Part shown: piece by piece, positions 1 to 64,000 of the stretch | Position numbering within the stretch: the stretch's first letter is position 1 | How the letters are laid out: each line of letters begins with the position of its first letter | Source: Acidimicrobiaceae bacterium | GTDB lineage: Bacteria > Actinomycetota > Acidimicrobiia > Acidimicrobiales > RAAP-2 | Direction of reading: 5' to 3' | Assembly: GCA_947456245.1 (NCBI GenBank) | Contig: CANGPS010000001.1 | Location: forward strand, 62,001-126,000 | Length of the DNA: 64,000 nt | Program-made: the position numbers and the translations under genes | Notes under the pieces: generated by a model | What the model was told of the DNA's origin: nothing | Database searches by the model: none | The model's input: the letters and a program-made list of their open reading frames with translations, nothing else

Positions 1-309
1 CATGGCGAGAGTGTAAGCACCGTCTTCGGCTTGAGGAAGATGGGACGGAAGGTGAACCGGGGTCGGCCCGTGCAGCAGAACCTCGGAAGCGTCCGCGCCC
101 GGCCGGGCTCGAACCGGTGCGAGTGAAGCCGCTGATCGACGTGCTCGCCGGAGGTGAAGAGTCTGGCGCCCTCGCCGGTGAAAGTTCGAACCGGAGCGGG
201 CGAACAAGCTGGCGTCCACCAGATGGCCACCTTGGTGACGGCATGCAGTCGCGGCGTCGTGTACGGTTCCGAATAACAAAATTCCAATCCACCAGATGAA
301 GGAATAGTC
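1..309. other. Non-coding leader region before the glycine-rich gene
   Basis: I see no convincing gene here. A 60-codon frame at 117-299 has no family signature and overlaps the presumed promoter. A near-repeat TCGAACCGG(T/A)GCG occurs at 109-121 and 186-198. A TACGGT -10-like box lies at 262-267 and a GAAGGA ribosome-binding site just before the ATG at 310. The GC-rich part from about 10 to 230 can form several stems and could be a structured RNA leader, but I cannot assign it to a class. Confidence 0.4.
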
Positions 310-3300
310 ATGCAGGCAACAGCCACATTGAAGAAGGCGGGAACGACGCTCTGGGTGGTCCCAGTCGCCGTCCTGCTCGCGATCGTCTTCGGAACGTTCG
401 GACACGCCCCGGCCGGTTCGGCTACGACCAAGTCGTCGCCGCACGTGACGCACCACGCGGTCTCCCCGCGCACGGTGGTCGTCGTCCCGCCGGACATGAA
501 GTGCAAGCCCGGCATCTCGCTCTGGCTGTCAGGCCACAAGAAGTACGTGGCTGGCCTCAACTACGACCCTCGGACGATCGCAAAGCGCATCAAGTCCGAG
601 CTGCCGCAGTGCGTCGGCAAGCAGCTGGTGCAGAACGGCACCGCTGATCACCCGGACGCCGGCGAGAAGTTCGGCGTGGGCTTCACCTACGACGCGGTCT
701 CCTGCTCGAGCGCTGTGCCGTGCAACGGCGGACGCGGTGGCGAGATCCTCGGAAACGGTGGTGACGGCTACAACGGTGGCGACGGTGGCGACGCCGGCCA
801 GTACGGCAATGGTGGCAACGGTGGCGTCGGCATCGCCGGCGCACCTGGCCTCGCAGGTGTCAACGGTGCCCTCCCGGGTGAGAACGGCGCCGATGGCACG
901 ATGGGGTCGTGCGGTGACCGCGGTGGCGCTGGTGGCGCCAGCGGCTACCTGCTCGGCAACGGTGGAAACGGAGCGGACGGTGGCGCTGGTGGCGCTGGTG
1001 GCGCTGGTGGCGCGGGTGCGGTCGGGACGAACGGGGTCTTCCCTGACTCTGATGGTGGTGCTGGTGGCAACGGTGGCGTCGGTGGAGACGGTGGCGTCGG
1101 TGGAGACGGTGGTCTCGGCGGCGTCGTGCGCAACTCGACGGGTACGGCTGGCTATGACGGCCTCAGCGGCGCTGGTGGCGCCGGTGGTAACGGTGGAGAC
1201 GCTGGGTTCGGTGGTGCTGGTGCAGCTGCGCCCGCAGGCGCCAACGCGGTGAACTCGTTCACGAATGGTGCTGACGCAGCCGCTGGTGGCAACGGTGGCC
1301 CTGGTGGCAACGGTGGCGCCGGTGGCGCCGGTGGCCCGGGTGCCACGACCGGCATCGACGGCAACGGTGGCGCTGGTGGCGTCGGCGGACCTGGCGGCAA
1401 CGGCGGAAATGGTGGCCTGGCATGGGTCGGCGCCGACGGCGCGACCCCAGGTACGAACGGTCAGAATGGAACCAACGGCGGCTCTGGCGGCTCTGGCGGA
1501 GTTGGCGGTCCTGGTGGTCTCGGCGGTATCGCTGGTGGTCCGACGGGCACGGCAGGTGCTGACGCGATGGGCGGCGACGGCGGCAACGGCGGCGTGGCAG
1601 CAAACGGTGGCGCCGGCGGTAATGGCGCCGCAGGCGCTGACGGCACCGGTGGCTTCGGCGCCAGCATCGCTCGCGTTCCTCAGGGCGCCGCAAGCGTGAG
1701 CCTCCCGCCCGTCAACGTCGACGGCGGTAACGGTGGGACCGGTGGAAACGGTGGTCTCGCCGGCTACGGCGGCTACGGCGGCGCCGGTGGCACCGGTGCT
1801 GGCAGCGCCTCGAACGGCGATGATGGCAATGGTGCCGCTGGTGGAACCGGCGGCGCTGGCGGCAACGGCGGCTACGGCGGCGCTGGCTTCAGCCCGCTGG
1901 ACGGCACTGACGGCGGAAACGGCGGAAACGGCGGGGCCTCGGGCTTCGGCGGCGCCGGCGGTGGCGGTGGTGGGGCCGGTGGCCCTTCGGCCTCAGCCGG
2001 GGCTGACGGTCCAGGTGGTCCTGCTGGCAATGGTGGCGCAGGTGGAATTGGTGGTAACGGCAGTTCCGGCATCAACGGAGCGGACGGCACCAGCATCGTC
2101 CCGAACGGCGCCGTGGGCGCTGATGGCGGCAACGGCGGCATCGGCGGCAACGGCGGTGCAGCAGCTGCCGGTGGCGTGGGCTTCGGCACGGCCGCTGACG
2201 GCGCTGACGGCTATGGCGGCGCTGCCGGTGTTGGTGGTGCTGGTGGCAACGGTGGCAACGGTGGCGCTGGCTTTGCCGGTACCAGCGGCGTCATCCCCGG
2301 CACGAGCGGCGCTGACGGAGGCAACGGCGGCAACGGCGGAGCAGCCGGAGATGGCGGCAACGGTGGCATCGGTGGTCTGGCACTCGGAGGCCCAACCTTC
2401 CAGGGTGCTGATGGCAACGGCGGCAACGGCGGCAACGGCGGGGCAGCAGGCAACGGCGGCAACGCCGGTGCTGGTGCCCCCGGTGCGAATGGCTCGCTGG
2501 TGTCTCCCAACGGAACTGAAGGAGCCAGTGGTGGTGACGCCGGCAACGGTGGCGTCGGTGGCGATGGTGGCGCTGGTGGCGCCGCCGGAGGCCTGAGCGC
2601 GGCTGCTGGAATCAACGGAAACGGCGGTGCTGGTGGTAACGCAGGCAACGGTGGTGCCGGCGGGTTCGGCGGCGCTGGCTTCAACGGCCTCGCAGGCGTT
2701 GCCAGCGGCGGTGCGGACGGCGGCCTTGGTGGCCTTGGTGGTGACGCCGGCAATGGTGGCGTCGGTGGTCTTGGAGGCGCCTCGGGCGGTATCGGAGGCT
2801 CGGCTGGTGCTGACGGCAACAGCGGCGCAGGTGGTGCTGGTGGTCCTGGTGGGTCCGGCGGTAACGGTGGTGCGGGTGCTGACGGCATCGCGGGCACCAA
2901 CACCGCCACTCCGGGTACGGCTGGATTCCCTGGCGGTAATGGTGGCGCAGGTGCGAACGGTGGTGCCGGTGGTGCTGGCGGCATCGCAGCTGGCAGCGGC
3001 ACCGCTGGTGCTGATGGCAACGGTGGAAATGGTGGTGCGGCTGGCTCTGGCGGTGCCGGTGGCAACGGTGGCGCTGGCTACAACGGCCTCCCTGGCAGCG
3101 GTGAGAACGGGAGTGCCGGCGGTGCCGGTGGCAACGGTGGCAACGGCGCCAACGGTGGATCCGGTGGCGCCGCTGGTGGTCCGACGGCCACGGTCGGCCT
3201 CGGCGGCAACGGTGGCCTCGGCGGCGCCGCTGGTGACGGCGGCAGCGGTGGCGGTGGGGCATCTGGCATCGCCGGATCCTCGATCGCTCCTCCGACTGAC

Positions 3301-4227
3301 GGTGGCGCAGCGGGTATCGGCGGCGCCGGTGGTGTTGGTGGCCTCGGTGGCCTCGGCGGCACGGGTTCGGTCAATGGAGCTGACGGTCCCGGCGGCGACG
3401 GAGGTAACGGTGGCAATGGTGCCCCCGGTGGCTCTGCTGGTCTTGCGTGGACCGGTGTCGATGGCTCGACCCCCGGTGCGGCTGGCACTGACGGCAGTGC
3501 TGGAGCAAACGGTGGTGCCGGTAGTGCCGGTGGCGCCGGTGGCGTCTTTGGTTCGCCCCTTGGTTCAGCATCGACCGGGATTCCGGGCAACGGCGGTAAC
3601 GGTGGAGCCGGTGGCGCCGGTTCGAACGGTGGCGACGGCGGCAATGGTGCCGCCGGCGCAGTCGGGACGAACTCGGCGACTCCAGGTGGCACCGGCGGTG
3701 CTGGTGGCGTCGGCGGTGACGCTGGCAACGGTGGTGCCGGTGGTGCCGGTGGTGCGGCCGGTGGTGCCTCAGGCATCGCTGGTGCCGACGCTGTCGGTGG
3801 TCCTGCAGGAACGGCGGGCGTCGGTGGTGACGGAGGCGCCGGTGGTGCCGGCTACTCCGGCCTCAACGGCGTGAACCCGGGCGACGCCGGTGAGAATGGC
3901 AGTGCCGGAGGCACCGGTGGTCTTGCAGGTGCTGGTGGTGCTGGTGGCGTCGGCGGTGCGGCCGGTGGCCCAGGGTCCTCGGCTGGCACCTCGAGCGACG
4001 GTGGAGCTGGCGGTAACGGCGGCAACGGCGGACTCGGCGGCAATGGTGGCAATGGCGCTACCAACGCCCCCGGTGGAGCTGGAGCCCCTGGCGGCCTGGG
4101 TGGCATCGGCGGAGCCGGTGGTGCAGCTGGCGACGGGACGACCACCGCTGGAGCAGATGGGACCTACGGTGTCTCTGGCGCCGGTGGCACCGGTGGCTCC
4201 GCTGGACCAGTCGGTGAACCCGGCTGA
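310..4227 (+). CDS. Secreted giant glycine-rich repeat protein (PGRS-like, no PE domain)
   Basis: The 1305-aa product starts at an ATG behind GAAGGA. Residues 10-38 form a signal peptide with a hydrophobic core and a likely cut after AGSA. Residues 40-140 are a small domain with Cys65, 101, 132 and 138; Cys201 follows in the first loop. From about residue 140 to the end it is GGx triplets (x mostly N, A, D, V, L). Blocks close to 17 residues are separated by loops of two alternating kinds, one longer and often Pro-containing, one short and often ending AGADGN. There is no C-terminal anchor. It resembles mycobacterial PGRS regions in composition but lacks a PE domain. Function is unknown; an extracellular structural or adhesive role is inference. 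Confidence 0.85.
727..4200 (+). repeat. Coding repeat array: about 14 alternating two-loop glycine supra-repeats
   Basis: The array encodes GGx blocks near 17 residues, such as [17 protein letters not shown] and [17 protein letters not shown]. Between blocks the loops alternate strictly over most of the protein. Type A resembles [15 protein letters not shown] and type B resembles [14 protein letters not shown]. One A+B cycle is roughly 68-70 residues, or about 205-210 bp. The DNA copies are diverged, so this is an old, selected protein repeat and not a recent tandem expansion. Confidence 0.75.
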
Positions 4228-4314
4228 TCGGCTCGCACGGCTCAGTTGACGGCCTCGTGATGAGGTCGACGGACTGACTCCCGTTTGATGTCGGCTCGCC
4301 GACCAACGTGAAGA

Positions 4315-4370
4315 GATGATGGCCGCTGGAGGCTTCGGAGCGTGCGCTCCGAAGCCCGGCGGCCATCATC
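4315..4370 (+). terminator. Large two-part hairpin after the glycine-rich gene
   Basis: The outer arms GATGATGGCCGC and GCGGCCATCATC pair perfectly. Inside them GGCTTCGGAGC pairs with GCTCCGAAGCC around a GTGC loop, with small internal bulges TGGA and CG. It lies about 90 bases after the stop. No T-run follows, which is common for terminators in high-GC actinomycetes. Confidence 0.75.
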
Positions 4371-4480
4371 GCGTCAGCATCCATGGCTCGAGCTGGTCAA
4401 CGAGCTCAGCCGATGACAATGACCCATTCCCGAGGATCCGTGCCAACGTTGCATTCAGGGTTGTGTAACAACGCTTCAGA

Positions 4481-4486
4481 TAGAGT
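4481..4486 (+). promoter_or_regulatory. TAGAGT -10 box, leaderless start of the FUSC-like gene
   Basis: TAGAGT ends 7 nt before the ATG at 4494, so the transcript probably begins at or next to the start codon. No Shine-Dalgarno precedes this ATG. An in-frame ATG at 4383 lies upstream of this promoter and is therefore disfavoured. Confidence 0.5.
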
Positions 4487-4493
4487 CTCGGCA

Positions 4494-5771
4494 ATGTCGA
4501 CCGCCTCAGCACCCGCATCCACTCCAGCGAAGCAGAAGCGCTCGCCTGCCATGACGGTCCTTCGTCGGCTCGTGATCGCTACCGTTCTGGTCGTACTCAT
4601 CTTGGTGCCCACGGTCGTCTTGCTGGCGATCACCCATCAGCCTTCGGCCACCTGGGCCTCGATGGGGGCCATCGTCGGTCTGGTGGCGGTGGTCTTCGGT
4701 GGTCTCGAGGTCGGGATCATCACTGCCGTCGTCCTCGCTCTGCTGGCGCCGGTCGCCATCGTGGCGGGTCTGACGCCGATCACCGGTGCCGCGCTCATGG
4801 CGCTGATGACCCTGATGGTCGGACGCATGGCTCGCTTCGGCCTCAATCGTGCGCTAATGCTTGTGCCGATCTTCGTGGCGTGGCCGATGCTCGCCCCGGT
4901 GCCATGGCTCCCGAGCAGTGTCCTCGATCTGGTCAAGCATCGCATCGACACCAAGGGCGTCAAGCTCGATGCATGGGGAACCCTCTTCCAGGGCTCGACC
5001 CCTCACCACGCCGGTCGCATGCATGAGATCGCCACATTGGTGCTCAAGTACAACCGCCTCGATCACACCTATCTCGCCTGGACGGCAGTCTTCTTTTTTG
5101 TCGGCACGATGTTCATGGTGGTCGTAGGTCATCTCGTTGCACGCAAGATGCACCTGCCTGCAACATCGGTGTCGCGCACGCGTCGGGAGGTGATCCCCTA
5201 CACCGTGACCATCACGGTGCTGGCGTCGGTAGGCACGTACTGGTTCCTCGATCACCCCAAGCAGACGGCTGGTGCCTTCTTCATCGCCACCGTCCTCGTG
5301 CTCTCGCAGGTCGGGGAGGTCTCCGAGCTGCGCCTCACCCTCGAGCGCGTGGCGGGGACCATCGGAGGGGCCCTGTTGATGATGCTGATCGTGACGCAGG
5401 TCCACAGCGTGTCGCTCGTCGAGGTCTTTGGCTGCCCACTTCCGGTCCAGATGATCGTTCTCGGCGCCGTCTTCGGCGTGCTGGCCGTCACGGCCAGGTT
5501 CGGCCGCCATCAGTGGATCTACTACGCCCTCATCGTCCCGACGACCGCCTGCCTGAACGGGATGACCGTCAAGCAGGCGAGTGATGTTGGCACGCAGCGG
5601 GTCATCGACAACCTCGTCGGAGCGGGGCTGATCCTCATCGTCATGGGCATCACCGTGGTCTCAGCCCATATTGCTGGTCGTAAGGCCTCGGACGGGACCT
5701 CCGACGGCCAGATGTCGGCCTCGGTCGTCCCTGCTGCTGCAGGGTCGCAGGGGGGGACTTCGTCGTCCTAA
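4494..5771 (+). CDS. FUSC / aromatic-acid-exporter-like membrane protein
   Basis: The 425-aa protein has a basic N-terminus and about ten hydrophobic segments in two groups, one at roughly residues 20-130 and one at 195-395, split by a soluble stretch near 135-185. The second half carries the TQRVIDNLVGAG segment typical of the last helices of FUSC-type permeases. FUSC proteins are inner-membrane exporters of small aromatic or organic acids; the substrate here is unknown. It appears monocistronic between a strong hairpin and a gene-poor stretch. The family call rests on topology and that C-terminal motif, so it is moderate. Confidence 0.6.
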   Translation: MSTASAPASTPAKQKRSPAMTVLRRLVIATVLVVLILVPTVVLLAITHQPSATWASMGAIVGLVAVVFGGLEVGIITAVVLALLAPVAIVAGLTPITGAALMALMTLMVGRMARFGLNRALMLVPIFVAWPMLAPVPWLPSSVLDLVKHRIDTKGVKLDAWGTLFQGSTPHHAGRMHEIATLVLKYNRLDHTYLAWTAVFFFVGTMFMVVVGHLVARKMHLPATSVSRTRREVIPYTVTITVLASVGTYWFLDHPKQTAGAFFIATVLVLSQVGEVSELRLTLERVAGTIGGALLMMLIVTQVHSVSLVEVFGCPLPVQMIVLGAVFGVLAVTARFGRHQWIYYALIVPTTACLNGMTVKQASDVGTQRVIDNLVGAGLILIVMGITVVSAHIAGRKASDGTSDGQMSASVVPAAAGSQGGTSSS

Positions 5772-6035
5772 TGGAGTCAGCGCGGCCGCGAGGGCACGCT
5801 GAGACCGGTTGGACGACGATGGGTGTCGAAGGGATCGTCACACTGGATGGCTTCCACCGGTCCCGAGGGCGAGCTTCGGGAAAGAGTGGCTCAGCTCGCG
5901 GGTGCCGAGTCGGACGACGTCTGCCAATATTTTGGCCGCATCAGAGGGGGCCCTGTCGATCGATCGGTGACCTGGGGCGGCTCAAACTGAGACGGTAGGG
6001 AATCCGGTGGAGCGGAGCGCCTCCGCTCGGGCTCC

Positions 6036-6041
6036 TAGGAT
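6036..6041 (+). promoter_or_regulatory. TAGGAT -10 box before the small unknown gene
   Basis: TAGGAT ends 8 nt before the ATG at 6050 and there is no recognisable Shine-Dalgarno, which fits a leaderless start. The region 5772-6035 between this and the previous gene holds nothing else I can assign. Confidence 0.4.
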
Positions 6042-6049
6042 TGAGGCCC

Positions 6050-6508
6050 ATGGGCTACATCGTGGATTTCTCAGAGGTGTCCAGCGTCGGTCTCGAGTCC
6101 TCGCCGGTCGCCGATGCGCTGGCAGGACTTCGGGCGAACGAGGCGCGGTACTTCAAGAACAAGTACGACCACGTCTTCACAGTGGACCCTGCGGCAGACG
6201 CCGCGGAGTCCGTGGATCTGGTGACGCGCATCCTCTCGGAGGAGCGTGGCATCGTCATCGCCTCCCCACCCCTTGAGGCGACCTCCTTCGAGGTCGAGGG
6301 GATCCGATGGACCTATGTGTTCTACGAGAGTGGTCTCTCCATCAACGTGCTGTACACGATCGATGGTCCCAAGCGGGCGGTCGGGTTCAAGCTCTCTGAC
6401 GGGATGGAGATCCCTGACGAGCTGAGCTCGTTCAAGTTCGCCCGCCAGAAGTCGAAGCTGGCCGGCGTGATCCGAGGTTCCTACTTCGTGATCAAGGGCG
6501 AGTACTAG
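6050..6508 (+). CDS. Conserved-looking small protein of unknown function
   Basis: The 152-aa acidic soluble protein has no signal peptide and no membrane segment. A central segment, residues 60-110, has the hydrophobic alternation of a beta sheet (GIVIASPPLEA, TYVFYESGLSINVLYTI) and the C-terminus is basic. I do not recognise the family. Codon use matches its neighbours and the TAGGAT promoter supports expression. A TTG at 6041 in the same frame is an alternative start. Confidence 0.6.
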   Translation: MGYIVDFSEVSSVGLESSPVADALAGLRANEARYFKNKYDHVFTVDPAADAAESVDLVTRILSEERGIVIASPPLEATSFEVEGIRWTYVFYESGLSINVLYTIDGPKRAVGFKLSDGMEIPDELSSFKFARQKSKLAGVIRGSYFVIKGEY

Positions 6509-6591
6509 CCCGTCGAAGTCCTCTGACGAGGCCGCCGACTTCCATCGGTTCCCATCGTCATCGGTCGCGGCATCGTTGGGTGACCACGACG

Positions 6592-7407
6592 TCAGGGGTT
6601 GCACCATCGGCACCGTGCGGCGTCGGCTGTCACCTGGTCGACCGGCTTTCTCTCGACCCGCATGCACCAGGGGCACCGTCGCCGCCGGACGGAGACCTCG
6701 TTGGTGGGTTGGCCACAGCCAGCGCAGGGCAGGCCGCACTCAGGGGCGATCGATCCGAAGCCACTCCGGGTGCATGCCGGGCATGGGGTGGCCAGCCGCG
6801 CTGCGAGGTCTGCTGCCGCGGCGCGTATCGTCGGCTGCCGCGACGGGCAGAGGTGCGAGCGAAGGTCGGTCTGGAGGACGAGGGTCCGCCTCCTGCGACG
6901 TCGCTGCCTGATGACATCGAGGACGTCGTCGATGTCGCACAATGCCCCGACCGGCGCTGCGGACCGGTCGCTGGCGGAGACCACGAGGTGGTGGCGAGGC
7001 AGGTCGGCACCGGCGCATGCCCGGACGACCTCCTCCTCGCTGGTCGACCAGCGGACCTCGAGCCGGATGGACACGATGGCCAGGCTCAGGGCTGCTCCTG
7101 CCACCATGCCGCCCGACCGAGGCTCGATGGCGACGACCAGTTCTCGGTCGGACACCAGGCCTCCGAGCGAGGGACCGATGGTGCCCTCGGAGGCGAACCA
7201 CCACCGCACGTCGGGGCGCCCGGCGGCAAGCAGGGCCTTGCGGCGGGCGGTCTCAAGCGGCGGATGGCGTCGATCGACGTCACCGGAGAAGGTGCCCAGG
7301 GCATCGGTGTCCGCCTGGAGCTCACTCACGTGCCATCCGATGGCAGCGAACGACGGTGCTACGAGCCCGAGCTTGTGGTGCTTGGTCACAAGGAGTCCGG
7401 AGGTCAT
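6592..7407 (-). CDS. DUF6671 family protein with C-terminal zinc-ribbon cysteines
   Basis: The 271-aa protein begins MTSGLLVTKHHK at an ATG preceded by CAGGA. Family landmarks visible are TDALGTFSGDV near residue 35, FASEGTIGP near 70, a TD-R pattern near 180 and a cysteine-rich tail. The tail holds CPAC, CGLPCAGC, CPWC and a final CRWC, consistent with zinc binding; the last pair seems extra compared with the family pattern I remember. Biochemical function of DUF6671 is unknown. It is divergent from the winged-helix regulator at 7449 and shares a short promoter region with it. Confidence 0.7.
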   Translation of the reverse strand: MTSGLLVTKHHKLGLVAPSFAAIGWHVSELQADTDALGTFSGDVDRRHPPLETARRKALLAAGRPDVRWWFASEGTIGPSLGGLVSDRELVVAIEPRSGGMVAGAALSLAIVSIRLEVRWSTSEEEVVRACAGADLPRHHLVVSASDRSAAPVGALCDIDDVLDVIRQRRRRRRTLVLQTDLRSHLCPSRQPTIRAAAADLAARLATPCPACTRSGFGSIAPECGLPCAGCGQPTNEVSVRRRRCPWCMRVERKPVDQVTADAARCRWCNP

Positions 7408-7430
7408 CAGGAGTCCTGAGAAGTCGACTT

Positions 7431-7440
7431 CGTATACTGG
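7431..7440. promoter_or_regulatory. Shared divergent promoter core (GTATAC palindrome)
   Basis: TATACT at 7433-7438 is a good -10 for the + strand regulator gene 10 nt downstream. On the other strand the same palindrome reads GTATACG and can serve the DUF6671 gene starting at 7407. Both genes therefore probably share this spot. Confidence 0.45.
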
Positions 7441-7448
7441 GTGCGTGA

Positions 7449-7790
7449 GTGACGATGACTGAGGGTTCGACGCCGTCGAGGAGCCGACGCAGGGAGTGGA
7501 CGTTCCTGAGCAACCACGCCCATGTGCTCGTCTGCATCGATCGAGACCCCACAATCCGCACGCGGGACATCGCGACGTCCGTCGGCATCACCGAGCGCGC
7601 CACCCAGGCGATCGTGACCGACCTCGTGGAGGCCGGCTACGTCACCCGGACGCGAGAGGGTCGCCGCAACGTCTATGCCGTGGTGGCCGATGCCCCGTTC
7701 CGCCACCCGATCGAGGCCAACCACGCGGTGGGGGACCTGCTGTCGATGCTGGATCATCCTTCTTCATTTCGCACGAGTTCTAACACGTGA
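7449..7790 (+). CDS. Winged-helix (MarR-like) transcriptional regulator
   Basis: The 113-aa protein is a single winged helix-turn-helix domain: residues 20-45 helix 1, DIATSVGITERATQAIVTDL as the HTH near 38-58, then AGYVTRTREGRRNVYAV as the wing. The start is GTG 7449 or ATG 7455. It lies 68 bp upstream of dabB in the same direction, with a palindrome-containing promoter between, so regulation of the dab operon is the obvious inference. A ligand is not predictable from sequence. Confidence 0.75.
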   Translation: MTMTEGSTPSRSRRREWTFLSNHAHVLVCIDRDPTIRTRDIATSVGITERATQAIVTDLVEAGYVTRTREGRRNVYAVVADAPFRHPIEANHAVGDLLSMLDHPSSFRTSSNT

Positions 7791-7793
7791 GAA
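7768..7793 (+). repeat. Inverted repeat across the regulator stop codon
   Basis: TTCGCACG and CGTGAGAA flank a 10-nt AT-rich spacer and pair with one mismatch. The stop codon TGA at 7788-7790 lies inside the right arm. It could be a weak terminator or a second operator upstream of dabB. Confidence 0.4.
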
Positions 7794-7819
7794 GAATATC
7801 ACCAAAAATAGTTCCGGTT

Positions 7820-7851
7820 TTGTGACACACGAATTTTAGTTCGTATATAGT
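7820..7851 (+). promoter_or_regulatory. dab operon promoter with internal palindromic operator
   Basis: GTGACA at 7822-7827 and TATAGT at 7846-7851 are 18 nt apart, and the ATG of dabB follows 7 nt later, giving a leaderless or near-leaderless message. Between the boxes lies ACGAA-TTTTAG-TTCGT (7829-7844), a perfect 5-bp inverted repeat. The surrounding 80 bp are strikingly AT-rich for this genome, as expected for a regulator-controlled promoter. Confidence 0.6.
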
Positions 7852-7858
7852 GGGAGCC

Positions 7859-9277
7859 ATGAACGCTCCCGCACTAACCCCAATCGCCCTCCTCCTGCTC
7901 GGGTCCCTCGTGGCCCTGCTCGGTGGGACCAAGCTCCGGTCGGCCTCGCTGGCCTCGATCCCGCTGGCTCTCGGCGCCCTGTTCATCGGGTTCGGCTCCT
8001 CCGCAGCTGGGTGGTGGGCCATCGATCGCTTGGGTCTGACCCTTGGAGCAACCGCCCTCGTCATCGGCCTCTGCGCCACCCGCTTCGCCCTCCGTCAGTT
8101 CATGGGGGAGCGGCGGGGCGGACCGATCGTGGCGGCCTCCCTGCTCGTCGTCGGAACGGTGGTGGCGACCGACCTGGCGGCGACCCCGGCCGCCCTCGTC
8201 CTCTCCTGGGCGGCGACGTCCGGATCGACGGTGCTCCTGCTGCGGGCCGGGGCGGGAACGTGGAGCTCCGGGGCGGTCCGGAGCGCGGCACGCACCTTCG
8301 CCGTCGCCGACGGTGCCCTGGTCACGAGCGTCCTGGTGGTGTGGGAGGTGGCGGGGTCTGCGGCGCTCACAGCGCCCCTTTCGAGCAGGACCGCCCTGGT
8401 GGGATCCGCTGGAGCCATCCTGCTGGTCGGCACCGTGCTTGCGGCGGCGGGTCGCGCCGGGATGACGGGACGCCGCTCCTGGGTGCTGTCGACCATCGCC
8501 ACGCCGACCCCCGTGTCGGTGCTGCTCCACGCCGGCGTGGTCAACGCGGGGGCCCTCCTGCTGCTGCGCGTCGAGATGATGACCGGATCCCGCTGGTGGC
8601 TGGCCGCAGGGCTCGCCGCGATCAGCGTCGGAGTCATCGTGCGAGCTGCGCCTCGCATCCACGCCCGGGTCGACCTGAAGGGACAGCTGGCCGCCTCGAC
8701 CATCTCGCAGATGGCCTTCATGCTGCTGGCCATCGCCGTCGGGTGGCCCCTGCTGGCCGTCACGCACCTCATCGGCCACGGCCTGTACAAGGCCGGGCGC
8801 TTCATGGCCTCGGGCGCGGCCACGGCATCCCGGGTTCGCCTCCGTCGGCGAGCGCCAGTGGGTCGACTCCTTCCTGCTCCTGGGCGCGCGCTGGGGGCGG
8901 CGGCGATCCTCGGGGTGGCCGGCGTCCTGGCGCTGCGCCTCGGTGGGGATGCCCTCGCGGTCATGGGGGTGATGGCCCCGGGTGCGGTAGCGGTCTGGTG
9001 GGTGAGGACCCGCCAGCGCATCATCCGTCCGGTGGTCATGGTCGTCGGGATCGCCGGTGCACTGGCGACCTACGGGGTCGTGGTGGCCGGGGCGCAGGGG
9101 CTGCTCGGGGAGGCGCTGCCGGGTGGAGCCTGGCAGGCGCCCTGGTGGACCCTCGGACTGGCGGTGGTCGCGGTGGCGGTGCTCGGTGTGGCCCGTCGCC
9201 ATCGACCACGTCGGCTCGGGACGGTAGAGCGCCTCGTGCAGCCGAGCGGACGGAGCACCCAGGAGGCAGCAGCATGA
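7859..9277 (+). CDS. dabB: DabB, proton-conducting subunit of the DAB inorganic-carbon transporter
   Basis: The 472-aa polytopic protein resembles the NuoL/MrpA antiporter core. It has many hydrophobic helices, the block LHAGVVNAGALLLLR near residue 220, LAASTISQMAFMLL near 280 and HLIGHGLYKAGRFM near 305. In DAB systems this subunit is thought to pass cations and energise vectorial CO2 hydration by DabA. It is somewhat short for the family. Its TGA overlaps the dabA ATG (ATGA), supporting a coupled pair. The ATG at 7859 is preferred over the in-frame GTG at 7850 because the -10 box overlaps the latter. Confidence 0.85.
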   Translation: MNAPALTPIALLLLGSLVALLGGTKLRSASLASIPLALGALFIGFGSSAAGWWAIDRLGLTLGATALVIGLCATRFALRQFMGERRGGPIVAASLLVVGTVVATDLAATPAALVLSWAATSGSTVLLLRAGAGTWSSGAVRSAARTFAVADGALVTSVLVVWEVAGSAALTAPLSSRTALVGSAGAILLVGTVLAAAGRAGMTGRRSWVLSTIATPTPVSVLLHAGVVNAGALLLLRVEMMTGSRWWLAAGLAAISVGVIVRAAPRIHARVDLKGQLAASTISQMAFMLLAIAVGWPLLAVTHLIGHGLYKAGRFMASGAATASRVRLRRRAPVGRLLPAPGRALGAAAILGVAGVLALRLGGDALAVMGVMAPGAVAVWWVRTRQRIIRPVVMVVGIAGALATYGVVVAGAQGLLGEALPGGAWQAPWWTLGLAVVAVAVLGVARRHRPRRLGTVERLVQPSGRSTQEAAA

Positions 9278-11469
9278 CCACCGACGTACATCACGATCTC
9301 GATGCACTCATCCAGCGGGCATCTCGCCAGGTCGGGCTCCTGTGGCCGCTCGGTGGCGCCATCGCGGTGAACCCGCTCCTCGACGCCATCGACGAGAGTT
9401 TCGCCTCCGCGGTCTCCGCGCTCGGGGGCCGGCTGGGGATCGACCCCTGGCCCGCAGACCTCCACCTCGACGAGGCGGCGAGCCGTGACCTGATCCTCCC
9501 GGTGCCTGACACCGGGTCTCCGGGTCGCCCACGACGACCGGCCACGATGTTCGCCCGGTCCGCAGCCGCGACGTCGCAGACGGCCGAGAATGCGCGAGCG
9601 ATGGTCGGCCAGGCCCTGCTTGAGGCCTGTGCGGGGCGCGAGGGCTCGTCTGACCAGCTCCTTGAACGGCTGTGCGAGTCGCTGGACTCCCAGGAAGGAT
9701 GGGTGAGCGGTCCACCCCGGGTGGCGGCTGCGACGATCGAGTTGCTCGAGGCCGGATCCCTCGAGTCACTGCTCGACCGCTTGGTGGGCTGGTCCGACGA
9801 CGACGTGGTCGAGGAGATGGCACGGCACCTGGCCCGCCTGCCCGGCTGGGCGGCCTGGGCGAAGTGGAACGATGAGTGGTCGCGCGAGCCGCACCCCGCA
9901 GCGCTGTCACGCCGAGACCTCCTCGCCTTGTCGATGGCCGTCGATCTCGCGTGGCTGAGGGAGACCGGCTGCGATCGGATCGCTCCTCCAGCGCTGCTCG
10001 ACGTTCCGAGCGACGTGACCGGCCTGGCACGGCTCGAGCTGCTCGAGCGCGCACTTCACGGGGAGATCCTCGGCGAGCTGGGCCCCCGTCGGCCGGTCGT
10101 CGTCGAGGAGCCGCGCTTCCAGGTCATCACGTGCATCGATGTTCGCTCCGAGCCACTACGGCGAGCGATCGAGGCCGAGGCTCGGGCAGAGACCCTCGGC
10201 TTCGCCGGGTTCTTCGGGGTCTTCGCTCAGGTGGCGCCGGCCGGGGATCGCGAGACCTACGAGTCGTTCCCGGTGCTCGCTGGACCCTCGGCGCTGATCG
10301 CCGGGGGTCCGAGGCCAGCGCCTCGAGACGGGGAGCGGGTCGCAGTCGGCGGTACCCTGGCCGAGCTCACCCACGAGCCCAGCGCCATGTTCGCGCTGGC
10401 GGAGGCCTCCGGCTTCCTCGGCTCGCCGTGGCTGCTCGCCCGGAGCCTCCTGCCGGGGGCTCGGCTCGAGCACCCACGACGAGAAGGAGAGTGGGTGCTT
10501 GAGGCCGAGGGGATCGTGGACATCGCGGAGGGGGCGCTGCGGGGCATGGGCCTGACGACGGGCTTCGCCGACGAGGTCCTAATCCTCGGCCATCGATCGA
10601 CCACCGCAAACAACCCGCACTTCGCCGCCCTCGAGTGCGGCGCCTGTGCGGGTCACGGCGGCGGTCCCAACGCGGCCGCCCTGGCCTCGGTGCTCAATGC
10701 CCCGTCGGTCCGAGGCGCCCTGGGAGACCGCGGGATCATCATCCCGTCGTCCACGCAGTTCCTCTCTGGCGAGCATGACACCACCCGCCAGGTGGTCGAG
10801 GTCCACGGAGAGGCCTCCGTCGAGCTGCTCGCCCTCCTCGAGGCCGCCAGCGACACCGTGGCGTGCGAGCAGGCTGGTGGACGCCACCGCAAGGTGGCGG
10901 GGGCACGTCGGGAGCTCGATCGCCGAGCTCGGGACCTCGCGGAGGTCCGTCCGGAGTGGGGTCTCGCCGACCACGTGTCATTCGTCATCGCCCCACGCTC
11001 GTCGATCCGGGGGGCCGACCTGCGGGGTCGGAGCTTCCTGCACTCCTATGATCCCGAGAGCGATGAGCACGGGGCGATCCTCGGATCGATCCTGGCCGCG
11101 CCCATGGTGGTGGGGCAGTGGATCAACGCCTCCTACTACTTCTCGTCGGTGGCTCCTGAGGTACTGGGTGCCGGCGACAAGACGCTGCTCAACCAGGTCG
11201 GCGACTTCGCCGTGATCCAGGGCGAGGATCCGGATCTGCGCATGGGGGTTCCCTGGCAGTCGGTGACAGGTGGTCGTCGACCGGTCCACCTGCCGATCCG
11301 TCTCCTCGTGGCGGTCGAGGCTCCGCTCGATCGGATCGTCGAGGCCGTGCGTTCGGCGGACATGCCGAGGAGGCTCGTGGAGGGCGGGTGGGTCCGACTG
11401 GTCGGGCGCACCGGGCCGCAGGCGCCCTGGCATTCCTGGGACCCAGAGCTCGGGTGGACGGCACCATGA
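9274..11469 (+). CDS. dabA: DabA (DUF2309), zinc carbonic-anhydrase-like subunit of the DAB transporter
   Basis: The 731-aa protein starts at an ATG behind AGGAGG and overlaps dabB by 4 bp. The reading frame is open far upstream inside dabB, but only this start fits the family N-terminus (GLLWPLGGAIAVNPL). The four residues reported as the zinc and active site in Halothiobacillus DabA (C351, D353, H524, C539) match C287, D289 (CIDVRSE), H440 (GHRSTT) and C455 (LECGACAGHG), with identical spacing of 2 and 15. It should act at the cytoplasmic membrane with DabB, converting CO2 to bicarbonate in one direction. Function is assigned by homology. Confidence 0.92.
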   Translation: MTTDVHHDLDALIQRASRQVGLLWPLGGAIAVNPLLDAIDESFASAVSALGGRLGIDPWPADLHLDEAASRDLILPVPDTGSPGRPRRPATMFARSAAATSQTAENARAMVGQALLEACAGREGSSDQLLERLCESLDSQEGWVSGPPRVAAATIELLEAGSLESLLDRLVGWSDDDVVEEMARHLARLPGWAAWAKWNDEWSREPHPAALSRRDLLALSMAVDLAWLRETGCDRIAPPALLDVPSDVTGLARLELLERALHGEILGELGPRRPVVVEEPRFQVITCIDVRSEPLRRAIEAEARAETLGFAGFFGVFAQVAPAGDRETYESFPVLAGPSALIAGGPRPAPRDGERVAVGGTLAELTHEPSAMFALAEASGFLGSPWLLARSLLPGARLEHPRREGEWVLEAEGIVDIAEGALRGMGLTTGFADEVLILGHRSTTANNPHFAALECGACAGHGGGPNAAALASVLNAPSVRGALGDRGIIIPSSTQFLSGEHDTTRQVVEVHGEASVELLALLEAASDTVACEQAGGRHRKVAGARRELDRRARDLAEVRPEWGLADHVSFVIAPRSSIRGADLRGRSFLHSYDPESDEHGAILGSILAAPMVVGQWINASYYFSSVAPEVLGAGDKTLLNQVGDFAVIQGEDPDLRMGVPWQSVTGGRRPVHLPIRLLVAVEAPLDRIVEAVRSADMPRRLVEGGWVRLVGRTGPQAPWHSWDPELGWTAP

Positions 11470-11825
11470 GCTGCCCCCACGAGACGCGACGGCACGCGCT
11501 GGTAGACCGCATCGACGTCGAGGCAGCGGGCTTCCCCGTCGGCGGGGCAGCGGGGCGGGGTCGGCAGGTGGTGCTCCACCGGCGGTCGGACGGCTACTGG
11601 ATGGTCGTGGACCGCCGAGAGCTCGAGGGCCTCTCCGAGGCGATGCAGCACGAGGCGATCGCGCTGGCGGCGGCGGTGGCCGGAGGGATCGATGTGGTCG
11701 GACGGGTGGTGACCGAGATCGCCGTCGAGGACGGACCTCGATGGATCGGCGTCTGGCGTGCGCACCATCGCCGCCGCGCTCGTCCGTGTGCAGAAGGTCG
11801 ACGAAGAGGAGGAACGACATGTTGA
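11466..11825 (+). CDS. Small uncharacterised third gene of the dab operon
   Basis: The 119-aa product starts at an ATG that overlaps the dabA stop (ATGA), and its end overlaps the next gene by 7 bp, so translation is coupled on both sides. Residues 35-105 look like a small alpha/beta fold (QVVLHRRSDGYWMVVDR, then a helix, then a strand ending GPRWIGVWRA). The N-terminus has Cys3 and His5 and the C-terminus is very basic. No membrane segment. I do not recognise a family; a DAB accessory role is inferred only from position. Confidence 0.6.
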   Translation: MSCPHETRRHALVDRIDVEAAGFPVGGAAGRGRQVVLHRRSDGYWMVVDRRELEGLSEAMQHEAIALAAAVAGGIDVVGRVVTEIAVEDGPRWIGVWRAHHRRRARPCAEGRRRGGTTC

Positions 11826-12592
11826 ACGGGAAGTCGCTGTTGATCACCGGAGTGGCGACTGAGGATTCGATCGCCACGGCGACGGTGCGCGCCGCGCTCG
11901 AGCTCGGGGCGCAGGTGCGCTGCACCGCGTTCCCTCGAGACCTCGACGCAGCGAAGGCGGTGATCGCCCAGGTGGGCGCCGAGATTGCTGTAGACCCCCT
12001 GGACCTGACCGACGCGGCGGCGGTCGCCTCGTGGGTGGCGACGCGACAAGGGGAGGGGTGGGTGATGGACGGCGCACTCCACGCCATCGCCTTCGCCCCG
12101 AGGGGCGCGCTCGACGGCGAGTTCATCGACGTCGCCGCCGAGGAGGTCGAGGTGGCATTCCGTACATCCGTGTGGACCTATGCCGTGCTGGCCCGCTGTG
12201 CGCAGTCCCTGCGAGCCCCGAAGGGATCGAGCCTGGTCGGGCTCGACTTCGACGCCGGTGGCCGAGCCTGGCCCGTCTACAACTGGATGGGGGCGTGCAA
12301 GGCGGCACTACGGGAGGCGTCGAGGTACGTGGCGAGGGATCTCGGTCCAGAGGGCATCCGGAGCAACCTCGTGGCTGCCGGTCCGCTCCTGACCAGGGCG
12401 GCGAGCGGCATCCCGAACTTCCACGTGCTCACCGATGCCTGGGAGACCACGGCACCGCTTGCCTGGGCGGCCGACGACGCAGCGCCGGTGGCCGAGACCG
12501 TCTGCTTCCTGCTGTCCGACCACGCCCGGGCGATCACCGGTGAGCTCCTTCATGTCGACGGGGGGTTCAACGCCATGGCCACCGCCCGATAG
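11819..12592 (+). CDS. inhA: InhA/FabI-type enoyl-ACP reductase (NADH)
   Basis: The 257-aa SDR-fold protein reduces trans-2-enoyl-ACP in FAS-II elongation. It begins MLNGKSLLITGVATEDSIA, the InhA-style nucleotide site. VGLDFDA precedes the catalytic segment VYNWMGACK with Y-x6-K spacing, followed by SNLVAAGP and the C-terminal TGELLHVDGG. Similarity to mycobacterial InhA is strong at each block. The ATG follows GAGGAGG. It overlaps the end of the small dab gene by 7 bp, an unexpected pairing of fatty-acid synthesis with carbon uptake. Confidence 0.88.
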   Translation: MLNGKSLLITGVATEDSIATATVRAALELGAQVRCTAFPRDLDAAKAVIAQVGAEIAVDPLDLTDAAAVASWVATRQGEGWVMDGALHAIAFAPRGALDGEFIDVAAEEVEVAFRTSVWTYAVLARCAQSLRAPKGSSLVGLDFDAGGRAWPVYNWMGACKAALREASRYVARDLGPEGIRSNLVAAGPLLTRAASGIPNFHVLTDAWETTAPLAWAADDAAPVAETVCFLLSDHARAITGELLHVDGGFNAMATAR

Positions 12593-12635
12593 GGGATGGC
12601 CTTGCTGGCAAGGGTCCTGGCGCCCGCATCAAAGC

Positions 12636-12658
12636 GATTACGCCACAGGATTACGCCA
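12636..12658 (+). repeat. Direct repeat GATTACGCCA x2
   Basis: Two identical 10-bp copies of GATTACGCCA are separated by CAG in the 131-bp gap between convergent genes. No gene or hairpin explains it. It may be a protein-binding site or a chance duplication. Confidence 0.45.
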
Positions 12659-12723
12659 AGTTAGGAAGGGGGCAGGTCGGCAAGCTCCTCATCTTCCGAC
12701 CAACGGGCTTATGGAAGGCCCGC

Positions 12724-13287
12724 TCACCAACCTCCGTAAAGGCGGAGGAGCTCCCATAGCGAGCTTCGGTGCCGCAGAGAAGTTCGTCCGAGATCCTTCT
12801 CGATGAGCGCAACCTCAGCGACGGTGGCAACAGCTAGATTCGCCGTCACCTCCGGGGACGACCAGCCCACTGCGGCCAGATCCGGCGCCATCTGAGCGGC
12901 GAACTGCCGGTTGGTCAACGCAACTTGCTCGCGCAGGTCACCGTCAGCTCTGGCGTCGAAGAGGAAGGCCTTTGCGTCGGCTCGAGATAGGCAGTAGTCG
13001 AGGTAGGCGGCGATGCCCGAGCGGAGGCGATCGGGCCCAGGGGGCATCGAGGAGATGGCTTCGCTGATCACGAAGGCGGCGCCGGCGTGGAAGCGCGCGT
13101 GGAGCTCCAGGACGTACTCCTTGCGCGTGGGGAAGTGGTGGAAGAAGGCACCCTTGCTCATCGCCGCTTCTGCAACCACGGCGTTGGCCGAGAGCCCTGT
13201 CCAGCCGGGGGAACCTTCAGCGGCAAGGACCCGTGCCCCGGCGTCGAGGAGTGCGGTCCGGCCCGGCTCAGCTGGTCGTGCCATCAA
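12724..13287 (-). CDS. TetR family repressor
   Basis: The 187-aa protein has the N-terminal TetR HTH at residues 10-55 (ALLDAGARVLAAEG, VAEAAMSKGAFFHHF with the YxHF-type end) and a helical ligand-binding domain with Cys93. The ATG overlaps the stop of the upstream hydrolase gene (ATGA); the second codon is also ATG. The perfect palindrome upstream of the hydrolase is its likely operator, so the pair is probably autoregulated. Ligand unknown. Confidence 0.85.
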   Translation of the reverse strand: MMARPAEPGRTALLDAGARVLAAEGSPGWTGLSANAVVAEAAMSKGAFFHHFPTRKEYVLELHARFHAGAAFVISEAISSMPPGPDRLRSGIAAYLDYCLSRADAKAFLFDARADGDLREQVALTNRQFAAQMAPDLAAVGWSSPEVTANLAVATVAEVALIEKDLGRTSLRHRSSLWELLRLYGGW

Positions 13288-14147
13288 CCGCCCCCGTCGT
13301 TCCCGGCGGGGAGCCGGCGCCCGCCCGCTGCTGGGATGGCGGCGAGGAAGGGCTTCACGTCTCCTATCCAGCGGTCGGGGAGCTCGGCGTAGGGCTCATG
13401 GCCGGTGGGGTAGCGATGCAGCTGGAGGTCGAGCGCCTTGGCCGCTCGACGGCCATCAGTGAAGGCTGGAAGCACCGGATCGAAGCGTCCCCAGGTGAGG
13501 AGGCTCGGGACCGGTGGTGGGGCTAGGTCGCGAAGGTCGTGCTCGGGCTCGGCGAAGGAGTGCCAGATGGCGCAGTAGACCTCCCGGCGTGCAGGGTTGG
13601 TCGCAATGCTCCCGGCTTCGGCAAGGGTCCGGCGGGTGGTCTCGTTGCGGCAGCGGAGGTAGAGGCGGGCGAGCGGCTTGGCCGTGAACCTTGCGATGCT
13701 CGACCGGCCGAGGCTGCGGCATGCCAATCGGGTAAGGGGGTTCTGGGCGGTGAAGCCGCCGGGTGCGACCAGCACTAAGCCAGCCACGAGGTCGGGTCTT
13801 GCAGCGGCTGCGGAGAGAGCAGCGAAGCCCCCAACGCTGCTGCCGACGAGCACGAACGGCCCCCACCCATGGCCGTCAGTCAGCTCGTCGAGGAGCTCAA
13901 CGAGGACATCGCGGTAGGTCATGGCGCCCCTGAACGAATCGAGTGCTGGCGCCGGGCTCAGCCCGTACTCCGGCCAGTCGACGGCCACCACCCGGTGCTC
14001 GGCGGCGAGCTGGTCTGAGACGCCGTCGAAGTCCTTCGAAGATCCTGGGTTGGCGTGCAGCAGGACGATCGTCGGGCCAGATCCGGTGACCTGGAGGGCG
14101 AGGTCTCCGGAGCTCGTGGTGACTTGGAGGTTGTCGCAAGTAGGCAT
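13284..14147 (-). CDS. Alpha/beta hydrolase
   Basis: The 287-aa protein has the canonical alpha/beta hydrolase layout. The oxyanion segment is LLHANPGSSKDF near residue 35, the nucleophile elbow VGSSVGGF near 104-111 (GxSxG), an acidic residue in WGRFDPVLP and a histidine in PTGHEPYAELPD near 255. A cap domain lies between about 135 and 215. Substrate is unknown; esters or lactones are possible. It is the first gene of a two-gene unit with the TetR, transcribed leaderlessly from TATGGT six bases before the ATG. Confidence 0.85.
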   Translation of the reverse strand: MPTCDNLQVTTSSGDLALQVTGSGPTIVLLHANPGSSKDFDGVSDQLAAEHRVVAVDWPEYGLSPAPALDSFRGAMTYRDVLVELLDELTDGHGWGPFVLVGSSVGGFAALSAAAARPDLVAGLVLVAPGGFTAQNPLTRLACRSLGRSSIARFTAKPLARLYLRCRNETTRRTLAEAGSIATNPARREVYCAIWHSFAEPEHDLRDLAPPPVPSLLTWGRFDPVLPAFTDGRRAAKALDLQLHRYPTGHEPYAELPDRWIGDVKPFLAAIPAAGGRRLPAGNDGGG

Positions 14148-14153
14148 TGGCTC

Positions 14154-14180
14154 ACCATAACCGACCGAGTGGTCGGTTAT
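14154..14180 (-). promoter_or_regulatory. TetR operator overlapping a leaderless promoter
   Basis: ATAACCGACC-GAGT-GGTCGGTTAT (14157-14180) is a perfect 10-bp inverted repeat around 4 nt. On the minus strand its edge forms part of the -10 box TATGGT (14159 to 14154), which ends six bases before the hydrolase ATG. A repressor bound here would block RNA polymerase, fitting autorepression by the TetR encoded in the operon. Confidence 0.75.
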
Positions 14181-14231
14181 TTGCTTCTCGTCCTTGTCGT
14201 GTCCGAGGGCGCATCAGCACCTTCGGAACCG

Positions 14232-14576
14232 TGGAGGTGGCGGGAATCGAACCCGCGTCCGCCAGAGCCGCAATGGGACTTCTCCGAGCGCAGCCGATCG
14301 AAGGTTGTCGAGGTCGGGGGTCGATCGGCGACCATCCCTTCCCGTAGTCAGCTGAGTTGTCCCCCGTTCGCGGCTGACGCGCTCATGGGGTGAGTCCTGC
14401 AAGATGTCGCCCGAGATCCGATCCGCAGGACTGGGACCGGCCGGACGTCGCTACCTAGGCAGCGAGGCTGAGCTTGGGCTCGGCGTTTGTTGTTGTTTCC
14501 GGCTCTTTAACGTGGTTCCGGAGACCACGGCTCGCTTCTCCCACCTTGACGTCCAACGTCGAAACCGATCACCCCC
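14232..14576 (-). ncRNA. ssrA: tmRNA (trans-translation RNA)
   Basis: The minus strand begins GGGGGTGATCGGTTTCGAC, the tmRNA 5' end, and closes with a tRNA-like T arm (GGGTTCGATTCCCG) and CACCTCC-A. The ends pair as a 7-bp acceptor stem with one G-U; CCA is not encoded. The tag frame ends in ...NAEPKLSLAA then TAG at 14457-14455, the LAA ending recognised by proteases. Reading back in frame gives ETTTNAEPKLSLAA; the resume codon itself is uncertain. Length about 345 nt is normal. It rescues stalled ribosomes with SmpB, encoded 1 kb away. Confidence 0.93.
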
Positions 14577-14668
14577 GTGGTGTTGTGCAACCCCGGACCT
14601 CGGGGCTCGCCTTCCAAGCGTACCCGTCGGCTGTCACGGGTGTTCTCGCGCCCCGCGCGCACCTTCTC

Positions 14669-14674
14669 TATGGT
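14669..14674 (+). promoter_or_regulatory. TATGGT -10 box, leaderless start of the DMT transporter
   Basis: TATGGT ends 6 nt before the GTG at 14681 and there is no Shine-Dalgarno. Further-upstream in-frame codons lie inside the tmRNA region, so this box fixes the start. Confidence 0.5.
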
Positions 14675-14680
14675 GGGCCC

Positions 14681-15511
14681 GTGCTCATCGCCTACCTCGC
14701 CGCCCTGATCTCTGCCGTTTGCTACGGCCTGGGGTCGGTGCTCCAGAGCATCGCGGCCAAGAAGGTGGAGGAGGGTGAGGGCGGCATCTCGCTCAAGGAC
14801 CTGGGCCAGATCGCCAAGCAGCTCCCGTATATGGCCGGCATCACCCTCGATGGCCTGGGCTGGCTCTTCAGCCTCGTGGCCCTCTTCCGGCTCCCGCTGT
14901 TCGTCGTCCAGGCCGTGGTGGCCGCCTCGGTGGGCTTCGTCGTGCTGTTCTCGGCGCTGTTCGAGAAGGTGGTGCCGACTCGCCGTCAGGTCCTGTTCCT
15001 CGTCGGCCTCGCCGTCGGCCTGCTCGGCCTCGCCGCCTCAGGGGCCCCGGAGTCCGCCCGAGCCGCCCCCGGGTGGTTCGGGCCGTCCATGTGGGCTGCG
15101 CTCGTGTCCTTCGCTGTCGTCGGCTTCGTGCTGGCCAAGCGGACGTCTGGTGGCGCATCGGCGTCGGCTCTCGGGGCCATCGCCGGCCTCAGCTTCGGTG
15201 GGACGGCCCTGTGCGCCCGCTCGCTCTCCTCTGGGGTGAGCCTGCACCTGCTCCTCGAGCCCGCCGCATGGGCCATGGCGCTCTTCGGGGCGCTCGGCAT
15301 GGTGCTCTTCGCCACCGCCCTCCAGCGGGGTTCGGTCACGGTGACCACAGCCTGGCTGTTCACCGCCGAGACCATCGCCCCGGCGATCGTCGGGATGGTG
15401 GCGCTGGGGGATCACTCGCGGCCGGGGATGGGCCTGCTGGCCGTGGTGGCGTTCATCGTGACCGTCGGCGGTGCCGTCGGCCTGACGCTGGTGTCGCCCC
15501 CGAGCGAGTAG
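14681..15511 (+). CDS. DMT-superfamily (EamA-like) membrane transporter
   Basis: The 276-aa protein has about nine to ten hydrophobic helices and the two-half organisation of drug/metabolite transporters. The first half has AYLAALISAVCYGLGSVL and the repeat half ends GGAVGLTLVSPPSE. It starts with GTG. Substrate is unknown. It sits on the opposite strand between tmRNA and smpB, and its stop is 3 bp from the smpB stop. Confidence 0.7.
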   Translation: MLIAYLAALISAVCYGLGSVLQSIAAKKVEEGEGGISLKDLGQIAKQLPYMAGITLDGLGWLFSLVALFRLPLFVVQAVVAASVGFVVLFSALFEKVVPTRRQVLFLVGLAVGLLGLAASGAPESARAAPGWFGPSMWAALVSFAVVGFVLAKRTSGGASASALGAIAGLSFGGTALCARSLSSGVSLHLLLEPAAWAMALFGALGMVLFATALQRGSVTVTTAWLFTAETIAPAIVGMVALGDHSRPGMGLLAVVAFIVTVGGAVGLTLVSPPSE

Positions 15512-15514
15512 CCC

Positions 15515-16033
15515 TCAGCCCCAGCGGCTCTGATCGCGCATGGTGCGGGCCACCTCGCGCTTGGCGTCGCGCTCCTTGATGGCATTGCGCTTGTCGTGCA
15601 GCTTGCGACCACGGGCCACGCCGACCTCGACCTTGGCCTTGCCGTCACGGAAGTAGATGGCCAAGGGGATCAGGGTCAGCGGCTGGCCGGCCTGGGTCTG
15701 GCTGGCGAGATCGGAGATCTCGTGCCGGTGGACGAGCAGCTTTCGCTTGCGATCAGGGTCATGGCCGCCGAACCCGGTGCCGAACTTCCACGGGGGGATG
15801 TGGAGGCCGAAGAGCCACAGCTCATGGCCGTCGACCCGGGCATAGGCGTCGGCGATCTGGGCCTTGCCCTCGCGCAGGCTCTTGACCTCTGAGCCCTGGA
15901 GGACGATCCCGCACTCGAGGGTCTCGAGGATGTCGTAGTCGTGGCGCGCCTTGCGGTTGGTGGCGACCCTGCGGTCGCCGCCCTCGTCCTTCTTGGCGTC
16001 TCGCTTCGCCTTCGTGCGCTTGGCCTGTGCCAC
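15515..16033 (-). CDS. smpB: SsrA-binding protein SmpB
   Basis: The 172-aa protein binds tmRNA and carries it to stalled ribosomes. Family signatures are NRKARHDYDILETLECGI, the GSEVKSLREGKA motif, the LHIPPWKFG region and a basic tail (GRKLHDKRNAIKERDAKREV). The start is GTG at 16033, seven bases after TACCCT, giving a leaderless message. The basic N-terminal extension of about 25 residues is longer than in E. coli but common in actinobacteria. Confidence 0.95.
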   Translation of the reverse strand: MAQAKRTKAKRDAKKDEGGDRRVATNRKARHDYDILETLECGIVLQGSEVKSLREGKAQIADAYARVDGHELWLFGLHIPPWKFGTGFGGHDPDRKRKLLVHRHEISDLASQTQAGQPLTLIPLAIYFRDGKAKVEVGVARGRKLHDKRNAIKERDAKREVARTMRDQSRWG

Positions 16034-16040
16034 GCCCCCA

Positions 16041-16046
16041 AGGGTA
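16041..16046 (-). promoter_or_regulatory. TACCCT -10 box of smpB
   Basis: On the minus strand TACCCT ends 7 nt before the GTG start of smpB, consistent with a leaderless transcript. Confidence 0.45.
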
Positions 16047-16143
16047 CCGGGGGAACCGTCCGACGGCCCCCGGTCGAAGCGGGAGATCTGCCACCATGGG
16101 AACGGTGGAGTCGGATCCACGGAAACGACCAGGGGAGTGGGCG

Positions 16144-16962
16144 ATGGGACGTGCGGAGAGCGGGCTCGACGGAGCCGTGGTGCTGGTGACTGGCGCGGGT
16201 CGAGGTCAGGGACGGAACCACTGCGTCCGCCTGGCCGAGGCCGGCGCCTCGGTGATCGCCACCGACATCTGTGCGCCGGTGGAGGGAGCGGACTACCCGA
16301 TGGCCTCGACCGAGGACCTCGCCGAGACGGCCCGGCTCGTCGAGTCCGCAGGTACCCGGGCGGTGGCGACGGTCGTCGACGTGCGCGACGCCGCCTCCAT
16401 GGTCGCGGCGGTCGACGCAGGGGTGGCGGAGCTCGGCCGGCTTGATGGGGTCGTGGCCAACGCCGGGATCTGCGCGGTGGGCACCACGGAGGAGTTCTCT
16501 CCGGCGACGTTCCAGGCCGTGATCGACATCAACCTCGTCGGGGTGTGGAACACCTGTCGTGCCGCCGTGCCGCACCTGCGATCGGGAGAGGGCGGTTCGG
16601 TGGTGCTCGTGAGCTCGTCGGCGGGCATCAAGGGGATGCCGTTCTTCTCCGCCTACTCAGCCGCGAAGCGCGGCCTGGTGGGATTGATGCAGTCGATGGG
16701 TGTCGAGCTCGCCGACGCGTCGATCCGCGTCAACACCGTCCACCCGACCGGCGTGGACACCGAGATGACCCGAGGGCTCACCGCGCTCGGACCGCTGCTC
16801 GCTGAGAGCCCCTCGCTCGGGCCACTCTTCATGAACGCACTGCCGATGGCCACGGTGACGCCGGACGACGTCTCGAATGCCGTGCTCTTCCTGCTGTCTG
16901 ATGATGCCGCCTCGGTCACCGGGCTCACCATGACGGTCGACGCCGGGATCACGCTTCGCTGA
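16144..16962 (+). CDS. SDR family mycofactocin-dependent oxidoreductase
   Basis: The 272-aa short-chain dehydrogenase has VTGAGRGQGRNHCVRLAEAG near residue 15, the GRGQGR variant of the TGxxxGxG site typical of mycofactocin-associated SDRs, followed by ATDIC. NAG is at ANAGIC, and the catalytic Ser and Y-x3-K are in VSSSAG and YSAAK. Members hold NAD(H) tightly and hand electrons to the peptide cofactor mycofactocin. The ATG at 16144 follows GGGGAGTGGGCG; an in-frame ATG at 16096 is possible. No mycofactocin biosynthesis gene is in this window. Confidence 0.8.
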   Translation: MGRAESGLDGAVVLVTGAGRGQGRNHCVRLAEAGASVIATDICAPVEGADYPMASTEDLAETARLVESAGTRAVATVVDVRDAASMVAAVDAGVAELGRLDGVVANAGICAVGTTEEFSPATFQAVIDINLVGVWNTCRAAVPHLRSGEGGSVVLVSSSAGIKGMPFFSAYSAAKRGLVGLMQSMGVELADASIRVNTVHPTGVDTEMTRGLTALGPLLAESPSLGPLFMNALPMATVTPDDVSNAVLFLLSDDAASVTGLTMTVDAGITLR

Positions 16963-16982
16963 TCGACGAGCCTGCTGCTCGG

Positions 16983-16988
16983 TAGTCT
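16983..16988 (+). promoter_or_regulatory. TAGTCT -10 box of the Mec gene
   Basis: TAGTCT ends 7 nt before the GTG at 16996, with no Shine-Dalgarno, consistent with a leaderless start. Confidence 0.5.
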
Positions 16989-16995
16989 GGGCGTC

Positions 16996-17403
16996 GTGCT
17001 GCGCATCTCCACCGCCATCGCCGACGAGATGGTCGCGCACTGCCTGCTCGGGCTTCCTGACGAGGCGTGCGGCCTCCTCGCTGGTCCCGAGGGGACCGGC
17101 GACGTGGCGGCCATCTACCCGACGGACAACCTCGCTGCCTCCGCGCTCGTCTACACCGTGGATCCTCGGGCCCACCTGCGTGCCGACCGGGCTGCCGAGG
17201 ACGCTGGGAACGTGCTGATCGGCGTCTTCCACTCGCACACGCACACGGAGGCCTACCCGTCCCCGACCGATGTGGCGCAGGCACCGGATCCCACCTGGCA
17301 CTACGTGATCGTGTCGCTTCGTGACATGGCACCGGCGATTCGCAGCTTCCGGATCATCGAGGGGGAGATCACCGAAGAGGCCGTGGAGGTCATCGGCCGC
17401 TAG
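16996..17403 (+). CDS. mec: Mec-type JAMM (M67) metallopeptidase
   Basis: The 135-aa protein is a minimal JAB1/MPN domain. The JAMM zinc site is complete: Glu23 in DEACGLL and HSH-x7-S-x2-D in FHSHTHTEAYPSPTD near residues 78-91. In Mycobacterium the Mec enzyme releases cysteine from CysO-cysteine made by CysM. Here cysO and cysM lie 7 kb downstream, so the same pathway is very likely complete but split. It could also trim the C-terminus of CysO. Confidence 0.88.
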   Translation: MLRISTAIADEMVAHCLLGLPDEACGLLAGPEGTGDVAAIYPTDNLAASALVYTVDPRAHLRADRAAEDAGNVLIGVFHSHTHTEAYPSPTDVAQAPDPTWHYVIVSLRDMAPAIRSFRIIEGEITEEAVEVIGR

Positions 17404-17432
17404 CGGGGGTGCCGTCGTGAGCCGCACCCGCT
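17402..17432 (+). terminator. Hairpin directly after the Mec gene
   Basis: AGCGGG(GG)TGC pairs with GCACCCGCT around an 11-nt loop, with a two-base bulge, beginning inside the stop codon. Probably a weak terminator; no T-run follows. Confidence 0.4.
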
Positions 17433-17526
17433 GTCCGAAGGGTCGGCGACTGGGGAGATGCGGGCGGACGGGTCCGACCTGTGACAGTCTTCGGAGCGCA
17501 CTCGTCGAACAACTCCCGGAGGAACC

Positions 17527-18072
17527 ATGACCGCGACCGTCGTCCACCACGCCCAGAGCCTCTCGAACACCTATGGGGTCTGCGTCCTGCTGATGCGGGT
17601 GATGCTCGGTGGGATGATCGCCGCCCACGGCCTCAACAAGTTCTTCGGTGGCGGCAAGATCGCCGGCACCGCCGCCTGGTTCGACTCGATGGGGATGCGC
17701 CCGGGCAAGCTCAACGCGCTGATGGCGGCGACGACCGAGGTCGGCGCCGGGATCCTGCTCATCATCGGCCTGCTGACGCCGCTGGCCTGTGCCGCCCTGG
17801 TCTCGCTGATGGTGGTGGCGATCATCACCGTCCACTACAAGAACGGGTTCTTCGTGTTCAACCCCGGCCAGGGCATCGAGTACTGCCTGGTGGTGGCCGT
17901 GATGGCCATCGCCCTCGGCGGCCTCGGCGGTGGGAAGTTCTCCATCGACCACGTGGCCAAGATCTGGACGCTGCGACCGTCGATCGGCCTCGCCGTCGCG
18001 GCGGTGGTCGGCATCGGTGGCGCGCTGCTGCAGCTGGCCACCTTCTACCGCCCGTCGAAGGCCGCGAGCTGA
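17527..18072 (+). CDS. DoxX family membrane protein
   Basis: The 181-aa protein has four hydrophobic helices. The family features are VCVLLMRVMLGGMIAAHGLNKFFGG near residue 18-42 and TEVGAGILLIIGLLTPLAC near 70-90. DoxX-like proteins are small quinone-linked or stress-related membrane proteins; specific activity is unknown. It has a GGAGGA ribosome-binding site and precedes the FAD dehydrogenases on the same strand, separated by a perfect hairpin. Confidence 0.8.
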   Translation: MTATVVHHAQSLSNTYGVCVLLMRVMLGGMIAAHGLNKFFGGGKIAGTAAWFDSMGMRPGKLNALMAATTEVGAGILLIIGLLTPLACAALVSLMVVAIITVHYKNGFFVFNPGQGIEYCLVVAVMAIALGGLGGGKFSIDHVAKIWTLRPSIGLAVAAVVGIGGALLQLATFYRPSKAAS

Positions 18073-18093
18073 TCCGTCGGCAGCCGACGGATC
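18071..18093 (+). terminator. Perfect hairpin between doxX-like and FAD dehydrogenase genes
   Basis: GATCCGTCGG-CAG-CCGACGGATC is a perfect 10-bp stem with a 3-nt loop. It starts within the DoxX stop codon and ends just before the next ribosome-binding site. It may terminate, protect or attenuate the downstream message. Confidence 0.55.
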
Positions 18094-18105
18094 CCGGGAG
18101 GTGTG

Positions 18106-19536
18106 ATGCAGGAGCTTCTTCACGTCGATCTGGCTGACGTCGGACCGGCGTCGACCGAGACCGACGTCATCGTCGTCGGATTCGGTGCCGCAGGGACCTG
18201 CGCCGCCCACGCCGCACGCGAGGCGGGGGCAGAGGTCCTGGCCCTCGAGCGCTCGGCGGGTGCAGGCGGAGCGGCGGCACTCGCAGAGGGGATCATCTAC
18301 CTCGGTGGCGGTACGCCGGTGCAGCGTGCCTGCGGGTTCGAGGACTCGGTCGAGAACATGGCGGCGTACCTCATGGCCGCCTGCGGGCCGGAGCCCGACG
18401 AGGCCAAGGTCGTGGCCTATGCCGAGGGCAGCCTCGAGCACTTCGACTGGCTGGTGGCCCGCGGCGTCGAGTTCGATGCCCGGCTCGACGTCGAGACGCA
18501 GATGGCTCCCCGAGACACCCATGGCCTCGTCTGGTCCGGGGGTGAGAACGCCTGGCCGTTCAGCGAGATCGCCACGCCCGCCCCCCGGGGACACCTGGCC
18601 AAGACCAAGAACTCCACCGGATGGCTGCTGATGAAGACGCTGGCTGAGGCCTGCGTGGCCGCCGGGGTCGACGTCTCCTATGACACGAGGGTGACCTCCC
18701 TCGTGGTCGACGAGGGGCGTGTGGTGGGCGTGGTGGCCCAGTCCTACGGCACCGAGTCCGTCTATCTGGCCCGCCGCGGCGTTGTGCTCACCGCCGGAGG
18801 CTTCATCTGGAACGACGAGATGCTGCGACGGCACGCACCGACCCTGCTGCGCGGCACCTGGAAGGTCGGCACCGAGGCCGACGACGGCCGGGCCATCGAG
18901 ATGGCGCAGTCGGTCGGCGCCCAGGTCAAGAACATGCACGTGGGCGAGGTCTCCCTTCCGATCATCCCGCCGCGCGACCTGATCCAGGGGATCATCGTCA
19001 ACGGCCACGGCCAGCGGTTCATCAACGAGGACACCTACATGGGGCGCGTCGGCCAGGCTGCCCTCTACGAGCAGGACGCCACGTGCTTCCTGGTGGTGGA
19101 CGAAGCGGCGTACCAGCCCAACTGGATGGGCCTCAGCGCCACCTGGGTCTGCGAGACCGCTGCGGAGCTCGAGGCGGAGATGGGCCTTCCGGCGGGCTCA
19201 CTCGAGGCCACGGTCGATCTCTACAACCGGCATGCGGCCCACGGCGAGGACCCCATGTTCCACAAGGCGGCCGAGTGGGTCCGACCGCTGGTGCCACCGC
19301 TGGGTGCCTTCGACCTGCGTCCAGGTGTGGCCCCCTATGCCCCCTTCACGCTTGGGGGCCTCGAGACCCTGGTGTCCGGCGAGGTCGTGAGCCTCGAAGG
19401 TGGGGTGGTCGAAGGGCTCTTCGCTGCCGGCCGGACCACCTCAGGCATCTGCAGCTTCGGGTATGCATCCGGGCTGTCGATCGGCGACTCGACGCTGTTC
19501 GGTCGCTTCGCTGGACGTCGGGCCGCCCAGGGCTGA
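18106..19536 (+). CDS. FAD-binding dehydrogenase (ketosteroid-dehydrogenase / fumarate-reductase-like), copy 1
   Basis: The 476-aa flavoprotein has the N-terminal dinucleotide site VIVVGFGAAGTCAAHAAREAG near residue 22 and the FAD contact GAGGAAALAEGIIYLGGG. GGFIWNDEMLRRHAP lies near 230, GQRFINEDTYMGR near 305 and a C-terminal AAGRTTSGICSFGYASG closing the FAD site. These match the succinate dehydrogenase/KstD flavoprotein superfamily. Substrate is unknown; a steroid or acyl 1,2-dehydrogenation is plausible. The ATG follows GGGAGG; GTG three bases earlier is possible. The next gene is a close paralogue. Confidence 0.8.
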   Translation: MQELLHVDLADVGPASTETDVIVVGFGAAGTCAAHAAREAGAEVLALERSAGAGGAAALAEGIIYLGGGTPVQRACGFEDSVENMAAYLMAACGPEPDEAKVVAYAEGSLEHFDWLVARGVEFDARLDVETQMAPRDTHGLVWSGGENAWPFSEIATPAPRGHLAKTKNSTGWLLMKTLAEACVAAGVDVSYDTRVTSLVVDEGRVVGVVAQSYGTESVYLARRGVVLTAGGFIWNDEMLRRHAPTLLRGTWKVGTEADDGRAIEMAQSVGAQVKNMHVGEVSLPIIPPRDLIQGIIVNGHGQRFINEDTYMGRVGQAALYEQDATCFLVVDEAAYQPNWMGLSATWVCETAAELEAEMGLPAGSLEATVDLYNRHAAHGEDPMFHKAAEWVRPLVPPLGAFDLRPGVAPYAPFTLGGLETLVSGEVVSLEGGVVEGLFAAGRTTSGICSFGYASGLSIGDSTLFGRFAGRRAAQG

Positions 19537-19562
19537 GCCCCGCACGATCGTCCCGCTGCGCG

Positions 19563-19568
19563 TAGTGT
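19563..19568 (+). promoter_or_regulatory. TAGTGT -10 box of FAD dehydrogenase copy 2
   Basis: TAGTGT ends 6 nt before the ATG at 19575. The second copy therefore seems to have its own leaderless promoter although it directly follows the first. Confidence 0.45.
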
Positions 19569-19574
19569 GCCGCC

Positions 19575-21023
19575 ATGGTTCGCGACGAGAGCATCTGGCC
19601 CATCGAGCGCAGTGAGGTCGACCAGTTCGACCAGACCGTCGATGTGGTCATCGTCGGGTTCGGCGCCGCCGGCACGGCGGCGATCCTCGGCGCCCGAGAG
19701 GCTGATCCGAGCGCCGAGATCCTGGTCCTCGAGCGAGCAGGCGGTCCGGGTGGAGCCGCAGCGCTGGCCGGCGGGATCATCTACCTCGGCGGCGGCACGG
19801 CCGTGCAGCGGGCCTGCGGCTTCGAGGACAGCCCAGAGAACATGGAGGCCTTCCTGCTTGCCGCCTGCGGGCCGGAGCCTGACGCGGCGAAGATCGCCGC
19901 CTACTGCCACGGGAGCGTCGAGCACTTCGAGTGGCTGGTCGCCGCTGGCCTCGAGTTCGAGCACTCCTTCAGTCATGAGACGCAGATGGAGACCGTCGGT
20001 ACCGAGGGTCTCGTGTACTCCGGTGGCGAGGATGCGTGGCCCTTCACAGAGGTCGCAGCGCCGGCGGCGAGGGGTCACCTCATCCGGACGCCTGGCTCGA
20101 CGGGCAAGCTGCTGATGCGGACCCTGACCACGACCGCGCTCGAGGCGGGTCCCGAGGTCGCCTACGACTCCAGCGTGGAGCGTCTGATCCTCGATGAGGG
20201 TCGTGTCGTGGGCGTGGTGGCGACCCAGCACGGCGTCGTGCGCCGGATCGAGGCCCGGCGTGGCGTGGTGCTGTGCGCCGGGGGCTTCATCTTCAACGAC
20301 GAGATGGTGGCGCGCAACGCCCCAGTGCTGCTCGAGGCCAACTGGAAGGTCGGCACGGAGACCGACGACGGTCGGGGAATCGAGATGGCCCAGGCGGCAG
20401 GAGCGAGGGTCAAGCAGATGCACGCCGGCGAGGTCGCCTTCCCGATCATCCCGCCACGCCGGTTGATGGAGGGCATCCTCGTCAACGGCCGAGGGCAGCG
20501 ATTCATCAACGAGGACACCTACAACGGTCGGATGGGCCAGGCGGCACTCTACGGCGAGCACGGCGACGTGTTCCTGATCATCGATGAGGCGAGCTACGAG
20601 CCGAACTGGATGGGCATCGGCGCCACGTGGGTCTGCGAGACGCCGGCTGAGCTCGAGGCCGAGATCGGCCTTCCTGCAGGTTCGCTTGAGGCCACGCTCG
20701 CGGTCTACAACCGCCATGCCGCTGAGGGCTCGGACCCGATGTTCCACAAGTCGGCCACGCTGCTGCACGCCCTCGAGGGACCGTTGGGAGCGTTCGACCT
20801 TCGGATCGGAAAGATCCCCTACGCCGTCTTCACGCTCGGTGGGCTCGACACGACGGTCGGTGGCGAGGTCCTCGATCTCGCGGGGCGGGCGATTCCGGGG
20901 CTCTACGCCGCCGGACGGACCACGTCAGGGGTGGCGGCCTTCGGCTACGCCTCGGGTCTCTCGATCGGAGACTCGACCTTCTTCGGCCGTCGTGCTGGAG
21001 CGTCGGCGGCCGACGAGGGCTGA
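19575..21023 (+). CDS. FAD-binding dehydrogenase, copy 2 (paralogue)
   Basis: The 482-aa flavoprotein is colinear with the preceding gene: VVIVGFGAAGTAAILGAREA, GGAAALAGGIIYLGGG, GGFIFNDEMVARNAP, GQRFINEDTYNGR and AAGRTTSGVAAFGYASG occur in the same order at the same distances. The N-terminus differs (EVDQFDQTVD). It is an old tandem duplication, well diverged, so the copies may have different substrates or work together. The superfamily is KstD/fumarate reductase; no heme or membrane region is present. Confidence 0.8.
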   Translation: MVRDESIWPIERSEVDQFDQTVDVVIVGFGAAGTAAILGAREADPSAEILVLERAGGPGGAAALAGGIIYLGGGTAVQRACGFEDSPENMEAFLLAACGPEPDAAKIAAYCHGSVEHFEWLVAAGLEFEHSFSHETQMETVGTEGLVYSGGEDAWPFTEVAAPAARGHLIRTPGSTGKLLMRTLTTTALEAGPEVAYDSSVERLILDEGRVVGVVATQHGVVRRIEARRGVVLCAGGFIFNDEMVARNAPVLLEANWKVGTETDDGRGIEMAQAAGARVKQMHAGEVAFPIIPPRRLMEGILVNGRGQRFINEDTYNGRMGQAALYGEHGDVFLIIDEASYEPNWMGIGATWVCETPAELEAEIGLPAGSLEATLAVYNRHAAEGSDPMFHKSATLLHALEGPLGAFDLRIGKIPYAVFTLGGLDTTVGGEVLDLAGRAIPGLYAAGRTTSGVAAFGYASGLSIGDSTFFGRRAGASAADEG

Positions 21024-21028
21024 GCCGA

Positions 21029-24000
21029 TCAGGGCGCCTGGAGCGTGGTGCTCGACACCGCAGTGCTCGAGCTGAGGCCGTAGGTGGCCGTCGCTGCCAC
21101 GGCGAGGATGTCGCCAGCGGTGCTCGATGACGTGTCGAACGAGGAGCTCGAGCTTGCCGAGGTGAGTGCGGTGCAGCCGTAGCCCGCGAGGTATGTCGCC
21201 CCGCCGGCGCCGCTGGCGGAGAGCGTGTCCGCGGGAGCACTGGTGCACTGGTACCAGACGTAGGTGACCGTGGGTGCCGGGTAGCCGAAGGCGCCTGCGG
21301 TCGGCATCAAGGTGTCACCCACGATGGCGCTGGGATCGAGCACGAGGCTCGAGAACCCGGGGGGACCGGTGACGAGGTCGGTCGAGGTCGAGTAGCCCTC
21401 TGAGCTCGTGGTGCCACCGCTGACCGAGACGTCGAGCAAGATCGTCGAGCCGGCGTCGGTCGCTCCGTCGATGGTGTAGCTGGCTGCGGTGGCTGCGGCG
21501 ATGGCGGTGCAGATGCCCGGAGCCGCCCCAGCGTTGAGGGTGCCGTCCACGAGGTCCGTGCAGCGGTACCACTGGTAGGTCATGGAGCTCACCGCCGGCT
21601 CGCCGTAGGTGGTCACGTCGCTGGTCAGGGTACTCCCGGCCGTCGCGGAACCGCTGATGGTGATCGCCCGCAGCCCGACCGGGCCGTCGATGAGGTCGGT
21701 GGAGTTCGCCACTGCTCCAGTATCCGGTGAGATGCCGTTGCTGGCCGTCTCTGCCACCGTCACGTACGAGCCTGCGTCGCTGGACTGGATGGTGTAGGTC
21801 GACGAGGTGGCCCCGCTGATCGCCGTGCAGTCGCCTGGGGGCGTGCTCGAGGTGAGGTCAGGGGAGAGCACCTGGTCGACGCAGTCGTACCACTGGTAGG
21901 AGAGGGTGGCGGTCGGACGGCTGAAGACGGCGTATCCGGCCGACACCGTCGATCCGATGGCCTCGCCGCCCGAGATGTTCACGAAGGCGTTGGTGAAGTA
22001 CGGGGCGTAGAGCGTGAGGCTGCTCGACGCGGCGATGGCCACGGCGTTGGGGCTGTCGCCGTTCGCCGCGGTGATGCGCACGGTCACGTACCTCGTCCGG
22101 TCCGCCGCCACAGGGGTGTAGCTGGCGTCGGTCGCCCCGGAGATCGCCGTGCACCCGGATGGCACGGTGGCGAACGACAGGTTCTGGGTGACGGCGCTGG
22201 TGCAGCGGTACCACTGGTAGGTCAGGTCCGGCGTCGGCGTCCCGGTAGCGGTGACGTTGGCATCGACGCTGCTTCCAACCGTCGGCGTCCCAGAGAGCGA
22301 GGCGGCAGTGATTGACGGGGCCACGCCGACGCCGATGGCATCGACCTGCGTGGCCGTGCCGCCGTCGGTGTTGTCCACCGTGAGGTCGATCGCCCCGCCG
22401 GTGACTCCCGTGACGCTCACGCTCAGGTGGTTGTAGTCGATGTAGGTCGTCGTGCCGAGCGTGGCCGATCCGACGGATCCCGAGTCGACCGAGATCACGG
22501 CGCCGGGGAGGAACTGGCTCCCGACGATGTTCACGGTGTGGGGGTTCGAGTCGAGCGGGATGACATTGGGGGAGAAGCTGGTGAACGAGGGCACGCTCTG
22601 GAAGGTGAACGGCTCCGGCACGACGTTGCGAGCGCCGTTCGGGTTGGTCACGCTGATTCCGATGTTCACCGGGACGTCCCCGCGGATGTCGGTTGTGATC
22701 GTGTTGGAGTCGATCACCGTGGTGTTCTGGTAGCCCGCCGGGATGTTCGAGTTCGAGACCGTGGCACCCGTGGCGAAGTTGCGGCCGGAGATGGTGATGG
22801 TGTGGAACTGGTTGTCGGCCGGGAGCGTGTCAGGGGTGATCGAGTCGATCTCGGGGACGCAGCTGATGCTGATGGCATTGCTGATCGTGACGGAGCCCCC
22901 GACGATGCCAGGGATCCCCGCCGAGCCTGCCTGGGTGGGGTTCGTGATGGTCAGCGAGTCGCTGTCGCTCGAGCACGTTGTCGCCGTGAACGAGACGAAG
23001 AGGTGAGCGGAGTCGTGAAAACCGGTCGTCTGACCCTCGCCGTAGAAGGCCTCCACGGTCAGGTCGGGGATGGGGCCGCTCACCGAGGCCGTGGGGGTGA
23101 GACCAGACTTGGAGGTGGCGGCGAAGTCTGAGCCGACGATGGTGACCTGCTGTGGGTTCCCACTGTTGGAGACGGCGTAGGGGAAGCTGTTCACCCGATC
23201 GCCATATCCGCGGACCTTCGGAGCCGGGGTGATGTAGAGCGCCCTGGGGCTGGTGATGGACAGACCGTTCGCAAAGCGGAGCGTCATGGCCCGGTCGCCG
23301 ACCACAGCCGTCGCTCCGAAGGAGAGCGTGCCGGTGATCGAGCTCGCCTTGGCGGCGTTCCAGGCAGAGGTGTTGAAGCTGGGGCTGGCGTTAGAGCCGA
23401 ACGAGACCGAGGTCAGGTTCCCGCTCGTAGTGGGGAGGCCGTCGATCGACACGGTCGTGGTCGCCGAGTTCTGACCGAAGTAGAAGTAGCCACCGACCTT
23501 CGGAAGGTTGACGAAACTGAGGCGGTTCGTCGCCGAGCCGACAGAGGTGCTGAACCCGCCGTCAGAAGGGTTCGACACCTGGATGACCCGCTTGGTCCCC
23601 GTCGGCGTCGCCGACACCACGGCGGTCGCGGTCAGGGACGTCGAGCTGTTGCGAGTCACATTGCTCCACGTCACGCCGGGGACCGCCAGCGGTGTCGCCC
23701 CGGCGCGGAATCCGGTCCCGGTGATGGCGATGTCCTCGGAGCCACCCTTGTAGAGGCTGGACGTGTCGATCGACGTGATCGTCGGTGCGGCGTCGACGGT
23801 GAGCGATGAGGAAGTGGAGCCGGCCTTGTGGTTCTTGACGGTGACGACCTTGGCGCCGGCCGCATCGTTCGAGCCCGGCAGGCGGACGATCACGTTGAGG
23901 TGGGTGCTCGTGGTGCCGGAAGCGAGGCCGAGCACTGCGACATTTCCTGAGGTGCCGGTGATCGTCACCTTGGGGCTGGCGAAGTCCGTGCCGGTGATCG

Positions 24001-24199
24001 GGATGATCACCTTTGCGCCGGTAGCGGCGACTGCGGAACCGCCGTTGACGCTGGTGATGGTGGGCGTGGCGCCGGTGGCACCGGCCGACCGGGCGTGGGC
24101 GGCGAGGAAGGCGAGGACGACGAGGCTGGCTGCAGCGATCAGCAGTGCGAGCGAGCGGGTACGGCTCCCTCGCAGGCTGTGGTCAATGGAACTTCCCAT
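21029..24199 (-). CDS. Secreted multidomain TIG/Ig-like protein
   Basis: The 1056-aa protein has a basic N-terminus and a signal or anchor helix at residues 17-38. At least four TIG-like domains follow, each opening with a PxITSI-type strand and a GTDF/GTGF/GRNF/GSQF turn (near 46, 137, 455 and 545). The C-terminal third holds four Ig-like repeats of about 107 residues, each with a YQWYRC-type strand and a second Cys before TAIS. It ends ...TLQAP with no sorting signal. It is probably exported and surface-associated; adhesion is inference. It lies tail to tail with the FAD gene, 5 bp apart. Confidence 0.75.
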   Translation of the reverse strand: MGSSIDHSLRGSRTRSLALLIAAASLVVLAFLAAHARSAGATGATPTITSVNGGSAVAATGAKVIIPITGTDFASPKVTITGTSGNVAVLGLASGTTSTHLNVIVRLPGSNDAAGAKVVTVKNHKAGSTSSSLTVDAAPTITSIDTSSLYKGGSEDIAITGTGFRAGATPLAVPGVTWSNVTRNSSTSLTATAVVSATPTGTKRVIQVSNPSDGGFSTSVGSATNRLSFVNLPKVGGYFYFGQNSATTTVSIDGLPTTSGNLTSVSFGSNASPSFNTSAWNAAKASSITGTLSFGATAVVGDRAMTLRFANGLSITSPRALYITPAPKVRGYGDRVNSFPYAVSNSGNPQQVTIVGSDFAATSKSGLTPTASVSGPIPDLTVEAFYGEGQTTGFHDSAHLFVSFTATTCSSDSDSLTITNPTQAGSAGIPGIVGGSVTISNAISISCVPEIDSITPDTLPADNQFHTITISGRNFATGATVSNSNIPAGYQNTTVIDSNTITTDIRGDVPVNIGISVTNPNGARNVVPEPFTFQSVPSFTSFSPNVIPLDSNPHTVNIVGSQFLPGAVISVDSGSVGSATLGTTTYIDYNHLSVSVTGVTGGAIDLTVDNTDGGTATQVDAIGVGVAPSITAASLSGTPTVGSSVDANVTATGTPTPDLTYQWYRCTSAVTQNLSFATVPSGCTAISGATDASYTPVAADRTRYVTVRITAANGDSPNAVAIAASSSLTLYAPYFTNAFVNISGGEAIGSTVSAGYAVFSRPTATLSYQWYDCVDQVLSPDLTSSTPPGDCTAISGATSSTYTIQSSDAGSYVTVAETASNGISPDTGAVANSTDLIDGPVGLRAITISGSATAGSTLTSDVTTYGEPAVSSMTYQWYRCTDLVDGTLNAGAAPGICTAIAAATAASYTIDGATDAGSTILLDVSVSGGTTSSEGYSTSTDLVTGPPGFSSLVLDPSAIVGDTLMPTAGAFGYPAPTVTYVWYQCTSAPADTLSASGAGGATYLAGYGCTALTSASSSSSFDTSSSTAGDILAVAATATYGLSSSTAVSSTTLQAP
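21041..22300 (-). repeat. Four Cys-paired Ig-like repeats in the TIG protein
   Basis: The TYQWYxC strand recurs at about 22215, 21893, 21567 and 21250, a spacing near 322 bp (107 residues). Each unit also has a Cys about 20 residues later, suggesting one disulfide per domain. The last unit is the most diverged (TYVWYQC, with a glycine-rich insertion). Confidence 0.7.
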
Positions 24200-24334
24200 C
24201 GGGTGCCCTCCGTGTGTTTGCCGGCTGCAGAAGAGGCAGACCGGCCGTCTCTCCCATGGTATCCCTCTGCCTGCCCCGAGGCACCTGCAGGAGAGACAGC
24301 GTGCCCAGCCGACCTGCTCGGCAGCGGCACGTCG

Positions 24335-24340
24335 TAATCT
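24335..24340 (+). promoter_or_regulatory. TAATCT -10 box upstream of cysO
   Basis: TAATCT predicts a start near 24347, giving a leader of about 70 nt before the cysO ATG, which has its own GGAGGA site. It is the best -10 match in the gap between the divergent TIG gene and cysO. Confidence 0.4.
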
Positions 24341-24414
24341 GGGCCAAGTAATATGTGACCAATCAAGTCAGGATTCCCGCCGGCATCACCGGATGGGGCG
24401 AGGAGGACACCGCC

Positions 24415-24696
24415 ATGCCAGTTTCAATCAGGCTGCCAACCGTGCTCCGACCGCACGTCGCCGGGCAGGCCACCGTGAGCATCGACGGGGCGACGATCGG
24501 TGAGGTCCTCTCGACCCTGGTCCAGCAGAATCCGGGCCTCTCCGGTCAGGTCATCGCCGAGGACGGCACGTTGAACAAGTTCGTGAACATCTACATCAAC
24601 GACGATGACGTGCGGTACCTCCAGCAGCTCGACACCCCGGTGACGGATGGTGACGAGGTCTCGATCCTGCCGGCGGTCGCCGGCGGCGCCGGCTGA
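24415..24696 (+). CDS. cysO: CysO, ubiquitin-like sulfur carrier (ThiS/MoaD fold)
   Basis: The 93-aa beta-grasp protein matches mycobacterial CysO: VSIRLPTVLRPHVAGQ at the start, KFVNIYINDDDVRYL in the middle and DGDEVSILPAVAGG near the end. Its thiocarboxylated C-terminal glycine should donate sulfur to CysM. Unusually, two residues (AG) follow the Gly-Gly, so a protease would have to expose it. The ATG lies behind GGAGGA; upstream in-frame codons lack support. It is followed by cysM 12 bp later. Confidence 0.9.
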   Translation: MPVSIRLPTVLRPHVAGQATVSIDGATIGEVLSTLVQQNPGLSGQVIAEDGTLNKFVNIYINDDDVRYLQQLDTPVTDGDEVSILPAVAGGAG

Positions 24697-24708
24697 TCCC
24701 GCCAGCCC

Positions 24709-25674
24709 ATGGCGCGCTACGCATCGGTCCTCGACCTCATCGGTGAGACGCCGATGGTCGACGTCTCGGCGCTCAGTCCGAGCCCGAACGTCACGATCCT
24801 CACCAAGCTCGAGGGGCGGAACCCGGCTGGTTCGGTCAAGGACCGCGTTGCCCTGAGCCTGGTCGAGCAGGCCGAGGCCGACGGCATCCTCGTGCCGGGA
24901 GCTCCCGACCAGGTGCTCATCGAGCCCTCGTCGGGCAACACCGGCATCGCCCTGGCCATGGTCTGCAGGATGAAGGGCTACCACCTCAAGGTGGTGCTTC
25001 CGACCAACGTCTCGGTCGAGCGCCGCCAGCTGCTCGAGGTCTTCGGTGCCGAGATCATCGAGTCTCCCGGCTCAGAGGGATCGAACGGGGCGGTGCGCAT
25101 GGCGCGAGCCCTGGCGGCGGAGCATCCCGAGTGGGTATTCCTCTATCAGTACGCCAATCCAGCGAATCCCAAGGCGCACTATGAGCACACCGGACCGGAG
25201 ATCTTCCGCGACGTGCCGGAGATCACCCACTTCGTGGCAGGCCTCGGGACCTCGGGGACCCTGCTCGGCGTGGGTCGCTACCTCAAGGAGCAGAACCCGG
25301 ACATCCAGGTGTGGGCCATCGAGCCGCCCACGGGGGAGATGGTCGACGGACTGCGCAACCTCGATGACGGCTACATCCCGCCGATCTTCGCCGAGCTCGG
25401 CGGCGCCGAGATCCTGGACCGCAAGACCGTGGTCCGGCCTCGGGAGTCGATCGAGTGGACCCGCAGGATGACCGAGCTCGGCCTCTTCGTCGGGATCTCG
25501 TCGGGCGCGATCATGGCCGGCGCCATCCGCTGCGCCAAGCAGATCCCCGAGGACCAGGAGGCGACCATCGTGACGATCGCCTGCGACGACGGCTGGAAGT
25601 ACCTGTCGACCGGGGCCTGGACCGAGGACATCGACACTGTCGTGGACCGCGCCTCGAAGGTGATCTACTTCTAG
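24709..25674 (+). CDS. cysM: O-phosphoserine sulfhydrylase / cysteine synthase CysM
   Basis: The 321-aa PLP enzyme uses O-phosphoserine and CysO thiocarboxylate to make CysO-cysteine. The PLP lysine is Lys44 in AGSVKDR, PSSGNTG lies at 73-79 and the phosphate loop GLGTSGT near 180. The ending VIYF and the length resemble Mycobacterium CysM. It is co-transcribed with cysO. Assignment as the CysO-dependent type rests on that linkage. Confidence 0.92.
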   Translation: MARYASVLDLIGETPMVDVSALSPSPNVTILTKLEGRNPAGSVKDRVALSLVEQAEADGILVPGAPDQVLIEPSSGNTGIALAMVCRMKGYHLKVVLPTNVSVERRQLLEVFGAEIIESPGSEGSNGAVRMARALAAEHPEWVFLYQYANPANPKAHYEHTGPEIFRDVPEITHFVAGLGTSGTLLGVGRYLKEQNPDIQVWAIEPPTGEMVDGLRNLDDGYIPPIFAELGGAEILDRKTVVRPRESIEWTRRMTELGLFVGISSGAIMAGAIRCAKQIPEDQEATIVTIACDDGWKYLSTGAWTEDIDTVVDRASKVIYF

Positions 25675-25677
25675 TCT
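25672..25677 (+). promoter_or_regulatory. TAGTCT -10-like box overlapping the cysM stop
   Basis: TAGTCT includes the cysM TAG stop codon. It would start a transcript near 25684, about 40 nt before rph, giving rph-rdgB a promoter separate from cysO-cysM. Confidence 0.35.
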
Positions 25678-25725
25678 GAGCGGTGCCTCGATCCCGGGGT
25701 GCCCGGATGACCAGGAGGACTCCCC

Positions 25726-26487
25726 ATGAGCGACGTCGACCCTAGGACGCTGCGCAGCGACGGACGGCGGCTCGACCAGCTGCGGCCGGTGAGCTTCGAA
25801 CGGGACTTCACGGTCTTCGCCCCGGGCTCCGTCCTCGTCTCGATGGGTCGCACCCGGGTCCTGTGCACCGCCTCGGTCGAGGATCGGATCCCGCCGTGGC
25901 TGCGTGGCTCGGGCAAGGGATGGGTGACGGCCGAGTACTCGATGCTCCCCGGGTCGACCCCCGAGCGGGCCAGCCGCGAGGCGGCGAAGGGGAAGCAGTC
26001 CGGCCGGACTCAGGAGATCCAGCGGCTCATCGCACGTTCGCTGCGGACCGTGACCGACCTCGTGGCGGTCGGCGAGCGGCAGATCACGGTCGACTGCGAC
26101 GTGCTCCAGGCGGACGGCGGGACGAGGACGGCGTCGATCTGTGGGGCGTATGTGGCGCTGCACGACGCCTGTAGCCGGCTCATCGCCGAGGGTCAGCTCA
26201 CACACCACCCCCTCAGCGATGCCGTGGCTGCGGTCAGCGTCGGCATCATCGACGGCGTACCGATGCTCGACCTCCCCTATGTCGAGGACTCTCGGGCCGA
26301 TGTCGACATGAACGTCGTGATGACGGGCTCGGGCCGGTTCATCGAGGTTCAGGGCACCGCCGAGCAGGAGGCCTTCAGCCGCTCCGAGCTCGACAGCCTC
26401 CTCGGCCTCGCCGAGTCCGGCATCTCCGAGCTGCTCGCCGCGCAGGCGGCTGTGCTGGCCACCCCGCCGACGCCGAGGCCCCGATGA
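25726..26487 (+). CDS. rph: Ribonuclease PH
   Basis: The 253-aa phosphorolytic 3'-exoribonuclease trims tRNA 3' ends. Signatures are the N-terminal [19 protein letters not shown], the substrate block [14 protein letters not shown] near residue 64 followed by [14 protein letters not shown], and [18 protein letters not shown] near 125. The start follows AGGAGG, and the stop overlaps the rdgB ATG by 4 bp, a common actinobacterial pairing. Confidence 0.95.
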
Positions 26488-27080
26488 CGCTGCGGTGCGT
26501 GGTGGCCACGGCGAACCCGGACAAGGCCACCGAGATCGTCTCGGTGCTCTCCGAGCTCGGAGACGTCGAGCTCCTCGGCCGACCCGCTGATGTCGGTGAC
26601 GTGGAGGAGACCGGGGACACGCTCCTCGAGAACGCCCGCCTCAAGGCACTCGCCCTGTGCGAGGCCACGGGCGAGGTTGCGGTGGCCGATGACACGGGCC
26701 TCGAGGTCGACGCCCTCGGGGGAGCTCCGGGCGTCTGGTCGGCTCGGTATGCCGGCGAGGGGGCGACCTATGACGACAACGTCGAGAAGCTCCTCGTCGA
26801 GCTCGGCGACGGCGAGGATCGGACGGCCCGGTTCACGACCGTGGCCTACGCCGCCTTCCCGGACGGCACCGAGGTCCACGCCAGGGGAGAGGTGCTCGGG
26901 GTGATCACGCGGAGTCCTCGAGGCGATGCCGGGTTCGGCTATGACCCGATCTTCGCCCCTGATGAGGCTGGAGGCCGAACCTTCGCCGAGATGGCGGCGG
27001 AGGACAAGAACGCGATAAGCCACCGGGGCCGGGCCTTCCGTGCCCTCGCCGAGCGCCTCGCTGAGGCCGGCCTGCTCTAG
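26484..27080 (+). CDS. rdgB: dITP/XTP pyrophosphatase (RdgB/HAM1)
   Basis: The 198-aa protein removes non-canonical purine nucleotides. Family motifs are [13 protein letters not shown] at the start, [22 protein letters not shown] near residue 70 and [12 protein letters not shown] with the NAISHRGRA tail. The ATG overlaps the rph stop. Length is normal. Confidence 0.95.
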
Positions 27081-27163
27081 GAAGTCGCCAACCGCGTCCA
27101 TCCTTGGCTACGGTCTCCACGAACCGGGTGAGCCAACGTGCTCCAGATACCAAGGGGGCCGAC

Positions 27164-27661
27164 ATGGCAGAGGGAACGACGCTCGATGAGCTGATCGGGA
27201 CGCGCACCGCGGTGTCCACCGTGGTGGTCGAGCGAGGTCCGGTCGGGTTCTTCGCCGACTGCGTGTTCGACGAGAGCCCCGAGAGCCATGATCCGGCCGC
27301 CGCAGCGGCCGCCGGCCACGCCGGCGTGGTCGCCACTCCGACGTTCCCCATCGCCTTCGAGAGCTGGGGTCGCTTCGCCGAGCTCCAGAACGAGGCGGAG
27401 CAGGGCCCGGGGATGATGGCGGCGCTGGCACCGCTGGTGGCCAAGGGCGGCCTGATCCTCCACGGCGAGCAGTCCTTCCACTACCACCGCCCCGTCGTGG
27501 TGGGCGACGTGCTCCGTGGCGAGGGGACCATCGTCGACGCCTATGCCAAGGAGTCCAAGGGCAAGACCATGACCTTCGTGGTCACCGAGACGGTCTGGAC
27601 CGACGCCGAGTCCGGCGAGCCGGTCGTCACCTCGCGCTTCAACATCATCCACCGGATCTGA
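27164..27661 (+). CDS. MaoC/FAS1-like hotdog dehydratase subunit (HadA-like)
   Basis: The 165-aa single-hotdog protein resembles the N-terminal MaoC dehydratase domain (HadA, HadC or steroid-type enoyl-CoA hydratase subunits). Visible signs are DPAAAAAAGHAGVVATPTFPIAF near residue 43 and LHGEQSFHYHRPVVVGDVLRGEGTI near 100. Such subunits usually pair with a catalytic partner, and the MaoC protein encoded at 29978 is the obvious candidate. The ATG at 27164 follows GGGGG. Confidence 0.75.
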   Translation: MAEGTTLDELIGTRTAVSTVVVERGPVGFFADCVFDESPESHDPAAAAAAGHAGVVATPTFPIAFESWGRFAELQNEAEQGPGMMAALAPLVAKGGLILHGEQSFHYHRPVVVGDVLRGEGTIVDAYAKESKGKTMTFVVTETVWTDAESGEPVVTSRFNIIHRI

Positions 27662-27707
27662 GGTCCCCGGGCGGGTCGCCCTTGCGGACCGCCCTGTGCG
27701 AGACTTC

Positions 27708-27725
27708 TAGAACACGTTCTATACA
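27708..27725 (+). promoter_or_regulatory. KstR-type operator overlapping the acyl-CoA dehydrogenase promoter
   Basis: TAGAACACGTTCTA (27708-27721) fits the KstR consensus TnnAACnnGTTnnA exactly, with 6-bp arms around two bases. It overlaps TATACA (27720-27725), a likely -10 for the gene starting at 27738. In mycobacteria this motif controls sterol and lipid catabolism. No kstR gene is visible in the window. Confidence 0.7.
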
Positions 27726-27737
27726 CGGGGAGCACCC

Positions 27738-29954
27738 ATGCCCATCGGCATCAGCGAGGATCACGTCGATCTCCAGCAGTCGATCCGGCGGTTCGCCGAG
27801 GAGCAGCTGGCCGGTCGCGCTCGAGAGGTCCTCGACATGGACCATGAGCCGGAGGATGTCACGCTCGCTGACCTTCGCGCCCAGGGCCTCGTCGGCATCC
27901 ACGTCTCCGAGGCGCTCGGCGGCGAAGGGGCGACGTTCTTCGAGCTCTGCCTCGTCGCCGAGGAGCTCGGTCGGGTGGCCGCTCCCGGAGGGTTCCTCAC
28001 CACGGCTCTCGCCGTCGGTCTGATCGAGCGGGGTGCCAGTCCTGAGGTGGCTCGTGACATCGTCCCAAGGATCCTCTCCGGCGAGCGCAGCGCCACGGTG
28101 GCGCTCGTCGGGCCCGAGCGCTCGATCCTGTGCGCCACAGCGACCGATGGCAGCCTCGCCGTCACCGGGACGCTCGACGCCGTGCTGTCAGGTTCGAGCG
28201 ATCTGCTCGTCGTGGCGGTCGCCGACGGCGCGTCGACCCGACTGTGCGTCCTCGACCTGACGGCGCAGGGCGTGACGGTCGAGCCGCACGACGGGCTCGA
28301 CCTGAGCCGACGGGTCTCGACGATCTCGGTCGATGCTCTTCGCGTCGACTCCGCCCACGTCCTCGATGGCATCTCGATGGAGCTAGCGCGGGCGATGTGC
28401 GTGACCTTGGCGGCGGCTGAGCTGACCGGGGGAGCTCGCGCCTGCCTCGACCTCGCCCGAGACCACGCGGTCTCCCGCGTCCAGTTCGGTCGGCCCATCG
28501 GGCAGTTCCAGGCGATCAAGCACAAGCTCGCAGACCTGCTGCTGTGCGTCGAGCAGATGACGGCGCTGGCGTGGGACGCCGCGCAGGCCATCGATCACTC
28601 CTCGACACCGGAGGGCGAGGCTGAGGCGGCGCTCTGCGCCGAGGTGGTCGGGGCCATGGCCATCGATGGTTCGGTGCGTGCCGCACGAGACGCCATCCAG
28701 GTCCTCGGCGGCATGGGCTTCACCTGGGAGCACGACGCGCACATCTACCTCCGTCGTTCCCTCACCATGCGGGCGCTGCTGGGCCCGGCGTCGTCGGCCC
28801 GTCGGGCGGTGGCCAGCATGGCCATCGACGGAGTCCGCCGACCCCTCGGGATCGACCTGCCTCTGGAGGCCGAGGCCATCCGTGCGGAGCTCGGCCCGGT
28901 GGTGGCCGAGATCGCCGCCGCCGATCCCGCTGATCGCACGGCGATGCTCGGCGAACGGGGCCTGTGGTTCCCGCACTGGCCGGTCCCGTTTGGCCGGGGG
29001 GCGGGCGCCGTGGAGCAGCTGGTCATCGACGAGCTGCTGGTGGAGCACGGTGTCCGTCGACCGCCGGCCCATGTGACCGCGTGGGCGCTGCCGACCCTCA
29101 TCGCTCATGGGACCGACGAGCAGAAGGAGCGGTACGTCACCCCGTCGCTGCGAGGCGAGATCATCTGGTGCCAGCTGTTCTCCGAGCCCGGGGCGGGCAG
29201 CGACCTCGCGTCGCTCACCACCAAGGCGACCAAGGTCGACGGTGGCTGGCGCATCGACGGGCAGAAGGTCTGGACGTCGGCCGCGCGCTGGGCGAAGTAC
29301 GGGATCCTCCTGGCACGGTCGGATGCGTCGGCGGGGAAGCACCACGGGATCACCTACTTCGTGCTCGACATGTCGGCGGACGGGGTGGACATCCGACCCC
29401 TGCGTGAGATCACCGGCGAGGCCCTGTTCAACGAGGTGTTCCTCGACGGGGTGTTCATCCCCGACGACATGGTGGTCGGAGCGGTCCACGATGGCTGGCG
29501 CCTGGCACGCACGACCCTGGCCAACGAGCGGGTCGCGCTGGCCGCCACGTCGGCGTTCGGAGCATCGCTCGAGGCGGCGCTCGAGGTCGTGGCCGACGGT
29601 CCCGCCGACGAGTCCGACCTCGACTCGCTCGGCCGGCTGCTCGTCGACGCCCAGTCCCTCTCCCAGATGCGGCAGCGCTCGGTGCTCCGCTCGGTGTTCG
29701 GCCTCGAGCCGGGGTCGGAGGCGAGCCTGGCCAAGCTGCTCGGGGCGGAGCACGATCAGGATGTCGCCTACTTCGGCCTCGAGCTCCTCGGGCCCATCGG
29801 CGTCACCGGAGCACAGGGCCCCGCCACGACGTTCGGTCGAGACGTCCTGCACACGCTGTGCCTGACGATCGCGGGTGGCACCTCCGAGGTGCAGCGCAAC
29901 GTCATCGGCGAGCGGATGCTGGGCTTGCCGCGAGACCCTGAGCCAACCACCTGA
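27738..29954 (+). CDS. Fused double acyl-CoA dehydrogenase
   Basis: The 738-aa protein contains two complete acyl-CoA dehydrogenase folds. Residues 1-370 end with AIQVLGGMGFTWEHDAHIYLRR; residues 375-738 carry CQLFSEPGAGSDLASL, GQKVWTSAA and the C-terminal CLTIAGGTSEVQRNVIGERMLGLP. The N-terminal half lacks the SEPGAGSD block. In actinobacterial sterol degradation such enzymes are usually two separate subunits (FadE pairs) forming heterotetramers, so this looks like such a pair fused. It is the first gene after the KstR-type site. Substrate is unknown; a sterol-derived acyl-CoA is inference. Confidence 0.85.
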   Translation: MPIGISEDHVDLQQSIRRFAEEQLAGRAREVLDMDHEPEDVTLADLRAQGLVGIHVSEALGGEGATFFELCLVAEELGRVAAPGGFLTTALAVGLIERGASPEVARDIVPRILSGERSATVALVGPERSILCATATDGSLAVTGTLDAVLSGSSDLLVVAVADGASTRLCVLDLTAQGVTVEPHDGLDLSRRVSTISVDALRVDSAHVLDGISMELARAMCVTLAAAELTGGARACLDLARDHAVSRVQFGRPIGQFQAIKHKLADLLLCVEQMTALAWDAAQAIDHSSTPEGEAEAALCAEVVGAMAIDGSVRAARDAIQVLGGMGFTWEHDAHIYLRRSLTMRALLGPASSARRAVASMAIDGVRRPLGIDLPLEAEAIRAELGPVVAEIAAADPADRTAMLGERGLWFPHWPVPFGRGAGAVEQLVIDELLVEHGVRRPPAHVTAWALPTLIAHGTDEQKERYVTPSLRGEIIWCQLFSEPGAGSDLASLTTKATKVDGGWRIDGQKVWTSAARWAKYGILLARSDASAGKHHGITYFVLDMSADGVDIRPLREITGEALFNEVFLDGVFIPDDMVVGAVHDGWRLARTTLANERVALAATSAFGASLEAALEVVADGPADESDLDSLGRLLVDAQSLSQMRQRSVLRSVFGLEPGSEASLAKLLGAEHDQDVAYFGLELLGPIGVTGAQGPATTFGRDVLHTLCLTIAGGTSEVQRNVIGERMLGLPRDPEPTT

Positions 29955-29977
29955 TCGACCCATCCCAAGGAGGGACC

Positions 29978-30403
29978 ATGTCCACACTCACCAGCGAGAA
30001 CGCCACCGTCGGCATGGAGGCGCCGGTCCTGCGCCACACGCTGACGCGCACCGACCTCGTCCGCTATGCCGGTGCGTCCGGGGACTACAACCCGATGCAC
30101 CACGACGAGGTGAAGGCCACGGCTGCGGGCCAGCCATCGGTGTTCGGCCACGGAATGCTGTCGATGGGCTTCCTCGGCTCAGCCGTGACCGCCTTCGCCG
30201 GTGCGGGCAGCGTCGTCGACTACGCCGTGCGCTTCTCCCGACAGACCTGGCCGGGCGAGGAGCTGATCACGAGCGTGACGGTCTCCGCAGTCCGGGACGA
30301 GGCCGGCGAGCGCCTGGCCGACCTCGACGTGCGCCTCACCAATGCCGACGGCGAGGAGAAGGTCGTGGGCACGGCCACCGTCCGGCTCGCCACCGGCGCC
30401 TAG
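29978..30403 (+). CDS. MaoC-like enoyl-CoA hydratase / 3-hydroxyacyl dehydratase
   Basis: The 141-aa hotdog protein carries the hydratase-2 signature YAGASGDYNPMHHDEVKA near residue 32 (catalytic Asp and His) and VFGHGMLSMGFLG near 57. It hydrates or dehydrates acyl-CoA or acyl-ACP intermediates. It follows the acyl-CoA dehydrogenase by 23 bp behind AAGGAGG and probably uses its product, perhaps with the hotdog subunit encoded at 27164. Confidence 0.85.
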   Translation: MSTLTSENATVGMEAPVLRHTLTRTDLVRYAGASGDYNPMHHDEVKATAAGQPSVFGHGMLSMGFLGSAVTAFAGAGSVVDYAVRFSRQTWPGEELITSVTVSAVRDEAGERLADLDVRLTNADGEEKVVGTATVRLATGA

Positions 30404-30421
30404 CGGGACGCGTCGGCCTCC

Positions 30422-31309
30422 ATGGACATCGGCATCGCACTGCCCACCATGGCCAGCGGCTTCACGGGGCAAGGCCTCCGAGACTGGTGCCGGTTGGTGG
30501 ACGAGGGGCCGTACTCGTCGATCTCGACCGGAGAGCGGATCACGTTCTTCAACCCGGAGATGATCACCACCCTGTCGGCCTGCGCAGCGCTGACGTCGCG
30601 GGTCGACGTCCTGGCCAACATCGTGGTCGCCGGGCTCCATCGTCCGGCGATGCTGGCCAAGCAGCTCGCCACCATCGACGTGCTCTCCGAAGGTCGCCTG
30701 GTGGTGGGCCTCGGCGTTGGAGGCCGTCCGCACGACTATGCCTCGGTCGACGCACCGTTCCGATCCCGCCATGACACCGTCGACGCTCTGGCCGCCCGGC
30801 TGCGCGAGCTCTGGGCCGGGGTGCCTCCCTTCGATGGGGCGGACCCGGTGGGGCCGACCTGCGTCCAGGCGGGTGGTCCTCGCCTCCTCTCGGGGGCCAT
30901 GGGGCCCAAGGGCCTCGCCCGCGCCGCCCGATGGGCCGACGGGATCACCGGGTTCTCGGTCTCCGGAGACCCCAAGGAGGTCTCCCTTGCCGCGCTCGGT
31001 GCTCGCCAGGCCTGGGAGGCCGCCGGACGCGAGGAGGAGCCCTGGCTCGGCACCGGGACGTTCTGCACGCTGGGCGTGGACGACTCGCTCGGCACCCTCC
31101 GGCGCTTCGCGGCGACGTACCTCGGCTTCCTCGGAGCCGAGATGGCCGAGGCGGTGGCCGCTTCGTTGACCGTCGCCGATGCCGCCGAGCTCAACCGCGT
31201 CCTCGACGGGGCCGAGGCGGTGGGGATCGACGAGTTCACCCTCGTTCCCGGCACGTGGGATCTCGCCTGCCTCGAGGCCCTCACCGACGTCGTCGCCGCT
31301 CGCACCTGA
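30422..31309 (+). CDS. Luciferase-like (LLM class) oxidoreductase
   Basis: The 295-aa TIM-barrel protein is of the bacterial-luciferase family, probably FMN or F420 dependent. Signs are MDIGIALPT at the start, SRVDVLANIVVAGLHRPAMLAKQLATIDVLSEGRLVVGLGVGG at residues 60-101 (the classic segment) and WADGITGFSVSGD near 180. It is in line with the lipid operon, 18 bp after the MaoC gene. The ribosome-binding site is weak, so translation may depend on coupling. Substrate unknown. Confidence 0.8.
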   Translation: MDIGIALPTMASGFTGQGLRDWCRLVDEGPYSSISTGERITFFNPEMITTLSACAALTSRVDVLANIVVAGLHRPAMLAKQLATIDVLSEGRLVVGLGVGGRPHDYASVDAPFRSRHDTVDALAARLRELWAGVPPFDGADPVGPTCVQAGGPRLLSGAMGPKGLARAARWADGITGFSVSGDPKEVSLAALGARQAWEAAGREEEPWLGTGTFCTLGVDDSLGTLRRFAATYLGFLGAEMAEAVAASLTVADAAELNRVLDGAEAVGIDEFTLVPGTWDLACLEALTDVVAART

Positions 31310-31334
31310 TCGCACACCTACCAAGGGGAACGCC

Positions 31335-32255
31335 ATGACCGCACTCGACCTCTCCGGGTCCACCATCCTCGTCACCGGGGTCACCGGCCAGGTGGCCACG
31401 CCGATGGCCATCGCGCTGAGCCAGACGGCGACGGTCATCGGCGCCGCGCGCTTCTCTTCTCTGTCGAAGCGAGACGAGCTCGAGGCGGCCGGTGTGCGCT
31501 GCGTCACGATCGACCTCGAGGCCGGGGACGTCGAGGCCATCCCAGCCGACATCGACTACGTGCTCAACTTCGCCGTCGCCAAGACCAATGACTGGGATCG
31601 CGACCTCGACGCCAACGCCGGCGGCGTCCTCTCCCTCATGGAGAAGGTGGCCGGGGCCTCGGCCTTCGTCCACTGCTCGTCGACGGCGGTCTACAAGCCC
31701 ATGGGCCATCACGTCTTCCGCGAGGAGGGTCCCTACGGGGACAACCATGGGGTGTGGGACTTCCTTCGGACGTACTCGATGTCGAAGATCGCCACCGAGA
31801 CCTCGGTCCGCTGGGCGGCCAAGCGCTTCGACCTCCCCACCACCATCGCCCGGCTCTCGGTGCCCTATGGCGACAACGGGGGATGGCCGGCGATCCACCT
31901 CGAGATGATGCTCAACGGGTCGAGGATCCCGGTGCACACTGACGACCCCTCGATCTACCACCCCATCCATGAGGATGACATCGTCGCCATGGTGCCCGGC
32001 CTGCTCGGGGCCGCCTCGGTCCGGGCCACGACGGTCAACTGGGGAGGCACGGATCCGGTGTCGGTGGAGGAGTGGTGCAGCTACCTCGGTGATCTAACGG
32101 GCCTGTCGGTCGAGTTCGAGCGGACCGACGCCACCATCGACTCGGTGATGGTGGACCTGACCCGCCTCCACGACCTCGTCGGCACCACCGCAGTGCCGTG
32201 GCGCGAGGGGATGAGGCGCATGGTGGCGGCCCGCCACCCTGAGCTTCTGGTCTGA
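31335..32255 (+). CDS. NAD-dependent epimerase/dehydratase-like SDR
   Basis: The 306-aa extended SDR has the N-terminal GVTGQVATPMAIALS glycine motif, HCSSTAVYKP near residue 113 and the catalytic pair in TYSMSKIATE (Y-x3-K). It may act on a hydroxyacyl or sugar-like substrate; the lipid operon context suggests the former. It starts behind AAGGGGA, 25 bp after the luciferase-like gene, and closes the operon. Confidence 0.8.
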   Translation: MTALDLSGSTILVTGVTGQVATPMAIALSQTATVIGAARFSSLSKRDELEAAGVRCVTIDLEAGDVEAIPADIDYVLNFAVAKTNDWDRDLDANAGGVLSLMEKVAGASAFVHCSSTAVYKPMGHHVFREEGPYGDNHGVWDFLRTYSMSKIATETSVRWAAKRFDLPTTIARLSVPYGDNGGWPAIHLEMMLNGSRIPVHTDDPSIYHPIHEDDIVAMVPGLLGAASVRATTVNWGGTDPVSVEEWCSYLGDLTGLSVEFERTDATIDSVMVDLTRLHDLVGTTAVPWREGMRRMVAARHPELLV

Positions 32256-32279
32256 CCCGTCGTCGTCGGGAGCCGGCGA

Positions 32280-35200
32280 TCAGGCCCGGCGTCGGCGCCG
32301 CACCAGCACGAGCGCCGAGCCGGACAGGAGCATCGCCGCCCCGGCGAGCAGCAGGGGGGCCGCCGGCATCCCGGTGAAGGCGAGCGGCCCACGGCCATCC
32401 CCGCCGCTGCCGCCACCGCCATCGCTCGGCTTCGAGACGAGGAATGTCTCGCCGGGCTCGCCGGGCTTGGTGGTGGAGGCGAGGGCGGTGGCGGTCGAGT
32501 CCATCTGCTCGACATAGGTGTAGCAACCAGCCGCGTCGATCGTCTTGGGCTTGGTTGCCCACCGGCCGTCTCCCGTGATCGTGAGCGAGCCGGTCCTCAG
32601 GGCTGGCACCGAAGCCCAGTCGACCCCACTGCAGCCTCCGGAGACGGGCTGCGCAGGTCCGAGGAGGGTCCACCGAAGCGCGTTGCTCGTCACGTCGGCG
32701 CCCTCTCCGATTCCAGATCCGCTCAACGTGATGTGGTCGGTGGCGGTCCGGCGCGATCCCTCGACGGCGATGGTGGCGCGGGTGCGGATCACTGGTGCGT
32801 GGGGTCGGACGTCGATCACCTCGTTGGGTGCACCGGCCGAGGTGACCGTCGGGGAGGGGAAGGTCCCGCTGACTGTGTGCTGCCACGTGTAGCACCCGGG
32901 CAGGCTGAAGGTCACGTCCGGGGTGGGGTAGGCGCCGTCTCCGACCACGTCGACCGTCCCGGAATCCGCCACCGGAGCGCTCGACCAGTCGGCAGCGTCA
33001 CAGCTGGAGCCCGCTGCCTTGACCGGCCCGATGACGGTCCAGGCGATCGCCCCCGTCCCGCCAGAGGTCCCAGTGATGCTGACCACGTCATGGGCGGTGC
33101 CGCCGGGCAGGAGCGAGGCGGACGAGGTGGTGGTGACGATCAAGAGCTCGTCGATCATCGCCGTCTCGCTCGGGAGGCCAGGCTCGATCGTCACCGAAGG
33201 GCTGGCGGAGGTTGCGGGCAGCACGTCTCCGTAGCTGTAGCAGCCCGGGGTCGTGATCGTCGTCGGCGGGGTGTGGACGGTGCCGTTCCCCGTGACGGGC
33301 AGCGTCCCGGCCGCCGCCGTCGGGGCACCGGTCCAGTTGATGCCGTCGCAGCTGCGGTTGGCCCCCCAGGCCAGGGGTCCATAGAGGGTCCAGGCGAGCG
33401 GTCCCGGGGTGGGGGCCGCCTTGGGGATGTCGCTGATCTCGATGGCATCGCTCATAGTCGTCCCGCCGGAGGCCGGTGCCACCTCGGCGATGCTGTGGAG
33501 TGCCGGCGGGTACGGCGTGACGATCGTCATCTCGTTCACCTGGCCGCGGCCGGTGGCGGCCGAGTAGGGCCGGTTGGGGTCGGTGGAGCTGAGTGACTCA
33601 GACCAGGAGTAGCACCCGCCCTCGCCCAGGGTCGCCGGTCCGACCGTGATGTCGCCATCGCCGGAGGTCGTGGTGCTCCCCGAGTCGGCGACGGGTGCCT
33701 TAGACCAGCTCAGCCCGTCGCAGGCGTTGTCCAGGGGCTCGATGGGGCCAAGGAGGGACCAGTGCAGGGTTCCGGGTCCTCCGCCGGTGCCAGAGATCGT
33801 CACGGTGTCACTGAGCGGCCCATAGGCAGTGGTGAGCGTCGTGGACGTGCTGGTGGTAATCACCGGGCTCACCGGGGCCATGATGCCGACCTTGGGGGGC
33901 TCGGCTGGAAGCGGATGGTTGGCGGGATCGGTCTTGTCGGTGGCGTTCGTGGCGGACGAGTTCCAGGCGATCTGGTTGATGTCGCTCCCGGGCACCCGCA
34001 CAGAAAACGCGGTGGTGAAGGATGCACCAGCTGCGTAGGTGCCGGTCGAGCTGAAGCGCAGGGATCGCACCTCGCTCAGGTCGGCGGGCGCGGTGGCGGA
34101 CCAGTCGTCGACGCAGCCGGGGTTGGCGGCGCTGGCGAACACCTCAGGTCGACAGGGGTTCCATGAGGTCGAGTAGGCGACGCTGACCCCGGCGGCGAGG
34201 CTTCCGAGCGACGCGAAGGTCGGGGTGAACTGGCTCTCCCGGGCCACCGTGGACTGCCCCTGACTCACCCCAGTATCTCCAGGGTGCGGAAGGACGTCGT
34301 AGATGACCGGGTTCACCAAGGTGTCGGAGCCCACGTTGGCCCAGGTCAGCCGGAACGTCCCCGTCCCGCCCGGGCTGGCGCTCCCCACCCCAAGAGCGCC
34401 GCGCTCAACGCTGTCGAGGTTTCCCTGGACGGTCTTGGTCAGCGAGAAGGCCGCCCCGGTGCCCTTGATCGTGAGGGTGGCGCCGTTCTCGCAGTAGGCC
34501 TCGTTGAGGTTCCCGTCACCGGCCAGGTCGGCACCATTGTCGTTCTCGAAGTGCGACGTCGAGATTCCCCCGCCGGTCTGGGTGGGCGTCCCGCAAGTGG
34601 TCTGGATGTCGGTGAGCTTCGATCCGTACAGGTAGATCTGGTCGGTGTTGGGGTAGACGCCCAGCGCAGTCGGCGTTCGGATCAGCAGGAGGTTCGCGGG
34701 CGGGGTGAACGTCCACGCCCCTGCTGAGGTGACGGCTGCCTTCGGGATGCGGATCCGGAGCAGCTGCCGTCCGGACCCCTGGTAGTCGTTCACGACCGAG
34801 ATGGCTGCCGTCACCGGGAAGTTGGGCTTGGAGCCTCCGGGGGCGACGTTGAACGAGGCGGTCGAGACCGGGTTGGTCCAGGTCATCCCGAGCGGGAGGA
34901 GGTCGGTGATCATCAGGTCCTTGTCGAGTGCTCTGGGCGTCACCGCTGAGCCGAGGATGCTGAGGACCGTGGTGCCCCCGGGGCCCGCACCGGGAGCGCC
35001 GAACGACTTGGCAATGCCGAGCTGGGGCTTGGTCGGGATCGTGAAGAGGTCCGCAGAGCTGTGAACCTTGGTCAGAGCGTCGCCCAGGGTGATCTGCGGG
35101 ATCGCCGTGGCGGTGTTGTGCAGCTGGTTGAGGCCCTCGTTGACCGCGGCCAGCGAGGCGTCAGCGAACCCCCAGGCGGTCAGGCGGAGCTTGGCGTTCC

Positions 35201-36713
35201 TCAGGGCGAGATCGGGTGGGAGCCGGAGAGTGGCGACCGTGGCGCCCGGCGGGATGGCGAAGTTTGCGGTGCTGGCGGAGGGGCTGACCGCCCCGATGGC
35301 CGACAGGTCGATGATGGTGCCGTCGGCGAGGATCGCCTGAGGGCGCCAGCCGCTGGCGTACGCCTGACCGAGTCCGTTGGTGTCGGTGTCGGATCCGGCG
35401 CTCTGGACCTCGACGAGCTGGGTGTGGAACGCCGGGTTGGCGCAGGCCGGTGCGGCGAGGTCCTCGGAGCTGTAGACGTTCCCGGCCGGGTGGTTGAGGC
35501 AGGGCAGCGGGTCGACGAGGTCGGTCATGTAGCGACCGACGAGCCCATAGGAGACGACGGTGCGGTAGATGGCTGCGGCGGCGGTGGTCGACCAGGTCCC
35601 TGGCGCCTGGGCGGGAAGCCAGTCACCTGAGAAGGTCGCCACGTACTGGTTGCCCGAAGTGATCCCAGGCTGGGCGATGGGGGCGAGGGAGCTCTTGACC
35701 ATGGTCGCGTAGCCCGGTCCCGGGCCGATGTTCGGCTCGGCGATGATCTGCACGGGCACACTGGCGACCGCGCTGCTTGTGAGGCCCGCGGGATCCGAGG
35801 CGTCCGGGCCCGTGCCCGAGACGGTGGCCGTGTTGCTCAGCAGCGGCGGGTTCGGGACCGTGGGCGGTGCCGTGGTGGTGATCGTGAACGCCGTCGTGCC
35901 CGTGGCACCCTCTGCGCACCCGGCGGGCATGGTTGAGAGGTCGGCATCGCTGAAGTCCCATCGCACCGTGTGCGACGACGGGTCGTAGGTGGCCCCGGGC
36001 GGGGTCGACGACACGTAGCTCAAGGCGGCAGGGAGCCGATCGACGAGGGCACCATCGGTGAGCCACAGGCCTCCGGTCGAACTGGTGGTGCACCTGGCGG
36101 TGATGGCGTAGCGGATTGTGCCGTCGACCTCGTAGACGCTCCCTCCGTCGGCGGTGGCCTTGCTCACCGAGACCTTGGGGGCCGCTGTGGCGTGCGAGGT
36201 GGCCGCCTCTGGTGCCGTCACGGGAGCGATCCCGTCACCGGTGATGGTCGGGAGCATGGCCCAGGTGGTGCGATTGGGCGTCACCAGGTTCGGGGGCGTG
36301 GCCGTGAGGGTGATGGACCCTGAGTAGCCCGAGATGAACTGGGTCGGGTCGATCCCGATCACCAGGTCACCACCGACCACGGTCGGGCCCGAGGTGATCA
36401 GTCCGGTCGATCCGCTTGTGGCGGCGAAGCTCCAGCTCGGATCGGTCATGGCTGGGCTCGTACTCGCGTCGAGGGGGATGGTGAGGGTTATGGACGGGCC
36501 GCACTCGCCACCGACGGTGCCGGCGCACGAGATGTTGATCCGGTAGGTCTGGGCGGCACCGGTGGGCTGGGTCTGCGTCTTGGGCCCGATCGTGACGAGG
36601 GCGGTCTGCGTCGAGGCGGCGCCGGCCGGGACGATCGTCACGCCGGCACCCAGGATCGAGAGGGTCGAGGCCACCACCGCGGCTCGCAGGACTCGAAAGG
36701 CTGTTGGTGCCAC
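32280..36713 (-). CDS. LAXTG-anchored giant surface protein
   Basis: The 1477-aa protein starts at GTG behind AGAGG, has a signal peptide at residues 5-33 (LRAAVVASTLSILGAGVTIVPAGAAS) and ends with LAFTGMPAAP, a hydrophobic helix and RRRRRA. That is a sorting signal of the LAXTG type used by class E sortases. The middle resembles DUF11/isopeptide-type beta domains (SNTATVSGTGPDASDP, TFRLTWANVGSDTLVNPVIYDVLP). Four repeats of about 120 residues near the C-terminus each have a Cys pair (CDGxxW and GCYxW). It should be covalently linked to the cell wall. No sortase is in the window. Confidence 0.85.
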   Translation of the reverse strand: MAPTAFRVLRAAVVASTLSILGAGVTIVPAGAASTQTALVTIGPKTQTQPTGAAQTYRINISCAGTVGGECGPSITLTIPLDASTSPAMTDPSWSFAATSGSTGLITSGPTVVGGDLVIGIDPTQFISGYSGSITLTATPPNLVTPNRTTWAMLPTITGDGIAPVTAPEAATSHATAAPKVSVSKATADGGSVYEVDGTIRYAITARCTTSSTGGLWLTDGALVDRLPAALSYVSSTPPGATYDPSSHTVRWDFSDADLSTMPAGCAEGATGTTAFTITTTAPPTVPNPPLLSNTATVSGTGPDASDPAGLTSSAVASVPVQIIAEPNIGPGPGYATMVKSSLAPIAQPGITSGNQYVATFSGDWLPAQAPGTWSTTAAAAIYRTVVSYGLVGRYMTDLVDPLPCLNHPAGNVYSSEDLAAPACANPAFHTQLVEVQSAGSDTDTNGLGQAYASGWRPQAILADGTIIDLSAIGAVSPSASTANFAIPPGATVATLRLPPDLALRNAKLRLTAWGFADASLAAVNEGLNQLHNTATAIPQITLGDALTKVHSSADLFTIPTKPQLGIAKSFGAPGAGPGGTTVLSILGSAVTPRALDKDLMITDLLPLGMTWTNPVSTASFNVAPGGSKPNFPVTAAISVVNDYQGSGRQLLRIRIPKAAVTSAGAWTFTPPANLLLIRTPTALGVYPNTDQIYLYGSKLTDIQTTCGTPTQTGGGISTSHFENDNGADLAGDGNLNEAYCENGATLTIKGTGAAFSLTKTVQGNLDSVERGALGVGSASPGGTGTFRLTWANVGSDTLVNPVIYDVLPHPGDTGVSQGQSTVARESQFTPTFASLGSLAAGVSVAYSTSWNPCRPEVFASAANPGCVDDWSATAPADLSEVRSLRFSSTGTYAAGASFTTAFSVRVPGSDINQIAWNSSATNATDKTDPANHPLPAEPPKVGIMAPVSPVITTSTSTTLTTAYGPLSDTVTISGTGGGPGTLHWSLLGPIEPLDNACDGLSWSKAPVADSGSTTTSGDGDITVGPATLGEGGCYSWSESLSSTDPNRPYSAATGRGQVNEMTIVTPYPPALHSIAEVAPASGGTTMSDAIEISDIPKAAPTPGPLAWTLYGPLAWGANRSCDGINWTGAPTAAAGTLPVTGNGTVHTPPTTITTPGCYSYGDVLPATSASPSVTIEPGLPSETAMIDELLIVTTTSSASLLPGGTAHDVVSITGTSGGTGAIAWTVIGPVKAAGSSCDAADWSSAPVADSGTVDVVGDGAYPTPDVTFSLPGCYTWQHTVSGTFPSPTVTSAGAPNEVIDVRPHAPVIRTRATIAVEGSRRTATDHITLSGSGIGEGADVTSNALRWTLLGPAQPVSGGCSGVDWASVPALRTGSLTITGDGRWATKPKTIDAAGCYTYVEQMDSTATALASTTKPGEPGETFLVSKPSDGGGGSGGDGRGPLAFTGMPAAPLLLAGAAMLLSGSALVLVRRRRRA
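32470..33830 (-). repeat. Four Cys-paired repeats before the LAXTG signal
   Basis: The strand W(T/S)LxGP recurs at about 33750, 33388, 33038 and 32670, a spacing of roughly 350-370 bp. In each unit it is followed by a CDG/CSG-W motif and then GCY. The constant Cys pair suggests one disulfide per module. Confidence 0.65.
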
Positions 36714-36831
36714 AGGTACCTCTATGCTCGTGCGCCCTCGACGCTGCTCGTGCCCCGAGGGTAGTGGAGCAGGGCCGATTGCTGGTCGTCGCAGGCACGC
36801 GCGGAGCGCGACCATCTCTGAGGCGACCCCC

Positions 36832-36837
36832 TAGCCT
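36832..36837 (+). promoter_or_regulatory. TAGCCT -10 box of the LON-domain gene
   Basis: TAGCCT ends 6 nt before the GTG at 36844, with no Shine-Dalgarno, consistent with a leaderless start. Confidence 0.5.
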
Positions 36838-36843
36838 GAGCAC

Positions 36844-37479
36844 GTGACGGCTGACCCCATCGAGTTGCCCATGTTCCCGCTCTCGACCGTGCTGTTCCCG
36901 GGCGTGGAGCTGCCCCTCCACGTCTTCGAGGAGCGCTACCGTCAGCTCGTTGCCGACGTCCTCGCCACCACCAGGGAGTTCGGGACGGTCATGATCACCG
37001 CCGGGTCCGAGGTGGGAGGCGGCGACCGCCGCAGCGATGTCGGTACGCTCGTGACGATCGACATGGCCGCGCCCTTCGATGACGGCCGCTGGCTGCTCGC
37101 CACGCGGGGCATCGAGCGCATCCGGGTCATCGAGTGGCTCGAGGACGACCCGTACCCCCGGGCGCGCGTCGAGCGCTACCCCTCCGAGGAGCTCCTCGAC
37201 CGGACGGAGATCCTCGGCCAGGCCGCGGCTGCCGTCCGGCGGCTGCGCATGTTGCTGTCCGAGCTCGACCGGGGGCCGTGCACCTCGCTCGAGCTCGGCC
37301 TCGGCGACGACCCGACCGACGCGGCCTGGATGGCCTGTGCCCTGGCGCCCATCACCCAGCACGACAGCCAGAGCCTGCTTGAGGAGACTGACCCGTCCTC
37401 CCGGCTCGAGGCGCTGCTGGCCCTGGCCTGCCACCGCATCCGCGACATCGAGGATCTGTTGGCCAACCCCGCAGGGTGA
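36844..37479 (+). CDS. LON substrate-binding-domain protein
   Basis: The 211-aa protein is a stand-alone Lon N-terminal domain: LPMFPLSTVLFPGVELPLHVFEERYRQLV at residues 8-36, then a beta barrel and helical tail. It lacks ATPase and protease domains. Such proteins are widespread in actinobacteria and of unknown role, possibly substrate adaptors. The stop overlaps the start of the GNAT gene (GTGA). Confidence 0.9.
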   Translation: MTADPIELPMFPLSTVLFPGVELPLHVFEERYRQLVADVLATTREFGTVMITAGSEVGGGDRRSDVGTLVTIDMAAPFDDGRWLLATRGIERIRVIEWLEDDPYPRARVERYPSEELLDRTEILGQAAAAVRRLRMLLSELDRGPCTSLELGLGDDPTDAAWMACALAPITQHDSQSLLEETDPSSRLEALLALACHRIRDIEDLLANPAG

Positions 37480-37952
37480 CCTCGCTCGAGCTCCGTCCGC
37501 TCTCCGCTGACGAGGCGCGCCGCGAGCATAGCGGTGAGGCGTCGATCTTCTGGGTCGACGGGGCGCCGGGGGACGAGGACCTCGTGGTGCTCGGGATCGC
37601 CGCCGACGGGGTCCCGACCTGGCTGATGCTCGTCGAGGGCCGCTGTGTCGGGATGATCGGGACCCACGAGCCCCTCGAGGTCGGCTCGACCCTCGAGATC
37701 GGCTACCACGTGGCACCCTCGGTCCGTGGCTGTGGCATGGCGAAGGCGGCGGTGCGCCTGCTGCTCAACGAGCTGCTCCGAGCGGGCGTTGCTGGGGTGG
37801 TCGCCGAGGTCGATCGCCGCTCGCCGCATCGGGAGGCGAGCCTCGCGGTGCTTCGAGCCAACGGCTTCGCCCCGCTCGACGCCGACATCGTACAACGGCT
37901 CTTCGTCGAGCCGGTCGACGGTGCCGACCTGCTCCACCGACCGCTGCCCTGA
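37476..37952 (+). CDS. GNAT family N-acetyltransferase
   Basis: The 158-aa protein has the GNAT core: LEIGYHVAPSVRGCGMAKAAVRLLLNELL near residues 72-100, with the acetyl-CoA loop RGCGMA in the place of RGxGxA, then SLAVLRANGFAPL. It acetylates an unknown amine. It is translationally coupled to the LON-domain gene and ends at a hairpin. Confidence 0.85.
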   Translation: MTSLELRPLSADEARREHSGEASIFWVDGAPGDEDLVVLGIAADGVPTWLMLVEGRCVGMIGTHEPLEVGSTLEIGYHVAPSVRGCGMAKAAVRLLLNELLRAGVAGVVAEVDRRSPHREASLAVLRANGFAPLDADIVQRLFVEPVDGADLLHRPLP

Positions 37953-37956
37953 CGCG

Positions 37957-37992
37957 ACGAGAGCCGCCGGCGAATCCGCCGACGGCCCTCGT
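37957..37992. terminator. Terminator hairpin between convergent genes
   Basis: ACGAG-A-GCCG-C-CGGCG pairs with CGCCG-A-CGGC-C-CTCGT around an AATC loop, with two A-C mismatches. It lies between the GNAT gene and the convergent SDR gene and can serve both strands. Confidence 0.65.
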
Positions 37993-38019
37993 GGAGGTGG
38001 TGGCACCTGGCCACCGGGA

Positions 38020-38922
38020 CTACATGAAGCTGAACGGCGGCACGCCCGAGGAGATGCCCTTGAACAGCTCGCCCTTCGCCGCCAGCATCTCGGCCGGGGT
38101 CCAGGGGGCGTCGCGGTGGATCTCTCCGACGACGTGGAAGCCGCCCATGGCCCAGACGTCGCCACCGAAGACGACGAAGACCTGACCGGAGACGTCGCTG
38201 GCCTCGGGGGCGGCCAGGAAGCCGATGAGGTTGGCGATGTTCTTCGGGTCGAACTTGTCGAAGCCCTCATCGGTCTTCGCCATCTCACCGAAGACGTTCT
38301 CGGTCATGCGGGTGCGGGCTCGAGGAGCGATGGCGTTCACCGTCACGCCGATGCGGCTCAGCTCACGGGCCATCGTCCAGGTGAGGCCGACGATGCCGGC
38401 CTTGGCGGTCGAGTAGTTGGCCTGGCCGGCGTTGCCGAAGAGCCCGGCCTCTGAGCTGGTGTTGATGATGCGACCGTAGACGTCCTCGCCGGCCTTGGCC
38501 TTGGAGCGCCAGTAGACCGCTGCGTGCTGCGAGGTGGCGAAGTGGCCCTTGAGGTGGACCTTGATGACGTCGTCCCAGTCGGACTCGGTCATGTTGAAGC
38601 TCATCTTGTCTCGCAGGATGCCGGCGTTGTTCACCAGGATGTTGATGTCACCGAACGTGTCGATGGCCTGGTCAATGACGTTCTTGCCACCCTCCCAGCT
38701 CGAGATGTCGTCACCGTTGACGACGGCCTCGCCACCGTTGGCGATGATGAGCTCCGCAACCTCTTGGGCCGGCTTCTTATCGCCACCCTCGCCCTGGAGC
38801 GATGCGCCGATGTCGTTCACGACAACCTTGGCACCCTCGCTGGCCAGCAGCAGGGCCTCCTCACGTCCGATTCCCTGACCTGCGCCGGTGACGATCGCCA
38901 CCTTGCCGTCGAGCAGTCCCAT
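38020..38922 (-). CDS. SDR of the 3-hydroxyacyl-CoA dehydrogenase type
   Basis: The 300-aa classical SDR has VAIVTGAGQGIGREEALLLA with NDIG (NAD preference), NNAGILRDK near residue 100 and the catalytic YSTAK near 160. The layout, including the NDIG and ILRDK blocks and the C-terminal tail, resembles the dehydrogenase domain of multifunctional enzyme 2 and sterol 17-beta-type SDRs. It probably oxidises a 3-hydroxyacyl-CoA. The ATG follows AAGGAG. Confidence 0.8.
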   Translation of the reverse strand: MGLLDGKVAIVTGAGQGIGREEALLLASEGAKVVVNDIGASLQGEGGDKKPAQEVAELIIANGGEAVVNGDDISSWEGGKNVIDQAIDTFGDINILVNNAGILRDKMSFNMTESDWDDVIKVHLKGHFATSQHAAVYWRSKAKAGEDVYGRIINTSSEAGLFGNAGQANYSTAKAGIVGLTWTMARELSRIGVTVNAIAPRARTRMTENVFGEMAKTDEGFDKFDPKNIANLIGFLAAPEASDVSGQVFVVFGGDVWAMGGFHVVGEIHRDAPWTPAEMLAAKGELFKGISSGVPPFSFM

Positions 38923-39103
38923 TGTGTCTCCTTCGTTGTCGCACCGGCCGAGATGGCGGTGTGGTCCTGTTTGGCACCGAGTTGGTGCACCCCCGTCGCG
39001 GTGCGACGTCCGACGCTGTCTGGCCCGGGTTGCCCCCGGTGCCAGCCGGTCGTGGACAAGAGCATGACCGCAAACAGGGGGATCCGGCAAGATTTGGGGC
39101 CTG

Positions 39104-40111
39104 TCAGGCCAGCAGGACCTCGGTGGCCTCAACCACGGCGGCCCGGGCATCGTCCTCGGATCGCTCCGCTCCCACGAGCTCGGTCAGCGAGATCACCTCG
39201 ACCTCGGAGCCACGCAAGTCGCCCAGACGATCGGCGATGCCCGCCTCGCAGGATCCGGCGATGACCGCGAGGCGGGTGGACGGTGGGATCCGGTCCACGA
39301 GGGAGGCGACGGTCTTGCCCTCGAGCGAGGTGGCGTCGAGGCGGCCCTCGCCGGTGACGACCAGGTCCGCCGCGGCGATCCGGGCGTCGAGGTCGATGAG
39401 TCCGGCCACCACGTCGATGCCGGAGGCGGCCTCCGCCCCGAGGGCCATCAGGCCGCCGGCCAGACCGCCAGCTGCGCCGGATCGAGGCAGCGAGGCGATC
39501 GTCCGACCGGTCAGCTCGCCGAGGCGTCGACCCAGGACCTCGAGGCGGCGCTCCATCCTCGCCACGGTGCTCGAGTCCGCCCCCTTCTGAGGGCCGAAGG
39601 TCCTCGCCGCATCCAGGTAGGCCGTGGTCACGTCGGTGGCGACGACGAGGTGGGAGCCGGCGAGGCCCCCTCCGTCGAGGATGGTCGTCACGGCGCCCCA
39701 CCCGCCGTCCGTGGTGGCCGAGCCCCCGCAGCCCACGATGATGGTGCTCGCCCCGGACGAGATGGCAGCGAGGATCAGCTGCCCCACACCCTCCGTGCTG
39801 GCCGAGAACGCCTCGTCGGGCGTCGGGTGGGGCAGCAGTGCCCGTCCCGAGGCCTCCGCCATCTCGACCACGCAGATCGTCGGGTCATCGAGGACCCAGA
39901 ATCGCGAGTCGACCGGCTGCCCCAGGGGTCCTGAGACCCGGATGGGGCTCGGCGTGCCACCGAGCACCGTGCCGAAGCCCTCTCCACCGTCGCTCAGGGG
40001 AGCCTCGTCGGCCGTCCATCGTGCTGATCGTGCGGCCTCGGCGATGGCCGAGGCCGCCTCGATGGCGTCGAGCGTCCCTCGGAACTTGTCCGGGGCGGCG
40101 ACGAGGTGCAT
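39104..40111 (-). CDS. Glycerate kinase (GlxK type)
   Basis: The 335-aa kinase phosphorylates glycerate. It has APDKFRGTLDAIEAA at the start, PLSDGGEGFGTVL near residue 38, IIVGCGGSATTDGGWGA near 125 and VTGEGRLDATSLEGKT near 260. It is slightly shorter than typical members. It starts 7 bp after the FKBP stop, so it is probably co-transcribed with that gene. Confidence 0.9.
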   Translation of the reverse strand: MHLVAAPDKFRGTLDAIEAASAIAEAARSARWTADEAPLSDGGEGFGTVLGGTPSPIRVSGPLGQPVDSRFWVLDDPTICVVEMAEASGRALLPHPTPDEAFSASTEGVGQLILAAISSGASTIIVGCGGSATTDGGWGAVTTILDGGGLAGSHLVVATDVTTAYLDAARTFGPQKGADSSTVARMERRLEVLGRRLGELTGRTIASLPRSGAAGGLAGGLMALGAEAASGIDVVAGLIDLDARIAAADLVVTGEGRLDATSLEGKTVASLVDRIPPSTRLAVIAGSCEAGIADRLGDLRGSEVEVISLTELVGAERSEDDARAAVVEATEVLLA

Positions 40112-40118
40112 CAGCGGT

Positions 40119-40493
40119 TCAGCGGACTCCGAGGAGGTCGACGACGAAGATCAGGGTCTCGTTGGGGCCGATGACCCCTCCTGCCCCCTGGGCGCCGTAG
40201 CCGAGGTGCGGCGGGATCGTCAGCCGGCGACGCCCGCCGACGCGCATGCCCTGGACGCCCTGGTCCCACCCGGCGATGACCATGCCCTGGCCGAGGCCGA
40301 AGGCGAACGTGTCACCCCGGTTCCACGAGGCGTCGAACTCCTCGCCGGTCGACCACGCCACGCCGACGTAGTGGACCGATGCCAGGTGGCCTGCGGCGGC
40401 CTCCTCTCCGTCTCCGACGACGAGGTCCTCGATGAGGAGGTCTGCGGGCGGCTCGCCCATGGGGGGGTCAACGAGGGGTCGGTCAAGGCTCAT
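40119..40493 (-). CDS. FKBP-type peptidyl-prolyl isomerase
   Basis: The 124-aa protein is a single FKBP domain: ASVHYVGVAWSTGEEFDASW near residue 38, FGLGQGMVIAGWDQGVQGMRVGGRR near 65-90 and PPHLGYGAQG with the closing LIFVVDLL. It has no signal peptide, so it is cytoplasmic. The ATG lies 6 nt after TACGAT. Upstream in-frame sequence belongs to tRNA-Leu. Confidence 0.92.
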   Translation of the reverse strand: MSLDRPLVDPPMGEPPADLLIEDLVVGDGEEAAAGHLASVHYVGVAWSTGEEFDASWNRGDTFAFGLGQGMVIAGWDQGVQGMRVGGRRRLTIPPHLGYGAQGAGGVIGPNETLIFVVDLLGVR

Positions 40494-40499
40494 GAGCGC

Positions 40500-40505
40500 A
40501 TCGTA
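40500..40505 (-). promoter_or_regulatory. TACGAT -10 box of the FKBP gene
   Basis: On the minus strand TACGAT ends 6 nt before the FKBP ATG. It lies just past the 3' end of tRNA-Leu, so FKBP-glycerate kinase has a leaderless promoter of its own. Confidence 0.5.
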
Positions 40506-40521
40506 GGGGCGCGGAGGTCCC

Positions 40522-40606
40522 TGGTGCGAGCGAGAGGACTTGAACCTCCACCCCCGAAGGGACCGGGACCTAAACCCGGCGCGTCTGCCAATTCCGCCAC
40601 GCCCGC
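40522..40606 (-). tRNA. tRNA-Leu (UAG anticodon)
   Basis: The acceptor stem GCGGGCG pairs with CGCTCGC (one G-U). The anticodon arm CCGGG-TTTAGGT-CCCGG has anticodon TAG. A long variable arm (CCCTTCGGGG) marks a class II tRNA. The T arm is GAGG-TTCAAGT-CCTC. CCA is encoded at the 3' end. A TAGGAT promoter box lies upstream at 40640-40645 on the minus strand. Confidence 0.96.
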
Positions 40607-40682
40607 CTGGCGCCACGCCCAGCAGGCGTCCGCCCGACCATCCTAGGGACCTCGAGTGCAACGGTCCCGCCCCGGCGACGGG

Positions 40683-40688
40683 TAGCGT
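40683..40688 (+). promoter_or_regulatory. TAGCGT -10 box of clpP
   Basis: TAGCGT ends 6 nt before the clpP ATG. The six G residues between leave room for a weak Shine-Dalgarno only if transcription starts earlier; a leaderless start is likelier. Confidence 0.5.
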
Positions 40689-40694
40689 GGGGGG

Positions 40695-41309
40695 ATGGAT
40701 TCACCCCTTCTCTCCCCGCAGATGGCCGGACCCGGCGGCGACGTCACGGTCGACCTGACCCAGCGCCTGCTCCGCGAGCGGATCGTGTTCCTCGGATCGG
40801 TCGTGGACCAGGTCGCGGCGAACACCCTGTGCGCGCAGCTGCTCCTCCTCGAGGCCGAGGACCCGGAGAAGGACATCTCGCTCTACATCAACTCGCCGGG
40901 CGGCTCGGTCACCGATGGCCTCGCCATCTACGACACCATGCAGTACGTGTCGTGCGACGTGCGGACGATCTGCGTCGGCATGGCGGCATCGATGGGACAG
41001 TTCCTGCTGTGCGCTGGGACGGCGGGGAAGCGGTTCGCGCTGCCGAACTCCAGGATCCTGATGCACCAGCCCAGCGCCGGCGGGATCCAGGGCCAGGCCT
41101 CGGACATCGCCATCCAGGCCGAGCAGATCGTCTTCATGAAGAAGATGCTCGCCGAGCGCATCTCCTTCCACACCGGGCAGCCGGTGGAGCGGATCGAGGC
41201 GGACTCGGATCGAGACCGCTGGTTCACGGCGTCGGAGGCGAAGGACTACGGGTTCATCGACGCGGTGATCGACAAGTCTGCGGCACGCTCAGGGGCCACC
41301 CAAGCGTGA
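40695..41309 (+). CDS. clpP: ATP-dependent Clp protease proteolytic subunit
   Basis: The 204-aa serine protease subunit has Ser99 in GMAASMGQF, His124 in LMHQPSAGG and an Asp in the ADSDRDRWF region. It also has the [19 protein letters not shown] oxyanion-side motif. It would form tetradecamers with a Clp ATPase. No clpX or second clpP is next to it. Its stop overlaps the next gene, a polysaccharide ABC permease, by 4 bp, an unusual partner. Confidence 0.95.
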
Positions 41310-42265
41310 GTCCTGACGCCGCAGCGTCCCCGCTGCCGGCGACCGGCGACGAGACCGGGGCTCGGGCTGTCGAGCGCGCCAAGCCCGTCCGGGTCGTGTC
41401 GGCTCGCGTCTCGGTGCGTGACCGGATCGTCGAGATCTGGCGGACTCGCGAGCTGCTGAGCTACCTCATCTCCACCGAGATCAAGGTCAAGTACAAGAAC
41501 TCCGCACTCGGCCTGCTCTGGTCGATGGTGGCGCCGGCGATGTCGCTGCTGATCTTCTGGTTCGTCTTCGGTGTGGTGCTCAAGAACGCCTACCCGAGCT
41601 TCGTCATCTACCTGTTCTCGGGCCTGCTCTTCTGGAACTTCTTCTCGACCGGCGTGTCGTCGGCGACCCGGGTGATCGTCGATCGGGCCGGCATCGTCAA
41701 GAAGGTCTCGTTCCCCAGGGAGATCCTGGCGCTGTCGTCCATCGGCACCTCGATGGTCTTCATGTTCTTCCAGACCGCCGTGCTGATCCTGTTCATGGTC
41801 GTGCTGCAGCACTCCCCGGACTGGCACCTGCTCCCACTGCTGATCCCCGCCGTGCTTGCCACGGCCATCATCGCCGCGGCGCTCGGGATCCTGCTGTCAG
41901 CCGCCAACGTGTACCTGCGCGACATGAGCCACCTGATCGAGATCGTGCTGCAGGCCTGGTTCTGGGCGTGCCCGGTCGTCTACTCGTTCTGGTCGCAGAT
42001 CCAGCCTCGGCTCGGCCGTCTGTCGTTCGTCTACCTGCTCAACCCGATGGCCCCGATCGTGCTCACCTCGCAGCGGGTGATCTACGGCCACACCTATGTC
42101 CACCTCACCACCCCAGAGCACACGGGCATCCAGATCCTGCCGCCCTGGAGCGGATGGAGCTACCTGCTGATGGACAGCATCCTCGTGGTTGCCGGCCTGG
42201 TCCTGCTCTGGGTCGCCCTGACGGTCTTCGGCCGGCTCGAGGGCAACTTCGCCGAGGAGCTCTGA
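41306..42265 (+). CDS. ABC-2 type polysaccharide export permease (Wzm/TagG-like)
   Basis: The 319-aa membrane protein starts with GTG overlapping the clpP stop. A soluble N-terminus of about 50 residues ends with [27 protein letters not shown], the family entry motif. Six membrane helices follow, with a large extracytoplasmic loop ([12 protein letters not shown]) before the last. With the ATPase encoded next it should export an undecaprenyl-linked glycan. Confidence 0.88.
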
Positions 42266-43497
42266 TGGCGAACGCCGTCGAGATCGATGCCGTCTCCAAG
42301 ACGTTCAAGCTGTACCACGAGCGTGGCACTTCGCTGAAGGAGCGGCTCGTCAAGGCAGGCCGCTCCCGCTACGACGAGCTCAAGGCGCTCCAGTCGATCT
42401 CCTTCGACGTCGCGGAGGGCGAGACGATCGGGATCCTTGGCCGCAACGGCTCGGGCAAGTCGACCCTGCTCAAGTGCATCTGCGGGGTCCTCCAGCCGTC
42501 CGAGGGGGAGATCCGGGTCCGCGGCAAGCTCGCCGGGCTCCTCGAGCTCGGCGCCGGGTTCCAGCCGGAGCTCTCGGGTCGGGACAACATCTACCTGAAC
42601 GGGTCGATGCTGGGCCTCACGCGCAAAGAGATCGATGACGTCTTCGACGACATCGTCGGGTTCGCCGAGCTCGAGAGCTTCATCGACAACCAGGTGAAGT
42701 TCTACTCGTCGGGGATGTACGTCCGACTCGGGTTCGCCGTGGCGGTCAACGTCGACCCGGACATCCTGGTCATCGACGAGGTCCTCGCCGTCGGCGACGA
42801 GAAGTTCCAGCGCAAGTGCATCGCTCGCATCAAGCAGTTCCAGGAGATGGGGCGCACGATCATCTTCGTGTCCCACTCGGCGGACCAGGTGCGGTCGATC
42901 TGCGACCGGGCGGTGGTGCTCCAGACGGGCGAGATGATCGGGATGGGCACGCCGGGCGACGCCGTGCGGCTGTTCCGGGAGCGCCTCCTCGAGGCCGACG
43001 GCGCCCCTCCGGCCGAGGAGGCGGCCCCAGAGGTCGAGCCCGGCCAGCAGGGCGATCGGTTCCTGCTGAGGATCCGTGAGGTGTTCACCTCGGTGTCGGA
43101 GGGCGAGAGCCCAGTCCTCGAGTCAGGCGACCCCTTCAGCGTGACCGCAGTGTTCCGCGTCAAGGAGGAGATCGACTCGATGGTCTTCGTCATCGAGGTC
43201 CACGGCGCCAAGGGCGAGCTGCTGCTGCGGACCGACACCAACGAGCTCGGCATGGCGACCGATGCCCCGCTCGGCGAGGGACGGGTGACGTTCGAGTTCC
43301 CGTCCTGGCCGCTGAGCGATGGCCGCTACGACATCAGCGTCGGGGCGCAGAGCCGTCTCGGCGAGACCACCTACGACTGGCGTGAGAACGTGGTGTCGGT
43401 CGAGGTGGTGTACCACGGAAAGGCCTCCGGGCTGCTGAACCTGCCCCTGTCGGCCTCGTTGACGGCGGGGGGCCCGATCGTGAGGAAGAAGCTGTGA
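42265..43497 (+). CDS. ABC exporter ATPase with C-terminal carbohydrate-binding domain (Wzt-like)
   Basis: The 410-aa protein has Walker A GRNGSGKST at residues 59-67, the signature YSSGMYVRLGFAVA near 147 (the normal form in this family), Walker B DILVIDEVLAVGD and VSHSADQV for the switch. Residues about 265-405 form a beta-sandwich like the Wzt C-terminal domain that reads the end cap of O-antigen chains. The ATG overlaps the permease stop (TGATG). Confidence 0.9.
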   Translation: MANAVEIDAVSKTFKLYHERGTSLKERLVKAGRSRYDELKALQSISFDVAEGETIGILGRNGSGKSTLLKCICGVLQPSEGEIRVRGKLAGLLELGAGFQPELSGRDNIYLNGSMLGLTRKEIDDVFDDIVGFAELESFIDNQVKFYSSGMYVRLGFAVAVNVDPDILVIDEVLAVGDEKFQRKCIARIKQFQEMGRTIIFVSHSADQVRSICDRAVVLQTGEMIGMGTPGDAVRLFRERLLEADGAPPAEEAAPEVEPGQQGDRFLLRIREVFTSVSEGESPVLESGDPFSVTAVFRVKEEIDSMVFVIEVHGAKGELLLRTDTNELGMATDAPLGEGRVTFEFPSWPLSDGRYDISVGAQSRLGETTYDWRENVVSVEVVYHGKASGLLNLPLSASLTAGGPIVRKKL

Positions 43498-44465
43498 GCG
43501 ACGTGTCGGTGGACATCGAGGTGGTCCGGGCTGAGATCGCGGAGGAGGTGCGCCGGCGACGTGCCGGTGGGGCCTTCGACGCGCTCCGGGAGCGCGAGCT
43601 CGAGCAGCTCTTCCACCAGTACGCCCCGCTCCAGGGCCGTGACGGGGCGCTGGCCGAGACGCTGCGAGCCGTCGACGTCACGGCCTACATCGACCCCCAC
43701 GTCCCGGTGGCGTCCAGCCAGCCGGCCGGCACGGCGGTCAAGCGCGGCCTGCGCAAGGCGAGCTTCTGGTACATGAACTGGATCGCCGCTCAGGTCACGC
43801 GGTCGCTCTCGACGGTGGCCCGGTCGCTGCACCTCATCGACGACGAGCTGACCGACATCCGCAAGACCCTGGACGGCCTGACCCTGTCGGGTTCGCCGGT
43901 GATCGCCCTCGACGGCGCCGACGGAGCATCCGCCTGGTGGGCCAAAGAGGCCCGGGCGATGGCGGCTCGATCCACCGGGCGCGTCCTCGTGTCGGCCTGT
44001 GCGGATGGTTGGCTCGTGGCGGACCTCGTCGCCAGCGGTGGCGACGCCTACGGCCTCGACCCGCGGACCGGCCTGATCATGGAGGCGGAGATCGCTGGCC
44101 TCGACCTGCGCGATGACGACCTCCTCGAGCACCTCGATGCGGTGGCCGACGATCGCCTCTCGGGGATCGTGCTCAACGGGACGACCGAGGCACTGCTGCC
44201 GGCGCAGCGCCGTCGGCTGCTCCGGCGCATCGAGCGGGTGCTCACGACCGATGCTGTCGTGGTGCTCCACGCCGTCCACCCGGATGCTGTCGACGGCGAC
44301 GACGTGCCGGCGGAGCTCGACCTTGCCGGGGCTCGACCGCTGCGGCCGACGACGTGGGCCACGCTGCTCGCCGAGATGGGCTTCGCCACGACCGTGGCCA
44401 TCGGCCCGACCGGCGCCGACTTCCTGGTCACCGCCACGCGCGGGCGGCTGTCCGTCGCTCCGTGA
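43494..44465 (+). CDS. Methyltransferase-like protein of the glycan operon
   Basis: The 323-aa protein starts with GTG overlapping the ATPase stop. The N-terminal 110 residues are helical and charged; residues 145-310 look like a degenerate class I methyltransferase fold (GRVLVSACADGWLVADLVASGGDAYGLD, then LSGIVLNGTTEALL). The glycine-rich SAM loop is poor, so activity is doubtful. In similar operons a methyltransferase caps the polysaccharide chain, matching a Wzt with a C-terminal domain. This is inference. Confidence 0.6.
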   Translation: MSDVSVDIEVVRAEIAEEVRRRRAGGAFDALRERELEQLFHQYAPLQGRDGALAETLRAVDVTAYIDPHVPVASSQPAGTAVKRGLRKASFWYMNWIAAQVTRSLSTVARSLHLIDDELTDIRKTLDGLTLSGSPVIALDGADGASAWWAKEARAMAARSTGRVLVSACADGWLVADLVASGGDAYGLDPRTGLIMEAEIAGLDLRDDDLLEHLDAVADDRLSGIVLNGTTEALLPAQRRRLLRRIERVLTTDAVVVLHAVHPDAVDGDDVPAELDLAGARPLRPTTWATLLAEMGFATTVAIGPTGADFLVTATRGRLSVAP

Positions 44466-45652
44466 AGGTTGCCTTCGTCACGCCCCGCTACGGGCCAGAG
44501 GTGATGGGTGGCGCCGAGGGCGCGGCGCGGTCGCTGGCCGAGCACCTGGTGGCCGACCTCGGGCACGAGGTCGAGGTCTTCACGACCTGCGCCCTCGACC
44601 ATCTGACCTGGGATGACGTGCTCGAGCCGGGCGACAGCGTGGTCAACGGCGTCACCGTCCACCGGTTCCGCTCGGCGGCTGGTCGAGCGAAGGAGTTCTT
44701 CATCCTCGATGGGGCGATCCGCTCGGCCCCCTCCGCCGTCTCCATGGAGGAGGGGAACCGGTGGGTCGAGGCCAACGGACCCGTGACCCCTGACCTGCTC
44801 GACGCCCTCGAGGGATCGACCGCCGATGTGGTGGCGTTCTACCCCTACCTCTTCTACATGACCGTCCACGGCATCGGTCGGGTCCGCCAGCCGGCGGTGC
44901 TCCACCCTGCGGCCCACGACGAGCCGGCGCTCTACCTCAAGCCCTATCGAGCGGCCTTCGGTGCCGCGGATGCCTTCTGCTACCACACGAGGGCGGAGCG
45001 GCACCTCGTCGAGCGCGTCCTGCCGGTGGCGGAGACCCCACAGATCGTCCTCGGCCTCGGCACCAACGCCGAGGTGAGCCGTGGGCGATCGGGAGCGGAG
45101 ATCCTCGGCACGGGGGATCGGCCCTATGTCGTCTGCGTCGGCCGTGTGGACGAGCAGAAGGGGGCGGTCATGCTGGCCAACTTCTTCATCGAGTACAAGC
45201 GTCGTCACCCGAGTGACCTGGTGCTCGCCTTCGTCGGTCCGCACTCGTCGACCCTGCCCGAGAGCGACGACATCGTGATCACCGGGATCGTGGACGAGGA
45301 GGACAAGTGGGACATCATCGCCGATGCCCTGGTGTCGATCTCGCCCTCGGCCATGGAGTCCTTCTCGCTGGTGGTCCTCGAGGGCTGGGTCAAGGGCGTG
45401 CCTGCCCTGGTCAACGGTACCTGCGGACCCACCGTGGAGAACTGCTCGCTGAGCGGCGGGGGGCTCTGGTTCGACTCCTATGGGTCCTTCGAGCTCTCGC
45501 TCGACCGACTCCTGGCCTCTCCGCAGCTCCGTCGACAGCTTGGGGAGGCCGGCCGGGACTTCGTCCGGCGCACCTTCGACTGGCCGGTGCTGATCCGTCG
45601 CTACGAGGCCTTCCTCGAGCAGGTCATCGAGCGGGGTCGCTCGATGAGCTGA
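44462..45652 (+). CDS. Glycosyltransferase family 4
   Basis: The 396-aa GT-B enzyme has VAFVTPRYGPEVMGGAEGAARSLAEHL at the start, VVCVGRVDEQKGAVML near residue 222 and the donor-site block ISPSAMESFSLVVLEGWVKGVPALVN near 295-320. It probably adds a sugar to the exported glycan. The GTG overlaps the preceding stop (GTGA), making a fully coupled chain from clpP to here. Confidence 0.85.
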   Translation: MKVAFVTPRYGPEVMGGAEGAARSLAEHLVADLGHEVEVFTTCALDHLTWDDVLEPGDSVVNGVTVHRFRSAAGRAKEFFILDGAIRSAPSAVSMEEGNRWVEANGPVTPDLLDALEGSTADVVAFYPYLFYMTVHGIGRVRQPAVLHPAAHDEPALYLKPYRAAFGAADAFCYHTRAERHLVERVLPVAETPQIVLGLGTNAEVSRGRSGAEILGTGDRPYVVCVGRVDEQKGAVMLANFFIEYKRRHPSDLVLAFVGPHSSTLPESDDIVITGIVDEEDKWDIIADALVSISPSAMESFSLVVLEGWVKGVPALVNGTCGPTVENCSLSGGGLWFDSYGSFELSLDRLLASPQLRRQLGEAGRDFVRRTFDWPVLIRRYEAFLEQVIERGRSMS

Positions 45653-45667
45653 GCGGCGCAGATCGCG

Positions 45668-46762
45668 CTACGACTCTGATCGGAGCCGCTCGATGCCACC
45701 GAGCAGGGCCTTCATGAAGGCCTCAGTGGCTGTGGCGAGGTCATAGGCGTCGAGGCGAGCCTCGCCAGCCGACACCAGCTGCTCGCGCAGGGCGACGTCC
45801 TCGACCACGCGGTTGACGGCCGCCGCGAACGCGATGGGCTTCTTCGACGTCAGCAACAGGCCGGCATCAGCGACCGTCTCCGGGATGGCCGCAGTTGCGT
45901 ACGCGACCACCGGGAGCCGATGGCCCATGGCCTCGACCAGCGGCACGCAGAACCCCTCGTGGTCTGAGGCGGTGACGAAGACGTCGGCGACGGCCCAGTG
46001 GGCCTCGAGCTCGGCGGCAGAGAGCGATCCAGCGAAGTTCACGGCCTCGGTGAGGCCGATCGCGGCGATGTAGTCGTGGAGGGCTGCGATGTAGCGGTCG
46101 CCGATCGGCGAGCCGACGATGGTCAGGGTGGCTCCAGGCCCGTAGAGCTCTCGGTAGGCGGCCAGCATGGCCACGAGGTCATGAGGTGCCTTGTGGGGCG
46201 AGATCTTGCCCACGTAGAGGAGGACCGGACCGCCGGACGAGGACTTGGCCTCCTCGAGGCGAGCGAGCAGCGTCGGATCCGGCGACTCGTGGGCCTGGCG
46301 CATGTCGATGAGCAACGGGGCCACCGAGGTCGGGGAGTAGCCGAGGTCGATCAGCTCGCGCTCGTTGTAGGCCGAGTCGGCGAGACCGAGCACGCAGGTC
46401 GGGGCGAGCTGGGCGAGCTGGCGGCGGCCGAGGCTCAGTTCATGGCCGACGGCGGGCTCCCAGCGGTCGATCAGCCGGGTCGGGGTGATGTTGTGGTAGT
46501 CGACGACGATGGGGTCCGGAAGGTGGATCACCGTGTCGAACACGGGGCTGCCGATGGAGGCGTGGTACATCACGTACCGATCCGGGACCGGGGTCGTGAC
46601 CTCGATGATCGGATGGCCGAGGGCCGTCACGTCGGGGGTCGAGGTCGAGAAGTAGATGTGCGACTCGATGCCGCGCTCCTCGAGTGCACGCTTGATGTTG
46701 ATGGTGTGGGCGCCGATCGCGTCTCGGCCGACGAGGGAGGGGAGGACCTGGTCGATCCTCAT
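45668..46762 (-). CDS. Glycosyltransferase family 4
   Basis: The 364-aa GT-B enzyme has MRIDQVLPSLVGRDAIGAHTINIKRAL at the start, LLYVGKISPHKAPHDLVAML near residue 187 and VTASDHEGFCVPLVEAMGHRLPVVAY near 262-287. It is on the opposite strand from the exporter operon and meets it tail to tail. Its ATG overlaps the end of the HAD phosphatase gene (ATGA). Confidence 0.88.
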   Translation of the reverse strand: MRIDQVLPSLVGRDAIGAHTINIKRALEERGIESHIYFSTSTPDVTALGHPIIEVTTPVPDRYVMYHASIGSPVFDTVIHLPDPIVVDYHNITPTRLIDRWEPAVGHELSLGRRQLAQLAPTCVLGLADSAYNERELIDLGYSPTSVAPLLIDMRQAHESPDPTLLARLEEAKSSSGGPVLLYVGKISPHKAPHDLVAMLAAYRELYGPGATLTIVGSPIGDRYIAALHDYIAAIGLTEAVNFAGSLSAAELEAHWAVADVFVTASDHEGFCVPLVEAMGHRLPVVAYATAAIPETVADAGLLLTSKKPIAFAAAVNRVVEDVALREQLVSAGEARLDAYDLATATEAFMKALLGGIERLRSES

Positions 46763-47481
46763 GCGTGGTCCTGGGCAGCCGTCTGGGCTACGACCTCGTC
46801 GAGGGTCGGGAAGCCGGAGAGCTTGCTCAGACGTCCGAGCTTGGCGCAGCTGACCCCGTGATCAGCCGCTCGCAGGAGGCGCAGGTCGCCCCGACTGTTC
46901 CCGTAGGCCCACAGGATGGGCGCCTGCTGTGAGGACCCGAGCAGCCCCTCAGACCTCATCCAGCTCGTGACGCGGGAGAACTTCTCGGATCCTCGGCAGT
47001 TCTTGCCGTCGTAGCGGCCGGTGAGGCGTCCCTGGGTGTCGACGGCCAGGTTGGTGGCGACGACGCCGTGGACGCCGAGGATGCCACCGAGCGGCTCGAC
47101 GTAGAGGGCGGGAGAGGCTGAGACGATGACCACATGGTGACCCGAGGCCACGTGCCAGTCGAGGCGAGCCTTGGTCTTGGTGCGCAGCTCCGAGGCAGCG
47201 TGCTCGGCCGCGTACTCCGCGGAGATGGCACGCACCTCGTCGACGCTGCGATCACGGAGGATCTCCGCGAACAGTCGCTCCTTGTTGGTGTCGGCGGTCG
47301 ACCCGCCCCTGATCGCCGCGTCGACCATGGACGGGGCCATCGAGGCCACGGTCCGCAGTGCGGTCCGGGTCCCGGCCACCTTGCGAAGCCAGCCGAAGAC
47401 GCTGCCCCCCTCGGTCAAGGTGCCGTCGAGGTCGAAGGCGGCGACCACCACCTCGTTGCGCTGCGGCATCGAACGCGTCAT
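46759..47481 (-). CDS. HAD-IB family phosphatase (SerB-like)
   Basis: The 240-aa hydrolase has motif I FDLDGTLT (Asp17, Asp19), motif II IVSASP, a lysine in the DGKNCRGSEK segment and motif IV YGNSRGDLRLL. These define the HAD-IB group that includes phosphoserine phosphatase and some phospholipid phosphatases. Its position before a glycosyltransferase suggests a sugar or lipid phosphate. It starts behind GAGGAG. Confidence 0.85.
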   Translation of the reverse strand: MTRSMPQRNEVVVAAFDLDGTLTEGGSVFGWLRKVAGTRTALRTVASMAPSMVDAAIRGGSTADTNKERLFAEILRDRSVDEVRAISAEYAAEHAASELRTKTKARLDWHVASGHHVVIVSASPALYVEPLGGILGVHGVVATNLAVDTQGRLTGRYDGKNCRGSEKFSRVTSWMRSEGLLGSSQQAPILWAYGNSRGDLRLLRAADHGVSCAKLGRLSKLSGFPTLDEVVAQTAAQDHA

Positions 47482-47750
47482 CTCAGTGCTCCTCGTGCGA
47501 CGTGCCAGACCGTTGGTGGTGGGAACCCACGAGCGAGGGGCCCGAGGCGTCCGGTCGCAGGGTGTGGTCGAGCACGAGAGCCATCCTCTCACGGTCGACA
47601 GAGCGGTCTGGGCACCCTCCGGCACCAATTCCCGTAAAATCCGACAAGAAAAGTCGACAATTGCCTCTCCCGCCGCTAAGTTGGCCCACGACAGCACACA
47701 GACCCTGCTCCTCCCGCTCGGGGGAGCACAACCAGGAGGCATCAGCAACG

Positions 47751-48386
47751 ATGGCAATCCGACTTGGCGACATCGCTCCGGACTTCACCGCGGAGACCAC
47801 GGACGGGACGATCAACTTCCACGAGTGGCTCGGCGACAGCTGGGGCATCCTATTCTCGCACCCGAAGGACTTCACCCCGGTCTGCACGACCGAACTCGGT
47901 GCGTTCTCGGCCCGCAAGCCGGAGTTCGACGCCCGCAACACCAAGATCATCGGCCTCTCGGTCGACTCGCTTGAGTCCCACGAGGGCTGGTCGGGTGACA
48001 TCGAGGAGACCCAGGGAACCGCGCTGGCCTTCCCGCTCATCGCTGACGAGAACCGCAACGTCGCAGAGCTCTACGACATGATCCACCCGAACGAGCTCGA
48101 GACCCTGACCGTCCGCTCGGTCTTCATCATCGGCCCCGACAAGAAGGTGAAGCTCACGCTGACCTACCCGGCCTCGACCGGCCGGAACATCGACGAGGTG
48201 CTCCGCGTGCTCGACTCGCTGCAGCTGTCGGCCGAGTACACCATCGCCACCCCGGCGAACTGGGAGGACGGCGACGACGTGATCGTGGCGAACTCCCTCT
48301 CGGACGACGAGGCCAAGGCCAAGTTCCCCAAGGGCTTCACGGTCATCAAGCCCTACCTGCGAGTCACCCCGCAGCCGAACAAGTAG
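47751..48386 (+). CDS. 1-Cys peroxiredoxin (Prx6 type)
   Basis: The 211-aa peroxidase has the peroxidatic Cys45 in [14 protein letters not shown] and no other cysteine. It also has the Prx6 C-terminal region ([20 protein letters not shown] and [11 protein letters not shown]). It reduces peroxides with an external thiol. The 269-bp gap to the divergent HAD gene contains an AT-rich stretch around 47636-47675 that probably holds its promoter. A strong terminator follows. Confidence 0.92.
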
Positions 48387-48409
48387 TCCACCCACCCCGC
48401 CGGGGTGAC

Positions 48410-48442
48410 CGACGACAGGGCCGCACTGCGGCCCTGTCGTCG
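48410..48442 (+). terminator. Strong terminator after the peroxiredoxin gene
   Basis: CGACGACAGGGCCGC-ACT-GCGGCCCTGTCGTCG is a perfect 15-bp stem with a 3-nt loop, about 24 bp after the stop. A smaller hairpin CACCCCG/CGGGGTG precedes it. Confidence 0.85.
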
Positions 48443-48505
48443 CGTCCGGCCGCATGCTGGTGGCACGGGTACCCTCAGAGCGACGGGCAGATGAGGGGAG
48501 CGACG

Positions 48506-49360
48506 ATGACGACGGTCGTGGAGCCGAGCGGCGAGTTCACGGTGGGAGCCAAGACGGTGCACCGACTGGGGTTCGGAGCCATGCAGATCACGGGACCGGG
48601 GGTCTGGGGCCCACCTGCCGACCATGAGGGCGCGATCGCTGTGCTCCGGCGGGCGGTCGAGCTCGGTGTCGACTTCATGGACACGGCCGACTCCTACGGG
48701 CCGACCGTCTCGGAGGAGCTGATCGCCGAGGCGCTCCGGCCCTATGGCCACGTCGTCATCGCCACCAAGGCGGGCCTGACCCGGACCGGTCCTGGACTCT
48801 GGCACCCGGTCGGTCGCCCTGAGTACCTCCGCCAGCAGTGCGAGCTGAGCCTGAGGCGCCTCGGGGTCGAGGCGCTCGACCTGTTCCAGCTCCATCGGGT
48901 CGACCCGCTCGTCCCGGCGGAGGATCAGTTCGGCCTGCTCGCCGATCTCCTGGCTGAGGGCAAGGTCGCCGCCGTGGGGCTCTCCGAGGTCTCGGTGGAG
49001 CAGATCGAGGCGGCGTCCGCCATCGTCACGGTGTCGACGGTCCAGAACCTCTACAACCTCGCCAACCGTCAGTCGGAGGCCCAGCTCGAGCACTGCGAGG
49101 CCAACGGGATCGGGTTCATCCCATGGTTCCCGATCGCCACCGGGGCCCTGGCTGCCCCTGGAGGGCCGCTCGAGGCGGTCGCGGTCGAGGTCGGAGCCAC
49201 GTCGGCCCAGGTGGCGCTGGCCTGGCTGCTCCAGCGGTCATCGGTGATGCTCCCGATCCCCGGCACGAAGTCGGTCCCGCACCTCGAGGAGAACTGCGCG
49301 GCGGCCGACATCGTGCTCACCAGCGACCAGATGGCCGCGCTCGAGGAGGCCGCGCGATGA
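48506..49360 (+). CDS. Aldo/keto reductase
   Basis: The 284-aa TIM barrel carries the full AKR tetrad: Asp59 and Tyr64 in FMDTADSYG, Lys88 in IATKAG and His130 in LFQLHRVD. The C-terminal NADPH site is [17 protein letters not shown]. Substrate unknown. It starts behind GAGGGGAG, and its stop overlaps the lipoprotein start (ATGA). Confidence 0.92.
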
Positions 49361-49836
49361 CCCGGGTCCTGCGTCCGCTGCTGTCGATTGCCGTCGTCGG
49401 CGTCCTGGTGGCCGCCTGCTCGTCAACGCAACCAGCGCCGACGACCACGACCCGGGCCAACCCGACCACCACGACGTCGACCACGGCTTCGACCACGACC
49501 ACCACGCAAGCCCCCGTCACCACGTCGACGGTGCCGGCGATGATCAAGGTCGACGCCCCGCAGGCCGGCGCCACCGTGACGAGTCCGTTCACGCTCTCGG
49601 GCTCCGCCAACGTCTACGAGGCCGCCTTGAACGCCGAGCTCACGGGAGCCGACGGGTTCGTGCTCGACACCACCGCGTTCCAGGCCACCTCGGGGACCGG
49701 GACCTGGGGCACCTACTCGACCCCGATCACCTTCCCGGCCGGACATGCCGGAGCGGCGACGCTGACCGTGTACTCGATCAGCGCCAAGGACGGCAGCCGC
49801 ATCAACCAGGTGACCGTTCAGCTCACCCTGCGCTAG
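49357..49836 (+). CDS. Lipoprotein with Gmad2 immunoglobulin-like domain
   Basis: The 159-aa protein has a lipobox ending at Cys21 (GVLVAAC), a Thr-rich linker at residues 25-58 and a Gmad2-type domain from 60 to the end ([54 protein letters not shown]). It should be lipid-anchored on the outer face of the cytoplasmic membrane. Its TAG stop shares the palindrome CTAG with the convergent acyl-CoA synthetase stop. Confidence 0.85.
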
Positions 49837-51578
49837 GAGTCGACGAACGCAGTCCGCAGCTCTCGCTTGAGGACCTTCCCGGCTGGGTTCCGAGGGAGCG
49901 GCTCGTCGGTGAAGTAGTAGTGCGTGGGCACGTTGAAGCCGGCGAGGCGCTCCGCCACGTGGGTCGAGAGCTCCTCTGCGGAGACCTCCATGCCGGGCCT
50001 CGGGACGATCACGGCTCCGACCTCCTCGGAGAGCACCGGGTGGGGCACGCCGATCACGGCGCAGTCGGCGACGGCGGGGTGCTCGAAGAGTGCAGCCTCG
50101 ACCTCGACGGAGTAGATGTTCTCCCCGCCGCGGATGATGACATCCTTGGCGCGGTCGACGATGTAGATGAAGCCCTCATCGTCGATGCGGGCCACGTCGC
50201 CGGTGTGGACCCACCCGTCGGTGAAGACCGCCGCGGTCTCGACGGGGCGGTTCCAGTAGCCGCGCACCACGTTGGGACCCTTGATCCACAGCTCGCCGGT
50301 CACGTTGGGACCGATCGGTCGGTCGGGAGCAGGTGACGAGCCCTCGTAGTCCTCCGGCACGATGGCCACGTCGACGACCGGCACGGCCTGACCGACGCTC
50401 TCGGGGCGGGCCACGTAGTCCGGCCCCGAGTTCATGGCGGTGGCGGCCGAGGTCTCCGTCATGCCGTAGCCGTTGCCCGGTTGCCCGACGGGGAAGGCGG
50501 CCGTGATGCGACGGACGAGCTCAGGCGGTGCGGGGGCGCCGCCATAGGAGACGTTCCGGACGCTCGAGGTGTCCCGGATGGCGAAGTCAGGGGAGTCGAG
50601 GATGCGCATGACCATGGTGGGCACGCCACCGAAGGTCGTGACCCGCTCGCGCTCGATCAGCTCGAGAGCCCGCTCAGGGTCGAAGTGGTGCATCATCACC
50701 AGCGTCCCTCCGGCCGCCGTGTTCACCACGAGGATTGCCTGGCAGCCGGTGGCGTGGAACAGCGGGACGCTCAGCAGGTAGTGGTTCGGGCTCGACTGGC
50801 CCGGCTCCTCGCCGACGCGCAGCGAGGTGCGGGTCGACACGAAGAAGAGGTTCATCAGGTTCGAGGCGGAGTTCCGATGGGATCCCACTGCCCCCTTCGG
50901 CCGGCCCGTGGTCCCCGAGGTGTAGAAGATCGTGGCGTCCTGATCGGGGTCGATGGGGGTCTGCGGCAGGTCCCCGACGGTCGGACCAGAGGTCATGACC
51001 TCGGTGTAGGCCTCCACGGTCACCCGCTGGGCGGCGGCAGCCATCTTCGGGATCTCATCGCGCGACTCCGAGGCGACGATCACCCCGCGGAGACCGGCGA
51101 TGGCGTCGAGGTGGCCGGAGAGCCGACCGAGGCGCTCGGCGTCGAGGATGGCGACGACGGTCCCCGAGTCATCGAGGCCGTAGACGAGCTCGTCCGTGGT
51201 CCACCAGGCATTCAGGGGGACGGCGACAGCACCGACGGAGATGATCGCCCAGAACGAGATGATCCACTCGGGAAGGTTCCGCATGGCGATGGCCACCCGG
51301 TCGCCAGGGCCGACCCCACGGTCGATGAGGCGCTGCGCCATGGTCGCCACGAGCTCGAAGTGCTCGGCGAAGGTGTAGCGCTCATCCTCGTAGACGATGA
51401 ACGTGCGGTCGCCGTATCCCTTGGACAGCTCGAGGACGTCGCGGAGAGATCCGGGGGCATGGGCCCAGACCCTGGTCTCCACGCCCCGGACCATGGCCGT
51501 CGTCATCTCGAACCGGCTCCCGGGGGCGATGAGCTGGGCCGTTGCCTCGTCGCTCGTGACTCCTGTGGGCTCGTTCAT
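49833..51578 (-). CDS. Acyl-CoA synthetase / AMP-dependent ligase
   Basis: The 581-aa ligase adenylates a carboxylic acid and transfers it to CoA. It has the P-loop YTSGTTGRPKGA, GYGMTET near residue 375, the hinge region WVHTGDVARID and the catalytic lysine in PAGKVLKREL. The ATG at 51578 follows GAGGAGGACCG and overlaps the orn stop. The frame is open upstream but only as a shadow of orn. Substrate is probably a fatty or sterol side-chain acid. Confidence 0.9.
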   Translation of the reverse strand: MNEPTGVTSDEATAQLIAPGSRFEMTTAMVRGVETRVWAHAPGSLRDVLELSKGYGDRTFIVYEDERYTFAEHFELVATMAQRLIDRGVGPGDRVAIAMRNLPEWIISFWAIISVGAVAVPLNAWWTTDELVYGLDDSGTVVAILDAERLGRLSGHLDAIAGLRGVIVASESRDEIPKMAAAAQRVTVEAYTEVMTSGPTVGDLPQTPIDPDQDATIFYTSGTTGRPKGAVGSHRNSASNLMNLFFVSTRTSLRVGEEPGQSSPNHYLLSVPLFHATGCQAILVVNTAAGGTLVMMHHFDPERALELIERERVTTFGGVPTMVMRILDSPDFAIRDTSSVRNVSYGGAPAPPELVRRITAAFPVGQPGNGYGMTETSAATAMNSGPDYVARPESVGQAVPVVDVAIVPEDYEGSSPAPDRPIGPNVTGELWIKGPNVVRGYWNRPVETAAVFTDGWVHTGDVARIDDEGFIYIVDRAKDVIIRGGENIYSVEVEAALFEHPAVADCAVIGVPHPVLSEEVGAVIVPRPGMEVSAEELSTHVAERLAGFNVPTHYYFTDEPLPRNPAGKVLKRELRTAFVDS

Positions 51579-52123
51579 CGGTCCTCCTCGGTCGTGGTGG
51601 TGAACATCGTCGATCGATAGTGGGCGAGCTCGGCGACGGACTCCCTGATGTCGTCGAGGGCTCGATGGCCGCCGCTCTTGGTCGGGGCTGACGCCACCGC
51701 CTCCGGGCACCACCGGCGCCCGAGCTCCTTGATCGTCGAGACGTCGACGCAGCGGTAGTGGAAGAAGGCCTCGAGGTTCGGCATCTGGGCGTCGAGGAAC
51801 CGGCGGTCCGTCCCGATCGAGTTGCCGGCCAGGGGGACCGCCCCGGCCTCGAGGTGCTCGGAGAGGAAGGCGAGGGTGGCTGCCTCGGCCTCGGCGAGGG
51901 TGAGGGTGGACGAGGAGATCTCCGAGAGCAGCCCGGAGCTGGTGTGCATCGTGGTCACGAAGTCGTCCATCTCGGCGAGCTCCGCCGCCGTGGCCGAGAT
52001 GACGAGGTCGGGCCCCTCGGCGACGATGGTGAGGTCGTCGTCGGTCACGAGGGAGGCGATCTCGACGATGACGTGGCGCGCCGGGTCGAGGCCGGTCATC
52101 TCGAGGTCGATCCACGCGAGCAC
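51575..52123 (-). CDS. orn: Oligoribonuclease
   Basis: The 182-aa DEDDh exonuclease degrades 2-5 nt RNA and pGpG. Motifs are WIDLEMTGLD at residues 4-13, GNSIGTDRRFLDAQMP near 100, YRCVDVSTIKEL and the final HRALDDI. The start is GTG seven bases after TACTGT on the minus strand. The stop overlaps the acyl-CoA synthetase ATG (ATGA). Confidence 0.95.
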   Translation of the reverse strand: MLAWIDLEMTGLDPARHVIVEIASLVTDDDLTIVAEGPDLVISATAAELAEMDDFVTTMHTSSGLLSEISSSTLTLAEAEAATLAFLSEHLEAGAVPLAGNSIGTDRRFLDAQMPNLEAFFHYRCVDVSTIKELGRRWCPEAVASAPTKSGGHRALDDIRESVAELAHYRSTMFTTTTEEDR

Positions 52124-52130
52124 GGCCTGA

Positions 52131-52136
52131 ACAGTA
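52131..52136 (-). promoter_or_regulatory. TACTGT -10 box of orn
   Basis: On the minus strand TACTGT ends 7 nt before the GTG start of orn, consistent with a leaderless transcript. Confidence 0.45.
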
Positions 52137-52185
52137 GACCCCGGCGTGATCGAGCGCGCCCGGTGAACCGCGGAGGGGTGACAGG

Positions 52186-52191
52186 TACGAT
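52186..52191 (+). promoter_or_regulatory. TACGAT -10 box of dut
   Basis: TACGAT ends 6 nt before the dut ATG, consistent with a leaderless transcript. The divergent orn box is only 50 bp away. Confidence 0.5.
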
Positions 52192-52197
52192 TGGGTC

Positions 52198-52641
52198 ATG
52201 CTCGACGTCGCCATCAGCCTCATCGGCAGTGCGGCAGAGCTGCCTCGCTATGCGAACGACGGCGATGCCGGCTGCGACCTCGTGGCGAGCGAGCACGTGC
52301 TGCTTGCGGCGGGTGGCGGGCGGGCTCTCGTCGGCACCGGCATCGTCGCGGCGATTCCCGAGGGCTACGGCGGGTTCGTCCAGCCGCGGAGCGGACTCGC
52401 CCTCCGCCATGGGGTGACGTGCCTCAACACGCCAGGGCTGATCGACTCCGGGTACCGCGGGGAGATCAAGGTCCTGCTGATCAACACCGATCCTCACGAG
52501 GACTTCGCTGTGCACCCGGGCGATCGCATCGCCCAGCTCGTGCTGATGAAGGTCGAGACGGCGGCCTTCCGGGTCGTGGGGGAGGCCGACCTCCCCGCAA
52601 CGGAGCGGGGAGCCGGTGGGTTCGGGAGCACGGGTCGATGA
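52198..52641 (+). CDS. dut: dUTP diphosphatase
   Basis: The 147-aa trimeric dUTPase shows all five motifs: DAGCDL near residue 23, [10 protein letters not shown] near 62, [16 protein letters not shown] near 77, GDRIAQLVL near 108 and [11 protein letters not shown] at the end. It prevents uracil incorporation into DNA. The stop overlaps the WS/DGAT start (ATGA). Confidence 0.96.
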
Positions 52642-54089
52642 GCAGCGAGCCGCTCGCCGCGCTCGACAGCGTCTTCGTGACCATGGACTCGGCCAACGCG
52701 CCCCTGCACATCGGGGTGCTCATCGAGCTCGAGCACCGGGAGTCCACGACAAAGGACCCGATCGCGAGGTTCATCGAGATCAGGAACCACATCGAGGAGC
52801 GCCTCGGCAAGGCTGCGGTGCTGCGCCGGCGTGTGCTGCGGGTTCCCTTCGACCTCGGCCCGCCCCTGCTCATCGACGACCCTGACTTCGACATCGACTT
52901 CCACGTCGTGCGGCGGGCGGTGCCGTCCCCGGGTGGGCCCAAGGAGCTCGAGGCGCTCATCGCTCGGGTCATGGCGAGGCAACTGGCTCCCGACCGACCG
53001 CTCTGGGAGATCAGCGTGATCGAGGGCATGGCCAACGGCGGACACGCCCTTCTGGCCAAGGTGCACCACGCCCTGGCTGACGGCGTGTCGGGCGTCACCG
53101 TCTTCGCCGGGCTCTTCGATCTCAGCGAGGAGCCGAGCCCGCCGGCTCCCCACGTCGAGCTCGATGTGCCGCCTCCACTGCCGAGCCCGATCGAGCTGCT
53201 GGCTCGTTCGTCCTCTGAGCTGTTCCGTCGGCCCGGCGCCATCCTCGAGGCCCTGGGGTCGAGCCTCGAGCGACTGGCGGGCAAGGTCGACGAGATCACT
53301 GGTGCCACCGAGTCGAGCGATGACGACCTGCCGAGCGGGCCCACCCTGCTCGACGCGCCGCGCACGCCCCTGACGGGCACGGTGTCGTATGCGCGGAACT
53401 TCGAACGCTTCTGCCTCGACCTGACCGACGTGAAGGAGGCGACGAGCCCCTACGGCGGCACCGTGACCGACTTCGCCATGACGGTGGTGGGTGGGGCGCT
53501 GCGGCGCCTGCTCGAGGAGCGCGGAGAGGTCGTCGATCGCGACCTGATCTGCTTCACCCCGGTGAACATCCGGGTGCCCGGCACCGAGGGCGACCTCGGG
53601 AACATGATCTCGGGCAAGCTCGATCCGCTTCGGGTCGACCTCCTCGATCCCTTCGATCGCCTCGCCGCCCTCTCGGAGCGGAGCCGCGAGGTCCGCGAGG
53701 CGGGAGAGCGACCGGCGGACTTCATCAACGAGCTCGCCGAGGCGGCCGGACCGGCGGTGGCCTCCCTGGCCGGGCGCGTCATCTCGGCGTTCGACCTCTT
53801 CGAGCACCTGCCCAACGTGGCCAACGTGATCATCTCCTCGGTGCCCGGACCTCCGGTGCCGCTGTGGTGCGCTGGCGAGCAGATCGTGCGGGCCTCGCCG
53901 ATGGGTCCGCTGATGTTCAACCAGGCGCTCAACGTGACCGTGCTCGGCTACGCAGGCACCCTCGAGTTCGGAATCCTGGCCTGCGCCAAGAAGGTGCCGG
54001 ACGCCTCCGTGCTCTGCGAGTTCCTCGAGCACGAGGCGACGGTGCTCCTCGGTCGAAACCCCCTCGGCCCGGAGCACATCGCCGGCTGA
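52638..54089 (+). CDS. WS/DGAT wax-ester synthase / diacylglycerol acyltransferase
   Basis: The 483-aa enzyme has the acyltransferase motif [12 protein letters not shown] (His143, His144, Asp148, Gly149), PLWE near 121 and the C-terminal DUF1298-type half ([48 protein letters not shown]). It makes triacylglycerol or wax esters for storage. It is coupled to dut by a 4-bp overlap, probably for compactness and not for function. Confidence 0.9.
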
Positions 54090-54101
54090 GTCGCTTCCGA
54101 T

Positions 54102-54130
54102 CTGACCTCCTGCTCCGGAGCGGATAGGAT
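54102..54130 (+). promoter_or_regulatory. tRNA-Gly promoter
   Basis: CTGACC (54102-54107) and TAGGAT (54125-54130) are 17 nt apart, predicting a start near 54137, six bases before the mature tRNA. Confidence 0.55.
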
Positions 54131-54142
54131 GACGGTCGTCAC

Positions 54143-54217
54143 GCGGACGTGGCTCAGTGGTAGAGCATCACCTTGCCAAGGTGAGGGTCGCGGGTTCGAA
54201 TCCCGTCGTCCGCTCCA
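54143..54217 (+). tRNA. tRNA-Gly (GCC anticodon)
   Basis: The acceptor stem GCGGACG pairs with CGTCCGC. The anticodon arm TCACC-TTGCCAA-GGTGA carries GCC, and the T arm GCGGG-TTCGAAT-CCCGT is canonical. Discriminator T and encoded CCA follow. Confidence 0.97.
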
Positions 54218-54220
54218 AAC

Positions 54221-54261
54221 GTGGCCAAGACCGGGGATCGCAAGTCTCCGTTCTTGGCCAC
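54221..54261 (+). terminator. tRNA-Gly terminator hairpin
   Basis: GTGGCCAAGA pairs with TCTTGGCCAC and, inside, CGGGGA pairs with TCTCCG, giving a long stem four bases after the tRNA. Confidence 0.85.
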
Positions 54262-54358
54262 GCTTCGCGTGCCGAGCACTTCCAAGGCTCGGCGGTCCCT
54301 CAGACCAGCCATCGAGCAGGTTGACATCGGTCTCCATCCGCTGATGCGAAGGGGGGGC

Positions 54359-54364
54359 TAGCGT
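54359..54364 (+). promoter_or_regulatory. TAGCGT -10 box of the double TetR gene
   Basis: TAGCGT ends 7 nt before the ATG at 54372; no Shine-Dalgarno is present, consistent with a leaderless start. Confidence 0.5.
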
Positions 54365-54371
54365 TTCCGTC

Positions 54372-55577
54372 ATGCCTCCTGTGGGTCTGCTCTCCGTCTC
54401 CGACGTCGCACCCGTCCTGCTCAAGGACTCGCCGGCGCTCGCCAGCCTGCTGGCGGACGACTCTCGACCGGGCCGGGTGCTGCGAGCAGCGCTCCGACAG
54501 ATCTCGACGATCGGGATCGACCGGGTGACGGTGGCCAACCTCCTTGCGGAGTCAGGGGTGTCACGGGGCACGGTCTACGCCCACTTCGGTGACGTCTACG
54601 GCGTGTTCGCCACGATCTGGTCTCTGGCGGGCGATGAGTGGCTGCGGCACGTGACCGCCGGTCAGCGCCGCGATGAGCGTCCGGCCGAGCATGACCTGCC
54701 CTTCGTCCACATCCTGTGCCTGGCCCGCCGCACCCCGGTCCTGCGCGAGGTGGTCCAGCCTGACGTCGAGCAGCTCTGGGGCGAGCTCTCCCTGCGGGGG
54801 CCGATGGCCGAGATGCGGGCGGCATGGCTCCTCGCCGCCTCCGTGGGCGTCGAGCTCACTGCACCGGTCCTCCCTGAGGTCAGGGTGCTCGACGACATCC
54901 TTTGGGCCGTCTCGTCGCTGCCGGACGATGCCAGGGAGCTCGTGGGCGAGGATCCGCCGCCGGCCCCCGCCCCGCTCGAGTTCCCTGCCCCTGGCTCCAA
55001 GGAGGGGGACCCGATCACTGGTCGACTGCTGCGGGCTGACCTCGAGGTGGTGGCCGCCTCCGGGGTGGCCGCAGCCTCGATGCTCCGGATCTGCCGATCG
55101 GCACGCTTGACCCCGGGGGCAGCGGCACCGCGCTTCGCCAACGCCGGAGCCCTCCACGCCTACACCTTCGAGTCCACGATCGAGGAGGTGCTGGCCGACA
55201 ACGGTCGTCAGGCCGCTGCGCTCGGCGGGTCGCTCTCGATCCCGGACAACAACGCGATGTTCATCGCCTCGTCTCTGAACGAGGGCCGCCGGACCTGGCG
55301 GAACTTCCGCCAAGAGCTCCACATCGCCGCCCAGCACGACCCGCGCCTCGCCGTGGTCATCATGTCGGCCTTCGCCCACACGAACCCGACCCTGCTGCAG
55401 CGCCTGACCGAGACTGGCGCATCACCCGAGATGGCGGCCTTCGGGCTCATGGCGAACCAGGCCTATGCCCTGGGGCTCTCGGCGGTGCGCGAGCTCGGGA
55501 TCCCGCTCCACACCTACGACAACTACATCCCGGTCCGCTGGATCTACAACTCGCTGGTGCGGTCGCTTGGGCGTTGA
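54372..55577 (+). CDS. Double-length TetR-like regulator
   Basis: The 401-aa protein is twice the usual TetR length. Residues 35-80 form a good TetR HTH (IDRVTVANLLAESGVSRGTVYAHFGD). After a first helical domain and a Pro-rich linker (PPPAPAPLEFPAPG, near 195-208), a second TetR-like unit starts near 212 with a decayed HTH (VAAASMLRICRSARLTPGAAAPRFAN) and a second helical ligand domain. It is probably a covalent pseudo-dimer with one working DNA-binding head, or a regulator plus sensor. Target unknown. Confidence 0.75.
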   Translation: MPPVGLLSVSDVAPVLLKDSPALASLLADDSRPGRVLRAALRQISTIGIDRVTVANLLAESGVSRGTVYAHFGDVYGVFATIWSLAGDEWLRHVTAGQRRDERPAEHDLPFVHILCLARRTPVLREVVQPDVEQLWGELSLRGPMAEMRAAWLLAASVGVELTAPVLPEVRVLDDILWAVSSLPDDARELVGEDPPPAPAPLEFPAPGSKEGDPITGRLLRADLEVVAASGVAAASMLRICRSARLTPGAAAPRFANAGALHAYTFESTIEEVLADNGRQAAALGGSLSIPDNNAMFIASSLNEGRRTWRNFRQELHIAAQHDPRLAVVIMSAFAHTNPTLLQRLTETGASPEMAAFGLMANQAYALGLSAVRELGIPLHTYDNYIPVRWIYNSLVRSLGR

Positions 55578-55618
55578 TCTCCCGCGGACGTGGGCTGCGA
55601 GGCAGCCAGGCCGCTCCG

Positions 55619-55624
55619 TAGAAT
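55619..55624 (+). promoter_or_regulatory. TAGAAT -10 box of the aquaporin gene
   Basis: TAGAAT, close to consensus, ends 6 nt before the ATG at 55631, consistent with a leaderless start. Confidence 0.55.
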
Positions 55625-55630
55625 CGACCC

Positions 55631-56473
55631 ATGGGGAGCACTGAGCCGACGCCGGACCCCGGAACCGACGAGCAGGCGCTCGACCGTTTCGTCAAGACCG
55701 TGCTGGTGCCCATCCGGCAGCGGCTGGTCGACTTCGACGACCCGAAGCAGCAGTGGCGGCGCGTCGCCTCCGAGCTCCTCGGCACCTTCTTCCTCGTGCT
55801 CGTCGCCGCCGGGGCGGGGATGGTCGACCGCCAGTACCCGGGAAGCATCAGCAGGTCGGCCGCCGTGGTCGCCCCCGGCCTGATGGTCATGGCGATGATC
55901 TTGTTCATGGGCAAGGTCTCCGGGGCTCACTTCAACCCCTGCGTCACCTTCGCCTTCTCGCTGCGCCGCGACTTCCCCTGGCGGCGCGTCCCGTCGTATG
56001 TGATCGCCCAGCTGGTCGGGGCGATCGGGGCGGTGGTGTTCCTGCGCCTGGTGGTCCCGGTGTCGGCCTCCGCCGGTGCGACGCTCCCCGGAGCGCACAC
56101 CACCGACGTGGCCGCGGTGCTGATCGAGGCAGTGCTGACCCTCGGCCTGATCAGCGTCATCCTGGGCACCGCGTCGGGGGCCCAGAACGTCGGGGTGCTC
56201 GGGGCTCTCGCCGTCGGTGGCTACATCGCTCTGGCCGGCCTCTGGGCCAGCCCGCTCACCGGAGCGTCGATGAACCCGGTGCGCTCGTTCGCCCCCGATG
56301 TCGTCGGTGGCACCATGTCGACGGCGTGGATCTATGTGGCCGGACCGCTGCTCGGGGCGCTCGGAGCAGTCGTGGCCTCCGTCGTCCTGCGCGGTCGTGG
56401 GGGAGGGGTGTCGGGCTCCTTGGCCGCCGAGGGGACGCTGTTCCCGGAGATCGCCGAGCCCGAGAAGCCCTGA
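55631..56473 (+). CDS. Aquaporin (MIP) family protein with altered NPA boxes
   Basis: The 280-aa protein has a 45-residue cytoplasmic N-terminus and six membrane helices in MIP order. The first half-helix loop reads GAHFNPCVTFAF (residues 98-108) and the second GASMNPVRSF (211-220), so the two NPA boxes are NPC and NPV. The arginine after the second box (Arg218) of the selectivity filter is kept. Helix spacing is otherwise normal. Cargo could be water, glycerol or another small solute; the pore chemistry is unusual. Confidence 0.85.
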   Translation: MGSTEPTPDPGTDEQALDRFVKTVLVPIRQRLVDFDDPKQQWRRVASELLGTFFLVLVAAGAGMVDRQYPGSISRSAAVVAPGLMVMAMILFMGKVSGAHFNPCVTFAFSLRRDFPWRRVPSYVIAQLVGAIGAVVFLRLVVPVSASAGATLPGAHTTDVAAVLIEAVLTLGLISVILGTASGAQNVGVLGALAVGGYIALAGLWASPLTGASMNPVRSFAPDVVGGTMSTAWIYVAGPLLGALGAVVASVVLRGRGGGVSGSLAAEGTLFPEIAEPEKP

Positions 56474-56507
56474 GCCTCGACTGAACCGGAACCGGGTCGG
56501 GGGTCGG

Positions 56508-56513
56508 TAGCCT
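56508..56513 (+). promoter_or_regulatory. TAGCCT -10 box of the MFS gene
   Basis: TAGCCT ends 7 nt before the GTG at 56521, consistent with a leaderless start. Confidence 0.45.
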
Positions 56514-56520
56514 CACCTCT

Positions 56521-57837
56521 GTGGCCTTCTCCTCGCTGCGACCCCTGCGGTCGCGCAACTACGCACTGGTCTGGTCCTCGGCCCTCGTCTCGAACGTCGG
56601 CAGCTGGGTGCAGACCGTGGCCCTTGGCACCTTGGTCACCCTGGACCAGCACAACCCGTTCTGGACGGCCTTCGTCATGGCCGCAGGCTTCCTTCCGATG
56701 GGCCTGCTCGCCCCGCTGGGCGGGATGCTGGCAGACCGCCTGGACCGTCGCCGCTGGCTGATCGCCACGACGGTGGCGGAGGCCGCCTTCGCCTTCCTCC
56801 TCGCCGCCCTGGTGGCCGGTGGCCACCGGTCGCCGTGGCTCCTGGTCGTCCTGAGCTTCGTGGGCTCGTCGGCCGGTTCGATCGGTTTCCCCGCGTACCA
56901 GGCGCTGCTGCCGGACCTCGTCGAGCAGGAGGACCTGATGGCGGCGGTCTCGTTGTCCTCGGCCCAATGGAACATGGGTCGGGTGCTCGGGCCGGCGGTC
57001 GCCGGGGTGATCCTCGTGACCTGGTCGCCATCGATGGCATTCCTGGTCAACGGCGTCTCGTTCGGAGCGGTGGTGATCGCCCTGTCGTTGGTCAGGGTGC
57101 CGTCGCACCCACGCGCCCCGAGCTCCGAGGGGGTCTGGCATCGGCTTCGGGAGGGGGCGCGGGTGGCGGCCAGCGAGCCGAGCTGCCGAGCGGCGATCAT
57201 CCTGATCGCGCTCCTCGCCATCGTGATCTCCCCGTTCATCGGCCTCATCGCCTCGCTGGCCATCGATGGCCTTCACCGCCGGGCGGGCGGTCCGGCCACC
57301 CTCACCACCGCCCAGGGGATCGGGGCCGTCATCGGCGCCCTGGCCCTGGCGCCGCTGGCGATGAAGATCGGCCACCGGCGCGTGGTGACGGTGTCGCTGG
57401 TGGCGGTGGCGGTGGCGGTGATCCTCTATGGGCTGAGCCCGACGCTGCCGCTGGCCGCCATCGGCATCGCCCTCGTCGGCGGTGCCTACATCTGCGTGCT
57501 CTCGGGACTCAACACGGTCGTGCAGCTCACGGCACCCGAGGCCTCGCGCGGACGGGTGCTGAGCCTGTTCATGATGGCGCTCGGTGTCTTGTACCCCCTC
57601 GGGCTCATGCTCCAGGGGGAGGTGGCTCGGATCATCGGGGTCCGGACGATGACGGTCGCCTCGGGCCTCGTCATGCTGGCCGCTCTCGGCCTGGTCGGCC
57701 TCGTCAGCCCCAGCACGTTCCGGGCACTCGACACCGGCGTGCATCGCTCGGTGCCCGACGCCGCCGTGGCTGAGGTCGCCGAGGTGGACCTGGCGGCCGG
57801 CCTGCGGGTGGAGCCGGACGATCCCGGCACCGCCTGA
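56521..57837 (+). CDS. MFS exporter (enterobactin-exporter-like group)
   Basis: The 438-aa protein has twelve hydrophobic helices. The N-terminus FSSLRPLRSRNYALVWSSALVSNVGSWVQTVALG and the loop GGMLADRLDRRRW are typical of the MFS_3 group of efflux pumps. Substrate unknown. It starts with GTG and lies between the aquaporin and MmpL genes, all on the same strand. Confidence 0.88.
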   Translation: MAFSSLRPLRSRNYALVWSSALVSNVGSWVQTVALGTLVTLDQHNPFWTAFVMAAGFLPMGLLAPLGGMLADRLDRRRWLIATTVAEAAFAFLLAALVAGGHRSPWLLVVLSFVGSSAGSIGFPAYQALLPDLVEQEDLMAAVSLSSAQWNMGRVLGPAVAGVILVTWSPSMAFLVNGVSFGAVVIALSLVRVPSHPRAPSSEGVWHRLREGARVAASEPSCRAAIILIALLAIVISPFIGLIASLAIDGLHRRAGGPATLTTAQGIGAVIGALALAPLAMKIGHRRVVTVSLVAVAVAVILYGLSPTLPLAAIGIALVGGAYICVLSGLNTVVQLTAPEASRGRVLSLFMMALGVLYPLGLMLQGEVARIIGVRTMTVASGLVMLAALGLVGLVSPSTFRALDTGVHRSVPDAAVAEVAEVDLAAGLRVEPDDPGTA

Positions 57838-57870
57838 TCAGGGGCGAGACCGACCGGCAGGGGCTCCCGG

Positions 57871-57876
57871 TAGGGT
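57871..57876 (+). promoter_or_regulatory. TAGGGT -10 box upstream of the MmpL gene
   Basis: TAGGGT predicts a transcript start near 57883 with a leader of about 75 nt and a Shine-Dalgarno (AGGAG) before the ATG at 57959. Confidence 0.4.
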
Positions 57877-57958
57877 GGGATCAGGGCCGAGCGCCCTCCA
57901 TCGCCGTGGCACCCCTCGGAGCCACTGCCTCCGACCCCCCCCTCAGGAGCAGAACCCC

Positions 57959-60172
57959 ATGCGTGCACTCGCCACGTGGTGCGTCCGTCACCGTCGCGCC
58001 GTCATCGGCATCTGGCTATTCGTCCTCGTCGGCATCATGGCCGTCTCGAGCATCGTCGGCAATGCCTTCACCCAGTCGTTCAACCTCCCCAACACCGAGT
58101 CGACCCAGGCGATGGACCTGCTCAAGTCGGCGCTGCCCCAGGCCTCGGGAGACACCGAGCGCATCGTCTTCGCCGTCCCCGCCGGCTCGAGCGTGCGTGA
58201 CCCGGCGGTGGAGGCGAAGGTCAACGCGATCCTCGACGAGGTCGCCGCCTTCCCGCACGTGGCCAAGGGCCAGATCGTGTCGCCCTACAGCCCCTTCGGG
58301 GCCAAGCAGATTTCGGCGAACGGCCGGATCGCCTTCGCCACGGTGACCTTCGATGTGACGCCGTTCGCCGTGAACGAGAAGAAGTCCAAGGCCTTCGTGG
58401 ACCTCGTGACCAAGGGCAGCTCGAAGGACCTGACCGTGGCCGTCTCCGGACAGATCGCCAGCCAGGCCAACAAGCCGGCGGTGGGCGGGATGCTCGGCGG
58501 CGTGCTGCTCGCCGGCCTGGTGCTGCTCTTGGTGTTCGGCTCCGTCTGGGCCATGGCGCTTCCCCTGGTCTCGGCGCTCGCCTCGCTGGGGACGGCCATC
58601 GGATTGATCGGCCTGCTGTCGAACGTCCTCAAGATGCCGACCTTCTCCACGGAGCTGGTGCTGCTCATCGGCCTCGGCGTGGGGGTCGACTACGCGCTCT
58701 TCATCGTGACGCGCCATCGACAGGGCCTCATGGCCGGTCAGGACACGGAGACCTCGATCGTGGCGGCCGTGGACACCTCGGGTCGTGCCGTGCTGTTCGC
58801 CGGGATCATCGTGTGCATCGCGCTGCTCGGCATGTTCGCCCTCGGCGTGAGCTTCCTCTACGGGCTTGCCATCGCCGCCTCCCTCGGCGTGCTGCTGACC
58901 ATGGTGGCCGCACTCACCCTGCTCCCAGCCCTGCTCGGGTTCATCGGTCCTCGGGTCATGAGTCGCAAGCAGCGTCGATCGCTGGCGAAGGACGGGCCGC
59001 GGATCGTCGGCGCCGGGACGTCGGGGTTCTGGCCCCGGTGGGCCGACCTCGTGCAACGACGTCCGGTCGTGCCGGCCCTCGTGTCCCTCGTGCTCGTGGT
59101 GCTCATCGCTCTGCCCTTCTTCTCCATGCGGCTCGGCAGCTCCGACGCCGGGAACGACCCCAGGGGATCGACCACCCGTGAGGCCTACGACCTGCTGGCC
59201 ACCGGATTCGGCCCCGGGTTCAACGGTCCGCTCCAGCTGGTCGCCGTCACCACCTCGGAAGCCCAGCAGGCCAAGGTCGTCGCTGCCCTCGAGCGAGTGG
59301 GCGGCACCCCAGGCGTGGCTGCGGTCTCACCGGTGATCCCGACCCCGATCGGCAATGGGCGCACCGTCGACCTGGCGCTCGTCTATCCGACGACCTCACC
59401 GCAGTCCGAGCAGACCGGCCAGCTCCTCGACCGCCTGCGCACGACGACCCTGCCCCACCTGATGGCGGGCACGGGAGCCACGGTGCTGGTGGGAGGGTTC
59501 ACGGCGATCTTCGCTGACTTCGCCCAGGTCCTCGGTCAGAAGCTGCCGCTGTTCATCGGCCTCGTGGTCCTGCTGTCGTTCCTCCTCCTGGCCATGGTCT
59601 TCCGCTCGGTGGTGATCCCCCTGACCGCGGCAGTGATGAACCTGCTCTCGATCGGTGCCGCCTTCGGGGTCCTGACCGCCGTCTTCCAGCACGGCTGGAT
59701 GGGGTCGCTCATCGGGGTCACCCGGCCGGGCCCCATCGAGGCGTTCCTCCCGGTGATGATGTTCGCCATCCTCTTCGGCCTGTCGATGGACTACGAGGTC
59801 TTCCTGCTCTCGCGGATCCACGAGGAGTGGCTGCGCACCGGGGACAACAAGCTGGCGGTCCGCAACGGCCTCGCCGCCACCGGCAAGACCATCTCGGCCG
59901 CCGCCTTGATCATGATCCTGGTCTTCGGTTCGTTCATGCTCGGTGGCGTTCAGGTGATCAAGGAGTTCGGCCTCGGCCTCGCCGCGGGGATCTTCGTCGA
60001 CGCCCTGTTGATCCGCATGGCGATCGTGCCGGCCGTCATGCAGCTGCTGGGCCCGGCCAACTGGTGGTTCCCGCGCTGGCTGGACAAGGTGCTCCCTCGG
60101 CTCAACGTCGACCCTGAGGACCACGTCGAGTTGGTCATCCCCGAGCCGACGCCTGAGCCCGTCGGACGCTGA
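57959..60172 (+). CDS. MMPL-family RND lipid/hydrophobic-compound transporter
   Basis: The 737-aa transporter has two halves, each with a periplasmic domain and a helix bundle. The proton-relay pairs Asp244-Tyr245 (GVDYALFIVTRHR) and Asp611-Tyr612 (SMDYEVFLLSRIHEE) are intact. Such proteins export lipids or hydrophobic compounds using the proton gradient. The lipid-metabolism setting makes a lipid cargo plausible. It ends 2 bp from the convergent MFS gene. Confidence 0.92.
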   Translation: MRALATWCVRHRRAVIGIWLFVLVGIMAVSSIVGNAFTQSFNLPNTESTQAMDLLKSALPQASGDTERIVFAVPAGSSVRDPAVEAKVNAILDEVAAFPHVAKGQIVSPYSPFGAKQISANGRIAFATVTFDVTPFAVNEKKSKAFVDLVTKGSSKDLTVAVSGQIASQANKPAVGGMLGGVLLAGLVLLLVFGSVWAMALPLVSALASLGTAIGLIGLLSNVLKMPTFSTELVLLIGLGVGVDYALFIVTRHRQGLMAGQDTETSIVAAVDTSGRAVLFAGIIVCIALLGMFALGVSFLYGLAIAASLGVLLTMVAALTLLPALLGFIGPRVMSRKQRRSLAKDGPRIVGAGTSGFWPRWADLVQRRPVVPALVSLVLVVLIALPFFSMRLGSSDAGNDPRGSTTREAYDLLATGFGPGFNGPLQLVAVTTSEAQQAKVVAALERVGGTPGVAAVSPVIPTPIGNGRTVDLALVYPTTSPQSEQTGQLLDRLRTTTLPHLMAGTGATVLVGGFTAIFADFAQVLGQKLPLFIGLVVLLSFLLLAMVFRSVVIPLTAAVMNLLSIGAAFGVLTAVFQHGWMGSLIGVTRPGPIEAFLPVMMFAILFGLSMDYEVFLLSRIHEEWLRTGDNKLAVRNGLAATGKTISAAALIMILVFGSFMLGGVQVIKEFGLGLAAGIFVDALLIRMAIVPAVMQLLGPANWWFPRWLDKVLPRLNVDPEDHVELVIPEPTPEPVGR

Positions 60173-60174
60173 CC

Positions 60175-61758
60175 TCAGGTAAAGGAGGCGTCCTCCGCCT
60201 CGTAGGAGGCGAGGAGGCGCTCCTCCTCGTCGCGACGCGGGAAGAAGACCGCGATCACGATGGCGCCCAGGATGATCGAGATGCAACCCGAGGCGTAGGC
60301 CCAGTTCGCGCCCTCGAGGAACGAGGACCGGGCACCGGCGATGATCGCCTTTGAGTAGGCGGGGTACCGCTCGGCGACCGTCGCTGCCGACGCGAAGGAG
60401 CGCTGGAGCTCGCTGGTCACGGCGTCGGAGATCTTGGTCGGCGACTTGGCCACTGCAGAGGCGACCGCCGCGGCGTAGCCGGCCGTGAGGATCGCTCCGA
60501 GGAGCGACTGCATGATCGATCCACCGAGGTCGCGCTGGAGGTCGGACGTCCCGGACGCCATGCCGGCCCGACGCACGGGCACCGAGCTGGTGAGCGAGTG
60601 GGAGGCCGGGGTCCCGGCGAGCCCGACGCCGATGCCGGCGAGGCAGAAGGCGGCGGCCACGACGGGGTAGCCCGAGGTCTCGGTCCAGGTGACGAGCATC
60701 ATGATGAAGGCGGCGAGGCAGAAGGCATAGCCGCACAGCAGGGTGAACCGGGAGCCGAACCGCTCGATGAGCCGCGCGGAGATCGGGGCGGCGATGAGCA
60801 TGGCGACCGCGGCGGGGAGTCCCGCCGCACCGGCCTTGAGCGTCGAGTAGCCGAGCACGTCCTGCAGGTACTGCTCTCCGAGGAAGATCGCGGCCATCAG
60901 CGTGCCGAAGACGATCAGCCCGCCGGTCGCCGCCACCCAGAAGATGCGACGCCGAGCGATGGCGAGGTCGAACAGCGGCTCGGCGGCCCGACGCTGGCGG
61001 ACGAAGAACGCCACGAGGGCCACGACGGCGATGATGCCCGCGATCAGCGCCGCCCTGTCCTCCCCGGGGCTCGGAGCGAGGTTGATGGACAGGACCAGCG
61101 CCATGACGGCCACCACCGAGATCACCCCTCCGAGGTTGTCCACCGGCTCGGTCGACTCGTTCACGTGGCGGGGCACGTACCGGGCCGAGAGGCCGAAGGC
61201 GACCAGGGCGAGCGGGATGCTGATCAGGAAGCACGACCCCCACCAGTAGGTGTTCAGTACGATCCCGGCGAGGAGCGGCCCGACGGCGGCCATGGCGGCA
61301 CCGACCGCCGACCAGGCGGCGATAGCCCGCACTCTGGCCGGGCCGCTCCACAGGGCGGTGATGAGGGCGAGCGTGGTGGGGAAGGCCATGCCGGCGGCGA
61401 CTCCGCCGAGCACCCGCGAGACGATCAGCATCGTCATGTCGGTCGACCAGGCGGCCGCGATGGAGGTTGGGATGGCGAGGGAGGTCCCGATCAGCAGCAT
61501 CATGTAGCGGCCGTAGCGGTCACCGATGGCGCCGAGGTAGAGCACGGTGCCGGCGAGGCCGAGGGAGAAGCCGACGGCCACCAGGTTGAGGGCGGACTGC
61601 GAGGCCTTGAAGGCCAGGCCGATGTTGGGGAGTGCGACGTTGGCCACCGAGAGGTTGAGGTTGGCCACCGTGGCCACGAGGATCAGGGCGACGAGGGTGA
61701 TCCCGGCATGTGGCGGGGCCTGTGGGGCGGCGTTGTCGTCAGACGCAGCGTTGGTCAT
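60175..61758 (-). CDS. MFS transporter, DHA2 group (14 helices)
   Basis: The 527-aa protein has about fourteen hydrophobic segments. ANLNLSVANVALPNIGLAFKAS lies near residue 33 (the DHA2 opening motif), LYLGAIGDRYGRYMML at the loop 2-3 motif and SRVLGGVAAGMAFPTTLALI near 113. It is probably a drug or small-molecule efflux pump. Its start follows GGAGGA, with TAGCGT as -10 about 26 nt upstream of the leader. Confidence 0.9.
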   Translation of the reverse strand: MTNAASDDNAAPQAPPHAGITLVALILVATVANLNLSVANVALPNIGLAFKASQSALNLVAVGFSLGLAGTVLYLGAIGDRYGRYMMLLIGTSLAIPTSIAAAWSTDMTMLIVSRVLGGVAAGMAFPTTLALITALWSGPARVRAIAAWSAVGAAMAAVGPLLAGIVLNTYWWGSCFLISIPLALVAFGLSARYVPRHVNESTEPVDNLGGVISVVAVMALVLSINLAPSPGEDRAALIAGIIAVVALVAFFVRQRRAAEPLFDLAIARRRIFWVAATGGLIVFGTLMAAIFLGEQYLQDVLGYSTLKAGAAGLPAAVAMLIAAPISARLIERFGSRFTLLCGYAFCLAAFIMMLVTWTETSGYPVVAAAFCLAGIGVGLAGTPASHSLTSSVPVRRAGMASGTSDLQRDLGGSIMQSLLGAILTAGYAAAVASAVAKSPTKISDAVTSELQRSFASAATVAERYPAYSKAIIAGARSSFLEGANWAYASGCISIILGAIVIAVFFPRRDEEERLLASYEAEDASFT

Positions 61759-61862
61759 GGGTCCTCCGGGGTCACGGTCTGGACCCTCACGCTAGCCCCG
61801 GTGCCTCGACGCCCCCCTGTGGGTTGTGGTGAGATCGAGCAGGAACGAGGTCAGGAGACGAA

Positions 61863-62537
61863 ATGGGTGAACTTCTCGACACGGCGCTCGAGGTGGACGA
61901 GTACGTCGTCGACTCCCTCGGCCTCGAGGACGAGGTCCTCGCTGCTGTCCTCGAGGCGAGCCGGGTCGCCGGGCTCCCTGCCATCGCCGTGTCGGCCCCG
62001 CATGGAGCGCTCCTCGAGGTGCTCGTCATGATGTCCGGCGCGACCCGGGTGCTCGAGGTGGGGACCCTCGGGGGCTACTCGGCCATCCGGATGGCACGTG
62101 CTGCCGGCCCGACGGGAAGGGTGGTGACCCTCGAGTCCGATGCGACCCACGCGGACGTCGCTCGAGCGGCCTTCGCGCTCGCTGGCGTCGCCGACCGCAT
62201 CGAGCTACGAGAGGGTCAGGCGACGTCGACGCTGGCCTCGATGGTCGAGCAGGGCGAGAGCCCCTTCGACCTGGTCTTCATCGACGCCGACAAGGAGTCG
62301 AACCCCACCTATGTCCGCCGAGCACTCGAGCTGAGCCGACCCGGCACGGTCATCTTCGTGGACAACGTCGTTCGCGACGGGGCAGTCCTCGACGCCGCCT
62401 CGGACAACGCCTCCGTCGTCGGCACCAGGGAGATGTTCGCCCAGCTCTCCGCCGAGGGTCGCCTCAGGGCGACCGCCATCCAGACCGTCGGCGCAAAGGG
62501 CTACGACGGCTTCCTGCTCGGCGTGGTCGTGGCCTGA
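61863..62537 (+). CDS. O-methyltransferase (CCoAOMT-like)
   Basis: The 224-aa SAM-dependent enzyme has motif I VLEVGTLGGYSAIRMARA near residue 62, VVTLESDATHADVARAAF near 88 and the metal/SAM region LVFIDADKESNPTYVRRAL near 137. It belongs to the cation-dependent catechol-type family. Substrate unknown. It is divergent from the DHA2 exporter and starts behind AGGAG. Confidence 0.9.
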   Translation: MGELLDTALEVDEYVVDSLGLEDEVLAAVLEASRVAGLPAIAVSAPHGALLEVLVMMSGATRVLEVGTLGGYSAIRMARAAGPTGRVVTLESDATHADVARAAFALAGVADRIELREGQATSTLASMVEQGESPFDLVFIDADKESNPTYVRRALELSRPGTVIFVDNVVRDGAVLDAASDNASVVGTREMFAQLSAEGRLRATAIQTVGAKGYDGFLLGVVVA

Positions 62538-62554
62538 CGGCGACACGTGGAGGT

Positions 62555-62560
62555 ATTGTC
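62555..62560 (+). promoter_or_regulatory. TATTGT -10 box upstream of the DUF1330-like gene
   Basis: TATTGT predicts a start near 62567 and a leader of about 47 nt ending in a GGGGG ribosome-binding site before the ATG at 62614. Confidence 0.4.
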
Positions 62561-62613
62561 ACACCGACTGCTACGAGGTGACCGACAGACGATCGCCTCA
62601 CGAACGGGGGCAT

Positions 62614-63453
62614 ATGGCCGGCAAGCTGAGCGAAGAGGTCACCTACGGCACGGTGGACGAGGCCTATGCCGCCCGACTCGAGGCGGTGCGACCGGAGGAC
62701 GACGGCCCGGTCTGGATGGTCAACCTCATGAAGTACCGCGACGTGGCCGTCTACGCCGACGGCCGCGAGTCGTCCATCACCGGGGCCGAGGCCGATGCGC
62801 TCTACGCACCGTTCGGGATCTTCAAGGAGCTCGGCGCGTCGCTGGTGCTCTATGCAGAGGTCGAGGCGAAGCTCCTCGGAGATGACCAGGACTGGGATGC
62901 CGTGGCCGTCGTGAACTACCCCTCCCGTCGGGCGTTCATGGAGATGCAGGAGCGGCCTGACTACCTCGAGCGCCACGCCCACAAGGCGGCTGGGATGGAG
63001 CGCACGATCATCCTGTGCTGCACCCCGATGGACCTGCCCATCGCCACGCCGGAGTTCCCGCGCACGTCGTTCTCCTCGGCACCCAACCCCTCGACCCCCG
63101 AGGATCCGCCGATCCTCGTCTGCCACGTCGTGCAGCTCGCCGATGACGGCGCGGGCGCCGAGGACCTCAACACCTACGCCTCCTACGCGGCGAAGGTGGC
63201 GTTCGCCCAGGGCGTGCGCATCGACGGCTGGTTCGACGTCGAAGGGACCCCGGTCGGCGACGGTCGGCGTTGGGACCAGGTGCGGTTCAACGCCTTCCCC
63301 AGCCGAGCCGCCTTCAGGGCCGTGGTGTCCGACCCCGATCGGCAGCAGGTCCAGTCCACGCATCGCGATGGGTCCATGTCGGACACCTACACGATGATCC
63401 TGCGCCCCCTGATCGACACGCTGGGGGCGTCGGTGGGTGCTGACTGGTCCTAG
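62614..63453 (+). CDS. Tandem DUF1330-like / dimeric alpha-beta barrel protein
   Basis: The 279-aa protein contains two similar ferredoxin-like units. The first spans residues 30-135 (VWMVNLMKYRDVAVYADGRES, AVAVVNYPSRRAFMEMQERPDY) and the second 165-270 (ILVCHVVQLADD, VRFNAFPSRAAFRAVVSDPD). Each carries the PSRxAF helix start typical of DUF1330. The function is unknown; heme, quinone or small-ligand binding are options in this superfamily. It ends on the same CTAG as the convergent ligase gene. Confidence 0.7.
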   Translation: MAGKLSEEVTYGTVDEAYAARLEAVRPEDDGPVWMVNLMKYRDVAVYADGRESSITGAEADALYAPFGIFKELGASLVLYAEVEAKLLGDDQDWDAVAVVNYPSRRAFMEMQERPDYLERHAHKAAGMERTIILCCTPMDLPIATPEFPRTSFSSAPNPSTPEDPPILVCHVVQLADDGAGAEDLNTYASYAAKVAFAQGVRIDGWFDVEGTPVGDGRRWDQVRFNAFPSRAAFRAVVSDPDRQQVQSTHRDGSMSDTYTMILRPLIDTLGASVGADWS

Positions 63454-64000
63454 CGGGCTCCTCCCCGGCGTGCACCGAGCCGGTGGGGCTCTGCGGCGAG
63501 GAGCCGCCGGAGCTCGGCCTTCGCTGCCTTCCCGGAGTGGGTGGTCGGGAGGGCGTCGAGCACGACGAGGTGGCGCGGGGTCTTGAACCCGGCCAACGAT
63601 CCCCGGAGCCGGTCCGCAAGGTCGTCCACGCTGATCATCCGGGAGTCGACCAGGGTGACGCAGGCGCAGACGTTCTCGCCCCAGGTCGGATCGGGGACGG
63701 CGACCACGGCGACCTCGGCGACCTCGGGGAAGGCGGCCGAGATGGCGCGCTCGACCTCGAGCGAGGCCACGTTCTCGCCGCCGGTGACGATCATGTCCTT
63801 GAGGCGGTCGACCACCTCGAGCAGCCCGTCGGGCCGGATGCGGCCGAGGTCGCCGGTGTGCATCCACCCTCCGCGCAGGGCGGCCTCGGTGGCCGCCGGA
63901 TCATCGAGGTAGCCGAGCATCACCTGGGCTCCGGCGATGCAGATCTCCCCGACGTCTCCATCGGGCACCTCGTGGTCGTCGGGATCGACGAGGCGGAGCT
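63450..64000 (-). CDS. AMP-dependent acyl-CoA synthetase, C-terminal part (truncated by window edge)
   Basis: About 183 C-terminal residues are visible; the frame stays open to the window edge. MLGYLDDPAATEAALRGGWMHTGDLGRI, RLKDMIVTGGENVASLEVERAI and LPTTHSGKAAKAELRR (with the catalytic-lysine region, here SGKAAK) define the ANL ligase C-terminal domain. It is a second such enzyme, distinct from the one at 49833. Substrate cannot be judged without the N-terminal part. Confidence 0.9.
   Translation of the reverse strand, partial: LRLVDPDDHEVPDGDVGEICIAGAQVMLGYLDDPAATEAALRGGWMHTGDLGRIRPDGLLEVVDRLKDMIVTGGENVASLEVERAISAAFPEVAEVAVVAVPDPTWGENVCACVTLVDSRMISVDDLADRLRGSLAGFKTPRHLVVLDALPTTHSGKAAKAELRRLLAAEPHRLGARRGGAR

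What the first reader, a model, noticed from the sequence alone, without database searches (positions are those of the whole stretch)
24415..24696. CysO extended by two residues beyond its Gly-Gly
The mycobacterial protein ends at ...PAVAGG; here the sequence is ...PAVAGGAG. Sulfur loading needs a free terminal glycine, so a protease must remove AG. JAMM enzymes such as QbsD do exactly this for QbsE, and a Mec-type JAMM enzyme is encoded 7 kb upstream. It may have two jobs: maturing CysO and releasing cysteine.
Basis: partly seen in the sequence, partly recalled or inferred. Interest (0 to 1): 0.6.

Follow-up and report, generated by a model that had tools for sequence, protein, structure and literature searches.

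The report
CysO precursor with removable C-terminal cap
This actinobacterium's cysteine-making sulfur-carrier protein carries two extra end residues that must be cut off before it can work, almost certainly by its one Mec-type protease; such capped carriers are already known and are common in related bacteria, though never seen here on the sister carrier ThiS.

Summary
CysO at 24415-24696 is encoded with two residues (Ala-Gly) beyond the PAVAGG that ends the M. tuberculosis chain. The assembly (about 92% complete) has one JAMM protein, the Mec orthologue at 16996-17403, with an intact JAMM motif and JAMM fold; in close relatives mec lies near cysO with only doxX between. ThiS is never capped (0 of 24), and no carrier was capped in genomes lacking JAMM (0 of 14, only one of them a CysO). 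Caps start with Ala, Ser or Cys in 51 of 65 cases, as expected if Mec reads the cap like the cysteine of its CysO-Cys substrate; the second residue is free. Capped carriers plus a JAMM protease are already published (QbsE/QbsD; Streptomyces PtmS2/PtmS3 with PtmS1; archaeal CsUb/CsRpn11), so this is a new member of a known kind. The mycobacterial end is one common variant, not the rule. Cleavage by this Mec is inferred, not shown.

The parts
24415..24696 (+). cysO: ThiS/MoaD-family sulfur carrier, 93 aa, precursor form ending PAVAGG-AG
24688..24693 (+). two-codon cap GCC GGC (Ala-Gly) between the Gly-Gly codons and the TGA stop
24709..25674 (+). cysM: cysteine synthase of the O-phosphoserine/CysO type; the LRN arginine of M. 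tuberculosis CysM is conserved
16996..17403 (+). mec: JAMM/MPN+ metalloprotease, 135 aa; motif residues E23, H79-S80-H81, P88-S89, D92
17527..18072 (+). doxX-like gene; the only gene between mec and cysO in a close relative that lacks the insertion (L216)
18103..24199 (.). insertion between doxX and cysO: two related FAD flavoproteins (+) and a TIG-domain secreted protein (-); present in L215, absent in L216

Best explanation
CysO is made as a precursor whose Gly-Gly is blocked by Ala-Gly. Mec, the JAMM metalloprotease already needed to release cysteine from the CysO-Gly-Gly-Cys adduct, also cuts after the Gly-Gly of the precursor and exposes the terminal glycine. The single rhodanese-E1 (MoeZ-like) enzyme then adenylates and sulfurates it, CysM joins the thiocarboxylate to O-phosphoserine, and Mec releases cysteine and resets CysO. 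Because Mec must be present for the cycle anyway, a short tail that starts with a small residue resembling cysteine (Ala, Ser, Cys) costs nothing. The cap is therefore best read as a tolerated, fast-changing pro-peptide rather than a conserved regulatory device. MoaD, capped by one Ala in the same genome, is probably a second pro-carrier for the same enzyme. Shown here: the sequences, gene linkage, motif and predicted fold of Mec, and the distribution of caps. Inferred: the cleavage, its order and its cost.
For: Cap real and recurrent: CysO capped in 46/91 JAMM-bearing genomes. Single JAMM gene and single E1 in the own assembly. Mec homologues adjacent to cysO in most of the class; JAMM residues E23, H79, H81, P88, S89, D92 identical in all 125 homologues; AlphaFold model pLDDT 89 matches PfJAMM1, also in complex with SAMP2 (TM 0.80-0.83), and CsRpn11. 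Internal control: ThiS 0/20 capped in JAMM+ genomes versus CysO 46/91, Fisher 6e-6; in 20 genomes with both tails known, 13 CysO and 0 ThiS are capped. JAMM-negative genomes: 0/14 carriers capped. First cap residue Ala/Ser/Cys in 51/65 versus 7/18 for the codon after the stop in uncapped genes, p = 0.003; Ala is kept through four synonymous codons while the second residue varies. At least 14 capped/uncapped changes on the CysM tree. Precedent: removal of the JAMM gene ptmS1 abolished thioplatensimycin production, taken by its authors as use of capped carriers PtmS2/PtmS3 in Streptomyces (PMC6006322); Mec releases cysteine from CysO-Cys in M. tuberculosis (PMC3227635).
Against: No cleavage was observed. 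All counts are on related genomes, so the Fisher values overstate independence. The JAMM-negative set is small (7 MoaD2, 4 ThiS, 2 MoaD, 1 CysO at a contig edge); within MoaD2 alone the contrast is not significant (16/70 vs 0/7, p = 0.33). The assembly is about 92% complete, so a second JAMM protein cannot be excluded. About 22% of caps start with other residues (V, E, Q, I, R, M, W, G).
Confidence: 0.8

Rival explanations
1. The cap is removed by another peptidase (a general carboxypeptidase or an unrelated protease) and Mec only releases cysteine.
For: Caps differ in length and sequence (1-14 residues), which a processive carboxypeptidase could handle; no cleavage by Mec was measured.
Against: A general carboxypeptidase would also tolerate caps on ThiS, but ThiS is never capped (0/24). 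The first cap residue is constrained while later ones are not, which fits endoproteolysis at GG|X. In Streptomyces, loss of the JAMM gene alone stopped the pathway that uses capped carriers (PMC6006322).
Confidence: 0.1
2. The cap is a regulatory pro-peptide: it keeps CysO inert until Mec is active and so gates sulfur flow into cysteine.
For: Capped in 22 of 31 genomes of the own family; Ala at the first position kept through synonymous change.
Against: Capping switches on and off at least 14 times across the class, the second residue differs between congeners about 80% identical, and near relatives with the same cluster have no cap. Mec is needed for cysteine release in both forms, so a gate at the cap adds little.
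Confidence: 0.07
3. The capped protein is not sulfurated; it serves as a ubiquitin-like modifier or is inactive, and cysteine comes from the CysE/O-acetylserine route.
For: The genome has a CysE over the curated cut-off; CysO scores as SAMP1 and Mec weakly as desampylase (below its cut-off) in NCBIfam.
Against: cysO stays next to cysM, CysM keeps the arginine associated with O-phosphoserine use, and PAVAGG is conserved in nearly all CysO. A modifier would need a free glycine as well.
Confidence: 0.03

Closest known systems
Mycobacterium tuberculosis CysO-CysM-Mec-MoeZ cysteine pathway
   Same: Homologous carrier (3dwg_C, 1.5e-23), CysM (8e-91), a Mec-type JAMM gene and an E1-rhodanese
   Different: M. 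tuberculosis CysO is encoded with a free Gly-Gly; here Ala-Gly follows. mec is 7 kb away. The E1 here has rhodanese at the N-terminus
QbsE/QbsD, and Streptomyces PtmS2/PtmS3 with JAMM PtmS1 (capped sulfur carriers; PMC6006322, and Godert 2007 cited there)
   Same: Residues after Gly-Gly on a sulfur carrier; one JAMM protease; a mix of capped and free carriers in one genome
   Different: Those feed thioquinolobactin or thioplatensimycin; here the carrier sits with cysM for cysteine. The caps differ (PtmS2 MV, PtmS3 C; here AG)
Caldiarchaeum CsUb precursor/CsRpn11 and CsSAMP precursors/CsJAMM (PMC6043591)
   Same: JAMM protease cuts precisely after Gly-Gly of a ubiquitin-fold precursor; fold match to the Mec model
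   Different: Ubiquitin/SAMP system rather than cysteine synthesis; nine-residue cap on CsUb
Deinococcus DRJAMM acting on the MoaD-MoaE fusion (PMC8832034)
   Same: A bacterial JAMM frees the C-terminal glycine of a sulfur carrier so it can work
   Different: The follower is a whole enzyme (MoaE), not a short cap

Membership tests
CysO (cysteine sulfur carrier) | ThiS/MoaD fold family and closest to M. tuberculosis CysO | tested here: met
   PF02597 4.7e-16; best PDB match is CysO 3dwg_C
CysO (cysteine sulfur carrier) | gene linked to an O-phosphoserine-type cysM | tested here: met
   cysM starts 12 nt after the cysO stop; best matches are M. tuberculosis CysM entries, LRN arginine kept
CysO (cysteine sulfur carrier) | encoded C-terminus is Gly-Gly, as in M. 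tuberculosis | tested here: not met
   ends GGAG; but about half of the CysO in the class are capped, so this is a feature of the M. tuberculosis form rather than of the family
CysO (cysteine sulfur carrier) | carries a thiocarboxylate and donates it to CysM | not testable with these tools
   needs mass spectrometry
Mec / JAMM (MPN+) metalloprotease | JAMM zinc motif E...H-S/T-H-x7-S-x2-D | tested here: met
   E23, H79-S80-H81, S89, D92; E, both H, S89 and D identical in 125 homologues
Mec / JAMM (MPN+) metalloprotease | JAMM fold | tested here: met
   AlphaFold pLDDT 89, TM 0.80-0.88 to 2kks and PfJAMM1
Mec / JAMM (MPN+) metalloprotease | hydrolyses CysO-Cys | not testable with these tools
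   no assay
capped sulfur carrier (QbsE type) | extra residues after Gly-Gly and a JAMM gene in the genome | tested here: met
capped sulfur carrier (QbsE type) | JAMM removes the extra residues | not testable with these tools
   inferred from distribution and precedent only

The most novel reading that the evidence does not exclude
One Mec enzyme is the general uncapping and release protease for the cell's sulfur carriers: it matures CysO and MoaD precursors and also frees cysteine, reading the cap as a stand-in for the cysteine of CysO-Cys. The carrier C-termini then drift freely wherever Mec acts, while ThiS, outside its reach, is held at Gly-Gly.
Probability: 0.45. Interest if true: 0.45.

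Novelty: new member of a known kind. Interest (0 to 1): 0.33.

Why it matters
It shows that the textbook free Gly-Gly end of CysO is only one of two common states, that annotation by analogy with M. tuberculosis hides a maturation step, and that Mec plausibly has a second role in primary metabolism. It also gives a simple rule to test: a cap is permitted only where the JAMM protease acts, and its first residue is small like cysteine.

Tried and rejected
Assembly error or frameshift: rejected, congeners from other assemblies are capped too. Cap as a by-product of cysO-cysM overlap or spacing: rejected, the distance from Gly-Gly to the cysM start is alike in capped and uncapped genes (medians 19.5 and 16.5 nt), and here the stop is 12 nt before cysM. 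Test of JAMM presence against capping on MoaD2 alone: too few JAMM-negative genomes. The original papers on 2-thiosugar carriers and on QbsE/QbsD are not held; they were used only through citations in PMC6006322. A literature search with CysO, JAMM and 'sulfur carrier protein' together found nothing. Early in the work the own family looked 100% capped in the class sample; a larger sample gives 22 of 31.

Full report
Observation. The ORF 24415-24696 gives a 93-residue ThiS-family protein ending ILPAVAGGAG. Its best solved relative is M. tuberculosis CysO (3dwg_C), which aligns end to end and stops at PAVAGG. cysM follows 12 nt after the stop; its closest solved relatives are the M. tuberculosis O-phosphoserine sulfhydrylase entries, and the arginine in the LRN motif is kept. 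The JAMM gene lies at 16996-17403, same strand. So the two extra residues, and the distance to mec, are as stated.

The surroundings. In the whole assembly (about 92% complete) there is one JAMM protein and one E1/ThiF protein, which carries a rhodanese domain at its N-terminus. Four ThiS-fold proteins were found: CysO (GGAG), ThiS (GG), a thrC-linked MoaD-like carrier here called MoaD2 (GG), and MoaD next to moaE (GGA). Two carriers are thus encoded blocked and two free, the same mix reported for a Streptomyces strain in PMC6006322. In a close relative, L216, the order is mec-doxX-cysO-cysM; in L215 two FAD proteins and a TIG-like protein lie between doxX and cysO, as in the window. The 7 kb gap is therefore a derived insertion in an old cluster, and the mec gene is the positional orthologue.

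Distribution. I read the C-termini of carriers from a sample of 198 class genomes and 31 family genomes. After removing repeats, CysO linked to mec or cysM is capped in 46 of 91 JAMM-bearing genomes; caps are 1-14 residues, two being commonest. MoaD2 is capped in 10 of 41 thrC-linked cases and 4 of 27 where no neighbour was in reach, two further unlinked CysO/MoaD2-like proteins carry A, MoaD is capped in 3 of 13, ThiS in none of 20. In genomes without a detected JAMM gene none of 14 carriers is capped, though only one of them is a CysO and that one sits at a contig edge. In 20 genomes where both are known, CysO is capped in 13 and ThiS in none. Capped CysO also occurs in other classes of the phylum (A, R, MR, HR, SGS, SGSS, C), while the two closest relatives of M. 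tuberculosis CysO in that sample are free. Capping changes state at least 14 times on a CysM tree of 106 rows.

What the caps look like. In CysO caps the first residue is Ala in 31 and Ser in 5 of 46; over all carriers it is Ala, Ser or Cys in 51 of 65. The codon after the stop in uncapped genes gives those residues in 7 of 18, p = 0.003, a figure that ignores relatedness. Ala is kept through all four codons, while the second position differs even among congeners about 80% identical or more: AG, AN, AA, AH, SV, A. I read this as a first residue that the protease must accept and a remainder that does not matter. Mec's known substrate is the CysO-cysteine adduct (PMC3227635), so a small residue at that place is what one would expect. 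This last link is my inference.

The protease. All 125 Mec homologues keep the glutamate, both histidines, the serine and the aspartate of the JAMM motif. The AlphaFold model (pLDDT 89) matches Pyrococcus JAMM1, including its complex with SAMP2, and CsRpn11; CsRpn11 removes nine residues from the CsUb precursor exactly after Gly-Gly (PMC6043591).

Verdict. CysO here is a precursor. Removal of Ala-Gly by Mec is the best explanation (0.8), by analogy with QbsD/QbsE and the Streptomyces ptmS1 knockout, and by the restriction of caps to carriers in JAMM-bearing genomes. It is a new member of a known kind. A regulatory role for the cap is not supported by how easily it comes and goes.

Noticed in passing
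L006:1432-2589 (-), own genome contig C2: The only E1 has a rhodanese domain before the ThiF domain (22-109, then 128-363). PMC3227635 describes the rhodanese-like domain of M. tuberculosis MoeZ as C-terminal, so the order is reversed.
   Followed up: partly
L004:1690-1760: MoaD of the same genome ends PPVSGGA, one residue past Gly-Gly; two other family members (L291, L301) also have A, the rest end at GG.
   Followed up: yes
L239 and L240 (Dehalococcoidia/Chloroflexi MAGs): A CysO-like domain runs in the same ORF, directly after its Gly-Gly, into an E1/ThiF-like enzyme; a separate CysO capped by A and a MoaD2 capped by V or C lie nearby. The fusion would need cutting at Gly-Gly to load sulfur.
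   Followed up: no
window 18103-19536 and 19575-21023: Two related FAD flavoproteins in tandem, probably a duplication, inserted with a TIG-domain secreted protein between doxX and cysO; the same arrangement is in L215.
   Followed up: partly
L231, L237: Public MAG records labelled Acidobacteria and Saccharibacteria carry contigs with the same lengths and (near) match positions as class members G102 (C69) and G099 (C36); the record labels look wrong.
   Followed up: no
G055, G067, G106, G118 (same family): Near-complete genomes (96-97%) with no JAMM gene detected; no mec-linked CysO was found in them and the carriers read there end at a free GG, which suggests loss of the whole CysO route.
   Followed up: partly
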